Shown: piece after piece, positions 1 to 29,951 of the stretch | How positions within the stretch are numbered: the first letter of the stretch is position 1 | Layout: every line of letters starts with the position of its first letter | DNA from: a virus | Virus record (IMG/VR): IMGVR_UViG_3300019360_000030 | Span: 1-29,951 of that record | Strand: one strand, 5' to 3' | Length of the DNA stretch: 29,951 bases | Notes under the pieces: model-generated | What the model was told of the DNA's origin: nothing | Databases searched by the model: none | What the model saw: only the letters and a program-made list of their open reading frames with translations | Translations under genes and position numbers: made by a program

Positions 1-6
1 CCAGCT

Positions 7-267
7 GTGAGTCACTCCAAGGGTCCGGAGACGATCAGCGACCGCATCCGCGCGCGATTGGCGAAGCGTGCGGGGTCGAAGCCGCCGTGCCCGCATTGCG
101 GACAGACTCCGCGTATAGGGCTCGACACCTGGACGCAGCTGCGCGAGCAGGGTCTCGACGTCAACACGCAGACCCTCAAGAAATTCGTCCGCGGCGCCAC
201 AGCGCGCAGCGACACACTCGACAAGATCGTCGCGTTCTTGGACGCGACGTCGAGCGTCAAGCAGTGA
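7..267 (+). CDS. Small Cro/Xre-like HTH protein with CxxC motif
   Basis: 86 aa from a GTG start. The frame stays open to the left window edge, so the true start could lie upstream. The C-terminal half (about residues 40-82) has the pattern of the last helices of a Cro/CI-type HTH: an amphipathic segment, then TLKKFVRG, then DTLDKIVAFLDA. This resembles the helix 3 to helix 5 part of Xre-family regulators. Residues 28-31 hold CPHC, half of a possible zinc site, with no clear second pair. It is probably a small DNA-binding regulator, but the fold is judged only from this pattern. It precedes a 62-aa ORF by 4 nt and looks like the first visible gene of the early run. The start codon lies in a GTGAGTCAC word, the motif that recurs across the window. 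Confidence 0.6.
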   Translation: MSHSKGPETISDRIRARLAKRAGSKPPCPHCGQTPRIGLDTWTQLREQGLDVNTQTLKKFVRGATARSDTLDKIVAFLDATSSVKQ

Positions 268-271
268 TCGC

Positions 272-460
272 GTGAGGACCGCGAGCGACATAGCGAGCGA
301 GGTTGTGAGGATGCCGCCCGGTGAGCGGCAGAAGGTCTCTCGAGAGATGCTCGAGGTCGTCCGGCTCTGGCAGTACTGGGAGAAGCCGATTCAGCCGCCG
401 CGCGAGAAGCTCTTGAGGGATCTCGCGCGAGCGGAGCAGCTACTCGAATCAGTGATCTGA
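272..460 (+). CDS. Small hypothetical protein
   Basis: 62 aa, GTG start 4 nt after the previous stop. The protein is predicted almost entirely helical, with many charged residues and a WQYW cluster near the middle (about residues 33-36). I recognise no domain. Its position inside a tightly packed same-strand run and high third-position GC support it as coding. It could be an early phage accessory protein or a partner of the upstream HTH protein, but nothing in the sequence identifies its role. A short G-loop hairpin (473-489) separates it from the nuclease-like gene. Confidence 0.5.
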   Translation: MRTASDIASEVVRMPPGERQKVSREMLEVVRLWQYWEKPIQPPREKLLRDLARAEQLLESVI

Positions 461-472
461 CGCGAAGGGGTC

Positions 473-489
473 ACCGTCGGGGGGACGGT
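473..489 (+). other. Hairpin with GGGGG loop upstream of nuclease-like gene
   Basis: ACCGTC (473-478) and GACGGT (484-489) form a perfect 6-bp stem around a five-G loop (479-483). It sits in the short gap between the 62-aa ORF and the nuclease-like gene and touches the alternative TTG start at 489. It could fold in mRNA and affect initiation or stability. There is no U-tract, so a classical terminator is unlikely. Confidence 0.4.
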
Positions 490-497
490 TGGAGAGG

Positions 498-1262
498 ATG
501 TTCGAGAGCGAAGTCACGGAACTCTTGCGCGTCCGGTACGCGCGTCCAGCGTGGGCGTTCATCGCCGGCGTGCGCGACGCAACGGGCTCGCTGCAGCGGC
601 GCACGGCGGACGGCGTGGCGTTTGGCTGCTATCCGAGCCGCGGGCTCGAGATACACGGCTTCGAGATCAAGACCGACCGTCGCGACTGGCAGCGCGAGCT
701 CGCGAATCCTGCGAAGGCGGAGAGTGTGTTTCGCTACTGCGATCGCTGGTGGCTCGTGGTGTCCGACGAGACGATCGTAAAGGACGGCGAGCTCCCATCG
801 ACCTGGGGGCTCCTGGTCGTACGAGGCGGCAAGCTCCATGCGACGAAGCCGGCTCCCAATCTCGAGGCGCAGCCACAGTCCCGACCGTTCATCGCATCCG
901 TGATGCGCGCGCTCCACGAGCAGATCGCGATCGAGATGCGTGGATCGGCGAAGGCGAAGGAGCTCGAGGCGGCGTGCGCGCGCGCAGCTGACGCCGCGCG
1001 CAAGGAGACCGCCCGCTCGCATCAGGACCTGGCCGCCAAGTACAGCGAGCTTCGTCGGGCCGTGCAGGACTTCCAGGAGGCGAGCGGAGTCACTCTGTCC
1101 AACTGGCGCGCTGGGAAGATCGGCGACGCAGTAGCGGCGATGCTGCGCGGCGACGGGATGTTGAGCGGCTACCAGCTCGAGACCGCGGAACGCCACCTGT
1201 CAGAGGCGCTCAAGAGTGTTCGGGCCGTGCGACAGGCGCTCGGGCAGGGCAACGCGGCATGA
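498..1262 (+). CDS. PD-(D/E)xK-like nuclease-fold protein
   Basis: 254 aa from ATG 498. A TTG at 489 in the same frame is the alternative start, and the GGAGAGG just before ATG 498 is too close to be an ideal ribosome site, so the start is uncertain. The N-terminal half has the layout of a PD-(D/E)xK core: a helix with Glu8, Asp38 in ADGVAFG, then Glu56 and Lys58 in HGFEIKTDRRDW, which resembles MmcB/VRR-NUC-like proteins in phages and proteobacteria. The C-terminal part (about 130-254) is Ala/Glu-rich, probably coiled coil, including a run of heptad-like residues near 170-200. A likely role is DNA processing or repair in the early region. The assignment rests on motif pattern only. The stop overlaps the HNH gene start (ATGA). 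Confidence 0.6.
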   Translation: MFESEVTELLRVRYARPAWAFIAGVRDATGSLQRRTADGVAFGCYPSRGLEIHGFEIKTDRRDWQRELANPAKAESVFRYCDRWWLVVSDETIVKDGELPSTWGLLVVRGGKLHATKPAPNLEAQPQSRPFIASVMRALHEQIAIEMRGSAKAKELEAACARAADAARKETARSHQDLAAKYSELRRAVQDFQEASGVTLSNWRAGKIGDAVAAMLRGDGMLSGYQLETAERHLSEALKSVRAVRQALGQGNAA

Positions 1263-1693
1263 GCGCCACGTGTCTCCACATCGGCACCGTGTCACTCCGC
1301 CGCCGCCCACGCGCCGGCCGGATGGTCGTGCAGGCGCAGTGCGAGAAGTGTCGTGTGTTCATCGGCGACGCCGTCGACGCGCGCGAGTACGACGAGGAGG
1401 AGTACCGGAAGATCCGGCCGATGCTGCCGGCGCGCTCGAGCGGCTCGCCGAAGACGAAGCGCCGGCGCGAGTACAAGAAGGCGCTCGCGAGCGCCCGCCA
1501 CAAGAAGATCCGGCAGCAGGTCATCGCCCGCGCGCGCGGTGAGTGCGAGTCCTGCGGCGGCCAGGCAACCGAGGCTCACCACAAGCCGGGTGTCCCGCTC
1601 GAGAGCGAGGACCCGAACGACTACGTCGCGGCGTGCCGTGACTGCAACCAGGCCGAGAGATCGGCGCGAATCACGAGGAGAGTCCTGGGATGA
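1259..1693 (+). CDS. HNH endonuclease
   Basis: 144 aa, ATG overlapping the previous stop by 4 nt. The C-terminal 50 residues carry the HNH signature: Cys96 and Cys99, then EAHH (His107, His108), Asn120-Asp121 and Cys126/Cys129 followed by Asn130. The two CxxC pairs would hold structural zinc, His107/108 would provide the general base, and the later Asn/Asp would bind the metal. An N-terminal CEKC pair (28-31) may be a second zinc knuckle. The middle is very basic (KRRREYKKALASARHKK), fitting DNA binding. Phage HNH proteins often lie beside the terminase and assist packaging, but this one is far from it, in the early arm beside a nuclease-like gene, so a repair, recombination or host-attack role is possible. 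Confidence 0.8.
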   Translation: MSATCLHIGTVSLRRRPRAGRMVVQAQCEKCRVFIGDAVDAREYDEEEYRKIRPMLPARSSGSPKTKRRREYKKALASARHKKIRQQVIARARGECESCGGQATEAHHKPGVPLESEDPNDYVAACRDCNQAERSARITRRVLG

Positions 1694-1902
1694 AGGCAAG
1701 AAAGAAGTTAGTCGAGCGCGCGGAGTTCGAGAGACTAAGCCTGCAGCGCGACGCAGCCGTCTTCGCACTAGCGCAGCTCGAGCGCACGTCGAAGGCGATT
1801 CAGCCGGCAGGCTTCCGACGGGACATTGATGACCTCGAGGCCGCGCAGATCGCCGCGCGACACGTGCTCGACTCGATCGGGCGCGGGGAGTCAGGGCTTT
1901 GA
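1690..1902 (+). CDS. Small hypothetical helical protein
   Basis: 70 aa. The ATG start overlaps the HNH stop (ATGA), and its own stop overlaps the TTG start of the replication-like gene. The N-terminus is basic (MKARKKLVERAEFERL) and the rest is helical with Leu/Ala heptad spacing, so a short coiled coil or dimer is plausible. I recognise no family. Its coupling to both neighbours suggests it is translated with the HNH and replication genes. Confidence 0.55.
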   Translation: MKARKKLVERAEFERLSLQRDAAVFALAQLERTSKAIQPAGFRRDIDDLEAAQIAARHVLDSIGRGESGL

Positions 1903-2894
1903 AGCGCGGCGTACCCGAGCATCCGAAGCTGCACGATCTCGCCGCGCGCCTGGCGATCCCGCACGCGCACGCCGGCGGGCTGCTCGACTTTCTGTGGATC
2001 TGGGCCGCGAAGTACGCCCCCACTGGCGACGTCGGGAAGTACGACGACGCGCACATCGAGAAGGGCGCCGGCTGGACGGGGACACCCGGAGCCTTCGTCG
2101 CGGCGATCCTCGCGACGGGCTGGGCCGACGCGAAGAACGGTCATCGCGCCCTGCTGCACGACTGGCCGGCTCACTGCGAAGACGCGGTACACATGGCGCT
2201 GTATCGCGCGCACCAGTTCTTCGCCGACGGCACGGCTCCGCTCCCGAAGAAGATCGCGAAGGACGAGCGCGCGAAGCTCGCGCCCTGGTGGCAGGCCGCC
2301 GTTGCCGCGCGCGGCGCCACGCCGCCGCTACAACAGCAGCCGCCGCTCTACTACCAGTTCCAGACCGAGCACGGCAGCGTGACCGAACCAAACTCTCCCG
2401 TCACGGGAGAGTTTGTGCGCACTGCAGTGGGTACTGCCCTTCCTAGTCCCTCTCCCTCTCCTAGTCCTAAGCCTTCGCCATCGAGAGAAGAGCGCCCGCC
2501 CGAAACGGCTGCGCCGGTGTCCGGACTCTCGGACCAGCAGCGCGAGCTCGTGCGCGCGTACGTCCGCGACCCAGCGAACGGAGCTCGAGGAGCGGTCAGG
2601 CGCGAGCGGGAGATCGAGGCCGCGTGTCTCACGCACGCGAGGTCTCGAGGCGAGACGCGGGCTGACTGGGCCGCGGAGGTATGCCTCTGGGCGTGGCGCG
2701 AGTGCAACTGGTCGCGGCAGCGGCAGTCGGGCGCGACCGGAGTCACTGAGGGCGAGCAGTACGACCGCATGAAGCGAGCGCGGCTCGAGCAGACCAAGCG
2801 AGAAGAGATCCGCGGCTGGGCGAGCCGCACCTACGAGCCGCTCAGCGAGGTCATCTCCGGGATGCGCGGGCCGCCGTGCAAGGCTTCGTCATGA
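1899..2894 (+). CDS. Phage replication initiator-like protein
   Basis: 331 aa, TTG start overlapping the preceding stop. Residues 1 to about 110 resemble the N-terminal winged-helix region of phage replisome-organiser/DnaD-like proteins (HPKLHDLAARL, LLDFLWIWAAKYAPTGDVGKYDD, MALYRAHQFFADG). About 178-200 is a flexible linker (SPSPSPSPKPSPS). The C-terminal part (205-331) is charged and helical with several Trp residues. This layout, N-terminal DNA binding, linker, then a partner-binding C-terminus, parallels lambda O and related initiators. The linker DNA holds a 13-bp-arm inverted repeat and direct repeats (2389-2467), as expected of an origin placed inside the initiator gene. Replication initiation is therefore the favoured role. 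The exact family is unproven. Confidence 0.6.
   Translation: MKRGVPEHPKLHDLAARLAIPHAHAGGLLDFLWIWAAKYAPTGDVGKYDDAHIEKGAGWTGTPGAFVAAILATGWADAKNGHRALLHDWPAHCEDAVHMALYRAHQFFADGTAPLPKKIAKDERAKLAPWWQAAVAARGATPPLQQQPPLYYQFQTEHGSVTEPNSPVTGEFVRTAVGTALPSPSPSPSPKPSPSREERPPETAAPVSGLSDQQRELVRAYVRDPANGARGAVRREREIEAACLTHARSRGETRADWAAEVCLWAWRECNWSRQRQSGATGVTEGEQYDRMKRARLEQTKREEIRGWASRTYEPLSEVISGMRGPPCKASS
2389..2415. repeat. Perfect inverted repeat inside replication gene (candidate origin/operator)
   Basis: Left arm CAAACTCTCCCGT (2389-2401), single central C (2402), right arm ACGGGAGAGTTTG (2403-2415): 13 paired bases per arm with no mismatch. It lies at about codons 164-172 of the replication-like gene, just before the Pro/Ser linker. 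Five bases downstream is a 10-bp palindrome CACTGCAGTG (2420-2429), then two direct copies of TCCTAGTCC (2441-2449 and 2459-2467) in a pyrimidine-rich strand. With a one-base centre it suits a dimeric protein-binding site or cruciform better than an RNA hairpin. Confidence 0.6.
2441..2467. repeat. Direct repeat TCCTAGTCC x2 in pyrimidine-rich tract
   Basis: TCCTAGTCC occurs at 2441-2449 and 2459-2467, 18 bp apart start to start, within a C/T-rich strand that encodes the Ser-Pro linker of the replication-like protein. Part of the repetition follows from the Ser-Pro codons, but CTAG-containing serine codons (AGT) are rare in this genome, which favours a DNA-level signal such as iterons. Confidence 0.4.
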
Positions 2895-3265
2895 GCGACT
2901 CACTCATCGCGAGGTGTCCGCTCTGTCACCACGAGAAGCTCGTGCTCCGGCACAACGGCCCGTGGTGCTTCGGTGGCTGCTCGCTGAACCGCCAGGCCGA
3001 GCTCGAGCGGGAGTGCGCGGCGCAGGGGATCGAGGCGCCTGAGCCGCAAGAGAAGATCCGAGTTCCGCGCGCGCCTGGGGAGGAGCGCGCGGCCGGCGAG
3101 CGCGGGAGACCGCAACCGAGAGATACCGGCGCGAAGAGCGGGACGCGACCGGCGTCGCCCACCACTCGGCCGGCTCCCGCGCCTCGTCGCGACGTCGACG
3201 ACTTCGAGGATGAACACCGGGTCAACCCGTACGACCCAACGCTCCCAGGGATGCGCGGATGGTGA
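2891..3265 (+). CDS. Zinc-finger protein with disordered tail
   Basis: 124 aa from ATG 2891, chosen because it overlaps the preceding stop (ATGA). An in-frame upstream start at 2876 is less likely. Cys9, Cys12, Cys26 and Cys30 form a CxxC-x13-CxxxC zinc ribbon, as in the small zinc ribbons of primases and other nucleic-acid-binding proteins. Residues from about 55 to 105 are Pro/Arg/Glu-rich and probably disordered, followed by an acidic patch (DVDDFEDEH). Lying directly after the replication gene, it may be a replication accessory protein, but no enzyme domain is visible. Confidence 0.6.
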   Translation: MSDSLIARCPLCHHEKLVLRHNGPWCFGGCSLNRQAELERECAAQGIEAPEPQEKIRVPRAPGEERAAGERGRPQPRDTGAKSGTRPASPTTRPAPAPRRDVDDFEDEHRVNPYDPTLPGMRGW

Positions 3266-3268
3266 TCC

Positions 3269-3476
3269 GTGACTCGCCACGAGATCTCGCTCGCAGAATA
3301 CGTCGACCACGGGAAGGCCGATCGGCGATCCGATACCGGAACACACGCTTCTGCAGCGTCGCCTTCCCGACACGCCGGAGCGCGTGTCTCGAATCCTCGA
3401 CCGCATCCACGAGCTCGCGAACGAGGACTACTACGGACCCCGACAGCTCCCGCTCTTCACGGAGGGCAGACAGTGA
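3269..3476 (+). pseudogene. Frame-disrupted small ORF
   Basis: No single frame explains this stretch. From GTG 3269 the frame reads MTRHEISLAEYVDHGKAD with high third-position GC to about 3328. From about 3321 the next frame (+1) takes over and reads well to TGA 3474-3476, including PIPEHTLLQRRLPDTPERV and ending LPLFTEGRQ. That second segment has no ATG or TTG start; its only in-frame start is GTG 3384, deep inside it. The TGA forms a GTGA overlap with the next gene, as a real gene end would in this genome. The simplest reading is one protein of about 68 aa broken by a +1 shift near 3317-3330. The cause could be a sequencing error, a real mutation or a programmed shift. Function unknown. Confidence 0.55.
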
Positions 3477-3907
3477 GCGGACGCCAGCAGCCAAGATACG
3501 AGTGCTTCGAGTGCTCGAGGAAGATCACCGGAAAGTCATCGTACTGGCTGCTCGGGCACCCACACTGCGTCGCGTGCTTCGACGGCAGGCGCGCGCGGTC
3601 ACTCAAGCTGGTGCCGAAGCCAGAAGAGGTCCTCCGCGCACTCGCCGAGCTCGTCTGCTACGCGTGCGACCAGGGTGACGGCCTGCTGCTCCCGGACGGC
3701 AGCGAACGGTGGCCGCGTGTCGGCCTCGAGCCAAGGCGACTGATGGAACCGATCTGGATCGTGCTGGGTCTCTGGAGCGCCAGCCTGGTCGGTACGGTGC
3801 TCTATCTGACCAGGCGCGATCGCCGCAGAAAGGCGCCGTCGAGAGACGCGTCGATCAGTGACCTCGACGACTACCGCGCGCGTCGCAAGAAGGGAGACGC
3901 TGCGTGA
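3473..3907 (+). CDS. Zinc-finger membrane protein, hypothetical
   Basis: 144 aa, GTG 3473 overlapping the stop of the frame-disrupted ORF. The frame is open upstream to 3269, but third-position GC and the overlap favour 3473. The N-terminus has a LIM-like double pair: CFEC, then HPHCVACF, followed by a separate CYAC. Around residues 92-112 is one transmembrane segment (PIWIVLGLWSASLVGTVLYL) followed by a very basic stretch (TRRDRRRK) that by the positive-inside rule would face the cytoplasm. An ATG at 3743 begins exactly at the membrane part, so a separate short membrane protein could also be made. I know no family with this combination. Confidence 0.6.
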   Translation: MSGRQQPRYECFECSRKITGKSSYWLLGHPHCVACFDGRRARSLKLVPKPEEVLRALAELVCYACDQGDGLLLPDGSERWPRVGLEPRRLMEPIWIVLGLWSASLVGTVLYLTRRDRRRKAPSRDASISDLDDYRARRKKGDAA

Positions 3908-4218
3908 GTCAGGGCGTCACCTCGGACATGCTCGAGGAGCTCCCGCTCTTCCGCTTCGCGAACGCGCGCGCGAACGACGCGCTCAGCAGTCACAAGGCGG
4001 TCGACAAGCTCGAGAAGAGCAAGGGGATGCTCTACCAGCGCGGCCTGGTGCTGAGGCTCGTGAAGGAGTGGCCTGGGAAGACGTCGCTCCAGCTCGCGCA
4101 GCTCGGCAACCAGGACCGACACCTGATCGCGAGGAGACTACCTGACCTCGCCAAGCTGAACCTGGTCGAGCGCCGTGACCCGGGTGACGGCGGTCAGATC
4201 ACATGGTGGCCGAAGTGA
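3904..4218 (+). CDS. Winged-helix-like small DNA-binding protein
   Basis: 104 aa, GTG start overlapping the previous stop. The C-terminal half looks like a MarR/ArsR-type winged helix: a helix (GLVLRLVKEWPGKTSLQLAQL), a recognition-type helix (QDRHLIARRLPDLAKLNLV) and a wing (ERRDPGDGGQITWWPK). The N-terminal 40 residues, DMLEELPLF then a helical region, are not recognisable. A role as regulator or replication accessory factor fits the fold and the early-gene position. The assignment is by pattern only. The next gene starts 16 nt inside its 3' end. Confidence 0.55.
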   Translation: MSQGVTSDMLEELPLFRFANARANDALSSHKAVDKLEKSKGMLYQRGLVLRLVKEWPGKTSLQLAQLGNQDRHLIARRLPDLAKLNLVERRDPGDGGQITWWPK

Positions 4219-4577
4219 ATCCGGTCTGCGCCGCGCCGCTGCAGCCGGATCCACAGAAGCCGCGACTCACTCTCTGCGGGATGCCCAGACTCTCGTGTCC
4301 CTGCGAGCCGTGTCCCGCGCACGATGGGATGTGCAACCAGTGCCCGAAGCGACCGATGCCCGAGCCGACGCCGTACCGCGGCGCCGCGCCGCGCCCAGGG
4401 CGATCTGACCCGGAACCGTCGCCGCTCGAGGTCAAGCACGAGGACTGGGTCGTCTTCTCCCGGCAGTCCGCACAGCTGCCGCCGCTTGGTGGTGACGAGC
4501 TTCCACTCACACCGGAGCCCGACAATCGGGCCGCGATCGATCCAGCTGCTTTCGCCGCTCTCGGGTACTGCGCATGA
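4203..4577 (+). CDS. Cys-rich protein, copy 1 of a shared CxCxxCPxHDGxCxxCP motif
   Basis: 124 aa, ATG start 16 nt inside the preceding gene. Residues 32-48 hold a dense metal-site-like motif with Cys32, Cys34, Cys37, His40, Cys44 and Cys47, plus an upstream Cys25. The next gene carries the same motif, so the two are probably paralogous or exchanged domains. The rest is Pro-rich (MPEPTPYRGAAPRPGRSDPEPSP) and then acidic, so largely disordered. A zinc-binding role is inferred. I recognise no family. Confidence 0.55.
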   Translation: MVAEVNPVCAAPLQPDPQKPRLTLCGMPRLSCPCEPCPAHDGMCNQCPKRPMPEPTPYRGAAPRPGRSDPEPSPLEVKHEDWVVFSRQSAQLPPLGGDELPLTPEPDNRAAIDPAAFAALGYCA

Positions 4578-4852
4578 GTCCGCGCTGCATCGTCCACGGC
4601 TGTCACGAGTCACTCGCAGACTGTCTCTGCTCGCCGTGTCCCAGGCACGACGGCTACTGCGAGCTCTGCCCGCACAAGGCGGTCCAGAAGTACCCACCGA
4701 TCCAGCCCCGGCCGAGCGAGCGAAAGGTAGAGGCTCACATCCTCGAGCCCAGCTTCGAAGGTCCGATCGGAGTCTTCGGCGCGTTCCTTATGGCCGTCGC
4801 GTTCGTCCTGCTCTTCGTCACGAGTCTCTTCATCGGAGGTCGCCGCGGGTGA
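4574..4852 (+). CDS. Cys-rich protein copy 2 with C-terminal membrane segment
   Basis: 92 aa, ATGA overlap with the preceding gene. Residues 17-33 repeat the neighbour's motif: Cys17, Cys19, Cys22, His25, Cys29 and Cys32 in CxCxxCPxHDGxCxxCP, with additional Cys5 and Cys10. Unlike copy 1 it ends in a transmembrane segment (about 66-88, GVFGAFLMAVAFVLLFVTSLFIGG) and a short basic tail. A tail-anchored zinc-binding protein is the simplest picture. One membrane span could suggest a holin- or superinfection-type function, but the Cys-rich head is not typical and I do not assign one. Confidence 0.55.
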   Translation: MSPRCIVHGCHESLADCLCSPCPRHDGYCELCPHKAVQKYPPIQPRPSERKVEAHILEPSFEGPIGVFGAFLMAVAFVLLFVTSLFIGGRRG

Positions 4853-5403
4853 GGAGGAAGATCCACACGGCGGACGCGCTCCTGAAGGCGTGGTTCGAGA
4901 CACAGAACAAGCTCACCGGCGGAGCTTCGTTCATCGCGATCGAGGGGAAGTGTGCGCAGCGCGACTGCGCGAACCCGAAGTGCACCGGGCATCCGAAGAT
5001 GACCGAGCAGGGCTGGAAGTGTTCCGGGTGCTCGAAGCGCTGGCCAATGGAGTCGGCGGTCCTGCTGAAGAACGAGTTCTCGTCCTCGCGACGCGCGGGC
5101 GCGCGCGACTCACTTCGTGTTCGGCTCGCCGACTTCTCCATACGGCTCGAGAGACTTCGGCGCGATCAGCCATGGCCCCACGCGGCCTGGACGACGCACG
5201 TGATTGGGCTTCCCGACCCAAAGGACCACAGGCTCGGGATCGGCATCCCACTCGAGCTCGTGGGTGGCCGGCTGATCCGGATGTTCGCCGCAGGGATGAT
5301 CGATGCGCCGCCGGCTGAGGGTTTCTCGAGTCAGCGCGTGAACTCGTGGGTCTGGGCCGCGCGCCGCGCGATTGCGAGTGACATCCCGAGGGCTGGGCTA
5401 TGA
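4849..5403 (+). CDS. Zinc-ribbon protein, hypothetical (possible late regulator)
   Basis: 184 aa from GTG 4849, chosen for the GTGA overlap. The frame is open further upstream to 4324 but there it only shadows the two Cys-rich genes. Cys35, Cys39, Cys44, Cys57 and Cys60 (KCAQRDCANPKCTGHP, then WKCSGCSKRWP) form a probable zinc ribbon. The middle is basic and helical, and the C-terminal third has a conserved-looking block (PWPHAAWTTHVIGLPDPKDHRL split by a short loop, then GIPLELVGGRLIRMF). Position just before the structural genes, and zinc plus basic helices, would suit a transcription factor such as a late activator or antiterminator, but this is inference. No known family was recognised. 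Confidence 0.6.
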   Translation: MRRKIHTADALLKAWFETQNKLTGGASFIAIEGKCAQRDCANPKCTGHPKMTEQGWKCSGCSKRWPMESAVLLKNEFSSSRRAGARDSLRVRLADFSIRLERLRRDQPWPHAAWTTHVIGLPDPKDHRLGIGIPLELVGGRLIRMFAAGMIDAPPAEGFSSQRVNSWVWAARRAIASDIPRAGL

Positions 5404-5588
5404 GCGATCGTCGAGAGCTGAGTCCGGCTGCATTCGGCCGCGCTGTCGGACGCAGCAAACGAACCATCGTGCGCTGGTGTCGCCGCGGCGAACTCCGACA
5501 CAGAAAAGTCGGCTCTGGGCGCGCCACGCGTTACTGGGTGCTGGCAAGTGAGCTGGATCGCCACTTCTCCACAACAAAGGATGCATAA
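5400..5588 (+). CDS. Excisionase/MerR-like HTH protein
   Basis: 62 aa, ATGA overlap with the previous gene. It matches the HTH_17/Xis layout: SPAAFGRAVGRSKRTIVRWCRRGELRHRKVGSGRATRYWV, with a first helix, turn, recognition helix (RTIVRWCRRGEL) and a beta wing ending in a Tyr-Trp pair, then a short helix (ASELDRHF). Such proteins act as excisionases, terminase-like DNA-binding subunits or small repressors. No integrase is present in the window, so excisionase is only one option. A tandem 10-bp repeat overlaps its 3' end and could be its site. Confidence 0.65.
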   Translation: MSDRRELSPAAFGRAVGRSKRTIVRWCRRGELRHRKVGSGRATRYWVLASELDRHFSTTKDA

Positions 5589-5596
5589 GGATGCAC
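5577..5596. repeat. Tandem AAGGATGCA direct repeat
   Basis: AAGGATGCA occurs at 5577-5585 and again at 5587-5595, a 10-bp period across the stop codon of the HTH gene. One helical turn between copies on the same face of DNA would suit a dimeric regulator site. No function is shown. Confidence 0.35.
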
Positions 5597-5668
5597 TGGG
5601 TGATACTAGGTCGCGCTTGTGTCAACCCCGGTTTCGGAGAGAGTTTTCGCGAGTCTCTGCGGGGTGTA

Positions 5669-5683
5669 CCCAGAGTCTCTGGG
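5669..5683 (+). other. Small hairpin upstream of Z-like tail gene
   Basis: CCCAGA (5669-5674), loop GTC, TCTGGG (5678-5683): a perfect 6-bp stem in the 112-bp non-coding gap 5589-5700. No U-run follows, so it is not a textbook terminator. It lies 17 nt before the ATG at 5701 and close to the GAGGTG ribosome site. A direct repeat GAGTCTCTG flanks it on the left (5651-5659) and overlaps it (5673-5681). Confidence 0.4.
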
Positions 5684-5700
5684 CGCGCGAGGTGCGAGCC

Positions 5701-6261
5701 ATGAAGGTCCGCTCCGTCGTCGACGTCCAGATCGACTCGAGCGAGGCGAGACACGACCTCGCGGAGCTCAGCGGGCCGCAGGCTCTGGCCGCGATCCGGC
5801 GTTCGCTGTCGCGCTCGATCCGGTCGACAAAGCGCGAAGTCCGAAAGGCGATCCTCGAGGACTACAACCTCCGCCCCATGCGCGTCGAGCGCTCGATCCG
5901 CGCGCGCTCGCGCGGGGACAGCGCGGGAATCACGATCGCGGGGCGCGCGTCGTCGCTGACTGACTTCCGCGGGACGAGGCAGACCAAGAAGGGCGTCCTC
6001 GTCTCCGTGGTCACGGGGGGCGGGTTCGACGTCCTGAGACACACGTTCCTGGCGCGCATGAGCTCCGGTCACCGTGGCGCCTTCGAGCGGAAGCGCAGTG
6101 GCGAGTCGCGAGTAGGGCGGCTCCCGATCGTCGAGAAGTTCGGCCCCGCGCCACAGCAGGCGCTGGATGAAAAAGACCTCGAGCGCCTAGCGCTCCATGG
6201 ACGGACACGATTCGAGATCGAGCTCGCCCGTGACGTCGCGTTCCGAATGGGCCGCGCATGA
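5701..6261 (+). CDS. Minor tail protein Z-like (gpZ family)
   Basis: 186 aa from ATG 5701, preceded by GAGGTG at good spacing. The longer frame from 5548 covers the HTH gene and is unlikely. The sequence follows the lambda gpZ/prophage minor tail protein Z pattern: a helical N-terminus with a basic stretch (RRSLSRSIRSTKREVRKAIL), a YNLRPMRVERSIRA segment, LTDFRG, GVLVSVVTGGG, an aromatic HTFLARMSSGHRGAFERK block, then RLPIVEKFGPAP and a helical tail. In lambda, gpZ acts at the tail end that joins the head. Here the gene lies upstream of the terminase rather than after the head genes, which is unusual. The next gene overlaps its stop (ATGA). Confidence 0.7.
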   Translation: MKVRSVVDVQIDSSEARHDLAELSGPQALAAIRRSLSRSIRSTKREVRKAILEDYNLRPMRVERSIRARSRGDSAGITIAGRASSLTDFRGTRQTKKGVLVSVVTGGGFDVLRHTFLARMSSGHRGAFERKRSGESRVGRLPIVEKFGPAPQQALDEKDLERLALHGRTRFEIELARDVAFRMGRA

Positions 6262-6452
6262 ACGCTCGCGCAGTCCGAAGTCTCGTCGAGCGCACCGAGT
6301 CACTCATGCGAGAAGCACACGCCGCGGGCGCGCCGCGCATGAGTCACAAGCTGAACAAGGCCGCGCGCGCAGGTCGCGCCGAGCTGTACGAGTCATCTGA
6401 TGGAGATCCGACGGCGGACGTCGTCGTCTCACAGATCGAAGAGCAGTCGTGA
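6258..6452 (+). CDS. Small hypothetical protein
   Basis: 64 aa, ATGA overlap with the Z-like gene and GTGA overlap with the next. It is helical and basic in the first half (RSLVERTESLMREAHAAG, then HKLNKAARAGRAEL) and acidic at the end (DGDPTADVVVSQIEEQS). I recognise no domain. The tight coupling on both sides suggests an accessory structural or morphogenetic role with the Z-like protein. Confidence 0.5.
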   Translation: MNARAVRSLVERTESLMREAHAAGAPRMSHKLNKAARAGRAELYESSDGDPTADVVVSQIEEQS

Positions 6453-6985
6453 GCGCGACGGACGCGTTCGGCGACTTCCGGTTTCCACAGATCGCGGTCA
6501 TCACCGGGGGGCGAGTCTCCGGCGGTGCGTTCGCAGCACAGGAGATCTTCGTCGTGGGACAGATCGTCGCAATCACCGACTCTCAGCAGTTCAAGCTCCA
6601 GGTCCGCAAGGACTCGATCAAGACGCGCCGCGGGAACCCGGCCAAGGTCCAGGAGGGGAGCGAGCGATTCGAGGCGAGTGACTCGTCTAAGATCGCTCTC
6701 GACCCGCATCCGTCCGATCCGACGAATCCATACGTCACGCGCGCGCGAGCCGTGGGGCCGGTGACTGCGGATCCAGACACGGGCGAGGAGCACCTGGTGA
6801 AGGTCGGCTTCAGCGCGGACGTCGATCTCGACCCCGACCAGGAGGACGGCTCGGGTGTAAAGCGAGTGGAGCTCGCCAGCATTCAGGTCGCCGTGCAGGC
6901 GGGCGAGGCGTCGGTCGCCGAGGCTTCGGTGAGCGAGCTCGAGGAGCAGCCCGAACTCGAGCCGGCGCCGAGCGGAAGTGACTGA
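6449..6985 (+). CDS. Hypothetical protein, acidic C-terminus
   Basis: 178 aa, GTG start overlapping the previous stop. The N-terminal third reads as beta-rich (FPQIAVITGG, EIFVVGQIVAITD, QFKLQVRKDSI). The middle has DPHPSDPTNPYVTRARAVG, and the last 40 residues are highly acidic with Glu/Ala/Pro repeats (ELEEQPELEPAP). I recognise no family. It is the last gene before the 185-bp non-coding gap that precedes the terminase, so it closes the first structural cluster. A virion-associated or assembly role is only inferred from position. Confidence 0.5.
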   Translation: MSATDAFGDFRFPQIAVITGGRVSGGAFAAQEIFVVGQIVAITDSQQFKLQVRKDSIKTRRGNPAKVQEGSERFEASDSSKIALDPHPSDPTNPYVTRARAVGPVTADPDTGEEHLVKVGFSADVDLDPDQEDGSGVKRVELASIQVAVQAGEASVAEASVSELEEQPELEPAPSGSD

Positions 6986-7170
6986 AACGTCACGCCCCCG
7001 AAAGCAGGGCTAACTCCGCGTCAGTCCAAATGAATGTGACTAAAGTGACTCAAGTATGCGCCGCCACTCAGGAATTCGACGGGTCCTTCCGGAGGGGGTC
7101 CAAGAGCGGGTGGCTAGCGACCGCTCCATTCGCGTAGGGTGAGGGTTTTCAAAGGGGGTTCCGCTTCCGC
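6986..7170. other. Non-coding gap before terminase (candidate cos/packaging region)
   Basis: 185 bp without a supported gene, the longest non-coding stretch in the window, immediately upstream of the small terminase. It holds two GTGACT copies 9 bp apart (7036-7041, 7045-7050), a repeated GGTCC (about 7081 and 7097) on either side of TTCCGGA, an imperfect inverted repeat GAGCGG/CCGCTC around GCTAGC (about 7106-7128), and GGGTGAGGG near 7138. In lambda-type phages the terminase binding site and cos lie just before the small subunit gene. I see no confident sigma-70 promoter. Confidence 0.4.
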
Positions 7171-7779
7171 ATGGCCACTCAGCGCGAGGTCGCGAGTCAC
7201 CTCGACCTGACGGACCGCGCGGTGCGCGATCTGGTCGCACGTGGTGTCTTTCCTCGCGCCAAAGGCACGCTCGCGCTCGAGGCTTGCCGCGTCGCGTACA
7301 TCCGCCACCTGCGGGAGATCGCCGCGGGCCGCCGTTCTGATGATGACGAGTCACTCGATCTCGTTGCACAGCGCGCGCGGTTGGCGAAGGAACAGGCGGA
7401 CGAGAAGGCGTTGACCAACGCGCAGCTGCGGCGCGAGGTGGTTCCCTCAGATGATGTCGAGCGTGGATACATCACTCTCGCCACGACGATCTCGCAGCGG
7501 GCACGCGCGATCGCTCCCGCGATCTGCGAGGACCTCGCGGCCGAGTCGGACCCCGCGAAGTGCGAACTCCTCGTAGAGACCGCGATCGATGACGCGCTCA
7601 GCGAGCTCGCGAACGTTGGGCGCGAGCTCGACGATTCGGGAGTCACTTCCGAACGAGGCGACGAGGCAGGCGATCAGCCGGGCGCTTCGCGCGATGCGAC
7701 CGCCGCCGAAGTCGAACCCGAGAAAGTGGGCAGAGGCTCACCGCGTCGTCCCACGAGGCACAAGTCAGGCGCACGGTAA
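7171..7779 (+). CDS. Terminase small subunit (Nu1-like)
   Basis: 202 aa from ATG 7171. The N-terminus is an HTH of the Nu1 type (TQREVASHLDLTDRAVRDLVARGVFPRAKGTLALEACRVAYIRHL), followed by a helical region (ESLDLVAQRARLAKEQADEKALTNAQLRREVVPSDDVERGY) that matches the conserved middle of phage Nu1-like subunits. A helical tail follows, then a low-complexity end. The protein recognises the packaging site and recruits the large subunit, acting in the cytoplasm at the procapsid portal. The last 63 codons overlap the large-subunit frame by 191 nt. Third-position GC there favours the large-subunit frame, so the C-terminal tail may be a constrained overlap or the result of an old shift. Confidence 0.75.
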   Translation: MATQREVASHLDLTDRAVRDLVARGVFPRAKGTLALEACRVAYIRHLREIAAGRRSDDDESLDLVAQRARLAKEQADEKALTNAQLRREVVPSDDVERGYITLATTISQRARAIAPAICEDLAAESDPAKCELLVETAIDDALSELANVGRELDDSGVTSERGDEAGDQPGASRDATAAEVEPEKVGRGSPRRPTRHKSGAR

Positions 7780-9562
7780 GTGGCACACGCGGCCGCACCA
7801 GGCCGAGCCACTCGAGACGATCGGCGCGCGCGGAGTCGAGAGCGTCCTCTACATCGCTCCCAGTCAGCAGGGGGGGAAGACCGAGATCCTGCTGAACGCG
7901 ATGGGCTACTTCATGGGGCCGGACCCATCGCCGCAAATCTTTGCGACCTACTCGGTCGAGATGGGCCAGCGGGTCTCGAAGCACCGCATCGCGCCCATGA
8001 TCCGCGACAGCCCTTCGCTGCGCGGCAAGGTCAAGGAAGCGCGCAGTCGTGACTCCGGGAACACGATTCTCGACAAGGAGTACGACGGCGGCCAGCTGAC
8101 GATCACTGGCGCGAACAGTCCAGGCGCAATGGCCGGCTACCCGAAGCGCGTCGCGCTCGGCGACGAGGTCGATCGCTGGCCTGAGAGTGCGGGCTCCGAG
8201 GGTGACCCGTACGAGATACTCACTCGCCGGCTTGTCGGCTGGCGGAACCGGGTTGAGGTCTTCGCAACCTCCCCTGGCGACAAGAAGAAGAACCGCAGCT
8301 GGCGGCTCTGGGAGCTCACAGACAAGCGCGAGTGGCACGTCCCATGTCCGTACTGCGGACACGTTCAGATACTCCGCTTCGAGCAGGTGAAGTGGGACCG
8401 CGACGAGCGCGGGAATCACTTGCCGCTGACCGCGCGCTACATCTGCGAGGAGACATCGTGCGGCGCCTCGTGGAGCGATCGCGATCGCCACACGGCCTGC
8501 AAGCGCGGCAGATACGTCGCGACGGCACCATTCGCGGGTCGCGTTGGGTTCCGATGCAACGCGCTCGGAATCGCCGGCGGCACGAAGCTCGCGGAGATCG
8601 TCAAACACTGGCTCCGGGTTCAAGGCAACCCGCACGAGCTCAGGGTCTTCGTCAACACGGTACTCTGTGACTGGTGGGAGGACACCGAGAGCGTGGACGA
8701 CGACGAGCTCGTCGGTCGGTGTCGTGACTGGAATCTGTCTCCACGTGTCGTGGTGCCCGACGGCGTAGCGGTACTCACTCTCGGCGCGGACGTCCAGGGC
8801 AACCGCGTCGAGTACGAAGTGATCGGCTGGGGCCGCGGCGAAGAGTCGTGGAGCATCGACTACGGGGTCATCCCGGGCGACATCCGGAAGGACCTGAACG
8901 TCCTCCGGGTCCAGCTCGAGCAGATACTCATGAAGCCATGGATGCATGCGAGCGGGCACCCGCTCTACATCCGCGCGGCTTGCATCGACGCGAGTTACGC
9001 GCAGCACACGGTGCAGCAGTACACAAAGACGCGCGGCAGCCGGCCGCTGCCGTCGGGGTTCTCGCAGTTCGTGTTTGCGGTGAAGGGCCGCGACGCAGGC
9101 GACCTGTGGCCTGAGAAGCCGACGAAGACGAAGCACGGGCTCCTCTGGGTCATCAACGTCTCGGCGACGAAGATGCAGGTCCTAGGTCGCCTCGGAATCG
9201 CAGAGCCGGGACCTGGTTACAGCCACTTCCCACTCGGGCGCGATCGCGAATACTTCCAGGGACTCACTGCCGAGGAATACAAGCTGGTCTACCGCGCCGG
9301 CCGCCAGGCGGTCGCGTTCGATCTGAAGTCACCAGGCCGGAGGAACGAACCGCTCGACTGTCGAGGCTACGGATACGCCGCGTTCGTCGCGCTGCAGACC
9401 CCGCCGTTCTCGATGAGCCTCGAGCGCGAGGTGCAGAGAGTCCAACTGCTACCGCGGATCCCCGTGAGGCCGGAGTCACCAGATGGTGGCTCGCCGACGC
9501 CGGCGCCGCGCGCGCCCGTGCAGCGCGGCCGCCGGGCGATCTCGCGCGGATACGAGGCGTGA
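7589..9562 (+). CDS. Terminase large subunit, GpA family
   Basis: 657 aa if started at ATG 7589. TTG 7616 is an alternative, and clear homology begins near RALRAMRPPPKSNPRKWAEAHRV. The ATPase part has the adenine/Walker A region APSQQGGKTE (about residues 90-99) and a Walker B-like VALGDEVDRWP. A CxxC zinc pair (CPYCGH, then CEETSCG) is placed as in lambda gpA-type proteins. The nuclease part begins near GADVQGNRVEYEVIGWGRGEESWSIDYG, where the Asp residues would bind metal. Length is close to that of lambda gpA (about 640 aa). It packages DNA into procapsids and cuts it, with the small subunit upstream and gpW/portal downstream. Confidence 0.92.
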   Translation: MTRSASSRTLGASSTIRESLPNEATRQAISRALRAMRPPPKSNPRKWAEAHRVVPRGTSQAHGKWHTRPHQAEPLETIGARGVESVLYIAPSQQGGKTEILLNAMGYFMGPDPSPQIFATYSVEMGQRVSKHRIAPMIRDSPSLRGKVKEARSRDSGNTILDKEYDGGQLTITGANSPGAMAGYPKRVALGDEVDRWPESAGSEGDPYEILTRRLVGWRNRVEVFATSPGDKKKNRSWRLWELTDKREWHVPCPYCGHVQILRFEQVKWDRDERGNHLPLTARYICEETSCGASWSDRDRHTACKRGRYVATAPFAGRVGFRCNALGIAGGTKLAEIVKHWLRVQGNPHELRVFVNTVLCDWWEDTESVDDDELVGRCRDWNLSPRVVVPDGVAVLTLGADVQGNRVEYEVIGWGRGEESWSIDYGVIPGDIRKDLNVLRVQLEQILMKPWMHASGHPLYIRAACIDASYAQHTVQQYTKTRGSRPLPSGFSQFVFAVKGRDAGDLWPEKPTKTKHGLLWVINVSATKMQVLGRLGIAEPGPGYSHFPLGRDREYFQGLTAEEYKLVYRAGRQAVAFDLKSPGRRNEPLDCRGYGYAAFVALQTPPFSMSLEREVQRVQLLPRIPVRPESPDGGSPTPAPRAPVQRGRRAISRGYEA

Positions 9563-9563
9563 G

Positions 9564-9773
9564 ATGGCAAAGACTTACGCCGATCAGCTCACCCAGGTCG
9601 AAGCTGCGATCGAGGCGATCGAACAGCGCGGACAGTCTTACACGATCAGCGGCCGCTCACTGAGTCGCGGTGACTTGAAGACGCTGTACGCTGAGCGCAA
9701 GAGACTCACTACTCTCGCGGCGCGCGAAGCGCGCGGCGGTGTTCGGGTCCGGTATGGGGTGCCGGTCCAGTGA
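9564..9773 (+). CDS. Head-tail joining protein gpW-like
   Basis: 69 aa from ATG 9564, one base after the terminase stop. Size and pattern match lambda gpW: an N-terminal amphipathic helix (YADQLTQVEAAIEAIEQRG), a beta hairpin (SYTISGRSLSRGD), then a second helix (LKTLYAERKRLTTLAAREARG) and a short basic tail. gpW completes filled heads and forms part of the connector to which the attachment protein and tail bind. Its placement between large terminase and portal is the same as in lambda. The stop overlaps the portal GTG start. Confidence 0.85.
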   Translation: MAKTYADQLTQVEAAIEAIEQRGQSYTISGRSLSRGDLKTLYAERKRLTTLAAREARGGVRVRYGVPVQ

Positions 9774-11383
9774 CTTCGAACCCGACGATCTACGGTGCAG
9801 ACGGTCGCCCAATCCCGCGCTCGTCGGCGCGCGATCGCGCGATGAACGCGCTCATCAACACGTTCGGTCCTGGTGGGTACGGCGGAGCTCGAGGCGACAA
9901 GCGATCTCTCAAGACATGGTGGCCGGGTTCACGTAGTGCGGACTCGGACACCGTCGGCGACCTGCCGGATCTTCGAGGCCGAAGCCGCGACCTCGAGCGG
10001 AACTCGCCGATCGCGGCCGGGATCATCGGGCAGCCGGTCACCGCGATCGTCGGTCCGGGCCTCTCCATCAAGCCGCAGGTCGATCGGAAGGTCCTCGGGC
10101 TCACTGACAACGCCGCGGCCGAGTGGGAAGAGCGCGCGGCGCTCATCTGGGAACTCGCCTGCAAGACACTCGACATCACGCGGCGGAATCACTTCGCGGA
10201 TCTCACTGCGCTCGCGCTCACTTCGGAGTTACTGAGCGGCGACGTCCTCGCGGTCCGCCGGTACAAGAAGGGCCGTGGCGAGCTACTCGGCACGAAGATC
10301 CAGCTCGTCGAGGCCGATCGGATCTCGACGCCGCAGCACATCCTTCGGACCGACCCACTCTTCGTTGACGGCGTCGAGCTCGACACGGACGGCGCACCGG
10401 TTCGGTACTGGGTCAGCAACCGCCATCCACTCGACACCCGCAGCGGCCAGGTCCCGATCGCGTGGACTTCGGTGCCGGCGTTCTCGCCGAACACGGGCGA
10501 ACCGGCGGCGCTGCACCTCGCCCACATCCGACGGCCGGGCCAGACGCGCGGCGTCCCGTATCTCGCGAACGTCATCGAACCGCTGAAGCAAGCAGAGAGG
10601 CTGCTGGACGCCGAGCTCGCGGCAGCGGTCATCTCGTCGTTCTTCACGGTGTTCGTGAAGACCGAGGGCGCGACGGGCCTCGCGGACCAGGTCACTGACG
10701 GCAGCAACACGGACGACGGAGTCAGTGGGCCGAAGTCGCGAACGCACGACTTTCAGCTCGGACCCGCGGCGATCCTGGACCTGGACGAGAACGAGAGCAT
10801 CGAGCAGGCGAATCCGATGCGGCCGAACGCGCAGTTCGGACCGTTCTTTGACGCGATCGTGAAGCAGATCGGCGTGGCGACCGGGATCCCGGTCGAAGTC
10901 CTGCTGATGGCCTTCACCGCGAGTTACTCGGCGTCGCGGGCGTCCCTACTCGAGGCCTGGCGCGGGTTCAAGACGCGGCGAGCTCGGCTCTGCCGGCAGT
11001 GGACACATCCTATCTACAGCTGGGTCATCGAGGAGTCAGTCGCGTTCGGGCTGCTCAGCGCGCCAGGGTTCTTCGAGGACCCACTGCGCCGCCACGCGTG
11101 GCTCGGCGTCGCAATCACCGGGCCATCGATGGGCCAGATCAACCCGAGGGACGAGACCGCGGCGGCGCGCGAGCGCCTGGATCTCACTCTGACGACGCGG
11201 GCCGAGGAGACTTCCGAGCTCACCGGCGGCGACTGGGAGCGCAAGTTTCCGCAGGTCGTCAAGGAAACGGAGATGCTCCGCGAGCACGGCCTCGATCGCG
11301 AGGCAGTGTCCGAGCGGATCGCGACCGAGACGACGGTCACCGAGGAGAACTCGGACGTCCCGGAGAAGGTGGACGAGTCGTGA
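9770..11383 (+). CDS. Portal protein (lambda gpB-like)
   Basis: 537 aa, GTG start in a GTGA overlap with gpW. It has the family's landmark LRGRSRDLERNSPIAAGIIGQPVTAIVGPGLSIKP (read in two parts), the YKKGRGELLGTKIQLVEADRI beta region, the PGQTRGVPYLANVIEPLKQAERLLDAEL helix-rich block and the GIPVEVLLMAFTASYSASRASLLEAWRGF motif typical of the lambda-type portal. Twelve copies form the ring at the capsid vertex through which DNA enters and leaves. The C-terminal 60 residues are charged. The S49 protease starts in its stop codon. Confidence 0.92.
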   Translation: MTSNPTIYGADGRPIPRSSARDRAMNALINTFGPGGYGGARGDKRSLKTWWPGSRSADSDTVGDLPDLRGRSRDLERNSPIAAGIIGQPVTAIVGPGLSIKPQVDRKVLGLTDNAAAEWEERAALIWELACKTLDITRRNHFADLTALALTSELLSGDVLAVRRYKKGRGELLGTKIQLVEADRISTPQHILRTDPLFVDGVELDTDGAPVRYWVSNRHPLDTRSGQVPIAWTSVPAFSPNTGEPAALHLAHIRRPGQTRGVPYLANVIEPLKQAERLLDAELAAAVISSFFTVFVKTEGATGLADQVTDGSNTDDGVSGPKSRTHDFQLGPAAILDLDENESIEQANPMRPNAQFGPFFDAIVKQIGVATGIPVEVLLMAFTASYSASRASLLEAWRGFKTRRARLCRQWTHPIYSWVIEESVAFGLLSAPGFFEDPLRRHAWLGVAITGPSMGQINPRDETAAARERLDLTLTTRAEETSELTGGDWERKFPQVVKETEMLREHGLDREAVSERIATETTVTEENSDVPEKVDES

Positions 11384-12225
11384 GTCGAGCGCAGGACTTT
11401 CTTCGAGGGCCGTTCGCGATGGAACGGCACGCGTGGCGGGGCTTTCTGTCACGTACCGTGACGCTCGAGAAGGCGGACCCCAAGGCGTTCTTCTTTCTGC
11501 TCGAGGAGGACCGCGACGAGCCGGAGCTCGAGGTCCGGGCCGGCGTCGCGGTGATTCCCGTCAACGGTCCCCTCGTGCGGCGTGACTCCCTCTACCTATG
11601 CTGCTACCCGAGATTGCGCCGGCAGCTCGCGGTCGCACTCGAGCGAGCGGACGTTCGCGCGATCGTCTTCGACGTCGACTCACCGGGTGGGGACGCGCTC
11701 TCGCTCGCCGAGCTCTCTGATCTCATCTACGCCGCTCGCGCTCAGAAGCCGATCGACGCAGTCGTCCGCGGGTACGGCTGCTCGGCGGCGTACTTCATCG
11801 CGAGCGCGGCGCAAGCGATCTTCGCGGCACGCGACTCGATCATCGGCTCGATCGGGACGGTGATGACTCTTCTCGACTGGTCGAAGTTCGACGAGGACCT
11901 CGGGATTCAGGAGATCAACATCGTCTCTTCGCAGAGTCCGAAGAAGCTCCCTGACCCAACGACGGTCGAGGGCCGATCGCAGCTGCAGGAAGAGGTCGAC
12001 GCGATCGCGGACGTGTTCGTGCGAAGCGTCGCGCGGAATCGCGGAGTGACTCCCGAGAACGTTCTGACTGCCTACGGCCAGGGCGGAGTCTTCATCGGCG
12101 AGCACGCGGTCACCGCGGGCCTGGCAGACGGTATTGCAACGGTCGACGAGGTCATCGCCGCGCGCGCGGCGAGTCGGCCCGTTCACTTCGAGAGACCGCT
12201 CCCGGCGGTCGGAGGGGCAGCATGA
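11380..12225 (+). CDS. Capsid maturation protease, S49 (lambda gpC-like)
   Basis: 281 aa from GTG 11380 (GTGA overlap with the portal). A longer frame from 10999 only shadows the portal. It has the S49/ClpP-fold landmarks: GVAVIPVNGPLV, AIVFDVDSPGGDALSLAELSDLIYAA, then GYGCSAAYFIASAAQAIFAA with Ser135 as the expected nucleophile, SIIGSIGTVM, and Lys188/Lys189 (SPKKLPDP) where the general-base lysine is expected. GLADGIATVDEVI closes the fold. It probably cleaves the scaffold and portal N-termini during prohead maturation. In lambda the scaffold Nu3 is made from inside this gene; here a separate, overlapping scaffold-like gene follows. Confidence 0.88.
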   Translation: MSRAQDFLRGPFAMERHAWRGFLSRTVTLEKADPKAFFFLLEEDRDEPELEVRAGVAVIPVNGPLVRRDSLYLCCYPRLRRQLAVALERADVRAIVFDVDSPGGDALSLAELSDLIYAARAQKPIDAVVRGYGCSAAYFIASAAQAIFAARDSIIGSIGTVMTLLDWSKFDEDLGIQEINIVSSQSPKKLPDPTTVEGRSQLQEEVDAIADVFVRSVARNRGVTPENVLTAYGQGGVFIGEHAVTAGLADGIATVDEVIAARAASRPVHFERPLPAVGGAA

Positions 12226-12704
12226 GTAGGAGATCAGTCTTCGTCGACGAGATCACCGCGGCCTGGCTCGCGGAGTCGTGTCCGGAGGTCGCCGCGGCGC
12301 TGCGCGAAGAGGGCGCCGCGCCGGCGCGCACGGAAGCGTCGACCGCGGCCGCCGCAGCAGCTGCGGCGCACGAAACGGCGATCTCGGCGGCTCGGACCGA
12401 GTCCGCGACGGCAGAGCGCGCGCGAGTCCTAGGCATTCAGGGAGCGGCGCTTCCTGGTCACGCGGAGCTCGTCGCTCGCCTGATCGCGGACCCGAGTGTC
12501 TCGCTCGAGTCGGCGACGAGTCAGATCCTCGCGGCGGAGCAGGCGCGGCAGCGCGCCGCTGGCACCGCGCGCGTCGACGCCCTCGTCGACGACGAGAAGA
12601 AGTTGAACGCGCCGCCGCCGGCGGCGCCTCCGTCGGGACAGAGCGACGCGGACGCCGCGAAGGCCGCGGTAGCCCTCGCGGTACAGCTCGGAATCGTCAA
12701 GTAG
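12222..12704 (+). CDS. Scaffold-like protein (Nu3-position)
   Basis: 160 aa, ATGA overlap with the protease. It is Ala-rich and helical (ASTAAAAAAAAHETAISAA), then AERARVLGIQGAALPGHAELVARLIADPSVSLESATSQILAAEQARQR, a segment often seen at the C-terminal end of fused S49 protease-scaffold proteins, and an acidic, Pro-rich tail ending AAKAAVALAVQLGIVK. Length and composition match lambda Nu3-like scaffolds, which guide capsid protein assembly and are then removed. Here it is a separate gene rather than an internal start inside the protease. Assignment rests on composition, that segment and gene order. Confidence 0.7.
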   Translation: MSRRSVFVDEITAAWLAESCPEVAAALREEGAAPARTEASTAAAAAAAAHETAISAARTESATAERARVLGIQGAALPGHAELVARLIADPSVSLESATSQILAAEQARQRAAGTARVDALVDDEKKLNAPPPAAPPSGQSDADAAKAAVALAVQLGIVK

Positions 12705-12717
12705 AGGAGCTCAACCC

Positions 12718-13086
12718 ATGAGCAGCGCAAGTTTCGCGTCGGCCTCGTACGCGCCGGATCGACTCATCGCCGGCAACTTCCCGCTCGTGACTCGCAAGGT
12801 CACGATCGACACCGGCGTCCTGGCACGCGGGTCACTGCTCGGGCGCATCACCGCGACCGGGAAGTACATCTTGTCACTGTCCGGCGCGTCGGACGGGTCC
12901 GAAGTGCCACGCGCGATCCTCGCCGAGCCGGTCGACGCGACGTCGGCCGACGTCGAGGCAATCGTCTACGAGGCCGGCGAGTTCAACGAGACCGAAGTCG
13001 TCTTCGGCGCCGCACACACCGTGGCGAGCACGCGCGACGGCCTGCGCGACCTCAACATCTACCTGAAGACTCCGGTCGGCGCCTAA
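12718..13086 (+). CDS. Head decoration protein (lambda gpD-like)
   Basis: 122 aa with a clear GAGGAG ribosome site 8 nt before the ATG. It follows the HDPD family: LIAGNFPLVTRKVTIDTGVLARGSLLGRITATGKYIL, then AILAEPVDATSADVEAIVYEAGEFNETEVVFG, both typical of gpD-like trimers that cap capsid threefold sites and stabilise the expanded head. Strong translation is expected because several hundred copies are used, and the intergenic region that follows holds a strong hairpin that may separate its mRNA from the capsid gene. Confidence 0.88.
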   Translation: MSSASFASASYAPDRLIAGNFPLVTRKVTIDTGVLARGSLLGRITATGKYILSLSGASDGSEVPRAILAEPVDATSADVEAIVYEAGEFNETEVVFGAAHTVASTRDGLRDLNIYLKTPVGA

Positions 13087-13114
13087 GTCGGCGCACGCGA
13101 GTCACTGACTCACG

Positions 13115-13143
13115 CGGCCGTCCTGCGGGGGGCAGGGCGGCCG
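13115..13143 (+). other. Strong hairpin between decoration and capsid genes
   Basis: CGGCCGTCCTGC (13115-13126) pairs with GCAGGGCGGCCG (13132-13143) over 12 positions, one of them G-U in RNA, around a GGGGG loop. It lies in the 97-bp gap 13087-13183. No U-tract follows, so it is more likely an mRNA-processing or stability element than a strong intrinsic terminator. Overlapping GAGTCAC and GACTCAC words lie just upstream (13099-13113). Confidence 0.65.
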
Positions 13144-13183
13144 TCGTGCATCTGCGCCCCAGTAGGGGAAGGAGAAAGCGTCG

Positions 13184-14230
13184 ATGGATCTCTTCAGCAC
13201 GAACTCTCTCGTCGGAGTGGTCGAAGACCTCCGGTCGCGGCCGGCGCCGGTGAGTCTCCTCAGCCTCTTCTTCCCTGGTCTGATCGAAGAGGCGACCGAG
13301 GAGATCCACTTCGACACCGAGGACAAGCCACGCCGCCTCGCGCCCTTCGTGAGTCCGCTCTCGCAGGGCAAGGTCGTCGAGAACCTCGGGTTCGCGACCA
13401 AGACCTTCAAGCCGGCCTACGTGAAGGACAAGCGCGTGTTCGACGCGAACCGGCCGCTGAAGCGAATGATGGGCGAGAAGCTCACCGGCAGTCTCTCGCC
13501 GGAGCAGCGCATCCAGCTGCACCTGGTCGCCGCGCTCGACGACCAGCTGCGCATGCTCCGCCGACGCAAGGAAGTCATGGCGTCCGAAGTCCTGCGCACT
13601 GGCTCGTGTGTCATCGCGGGCGACGAGTATCCGAGCGTGACCGTGAACTTCGGTCGCGCCGGCGCGCTGACGAAGACGCTCACGGCCGGCGCGGCCGAGT
13701 GGGACGACGCGGGCATCAACGCGATCGACAACGTCGAGGACTGGGCGCTCGAGGTCCTGCAGACCTCCGGCGCCGCGCCGACCGACGTCGTCTTCTCGGT
13801 CGGCGCCTGGCGCATGTTCAAGCGGAACCCTGACGGGACCATCCGCGCGGACTTCACAGCGGCCGTCGATACGCTGCGCGCGCGCGATCAGTCCTCGATC
13901 GACGTCGGGCCGCGGATCGGCACCGGCTGCATCTTCCGCGGCACGCTCGGCAACTTGCGGCTCTGGACCTACGCCGACTGGTACATCGACTCGGCCGGCG
14001 CCGAGCAGCCGATCATGCCCGCAAACTCACTCATCATGGGTTCGGCGAGCATCGAGGGCGTGCAGTGCCACGGCGCGATCCGCGACGAGGAAGCCGGCTT
14101 CCAGGCAACGGAGTTCTGGCCAAAGTCCTGGCTGCAGCAGGATCCGTCGGTCCGCTACCTGATGAGTCAGTCAGCGCCGCTCGTCGTGCCGTTCCGGCCG
14201 AACGCGTCCCTCGCCGCAGTCGTCACCTGA
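13184..14230 (+). CDS. Major capsid protein (lambda gpE-like)
   Basis: 348 aa, AAGGAG ribosome site before the ATG. It matches the Phage_cap_E family in length (lambda gpE is 341 aa) and landmarks: an N-terminal LLSLFFPG, EEIHFDTEDKPRRLAPFVSPLSQGKVVE, FKPAYVKDKRVFDANRPLKRMMGEKLTG, the long helix DDQLRMLRRRKEVMASEVLRTGS, DVVFSVGAWRMFKRNP, and the late domain LRLWTYADWYIDS, ending in SLIMGSASIEGVQCHGAI and FWPKSWLQQDPSVRYLMSQSAPLVVP. It adopts the HK97-type fold and forms the icosahedral shell together with the upstream decoration protein. Confidence 0.93.
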   Translation: MDLFSTNSLVGVVEDLRSRPAPVSLLSLFFPGLIEEATEEIHFDTEDKPRRLAPFVSPLSQGKVVENLGFATKTFKPAYVKDKRVFDANRPLKRMMGEKLTGSLSPEQRIQLHLVAALDDQLRMLRRRKEVMASEVLRTGSCVIAGDEYPSVTVNFGRAGALTKTLTAGAAEWDDAGINAIDNVEDWALEVLQTSGAAPTDVVFSVGAWRMFKRNPDGTIRADFTAAVDTLRARDQSSIDVGPRIGTGCIFRGTLGNLRLWTYADWYIDSAGAEQPIMPANSLIMGSASIEGVQCHGAIRDEEAGFQATEFWPKSWLQQDPSVRYLMSQSAPLVVPFRPNASLAAVVT

Positions 14231-14263
14231 GTCACCGCGGCCTGCGCCGCAGGGAGTTGCTGC

Positions 14264-14464
14264 ATGAAGGTCGTGTCAGACACGACCCTCGTCGTGAAGT
14301 CCGACGAGGGAGTCATCGAGCATCCGCCGGGCACGGTGGTCGACTACCCAGACAGCAAGGCCACGGAGCTCGTCGAGCGGGGGCTCGCACGCTTCTGCGT
14401 CCAGCAGCCGGTCCGTGAAGCGACTGCGCACACGGCGCCGAAGGCCAAGTCGAAAGACAGGTGA
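14264..14464 (+). CDS. Small head-to-tail region protein (FI-position), hypothetical
   Basis: 66 aa, AGGGAG ribosome site 8 nt before the ATG. It has a small beta-rich core (MKVVSDTTLVVKSDEGVIEHPPGTVVDYP) followed by ATELVERGLARFC, a pattern common in small phage proteins placed after the major capsid gene. The C-terminus is basic and disordered (AHTAPKAKSKDR). Position corresponds to lambda FI, although it does not resemble FI in sequence. Function unknown. Confidence 0.6.
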   Translation: MKVVSDTTLVVKSDEGVIEHPPGTVVDYPDSKATELVERGLARFCVQQPVREATAHTAPKAKSKDR

Positions 14465-14470
14465 GTCACG

Positions 14471-14794
14471 GTGGCCGTCGAGATGGACGCCGATCGACTG
14501 GTCTTTCTCGACGACCGGGACTTCGGCACGGAGGTTGAGCTCGTCCCGCCAGAGGGTGACACGGTCGCTCTGACGGCCATCTTCGACAACGCGTACCTCG
14601 AGGTGTCTGAGCTCGGGGACTCCGCGGGCGTGGGGACCACCGGCCCCAGACTCCTGTGCCGCTCGATCGACGTCGACGCGGTGGAGGAAGGCTGGCTCGC
14701 GCGCGTCGGAGGGCGCGAATACAGCGTGCGACGCGAGAAGCCGGATGGGACAGGAATGACGGTCCTCGAGCTGCACGACGCCGCGCATGCCTGA
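14471..14794 (+). CDS. Head-tail attachment protein (FII-like)
   Basis: 107 aa, GTG start 6 nt after the previous stop. The pattern DDRDFGTEVELVPPEGDTVALTAIFDNAYLE, then RLLCRSIDVDAVEEGWLARVGGREYSVRREKPDGTGMTVLEL, follows the lambda FII/Phage_attach family and its gp6/ATP-binding-like beta fold: an N-terminal D-FG loop, and a C-terminal strand of the form DGTGMTVLEL. FII forms the site where the preassembled tail joins the head. Length (lambda FII is 117 aa) and gene order agree. Confidence 0.72.
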   Translation: MAVEMDADRLVFLDDRDFGTEVELVPPEGDTVALTAIFDNAYLEVSELGDSAGVGTTGPRLLCRSIDVDAVEEGWLARVGGREYSVRREKPDGTGMTVLELHDAAHA

Positions 14795-15425
14795 TGCGAT
14801 CTCGCTCACCACGGGCGGCCTGTTCAGCGAAGACGGCGTTGCAAGGGTCACACAGGGTCTGATCTCGGGTGGCGGCGCAGTAACTGGTTTTCATCCGCGT
14901 ACGCGAATCCGAAACCACATTGTCTCGGTGCTGCGCACAGCCGCGATGATGGACCCGTCGCGCATCCATTCCGAACGCGTAGAGCCCTTCGTTGCTCGCG
15001 AGAACAAGTGGAAACTGCCGTCGATCAACGTCACTACGCACATCGACGAGTCGGAGATCGACTCCGAGTCACCGCGCGTGTACAAGCGCGTGGTCACCGC
15101 AGAGATCGACATCATCGACGGCGGCGTCGACGCCGAGACGCGGTGCGATGAAATCGCCCGACTCGTCGAGATGATGCTGCTCCCTGACCGCTTCCTCGGC
15201 GGTCACGCCGACGACCTCGTCCTCGGTGACACGCCGAGCGCCTTCAGCGGCGACGGGATCGCGAAGTTCGGTGCGCTGCGGCTCCCGCTCTTCGTCACAT
15301 ATCGAGACGAGTTCAGCCAGGCAGTCGGCGACGGGCTCAAGAGCGTGCACGTGAACTGGGATCTCGGACCCGAACCCGACGGACAGATCGAGGCCGAGGA
15401 CGAGCTCGAGCTCGAGGGAAGCTGA
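14787..15425 (+). CDS. Tail terminator/minor tail U-like protein
   Basis: 212 aa, ATG start overlapping the end of the FII-like gene by 8 nt. The core is a mixed alpha/beta domain: TRIRNHIVSVLRTAAMM, KWKLPSINVTTHIDESEIDSES, a strand-rich segment (YKRVVTAEIDIIDGG), a helix (RCDEIARLVEMMLLPDRFLG), and FGALRLPLFVTYRDEF. This fold order is that of tail-terminator proteins (lambda gpU and relatives), which end tail-tube growth and dock the tail. The acidic C-terminus (EAEDELELEGS) is variable. The family assignment is by layout and gene order rather than by strong motif. Confidence 0.6.
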   Translation: MPDAISLTTGGLFSEDGVARVTQGLISGGGAVTGFHPRTRIRNHIVSVLRTAAMMDPSRIHSERVEPFVARENKWKLPSINVTTHIDESEIDSESPRVYKRVVTAEIDIIDGGVDAETRCDEIARLVEMMLLPDRFLGGHADDLVLGDTPSAFSGDGIAKFGALRLPLFVTYRDEFSQAVGDGLKSVHVNWDLGPEPDGQIEAEDELELEGS

Positions 15426-15435
15426 GGAGACGCGC

Positions 15436-15696
15436 ATGGGCGAGACACGGCTGCGGCTGAAGCCGGCCAAGGGAATCAAGGTGCGCGACCCAGACACTCG
15501 CCTGCACATCCCGCAGGACGGGGTCGACATCCCGGCGAAGATGGACGACGGCCAGCTGGTCCCGACGGACAAGCTCTGGCGTCGGTATCTGAAGGATGGC
15601 GACGTGGTCATCGTGACTCCCGAGGACGAGACCGCTGTCTCTCCCGACGCGCCCGCGGCCGACGATGCGCCCAGCCAGGAAGCGCAGGAGGAGTAA
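15436..15696 (+). CDS. Mu gp38-like DUF2635 protein
   Basis: 86 aa, GAGGAG ribosome site 6 nt before the ATG. It has the DUF2635 layout seen in Mu gp38: LKPAKGIKVRDPDTRLHIPQDGVDIP, then KLWRRYLKDGDVVIV near the C-terminal part of the conserved region. The remaining 25 residues are acidic and Ala-rich. In Mu-like phages the gene sits directly before the tail sheath gene, as here. Its exact role in the virion is not established. Confidence 0.8.
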   Translation: MGETRLRLKPAKGIKVRDPDTRLHIPQDGVDIPAKMDDGQLVPTDKLWRRYLKDGDVVIVTPEDETAVSPDAPAADDAPSQEAQEE

Positions 15697-15699
15697 CGC

Positions 15700-17169
15700 G
15701 TGACGATCAGCTTCGAACGAGTCCCGGTGAACCTGCGCACGCCCGGCGTCTACGTCGAGTTCTCCAATCGGAACGCCGTCCCGGGGCTGCTCGGGATCCC
15801 GTACAAGATTCTGGTCCTCGGGCAGCGACTCTCCACGGGCACGATCGCCGCGCTCACTCCGGTGCGAGTCACGAGTGAGTCAGAGGCCAAGACCTTGTTC
15901 GGCCAGGGTTCGATGCTCCACCAGATGTTCGTCGCGCTGAAGGCGAACAACCGCTTCACCGAGTCCTGGGCGGTCGCGCTCGACGACAACGGCGCCGGCG
16001 TCTCTGCGACAGGCTCCATCACATTCAGCGGCACCGTCACAGGCGCGGGGACGCTGAACGTCTACATCGCCGGGATCCGAGTCCAGCTCGCGGTCACCAC
16101 GAGCTCGACGCCTTCGTCGATCGCGAGCGCGCTGATCTCGCTCATCAACGCTGACCTGAACCTCCCGGTCACTGCGAGCTCGGGCGGCTCGGGCGTGGTC
16201 AGCCTTGCGGCGAGTCACAAGGGCGAGGTCGGAAACGACCTCGACGTCCGCGTGAGCTACTACGACGACGAGTCACTCCCCGCGGGCCTAGCCGCGGCGG
16301 TCGTCGCGATGAACGGCGGCACCGGGAACCCGTCACTCACCGCTGCGATCGATGCGATGGGCGAGGACTGGTACAACGTCGTCGCGATGCCTTACACCGA
16401 CAGCACGAGCCTGGGCGCGCTCGAGGCCGAGCTCGACGATCGGTGGGGCCCGATGCGACCGATCGAGGGTCACGCGTTCGCCGCGCGCCGGGGCACGACC
16501 GGCGCGCTCGGCACCTTCGGCGCCGGAAGGAACAGCCCGCACACGACCGTGATGGGTCTGCCGCCGTGTCCGTCTCCGTCCTACCAGTGGGCCGCAGCGC
16601 TCGCGGCCATCGCCGGCGAGCAGGGTCAGCGCGATCCCGCGCGGCCGTACACCACGCTCGAGCTCAAGGGCATCCTCGGTCCGAAGCCACTCGACCGCTT
16701 CACGCTCGACCAGCGCAACCTCCTGCTCTTCGATGGGATCTCGACGTTCACTGTCGACGTCGACGGCACCGTCCGCGTCGAGAGGCTCATCACCACCTAC
16801 CAGCTCAACGCCGCGAGCCTGCCGGACATCAGCTACCTCGACGTCACCACGCTGCTCACCCTCGGGTATGTGCGGTTCACGTTGCGAGCGCGCATCGCGC
16901 AGAAGTTCCCGAGACACAAGCTCGCGGACGACGGCACCGCATTCGGCGCCGGCCAGGCGGTCGTGACTCCGAAGATCCTGAAGGCCGAGGGGATCGCGAT
17001 CTTCCGGCAGTGGGAGACCGCGGGTTTGGTCGAGAACGTCGAGCAGTTCAAGAACGACCTGGTCGTCGAGCGCAACGCGAGTGACCCGAACCGCGCGGAC
17101 ATGCTCTTGCCGCCCGACCTCGTGAATCAGCTGCTCGTCGTCGGCACGCAGATCGACTTCAGGCTCTAA
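15700..17169 (+). CDS. Tail sheath protein (Mu gpL-like)
   Basis: 489 aa from GTG 15700 with an excellent GGAGGAG site 6 nt upstream. The N-terminus (FERVPVNLRTPGVYVEFSN then LGIPYKILVLGQRL) is the Mu-type sheath signature. The middle carries a beta domain (GSITFSGTVTGAGTLNVYIAGIRVQL), and the C-terminal half includes NAASLPDISYLDVTTLLTLGYVRFTLRARIAQKFPRHKLADDG and QLLVVGTQIDFRL, typical of the conserved contractile core. The sheath surrounds the tube and contracts during infection, which makes this phage a myovirus. The tube gene follows with a GGGAGGG ribosome site. Confidence 0.93.
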   Translation: MTISFERVPVNLRTPGVYVEFSNRNAVPGLLGIPYKILVLGQRLSTGTIAALTPVRVTSESEAKTLFGQGSMLHQMFVALKANNRFTESWAVALDDNGAGVSATGSITFSGTVTGAGTLNVYIAGIRVQLAVTTSSTPSSIASALISLINADLNLPVTASSGGSGVVSLAASHKGEVGNDLDVRVSYYDDESLPAGLAAAVVAMNGGTGNPSLTAAIDAMGEDWYNVVAMPYTDSTSLGALEAELDDRWGPMRPIEGHAFAARRGTTGALGTFGAGRNSPHTTVMGLPPCPSPSYQWAAALAAIAGEQGQRDPARPYTTLELKGILGPKPLDRFTLDQRNLLLFDGISTFTVDVDGTVRVERLITTYQLNAASLPDISYLDVTTLLTLGYVRFTLRARIAQKFPRHKLADDGTAFGAGQAVVTPKILKAEGIAIFRQWETAGLVENVEQFKNDLVVERNASDPNRADMLLPPDLVNQLLVVGTQIDFRL

Positions 17170-17181
17170 GGGAGGGTCGAG

Positions 17182-17547
17182 ATGGCCGGCAATCGCCGCA
17201 CCGGGACACTCGTGTTTCTGATCGACGGCGAGCAGATCTCGCTCGCCGGCGACTTCACGATCAACCCCGGCGGGCCCAAGCGGGAATCGATGATGGGCCC
17301 CGACGGACTCATGGCGATCAAGGAGACCCACGAGGCCTCCTCGATCGAAGGCGACGTCCGAGACAGCGACGGCCTCGACGTCCAGGTGCTGAAGAAGCTC
17401 CAGGGAGTCACCGTGACCGCGCAGCTCGCGAACACGAAGGCCTGGGTGTTCCCGGACGCTGTGCAGACCGGCGACTGCTCGGTCGGAACCGGCGAAGGCA
17501 CGGTCGCCGTGAAGTTCGAGTCCGAGCGCGCGTACGAGCTGAAGTGA
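17182..17547 (+). CDS. Tail tube protein (Mu gpM-like)
   Basis: 121 aa, 12 nt after the sheath stop. It follows the Mu gpM family: an N-terminal GTLVFLIDGEQISLAGDFTINPGGPKRESMMGPDGL, the loop HEASSIEGDVRDSDGLDVQVLKKL, then GVTVTAQLANTKAWVFPDAVQTGDCSVGTGEGTVAVKFES. Hexameric rings stack into the inner tube through which DNA passes. Sheath and tube adjacent and in this order is the norm for contractile tails. The stop overlaps the chaperone start. Confidence 0.9.
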   Translation: MAGNRRTGTLVFLIDGEQISLAGDFTINPGGPKRESMMGPDGLMAIKETHEASSIEGDVRDSDGLDVQVLKKLQGVTVTAQLANTKAWVFPDAVQTGDCSVGTGEGTVAVKFESERAYELK

Positions 17548-17861
17548 TGGAGCGCGAGCACCGCAGGGTCACTCTGAAGACGCCGATCGAGGCGCACGGG
17601 AAGACCTACGAGCATCTCGTCATTCGGAAGCCACGAGTGAAGGAGCTCCGAGCGACCGCGGGCGCCATCGACGACATCGATCGGTCGGCGCGCCTACTCT
17701 CGGCGTGTGCCGGCGTTCCAGTCTCGAGCGTCGATCAGATGGAAATCGACGACTTCACCGCGTGCAACGAGGCCTTGCAAGAGATGCTCCCTCAGCAGCC
17801 GGCAGAGACGCAGCCCGAGTCACTGTCGGAGTCATCCCAACAGACTGGGCTCGGGGAGTAG
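17547..17861 (+). CDS. Tail assembly chaperone (Mu gp41-like)
   Basis: 104 aa from ATG 17547, in a TGATG overlap with the tube stop. GTG 17544 directly before it is an alternative start. The sequence has the gp41/tail-chaperone layout: RRVTLKTPIEAHGKTYEHLVIRKPRVKELRATAGAIDDIDRSARLLSACAGVPVSSVDQMEIDDFTACNEALQEML. This family binds the tape measure protein and is often made in two lengths by a -1 frameshift. Such an extension is visible here and runs to 17980. Confidence 0.85.
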   Translation: MEREHRRVTLKTPIEAHGKTYEHLVIRKPRVKELRATAGAIDDIDRSARLLSACAGVPVSSVDQMEIDDFTACNEALQEMLPQQPAETQPESLSESSQQTGLGE

Positions 17862-17980
17862 GAATCCTCGCTGCGTCGTTTCATTTCAGCGCGCGCGACC
17901 TCGATGCGATGACCTGCGAGGACCTCGCCTTCTGGCACGAGCGCCTCGAGGAGGTCAACCGGGATGCCAAGCGGAAGTAA
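17547..17980 (+). CDS. Tail assembly chaperone, -1 frameshift extended product
   Basis: The frame -1 to gp41 is open through the gp41 stop and reads DWARGVGILAASFHFSARDLDAMTCEDLAFWHERLEEVNRDAKRK to TAA 17978-17980. This is the helical, DNA-independent second domain expected of the long chaperone form (gp41 extension in Mu, GT in lambda). It lacks a good start of its own near its coding part, and a GTG at 17705 would add an unrelated basic stretch. The shift must occur between about 17705 and 17858. I could not find a canonical XXXYYYZ heptamer; TCATCCCAAC (about 17832-17841) and CTCGGGGAG (17850-17858) are weak candidates. The tape-measure gene starts 17 nt before the end. Confidence 0.7.
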
Positions 17981-19349
17981 GATCCGGCCGATCAAGCTGA
18001 TCTTCACCGGAGACATATCCGGGATCGCGAAGGCCGTCGGCGACGTCAACAAGCATCTCGACCGAGTCACCAAGCCCATGCGCCAGCTCGGTGGCGCGCT
18101 TCGCCGCTTCGACGAGCTCTCTGGCCTGAAGAAAATTCGCACCCGCCTCGTCGGCGTCGGAGATGCGGTCGCGACGCTCGCGCGCCGCGCGTTCTTTCTC
18201 AGTAGCGCGCTCGGTGGCGCGGGTCTCTTCGCGATGAAGCGCTTCATCTCGGGGCTCGACTCACTCGATGAAGCCGCGCAGGCCGCGGGCACGAGCGTCG
18301 AGTTCCTGCAGCGCGGGCGGTTCGCAGCAGGTCGCTCTGGTGTTCCGGTCGAGCTCTTCGATGCGAGCCTCCGGAAGCTGACCAAGACGATGGGTCAGGT
18401 ACGCATGGGCCAGGGAGCTCTGACAAAGCTCCGGAGTCGCGACGCCGCGGCGCTAGCGAAGCAGCTGCGCGGTACGCGCTCGACCGCCGAGGCCTTCACC
18501 GCAATCGCGCGGTCGGTCGGCCAGATGAATGACGTCGCGAAGCGCAACACGATCCTCGACGCCATCTTCGGTCGGGGCGGCTCACGGCTCGCGCCGATGC
18601 TAAAGGACTGGGACCAGCTGGTCCGTCTCGCTGACGAGCTCGGCATCGTGCTCTCGGCCGACGTCGTCGCGCGCGGCGTGCAGGCGCAGGTCGCGCTCGA
18701 GAACCTCGGGCTGCGCGCGAAGGGGATCGCGTTCCTCGTCGGCGCCGAGCTCCTCCCGGTCGTGCTCGACATCACCAAGCGCATCAGTGACTGGACCGAG
18801 AAGAACCGGGACTTGATCCGGACCGAGGTCCCGAAGTTCGCACGGCAGCTCGCCGATGCCATCGGCCAGGCAGTCGACCTCACTGTGATCTGGCTGCCGA
18901 AGATCAACTCACTCGTCGAGTCAGTCGGTGGGTTGAAGACCGTGCTCGTGGGTCTGTCGGTCGTGGTGATGACTAGGGTCATCGCAGCTGTATATGCGTT
19001 GGGCGCAGCAATGTTGACTACCCCGCTCGGCTGGTGGCTCATAGCGCTCGGCGGGATCGCGGCTGCCTTGGCTCTCATCATTCTACGCTGGGACGAGTGG
19101 AGCGGGAAGGTGGCGACCTCGTCCCCTGCACTTGCCGCGAGTGGGATCCCGAGCGGCATCAGCATGGTGCGTGGTCTTCTTGGCGGCCGCGATCTCCCAG
19201 AGAGACAGCCGCTTCAAGCCGTCGACGTGGGCGGGAACATCCGGCTCGAGATCCTGGGCGCGAACACGCGTGTGCGCGGCATGGAGTCCTGGGGCGGCAT
19301 CGACATCACGACTCTGTCGCAGGGTCTCTCGATGGCACCGGGGTTCTGA
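17964..19349 (+). CDS. Tail tape measure protein (short)
   Basis: 461 aa, ATG inside the 3' end of the chaperone extension. The N-terminus is basic and helical (LIFTGDISGIAKAVGDVNKHLDRVTKPMRQLGGALRRFDELSG), and the hydrophobic segments are where tape measures carry them: FFLSSALGGAGLFAM near residue 80 and a long hydrophobic stretch at about 323-375 (GLSVVVMTRVIAAVYALGAAML, then GWWLIALGGIAAALALIIL). QAAGTSVEFLQRGRFAAGRSGV and DAIFGRGGSRLAPML are typical of Mu-like tapes. At the usual scale of about 0.15 nm per residue it would specify a tail near 70 nm, shorter than Mu's. It fixes tail length and assists DNA entry through the host membrane. Confidence 0.85.
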   Translation: MPSGSKIRPIKLIFTGDISGIAKAVGDVNKHLDRVTKPMRQLGGALRRFDELSGLKKIRTRLVGVGDAVATLARRAFFLSSALGGAGLFAMKRFISGLDSLDEAAQAAGTSVEFLQRGRFAAGRSGVPVELFDASLRKLTKTMGQVRMGQGALTKLRSRDAAALAKQLRGTRSTAEAFTAIARSVGQMNDVAKRNTILDAIFGRGGSRLAPMLKDWDQLVRLADELGIVLSADVVARGVQAQVALENLGLRAKGIAFLVGAELLPVVLDITKRISDWTEKNRDLIRTEVPKFARQLADAIGQAVDLTVIWLPKINSLVESVGGLKTVLVGLSVVVMTRVIAAVYALGAAMLTTPLGWWLIALGGIAAALALIILRWDEWSGKVATSSPALAASGIPSGISMVRGLLGGRDLPERQPLQAVDVGGNIRLEILGANTRVRGMESWGGIDITTLSQGLSMAPGF

Positions 19350-19352
19350 GTC

Positions 19353-20564
19353 GTGCCCTGGCAGGAAGAGCTCCGCCAGTCGAGTTACCGCGGCGTCCCG
19401 TTCGTGACTGGGCGCTCGGCGCTGCTCGCCGGCAAGCGCGTCCAGGTGCACGAGTATCTCGGCCGCGACGAGGCCTTCGTCGAGGAGCTCGGCGCGGCCG
19501 CGCGCGCGTTCAGCCTCGAATGCTACGTGCACGGGCCCGATTACCTGTTGCAGGCATCGCTCCTCGAGGATGCGCTCCAGACGCCGGGTGCCGGGCTGTT
19601 CGTCGACACCTACCGCGGCGAGCTCACCGTCGTCGCGGTCCGCTACACCGTCGAGCAGGGGTCAGTCACTCCCGGCGGCGGCATCGCTCAGTTCTCGATC
19701 GAGTTCGTCGAGACCGCGCTCAACACGTTCCCAACCGCGACGCCGCGCACCGGCGCCGTCGTCACGACCGCGGCCGACCAGGCCTCGAGCGCGGCTGCAG
19801 GATCGTTCGAAAGAGTCTTCAGCGTACTCGACGAGGTGCAGTGGGTCGTCGAGGACGCGGAGACGGTCGTCGAGATGACCGCGGGCGCGATCGCCGTTCT
19901 ATCGGTCGCGCTCCCCGCTGGCGGCACGGATCTCGCGACGTTCGTTCAGCACCTGGGCCGGATGGCGTCGACCGCCAAGGACCTCGTGACCGAGCCTGGG
20001 TCACTCGCATCGAACGTGCTCGAGGCAATGTCTCGACTGGCGAGTCTCGCTGGGCCGGCCTCTGCGATGCTCGACGCGCTCGAGCGCGCGGGGAAGTACG
20101 GCGCCGAGCTGATTCCAGTCGACGAGACGACTCAGGCGCGCGCTGCCCAGGCGCGGAACCGCGCCGCGCAGGTTCACATCGTGCGGCGCGCCGCGGCGCT
20201 CGAGGCGGCGAAGGTCTCGGCGCGAGCCGCGTTCGCGAGCTACGAGGATGCCGTCGCGCTGCGTGATCGCGTCGTGTCTCTCATCGACGACCAGGCCGAA
20301 TCCGCCGGCGAGCTCGGCGACGACGAGGCCTTCCGCGCGATGCGGAATCTCGCGACCGCGGTCATCCAGGACATCACAGCGCGCGGCGCGCAGCTCGCGC
20401 GACTCACGACCTTCACGCCGCCGGCGACGATGCCCGCACTCGTGATCTCCGATCGTCTCTACGGAGACACGACGCGCGCGGACGAGATCATCGCGCGCAA
20501 CCGGATCGCGCACCCAGGGTTCGTGCCCGGTGGCCGCGCGCTGCAAATCCTTGTCCCGGCGTGA
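19353..20564 (+). CDS. DNA circularisation/baseplate protein (Mu gpN-like)
   Basis: 403 aa, GTG start 3 nt after the tape-measure stop. The N-terminal 90 residues match the DNA_circ_N domain: WQEELRQSSYRGVPFVTGRS, then HEYLGRDEAFVEELGAAARAFSLECYVHGPDYLLQASLLEDALQTPGAG and FVDTYRGELTVVAVRYTVEQ. The rest is long, helical and Ala-rich with a TYxRA-free C-terminus ending in GRALQILVPA. Mu gpN is a baseplate/tail-tube initiator component. Its position between tape and gp44-like hub is conserved. Confidence 0.82.
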   Translation: MPWQEELRQSSYRGVPFVTGRSALLAGKRVQVHEYLGRDEAFVEELGAAARAFSLECYVHGPDYLLQASLLEDALQTPGAGLFVDTYRGELTVVAVRYTVEQGSVTPGGGIAQFSIEFVETALNTFPTATPRTGAVVTTAADQASSAAAGSFERVFSVLDEVQWVVEDAETVVEMTAGAIAVLSVALPAGGTDLATFVQHLGRMASTAKDLVTEPGSLASNVLEAMSRLASLAGPASAMLDALERAGKYGAELIPVDETTQARAAQARNRAAQVHIVRRAAALEAAKVSARAAFASYEDAVALRDRVVSLIDDQAESAGELGDDEAFRAMRNLATAVIQDITARGAQLARLTTFTPPATMPALVISDRLYGDTTRADEIIARNRIAHPGFVPGGRALQILVPA

Positions 20565-20567
20565 CCG

Positions 20568-21656
20568 ATGGACGAAGTCACTCTCACGATCAACGGCGTC
20601 TCGTACGCCGGCTGGACGGGCGTGCGTATCTCGCGGTCGATCGAGTCGATCTCCGGCGCGTTCGAAGTCCGGTACACAGAGCGCTACCCGGGGCAGCCGC
20701 AGCGCCGGCCGATCAAGCCCGGTGACGCGGTTGAGGTACGGATCGGCGACGACCAGGTCGTGACCGGATACGTCGACCGAGTCGCCGCGGCGGCGGACTC
20801 GCGGCGTCACGAGCTCGCCTTCGCCGGGCGCGATCGCGCAGCAGACCTGATCGACAGCGCGCCGGATCTGCCGCCGAACGAGTGGAACGACATCACGGTC
20901 TTCGAGTTCGCGCAGCTCCTGGCGCGGCCGTACGGCATTCCGATCAGGAACGAGGCGCCCATCGGGCGCCGTATCCCCAAGGTCGCTCTCAACCCGGGAG
21001 ACACCGCCTGGCAGCTGCTCGAGCAGCTCGCGCGGCACGAGGCAATCCTGCCCGTGAGTGACGGGCTGGGCGGCATCGTCTTCACGCGCGCGGGGACCGC
21101 GCGCGCGGACACCGCGCTGGTCGAGGGCGAGAACGTGCTCGAGCTGGCGCTCGAGCTGGACGACTCCGAGCGGTTCAGCGAGTACATCGTGAAGTCCTCG
21201 CTTCAGGGCAGTGACTTGCTCTCCGGTGAGCTCGCGGCCTTTCCCGAGGGGCGAGCGCGCGACGCGCAGATCAAGAGATACCGGCCGCTCACGGTGGTCT
21301 CGTCCATCGGCGCGGACTCCGCGCAGTGTCTCGATCGTGCGAAGTGGGAGGTTTCGGTCCGTGCGGGGCGCGGAGCGCGCGCCATCGTGTCCGTACAGGG
21401 CTGGCGTTCAGGGGGGGGCCGGCTCTGGCCGCTGAATGCGCTGGTCGCGCTCCGCAGCCCCACCCTGGGCATCGACCAGGAGATGCTGATCGCAGAGATC
21501 GAGTACTCACTCGATGAAGGCGGCGCGGTCACTCGCCTCGGCCTCGTGCGGAAGGAAGCGTTCGAACTTATCCCGGAGCCTGCCTTCGAGCTCCAGTCGC
21601 TCGATCTCTACTTCCAGGATCCAGACAACGACGCCGGCGTCGAGGAGCTCGGCTGA
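20568..21656 (+). CDS. Baseplate hub protein (Mu gpP/gp44-like)
   Basis: 362 aa, ATG start 3 nt after the gpN stop. It shows the P2 gpD/Mu gp44 pattern: VTLTINGVSYAGWTGVRISRSIESISGAFEVRY, GDAVEVRIGDDQVVTGYVDRVA, RHELAFAGRDRAADLID, WQLLEQLARHEAILPVSDGLGGIVFTRAG, and later ERFSEYIVKSS. These proteins form the trimeric hub that carries the central spike. A run of eight G (21411-21418) lies in its SGGGR codons and is a possible slippage site. Confidence 0.9.
   Translation: MDEVTLTINGVSYAGWTGVRISRSIESISGAFEVRYTERYPGQPQRRPIKPGDAVEVRIGDDQVVTGYVDRVAAAADSRRHELAFAGRDRAADLIDSAPDLPPNEWNDITVFEFAQLLARPYGIPIRNEAPIGRRIPKVALNPGDTAWQLLEQLARHEAILPVSDGLGGIVFTRAGTARADTALVEGENVLELALELDDSERFSEYIVKSSLQGSDLLSGELAAFPEGRARDAQIKRYRPLTVVSSIGADSAQCLDRAKWEVSVRAGRGARAIVSVQGWRSGGGRLWPLNALVALRSPTLGIDQEMLIAEIEYSLDEGGAVTRLGLVRKEAFELIPEPAFELQSLDLYFQDPDNDAGVEELG
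21411..21418 (+). repeat. G8 homopolymer in hub gene
   Basis: Eight consecutive G residues inside the gp44-like gene encode part of SGGGR. Gain or loss of one base would shift the frame about 240 nt before the stop. It is the longest single-base run I noticed in the window. Confidence 0.5.
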
Positions 21657-21657
21657 C

Positions 21658-22266
21658 GTGCGCATGCGCCGCGGCACGACGCTCGAGCAGCTGGTCCAGT
21701 TCGTCGCGCGCCGGATCAGGATGCTGGCAGCGCGCGCGGTGCTGAGACGCGTCGACGACGCGCAGGGCATCCAGCATGTGCAGCTCGAGGTCCTGAAGGG
21801 CGAGGTCCGCGGGAAGCTCGAGCACTTCCAGACGTACGGTTTCACGAGTCACCCAAAGCCGGGCGCCGAAGCAGCGGTGATCTTCATCGCGGGCAACCGC
21901 GCGCACGGCCTGGTCGTGGCGATCGACGACCGGAGATACCGTCTTCACCCCCTCGAGGCCGGCGAGGTCGCGCTCTACACCGACGAAGGCGACAAGGTCC
22001 ACCTCAAGCGCGACCAGAAGATCGACGTGATCTCCGGCGGTGAGGTCAAGGTCTCCGGCGCGACGCTGGTGCGCATCGAGTCAGCCGCGGCGATCGAGCT
22101 CGAGGCACCTGACGTCTCGATCACCGCGGAGTCGGTCGCCATCGACGCATCAACGTCGGTCACGATCGACGCGCCGCTGGTGAGCATCCAGGGCAAGCCC
22201 GACTTCAAGACGCACCAGCACTCCGGCGTCGACACCGGACCGGGGAACACCGGGGGTGTCGTGTGA
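21658..22266 (+). CDS. Baseplate spike/assembly protein (Mu gp45-like)
   Basis: 202 aa from GTG 21658, placed 10 nt after GAGGAG. ATG 21664 is the alternative. The N-terminal part (LEQLVQFVARRIRMLAARAVLRRVDDAQGIQHVQLEVLKGEVRGKLEHFQTYGFTSHPKPGAEAAVIFIAGNRAHGLVVAIDD) is the gp45/gpV OB-fold-like domain. A beta-helix-like repeat follows (VKVSGATLVRIESAAAIELEAPDVSITAESVAIDASTSVTID). The C-terminus has HxH (His186, His188 in THQHSGV) and GPGNTGG, matching the iron-binding tip of P2 gpV and Mu gp45. Trimers form the needle that pierces the outer membrane. Confidence 0.92.
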   Translation: MRMRRGTTLEQLVQFVARRIRMLAARAVLRRVDDAQGIQHVQLEVLKGEVRGKLEHFQTYGFTSHPKPGAEAAVIFIAGNRAHGLVVAIDDRRYRLHPLEAGEVALYTDEGDKVHLKRDQKIDVISGGEVKVSGATLVRIESAAAIELEAPDVSITAESVAIDASTSVTIDAPLVSIQGKPDFKTHQHSGVDTGPGNTGGVV

Positions 22267-22871
22267 GCCGTGTGAGCACCGGACTCGACCTCGTCACCGA
22301 GGGCCTCTTCAAGCCAACCGGCCCAACGCTCGCGACGCGCGGCCTCATCGTGCTCGAGGACGCCGGCGTCTTCGTGCCGGGCGGGCCGCTCGATCCCACG
22401 CTGGACGCGCTGCTCTTCTTCGATCCCGAGCCACTCTCGGGTGACATCCGGATCAAGCTCGGCGACATCGAGCGCGAGACCACGCTGCGCACGTCCCTGC
22501 TTCTCTCCCTCTTCTCGGATCGGCGCGCGTCGCCGGACGAGCTCGAGCGGTTCGGAGATGAAGATCCGCGCGGATGGTGGGCAGACGAGTTCGCGCCGGT
22601 CGAGAACGACGAGATCGGATCGAAGCTGTGGCTCCTCGCGCGGGAGAAGGTTCTCCCCGAGACACTCTCGCGCGCGCGCACGTACGCGCAGGAGGCGCTG
22701 CGCTGGATGGTCGATGACGGAGTCGCCGCGACGGTCGAGGTCGAGGCCGCGTGGCTCGACTCCATCGATCGCCGCGCGCCGCGCGGCTTCCTCGCGCTCG
22801 GGATCGACATCACCAAACCGAAGGGTGTCTCAGCGCGCTACGCGGTCGTCTGGGCGGGCGTGGGGGTATGA
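22263..22871 (+). CDS. Baseplate protein (Mu gp46-like)
   Basis: 202 aa from GTG 22263, overlapping the spike stop. The gp46 core is clear: DIRIKLGDIERETTLRTSLLLSLFSDRRASPDEL, GWWADEF, GSKLWLLAREKVLPETLSRARTYAQEALRWMVDDGVAATVEVEAAW. The 60-residue N-terminal extension is not part of the usual gp46 and is rich in Pro/Gly with a hydrophobic stretch (DALLFFDPEPLSGD). gp46 resembles lysozyme-like T4 gp25/P2 gpW wedge components that link sheath and baseplate. Confidence 0.86.
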   Translation: MSRVSTGLDLVTEGLFKPTGPTLATRGLIVLEDAGVFVPGGPLDPTLDALLFFDPEPLSGDIRIKLGDIERETTLRTSLLLSLFSDRRASPDELERFGDEDPRGWWADEFAPVENDEIGSKLWLLAREKVLPETLSRARTYAQEALRWMVDDGVAATVEVEAAWLDSIDRRAPRGFLALGIDITKPKGVSARYAVVWAGVGV

Positions 22872-23936
22872 ATGCCGTTCGCGCGACCGACTGTCTCGCA
22901 GCTCGTCGAAGAGGCGCGCGCGGAGCTGAACCGCCTCCCGGGCGCAGATAGTCGGCTTCGCCGGTCACTCCTCGACGTCCTCGCGCGCATCATCGCCGGA
23001 CTCACCTGGGGCCTGTACGGCTTCGGCGCCTGGATCCTGCGCCAGGTCTTCGCGGACACGGCCGAGGCCGAGCAGCTCGAGCGGCTGGCGGCGATCTACG
23101 GCGTGCCGCGCATAGCGGCAACGTTCGCGACTGGATCCGTCGACATCGTCGGTGAGAACGGAACGATCGTCTCGAGCGGCACGCGATTCCGACGCGCGGA
23201 CGGCGCGGAGTTCGAGAGCACGGCCGACGCAACGATCGCGGGCGGGACGGCGGTCGCTCCAGTCACGGCGGTCCTCCCGGGGGTGTCGGGGAACTGTGAC
23301 GCTGGTGTGAGTCTCGGCTTCCAGTCACCCGTCGCGGGCGCGGCCGCGTCAGTCACGGTGCACTCTGCAGGGATCGTCGGCGGCGCCGACGAGGAGAACG
23401 ACGAGGCACTCCGCGCACGGCTGCTCGAGCGCATCCGACAGCCGCCTCACGGCGGCTCCTTCGACGACTACCAGCTCTGGACGCGCCAGGCGCTCGTCGG
23501 AGTGACTCGCGTCTGGGTGGATTCCCCGAACCCAGGAGAAGTGCGCGTCCTCTTCGTGATGGACAGCGGCGGAGGCGGGGGTGGCATCCTCCCGAGCGCG
23601 GGTCAGATCGCCACGGTCCAGGACTACATCGACAATGACGCGCGCAGGCCAGTCACTGCCGACGTCGCGATCGACGCGCCGACGCTGACCGCGCAGGACT
23701 TCACGATCGACCTGGGCGCGAACGACACCGCGGAGATCCGCGCGGCGATCGTCGCGGCGCTGACTGATCTCTTCCGCCGGGAGAGCGCGCCAGGCGCGAC
23801 CGTCTTCCTGAGTCACATCCGCGAGGCGATCTCTGGAGCAACCGGTGAGGTCGATCACGTCCTCACCGTCCCGAGCGCGAACGTGACGACCGGGCCAACA
23901 GCGATCTCGGTCGTCGGCGCCTTCACATGGCTGTAG
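22872..23936 (+). CDS. Baseplate J-like protein (Mu gp47-like)
   Basis: 354 aa, ATG directly after the gp46 stop. It shows the baseplate_J pattern: PTVSQLVEEARAELNRLPGADSRLRRSLLDVLARIIAGLTWGLYGFGAWILRQVFADTAEAEQLERLAAIYGV, GTRFRRADGAEFES, GVSGNCDAGVSLGF, DEENDEALRARLLERIRQPPHGGSFDDYQLWTRQALVGVTRVWVDSPNPGEVRVLFVMDSG, and the C-terminal helix DTAEIRAAIVAALTDLFRRESAPGATVFLSHIREAISGA. It forms the baseplate wedge. Confidence 0.93.
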   Translation: MPFARPTVSQLVEEARAELNRLPGADSRLRRSLLDVLARIIAGLTWGLYGFGAWILRQVFADTAEAEQLERLAAIYGVPRIAATFATGSVDIVGENGTIVSSGTRFRRADGAEFESTADATIAGGTAVAPVTAVLPGVSGNCDAGVSLGFQSPVAGAAASVTVHSAGIVGGADEENDEALRARLLERIRQPPHGGSFDDYQLWTRQALVGVTRVWVDSPNPGEVRVLFVMDSGGGGGGILPSAGQIATVQDYIDNDARRPVTADVAIDAPTLTAQDFTIDLGANDTAEIRAAIVAALTDLFRRESAPGATVFLSHIREAISGATGEVDHVLTVPSANVTTGPTAISVVGAFTWL

Positions 23937-24538
23937 CAGTCAGCGAGGCGGCGTACCGCGCCCAGGCGATCGCGCTCCAGCCTCGCGGACGGCTCTGGCC
24001 GGCGGCGGGGGCACCGCTCCTGCACACCCTCTACGACGCGTTCGGCGCGTGCTTCGCGCGAGCGCACGCAAGGCTCCTGCGTGTGCTCGAGGAAGCGGAC
24101 CCTCGCTCGACCGACGAGATGATCGATGACTGGGAGAGGCTGCTCGGGCTCCCGGACGAGTGCATGCCCGCGGACGCGACGCTGACTCTTCAGGCGCGAC
24201 GGCTGCGCGTCGTGCAGAAGCTGGTACGCGGCGGCGGTCAGACACGCGCGTTCTACCGCGAGCTCGCGGAGATCCTCGGGTACGAGATCGACATCGTCGA
24301 GTTCGGTCCGTTCATCTGCGGAGTGTCTCGCTGCGGAGACACGATCGGCGGCGAGGACGAGGACCGCTTCTACTGGAAGGTCAAGGTCGCGGGGCCGCGC
24401 GTCATCTACTTCCGCACCGGAGCTAGTCGGTGCGGCGACTCACTCGGCACGATCGATCGAGCCGAGGACCTCGAGTGCATCTTGGACGAGGCGAAGCCAG
24501 CTCATTCGAGGCTGATCTTCGCGTACGAGGGGGCGTGA
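23927..24538 (+). CDS. Baseplate/tail protein (Mu gp48-like, DUF2313)
   Basis: 203 aa, ATG overlapping the gp47 stop by 10 nt. It has the family pattern: AYRAQAIALQPRGRLWP, ADPRSTDEMIDDWERLLGLPDECMPADATLTLQARRLRVVQKLVRGGGQTRAFYRELAEILGYEIDIVEFGPFICGVSRCGD, then a Cys-Gly-Asp pair repeated (VSRCGDTIGG and ASRCGDSLGT), and a C-terminal LECILDEAKPAHSRLIFAYEG. In Mu this is the last conserved baseplate gene before the tail fibre. Confidence 0.9.
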   Translation: MAVAVSEAAYRAQAIALQPRGRLWPAAGAPLLHTLYDAFGACFARAHARLLRVLEEADPRSTDEMIDDWERLLGLPDECMPADATLTLQARRLRVVQKLVRGGGQTRAFYRELAEILGYEIDIVEFGPFICGVSRCGDTIGGEDEDRFYWKVKVAGPRVIYFRTGASRCGDSLGTIDRAEDLECILDEAKPAHSRLIFAYEGA

Positions 24539-25198
24539 ATGGAATACGTTCCACCGATCGGCGGTGACCCCGGCGACCCCTACGTCGACGCCGATCCCGG
24601 CGCGGGAGTCGAGGGGAGCCGCGTCTCGGCCGCTGCGATCGAAGGTCCGATGCGCGAGATGCACAACGCGATCGAGGCGTCCGGTCAGACACCGGACCCC
24701 GGTGACTACACGCAGCTCGCGCAGGCGCTCGCAGGCGCAACGAGCTTTTGGCCAGGAATGATCGTGATGTTCGGCGGGCCGGTCGCCCCCGCGGGATGGG
24801 TCTTCTGCGATGGCGCGGCAATCAGCCGCACCACGTTCGCCGACCTCTTCGCCGCGATCGGCACGGTCTGGGGGATCGGCGACGGCGCAACGACGTTCAA
24901 CGTGCCGAACATGCGCAGCAGGTCCCCTCTCGGCGCCGGACAGAGCGCAGGACTCTCCAGCCGTGCGCTCGGTGAGTACGGCGGTGAGGAGTCACACGTT
25001 CTCACGACCGGCGAGATGCCGGCGCACACGCACACGGTCACTCTGCGCACGGACGCCGGCGGCGGCGGCGCCGAGGGCCCCGACTTCGCGCCTGCTTCGC
25101 CGTCGCAGGGCACCGTGAACACCAGCTCGACCGGCGGCGGGACGGCGCACAACACGATGCACCCGTACGCGGTCGTGCCTTTCATCATCAAGACGTAG
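24539..25198 (+). CDS. Tail collar/fibre protein
   Basis: 219 aa, ATG one base-set after the gp48 stop. Residues about 75-140 match the phage tail-collar domain: FWPGMIVMFGGPVAPAGWVFCDGAAISRTTFADLFAAIGTVWGIGDGATTFNVPNMRSRSPLGAG, the GW-CDG and TFNVP residues being the diagnostic ones. A His-rich HTHTV block and a C-terminal HPYAVVPFIIKT also fit. The N-terminal 70 residues are probably the baseplate attachment part. Collar domains cap short fibres and contact the host surface. Confidence 0.88.
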   Translation: MEYVPPIGGDPGDPYVDADPGAGVEGSRVSAAAIEGPMREMHNAIEASGQTPDPGDYTQLAQALAGATSFWPGMIVMFGGPVAPAGWVFCDGAAISRTTFADLFAAIGTVWGIGDGATTFNVPNMRSRSPLGAGQSAGLSSRALGEYGGEESHVLTTGEMPAHTHTVTLRTDAGGGGAEGPDFAPASPSQGTVNTSSTGGGTAHNTMHPYAVVPFIIKT

Positions 25199-25208
25199 GA
25201 GTCACTCC

Positions 25209-25808
25209 ATGCACCGCGTCTTCGTGGCGACGGTCGTCGCCGCACTGGCCTTCGTGTGTCTCGATGCGCGCGCCGAGCGGCTCGCTCACCAGTTCGCCAA
25301 AGCATGCACGCTCACCGGCACGCCCGGCTCGGTCGTCGTCGACGTGTACGACGACCTCTCCGGAGTGAACCCAACACCAATCCTCACGACGATCCCGAAC
25401 GGCTCGATCAAGCGGATGGGCTCGACGGACTGCTACCGCTTCGACCTGTCGACCGTGGGTGGCATCGATTGGCCAGCGCCCGGTGATCCGACCGAAGAGC
25501 ATTTCACGCTCGTCTGGCGCGACGACGCTGGGACCGAGGTCATGGCCACCGAGTCAGTCGGTGGCGTCGTCGGACCAGCGCCGACCAGCTTCCTCTGCAC
25601 GCGCGAGACACCGATCTACCCAACCGTTCCCGTTCCTGGCGCGGGAATCACGTCGACGGTGATCGCCAAGGGAAACCCGCGCGCCGTGAAGGTCGACGTC
25701 GACTGCGACCTCGTCTTCAGCCCACCGGACTACACGTTCTTTTACCTGCTCGAGTACGACTCACAAGGTCGTGTCTCGAAGCGAACCCCGTCACTGACGG
25801 CACCGTAG
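25209..25808 (+). CDS. Hypothetical secreted protein with signal peptide
   Basis: 199 aa, AGGAG ribosome site 8 nt before the ATG. The N-terminus reads as a Sec signal: MHRVF, hydrophobic VATVVAALAFVCL, then a small-residue cleavage region (DARA|ERLA, cut about residue 22). The mature part is beta-rich with about four Cys that could form disulphides (ACTLTG, TDCYRF, LCTRE, DCDLVF). It looks like an Ig/fibronectin-like domain but I do not recognise a family. Exported genes in phage fibre loci are unusual. It could be a membrane-periplasm factor, a lysogenic-conversion protein or a fibre partner. Confidence 0.6.
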   Translation: MHRVFVATVVAALAFVCLDARAERLAHQFAKACTLTGTPGSVVVDVYDDLSGVNPTPILTTIPNGSIKRMGSTDCYRFDLSTVGGIDWPAPGDPTEEHFTLVWRDDAGTEVMATESVGGVVGPAPTSFLCTRETPIYPTVPVPGAGITSTVIAKGNPRAVKVDVDCDLVFSPPDYTFFYLLEYDSQGRVSKRTPSLTAP

Positions 25809-25820
25809 CGGAGAGACTCG

Positions 25821-28800
25821 ATGAGCCGACTCGCTGGCCGGCTTGCCGGCCTATTGGGATTCGTGTGCCTCGTACTCGTTCCCGCGCCGATCCCTGTCAG
25901 CGCGGCACCCATCGCGGGAAACAACAAGGGACTCACGAGCCCCTTGAATCAGAGCCTCAACGCGAACGGTGAGAACATCACCGGCGTCGGCGAGCTCACC
26001 TACGACGATGGCCAGGTCGCGGAGAAGCAGGCCGAGAAGGTCGTCAAGCTCAACAAGCCGCAGGTCGGCGGCGGCACGACGACGGCGGGCATCCAGGAAG
26101 CGATCGATCAGTGCGCCGGTGCGCCGAACGATACCTGTAAGGTCGAGATCGGGCCTGGCGATTACACGATCACCAAGACGTGCGGCCAGTGGGTCACGTC
26201 GAACTCGTCCGGCTCGCGAGTGACTGGCAGCGGCGTCGTCGGCGGCGGCGCGATCCTGGTCGCACAGGACAAGAGCATCACCATCCAGGGTTCGGGCAAG
26301 TTCCTGACCCGGATTCGGTGGGCGACTGAGTTCTCTGAGAACTCGTGCGGATACAACCAGTCCGGCGCGCAGGCCTCGGTCCTGCGGCTCGACAGCGGCA
26401 GCGGCGGCGGCTCGAACCAGACTCGCAAGATCATCATCCGCGATCTCGCGATCGACATCGAGCAGACGAACACGTCACTCGCGGACACCGACACATTCTG
26501 GATCGGCGGGATCGACATCGGCGCCGTCGGCACGATCGACGAGGTCGACATCGAGAACGTGCACGTCGGCTGCTGGGAAAAGTACCAGCAGGGTCGCTGT
26601 ATCTCGATCGTGAACCTGGGCGGCGGCGCGATTCACCCGCCGCGGGACATCTACATCTCGCATGCTTGGATCGAGGCTTCGAACACCGGCGTCTGGGATG
26701 CGTTCGCCGATGATCTGAAGATCGCGAACACCTGGCTGGGAAGCGTCGACCTGTCGCCGTTCTCGTGCTCGCCGGCCCTCGTCTCTAAGCTCGACGGGAC
26801 GTTCGTCTCGACCGGGAACACGTACGAGTTTCGAGATCAGAACGGCTATCAGTGCGGCGCCGCGCAGGGGCTGCAGCCGCTGCGCTGGGTACATCTCGAC
26901 GGCCGAAACCGCGTCGACGATTCCTTCGGCGGCCAGTGGGCGACCTTCACTTCCGACATCTACGTCGTCAGAAGTGAGGAGGTCTCGAGCAAGTTCTTCG
27001 AGGGCTTCTACGTCACGGGCTACAACGGTGCGACGATCCTTGGGAACAAGTTCATCTGTTCCGAGGACTACATCGAGAGCTCGGTGTCCGGCGACAACGA
27101 AGTCAACGCGTGCTTCGTCCCCGCGGGCGTCATCAAGATCGCGAACGCCAACAACAACAACCCAGGCGACATGTGCGCCAGCTCGAGGCCGTGCAACGTC
27201 GGGAACGTGATCGCGGACAACGTCTTCTGGAACTTCCGCGACAACTCGAACCGCTTCGACGGCGGATTCACGACTGGCTGCATCATCGACATCCAGCAGC
27301 CGACGGACGCTGGCGACAACTCGCAGAATCACATCTACGGGAACACGTTCCGGATCGTCGACACGAACGGTCTGATCGACACGAGCCCGCTCGCCGACGG
27401 GTTCTGCGGCGGCGGGACTCACCAGGGCGGCGGAACCGATTGGGTCAAGAAGAACTTCATTCACGACAACGTGATTCTCGGCCGAGACGACATGTGTCTC
27501 GCCGGCTTCGGGATCGGCGTGGGCGGCAGCACCTGCGATGTCTCGTACGACCTGAGCGACGGCCGACTCACTGTCGCCGACCTGCGCGCGACGACGTTGC
27601 TCATCAACAGCAAGCAGGTCTGTCTCGCCGATGGCACGAACTGTCCCGCGGGCGGCTCGGGAAGCATGTCGAGCTTCTTCATCAGCGCTGACACGGGCGC
27701 CGACGGCACGATCAGCAACGCGCTGACACTCGAGATCGCCGGCGGCGCTGGCATCACGACCGCGACCACGGGGACCGGCAACCGAACCGTCGTCCTCAAT
27801 CTGAACTTCATCCAGGCGCCCATGCTCTTCACGTGGGGAGATGGTCAGAACACGACCTATCAGATCACTTACGATATCGGGCAGGGCGCAAACAACCCGA
27901 AGAAGAACTACAACCTCATCAACGCGAAGGACGAGTTTCACGTCCCCTACACGCTGCAGGCGAACTCAGTCACCGTCGCGACGACGCAGACGGGCAACGC
28001 CGCACTCGTCCTCCCGAATGACTCGATCGGGGCCGCCGAGCTCGGCGAGAACTCCGTCGGCGCATCGGAGCTCGACGGCGGCGCCGTCGAGACTGAGCTC
28101 GAGGGACTCCTCGACCTGAACGAGCTTCAGGGCGCAGTCACCGACGCCCAGGTCTCGGACGTCCTCACCGCGTCGATCTTCGTGGGGAGCGGCTCAGTCA
28201 CGAACGCGATCGACCTCGCAACGAGTGAGGTCGCCGGGAATCTCCCCATCGCGCGGCTCAACAGCGGCACCGGCGCGACGGCGGATACTTTCTGGGCCGG
28301 CGACGGCACCTGGAAGACGCCACCGGGCAGCGGCGACGTCCTGGCCGTTGGCCCTGCGTGCCCGAGCGGGAACTGTCTCACCGATGGCGTGGCTACCACC
28401 GGGACCGAGCTCTTCGTCTTCGAGGGAGTGACCGTCGACGCTAATGAGTACCGCATCCTCGTACCGAACGCGGATCCCGGCGCCGACGCGACCTGGACGC
28501 TTCCGACCGCGAGCGGGACTCTCGTCGGCACCGGTGACTCGTTCACGATCACCGCCGGGATGGTGTTTCCGGACACGCTCGGGCAGCCGCAGATCGGCCC
28601 TGCGGGCGTGGCGAGCTCCGAGATCGCCGACGACAGCGTCGGCTTCGTCGACGTCGACCAGTCGACCACGGTCGCCGCGAATCCGGGCATGGCGCCGAAC
28701 GACACGTTCTTCGGGGATGGCGGCGTAGTATTCGAAGGCTCGAGCGCGGACGCGATCGAGACTCGGCTCACCGTCGCGAACCCGACCTCGAGCGACAAGA

Positions 28801-29951
28801 CGATCACGCTCCCGAACGTGACCGGAACGGTCATCACTTCCGGCGACACCGGCACGGTGACCTCGACGATCATCCTCGACGGAACCATCTCCGCCGCGGA
28901 CCTCGCGACTGACTCAGTCACCGGAACCCAGATCGCGGCCGGAGCAGTCGGGACGAGCGAGGTGGTCGACGACTCACTGACGGCCTCGGATCTCGCCGCG
29001 AACTCGGTCGGGGCGAGCGAGATCCAGACCGATGCCGTTGGATCGGCCGAGATCGCTTCGAACGCGGTCGGCGACGACGAGCTCGACGAGAACGGATCGT
29101 ACACGGTGGCGAATCTCACGGTCACCGGGACCTTTGAGGTCGATTGCGCAGGAACCGGCGATTGCAAGGACGAGCTGCCAGCGAACCCATCGGTCGACAT
29201 CGCAGCGCCTGCTGGCGCTGGCGAAGGCGCGATCGGCATGAGCAACGGAGTCCTGACTGGGCGGCTGAACGGTGAGGGAGCCGCGAGCAGACTCCTCCGC
29301 CTCGTCGACCTGACGAGCGCCTCGGTGACGATCTCGAGCGCACAGCTTGCCGCCTTCGTGACTGGCGAGGTCGGCACCGGAGCGCTGGTGTTCCGAGCGT
29401 CGAACGCGCTCGACGCGACCGACATTGCGACTGACGGCGTGGGGTCGGCGGAGATCGCCGCGGATGCCGTCGGCGCGAGCGAGATCGGGGTCGATGCCGT
29501 CGGGGCGAGTGAAATCGCGGCCGACGCAGTAGGGTCTTCTGAGATCGCTGCTGGGGCAGTCGGGACGAGCGAGCTCGCGGCGAACGCGGTCGACGGCACG
29601 AAGATCGCCATGGGATCCGACGTCGCCGGCGACACCCTGTACTACAACGGCACGGACTATGCGCGCCTCGCGATCGGGACCCCCGGTCAGATACCGGTGG
29701 TGAACTCGGGTGCGACCGCGCTCGCGTACGTGACTCGCACCAACCCGCTGCTAGGCACCGGAAACCGCATCAACACGACCGCCGTGGCCGGAAACTGCGT
29801 CAACTTCGTCGCGCCGAACGCGACGGGGTTCTCAACCTCTGGAGATTGCTCCGCAGGCGCGGCCGCGGCCGGGTATTCGTTCTACGTGACTCACAACATG
29901 ACGATCAAGCGCCAGAGCTTCATGATTCGCGCTGGCGCGACGACCCCCGCG
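25821..29951 (+). CDS. Large fibre-like protein with signal peptide, beta-helix and decapeptide repeats (partial)
   Basis: Open for 1377 codons from ATG 25821 (GGAGAG site) to the right window edge, with no stop. The start encodes a Sec-type signal peptide (basic SRLAGR, hydrophobic LAGLLGFVCLVLVPAPIP, VSA|AP). From about residue 75 comes a right-handed beta-helix/pectate-lyase-like region (TTTAGIQEAIDQCAG, KVEIGPGDYTI, RDLAIDIEQT, DVDIENVHVG, IYGNTF, IHDNVIL), with several Cys. From about residue 630 it turns into a fibre-like part with repeats such as TLPNVTGTVITSGD and three blocks of decapeptides. This would be a host-recognition fibre or depolymerase-like protein, but the signal peptide is unexpected for a cytoplasmically assembled fibre. 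Confidence 0.7.
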   Translation, partial: MSRLAGRLAGLLGFVCLVLVPAPIPVSAAPIAGNNKGLTSPLNQSLNANGENITGVGELTYDDGQVAEKQAEKVVKLNKPQVGGGTTTAGIQEAIDQCAGAPNDTCKVEIGPGDYTITKTCGQWVTSNSSGSRVTGSGVVGGGAILVAQDKSITIQGSGKFLTRIRWATEFSENSCGYNQSGAQASVLRLDSGSGGGSNQTRKIIIRDLAIDIEQTNTSLADTDTFWIGGIDIGAVGTIDEVDIENVHVGCWEKYQQGRCISIVNLGGGAIHPPRDIYISHAWIEASNTGVWDAFADDLKIANTWLGSVDLSPFSCSPALVSKLDGTFVSTGNTYEFRDQNGYQCGAAQGLQPLRWVHLDGRNRVDDSFGGQWATFTSDIYVVRSEEVSSKFFEGFYVTGYNGATILGNKFICSEDYIESSVSGDNEVNACFVPAGVIKIANANNNNPGDMCASSRPCNVGNVIADNVFWNFRDNSNRFDGGFTTGCIIDIQQPTDAGDNSQNHIYGNTFRIVDTNGLIDTSPLADGFCGGGTHQGGGTDWVKKNFIHDNVILGRDDMCLAGFGIGVGGSTCDVSYDLSDGRLTVADLRATTLLINSKQVCLADGTNCPAGGSGSMSSFFISADTGADGTISNALTLEIAGGAGITTATTGTGNRTVVLNLNFIQAPMLFTWGDGQNTTYQITYDIGQGANNPKKNYNLINAKDEFHVPYTLQANSVTVATTQTGNAALVLPNDSIGAAELGENSVGASELDGGAVETELEGLLDLNELQGAVTDAQVSDVLTASIFVGSGSVTNAIDLATSEVAGNLPIARLNSGTGATADTFWAGDGTWKTPPGSGDVLAVGPACPSGNCLTDGVATTGTELFVFEGVTVDANEYRILVPNADPGADATWTLPTASGTLVGTGDSFTITAGMVFPDTLGQPQIGPAGVASSEIADDSVGFVDVDQSTTVAANPGMAPNDTFFGDGGVVFEGSSADAIETRLTVANPTSSDKTITLPNVTGTVITSGDTGTVTSTIILDGTISAADLATDSVTGTQIAAGAVGTSEVVDDSLTASDLAANSVGASEIQTDAVGSAEIASNAVGDDELDENGSYTVANLTVTGTFEVDCAGTGDCKDELPANPSVDIAAPAGAGEGAIGMSNGVLTGRLNGEGAASRLLRLVDLTSASVTISSAQLAAFVTGEVGTGALVFRASNALDATDIATDGVGSAEIAADAVGASEIGVDAVGASEIAADAVGSSEIAAGAVGTSELAANAVDGTKIAMGSDVAGDTLYYNGTDYARLAIGTPGQIPVVNSGATALAYVTRTNPLLGTGNRINTTAVAGNCVNFVAPNATGFSTSGDCSAGAAAAGYSFYVTHNMTIKRQSFMIRAGATTPA
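28011..28091 (+). repeat. Decapeptide repeat block 1
   Basis: Two to three 10-residue units (PNDSIGAAEL, GENSVGASEL, then a decayed DGGAVETELE) encoded in tandem in the fibre-like gene. Same family as blocks 2 and 3. Confidence 0.6.
28905..29084 (+). repeat. Decapeptide repeat block 2 (6 units)
   Basis: 180 nt encode six consecutive 10-residue units, for example ATDSVTGTQI, AAGAVGTSEV, AANSVGASEI, QTDAVGSAEI, ending ASNAVGDDEL. Consensus is roughly x-x-[DN]-[AS]-V-G-x-S-E-[IL]. Confidence 0.75.
29427..29606 (+). repeat. Decapeptide repeat block 3 (6 units)
   Basis: 180 nt encode six consecutive 10-residue units: ATDGVGSAEI, AADAVGASEI, GVDAVGASEI, AADAVGSSEI, AAGAVGTSEL, AANAVDGTKI. The DNA-level similarity is higher than in block 2, so recent expansion or repeat exchange is likely. 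Confidence 0.75.

Follow-up and report, generated by a model that had tools for sequence, protein, structure and literature searches.

A palindrome and a pyrimidine-rich tract in the linker of a phage replication-initiator-like gene as a probable replication origin

The linker of the replication-initiator-like gene in a viral record of 29,951 bp (the window, by which the whole analysed stretch of DNA is meant) probably contains a replication origin or, failing that, a site to which its own initiator binds. Related genes conserve in this linker a DNA layout rather than a spelling: short repeated sequences (iterons) stand before a tract of short period. The family-wide presence of iterons and tract in the same linker, with helical spacing of the repeats, is the look expected of an origin placed inside an initiator gene.

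The initiator gene and the elements of its linker

The elements concerned, in window coordinates, are the following.

1899..2894, plus strand: replication-initiator-like gene, 331 aa, TTG start (phrog_9474 match and homologous N-terminal domains)
1899..2273, plus strand: residues 1-125, a conserved N-terminal domain predicted to be winged-helix-like and presumed to bind DNA (82-row alignment; AlphaFold2)
2389..2415: perfect palindrome with 13-bp arms and a 1-nt centre, presumed head-to-head initiator half-sites (repeat search and controls)
2415..2422: GTGCGCAC, one base in common with the palindrome; a multi-copy iteron core in the relatives L036 and L154
2420..2429: CACTGCAGTG, a 10-bp palindrome, at chance level on its own
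2440..2479, plus strand: pyrimidine-rich tract whose hexamers start with CC, presumed site of opening or helicase loading (strand bias, 6-bp period, family counterpart)
2535..2894, plus strand: C-terminal part of the protein, whose only family match is to residues 5-95

Residues 5-95 of the encoded protein match PHROG_9474, 'replication initiation protein' (E=1.9e-17), a profile match that gives the function by annotation. Homologous N-terminal domains were found by tblastn in genes of cyanophages, gut phages and Paenibacillus phages, several of these genes being annotated as replication initiation proteins, and this annotation supports the membership of CDS 1899-2894 in an initiator family. 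The AlphaFold2 model of the domain is confident (pLDDT 95.9), and the structures it matches form a mixed set with weak scores, several being winged-helix domains (best Z 5.3); neither RepA_N nor DnaD proteins appear in that list, though they may nonetheless be related. DNA binding by this domain is suggested by the role of the family and by the layout described below. No Pfam match to a phage O family was obtained with the full protein at E<=1 or with 82 N-terminal domains of the family at E<=0.01. In several relatives the rep gene has a helicase or loader gene beside it, as an initiator should: dnaB follows it in a Stenotrophomonas phage-like plasmid, and a DnaC-type gene is found in gut and Paenibacillus phages. 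Among those ORFs of the window that were examined, none was recognised as such a gene.

A preliminary description of this DNA had placed the palindrome, the 10-bp palindrome and a pair of direct repeats at the domain boundary and linker of the gene. All of these coordinates were confirmed in the sequence, and every element lies inside CDS 1899-2894, in the linker between the N-terminal domain and the C-terminal part. The palindrome is spelled CAAACTCTCCCGT-C-ACGGGAGAGTTTG, with arms that are 100% complementary, and no other perfect inverted repeat of the window (loop of at most 20) is as long, the next having arms of 11, 10 and 10 bp. It had been called unlikely by chance, which stands, with a caution that concerns the encoded peptide. 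Arms of at least 13 bp arose anywhere in 30 kb in only one of 60 simulations (first-order Markov null, same length), and with a loop of at most 4 they were absent from all 456 control ORFs from related loci. Synonymous-codon shuffles, on the other hand, gave back the full arms of 13 bp 35 times in 2000 (1.75%), because the palindrome is one possible spelling of the peptide PNSPVTGEFV. Either the amino acids leave room for the palindrome or they were imposed by the DNA, and this null is of limited use since the DNA may have shaped the linker peptide.

The tract that follows contains the direct repeats, a TCCTAGTCC pair at 2441-2449 and 2459-2467, and encodes Pro-Ser repeats. The 40 bp from 2437 show the strongest purine/pyrimidine bias of the window (82% pyrimidine), and the 6-bp periodicity of the tract is moderate, its score of 11.0 lying between the 95% and 99% points of the controls (9.0 and 13.6). 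The GC content of the tract is 0.59 vs 0.67 overall, still above that of many other stretches of the window, and no AT-rich unwinding element was found at the linker. The heptamer CTCTCCC occurs at 2393 and 2405, in both palindrome arms, and again at 2450 within the tract, and the two elements may share a half-site.

The layout of the linker in related genes

A direct search of viral and genome contigs with the full protein returned no relatives, an exact search of viral contigs for the palindrome gave no match, and no DNA-level relatives of the window were found in the phage collection. Only a profile of three sequences (the window, Synechococcus phage Sc-Yong805-2 and Microcystis phage Mae-JY24) opened the family, which proved to be wide in viral contigs and to extend to a few bacterial genome assemblies. 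Removal of near-duplicates left 121 genes including that of the window, 120 of which were anchored and counted, with the 456 ORFs mentioned above as controls. The linkers of these genes cannot be aligned, and the test of layout looked for the same kind of element in the same linker slot, not for the same spelling.

A tract with a period of 5-7 bp, mostly CC-based, is present in the linker of 105 of the 120 family genes vs 19 of the 456 controls. Within the 110 nt before the tract, 62 family genes carry a 7-mer in at least three copies (either strand), compared with 14 controls. The two features occur together in 57 family genes and in a single control, and were recovered in 23 of 55 and 27 of 50 members of two separately gathered parts of the set. 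The repeats precede the tract in 51 cases, with the reverse order in 3, and CC falls on the coding strand in 90 cases vs 7. Tract units approximate to aGCCAgA, successive CC pairs being 6 (347 cases), 5 (100) or 7 (16) bp apart, and the tracts of the relatives are not AT-rich (tract GC minus gene GC, mean +0.006). Successive copies of the 7-mer are 10-12 bp apart in 108 of 230 intervals, vs 15 of 286 in the controls, and a second group of spacings lies at 20-24 bp. Spacings that are multiples of three make up 153 of the 286 control intervals and only 65 of the 230 in the family. Since 10-12 bp is the pitch of the helix and not that of codons, this spacing, which coding constraints do not predict, points to selection on the DNA; the copies in the window are too few to show it.

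The window palindrome falls in the slot where the relatives keep theirs: its centre is 45 nt before the start of the tract, and the short-loop inverted repeats of the relatives cluster 24-55 nt before their tracts. Its spelling is not conserved, the relatives carrying other repeats. Long perfect palindromes before the tract are also present in L090 (16-bp arms), L096, L134, L048 and L154, with or without a repeat array. The window itself has one palindrome and one GTGCGCAC, and no array of at least three iterons was found in it at the linker; the only comparable phased repeat array elsewhere in the window is a three-copy CGTCGAG inside another ORF at 19827. Of 119 relatives, 7 carry GTGCGCAC ahead of the tract, compared with none of the 456 controls. 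As an iteron core at 2415-2422 it is only suggestive, because the window has a single copy and 1.5 copies would be expected by chance in its whole length.

A core CCCG-N-CGGG, considered as an element shared with the relatives, was dropped: its positions are scattered, with 11 sites in the 120 family genes vs 20 in the 456 controls. Several relatives have features of their own. Seven rep genes that lie near each other in the tree (L137, L139, L122, L144, L145, L076 and L130) share an iteron of the CTAAGCA/CTAAGGA type, mostly at a 12-bp pitch, and have pentamer tracts (CCAAG/CCTAA). A CGCGCG run is located at or near the junction of repeats and tract in about a dozen rep linkers, including those of L088, L090, L098, L136, L038, L046, L117 and L121. 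The translated linkers of L071 and L092 contain a VYFI...IKIG stretch between the N-terminal domain and the rest, which we take to resemble an insert of the T5orf172/GIY-YIG type.

Alternative readings

It is quite possible that the tract is no more than a disordered, Pro-rich stretch of the protein, lengthened by slippage of a microsatellite, whether the upstream repeats are functional DNA or nothing at all. Hexamer tracts mostly encode Pro-X dipeptides, with CC in codon phase 0 in 49 of the 56 single-phase tracts, and unrelated viral ORFs often contain these hexamers too. When the search was reversed, only 4 of 138 exact (GCCAGA)n or (GCCAA)n stretches belonged to the initiator family; the tract, a common type of microsatellite, was thus rejected as a diagnostic on its own and is informative only jointly with position and iterons. 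Slippage in a protein linker does not, however, account well for the tracts of pentamers and 7-mers (33 of 104), which cross all frames and yet keep the CC; the pentamer tracts run through every frame and encode KPSQA-like peptides. The marked preference of CC for one strand and the regular position of the tract after the iterons also speak against it, and it leaves the helical spacing of the repeats unexplained.

The repeats might instead be initiator binding sites that serve autoregulation or copy control, with the true origin elsewhere. This is unlikely, even though inverted repeats are typical of operators and evidence for a binding site does not separate the use of such a site as an operator from its use as an origin. 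The palindrome lies about 500 bp inside the gene, and no promoter-like site was found near it; moreover, in most relatives the repeats are accompanied by an ordered downstream tract, for which an operator would have no need. Cumulative GC skew, which had been put forward as a check, gave no signal at the window linker, and no turn was seen at the rep gene of three relatives, so that in these four sequences skew is uninformative as evidence about the origin.

It is very improbable that the palindrome of the window arose by chance, or that it forms an RNA hairpin or a terminator with no part in replication: the simulated frequency given above and a weak terminator-like match on the minus strand would allow it, but the palindrome sits in the repeat slot of the relatives, no T-run follows it on the coding strand and its region has no Rfam match, which leaves a terminator or a known RNA family without support.

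A possible mechanism and its relation to known origins

If the linker is an origin, the N-terminal domain would bind the palindrome, and perhaps the adjoining GTGCGCAC as well, probably as a dimer on head-to-head half-sites. The bound complex might then open or capture the DNA at the tract of CC units, which begins about 45 bp away from the centre of the palindrome; there the helicase would be loaded and replication would start.

The nearest precedent is found in lambda and the Stx phages, in which an origin made of iterons and a tract inside the initiator gene is established (PMC7466680). Their iterons are inverted repeats, four of 19 bp in lambda and six in the Stx phages, and are accompanied by an AT-rich tract. 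The preliminary description had proposed a lambda-like origin, and the likeness holds for the arrangement: initiator-binding repeats and an adjacent tract would stand in the middle of the gene, as in gene O, with repeats in this position in the window and, across the family, repeats at helical spacing followed by a tract. It does not extend to the components. Lambda-type origins have an iteron array, whereas the window has one palindrome and the relatives have short iterons at a 10-12-bp pitch; the tract is AT-rich there and not here; and no homology to O was found. Since the window lacks the array, the AT-rich tract and the O homology, it is not filed as a lambda-type origin, and we very probably have here a lambda-like arrangement with an unusual list of parts, in which the iterons are short and the tract is not AT-rich.

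Helical phasing is usual among plasmid iterons (PMC5043065), and the layout may work like them and like the lambda origin. The iteron plasmids RK2, F, P1 and R6K share with the family initiator sites in phase with the helix and short repeats in the region that opens (PMC5043065, PMC10797057), but they have AT-rich origins that normally lie outside the coding part of the initiator gene, and their initiators are of the RepE/TrfA types, unlike the PHROG_9474-like family. Semi-palindromic iterons are likewise a feature of RepA_N initiators and of the PLE satellite origin, one repeat of which has 13-bp inverted repeats (PMC7145576); that origin is non-coding, with iterons converging on a poly-A tract, and the structural search with the window protein listed no RepA_N match. 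The DnaA-trios of bacterial oriC also form a tract of short period next to initiator boxes and mark the place of strand opening (PMC10797057). They differ in being 3-nt, A/T-rich units read by the AAA+ protein DnaA, while the units here are CC-based, of 5-7 bp, and have no known reader.

A broader proposal, which we put forward tentatively and consider rather doubtful, is that these linkers represent a large and so far undescribed class of origins carried within phage initiator genes, where strand-oriented CC units every 5-7 bp (often GCCAGA) replace the AT-rich unwinding element and are read as single-stranded DNA by the initiator or the helicase loader, in the manner of DnaA-trios. No description of such a tract was found in the literature, in a search that missed most subscription papers, and its novelty is provisional. 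Were the origin reading true, many origins of uncultured phages could be located from sequence by a PHROG_9474-like linker with 10-12-bp iterons and a 5-7-bp tract, and the changing dipeptide repeats that fill the linkers of these proteins would be accounted for. It would also raise the question of how an origin opens without an AT-rich element, and whether the short-period CC tract takes its place.

Other observations in the window

Three GTGACT(N)AA repeats lie at 6976-7053, in a low-GC stretch without a listed long plus-strand ORF and a short way upstream of the ORF for the small terminase subunit (7171), and are a candidate cos or pac site. Near the end of the contig, repeats of about 30 bp at 28989-29500 encode DAVGASEI-like units within an open-ended ORF of 1377 aa.
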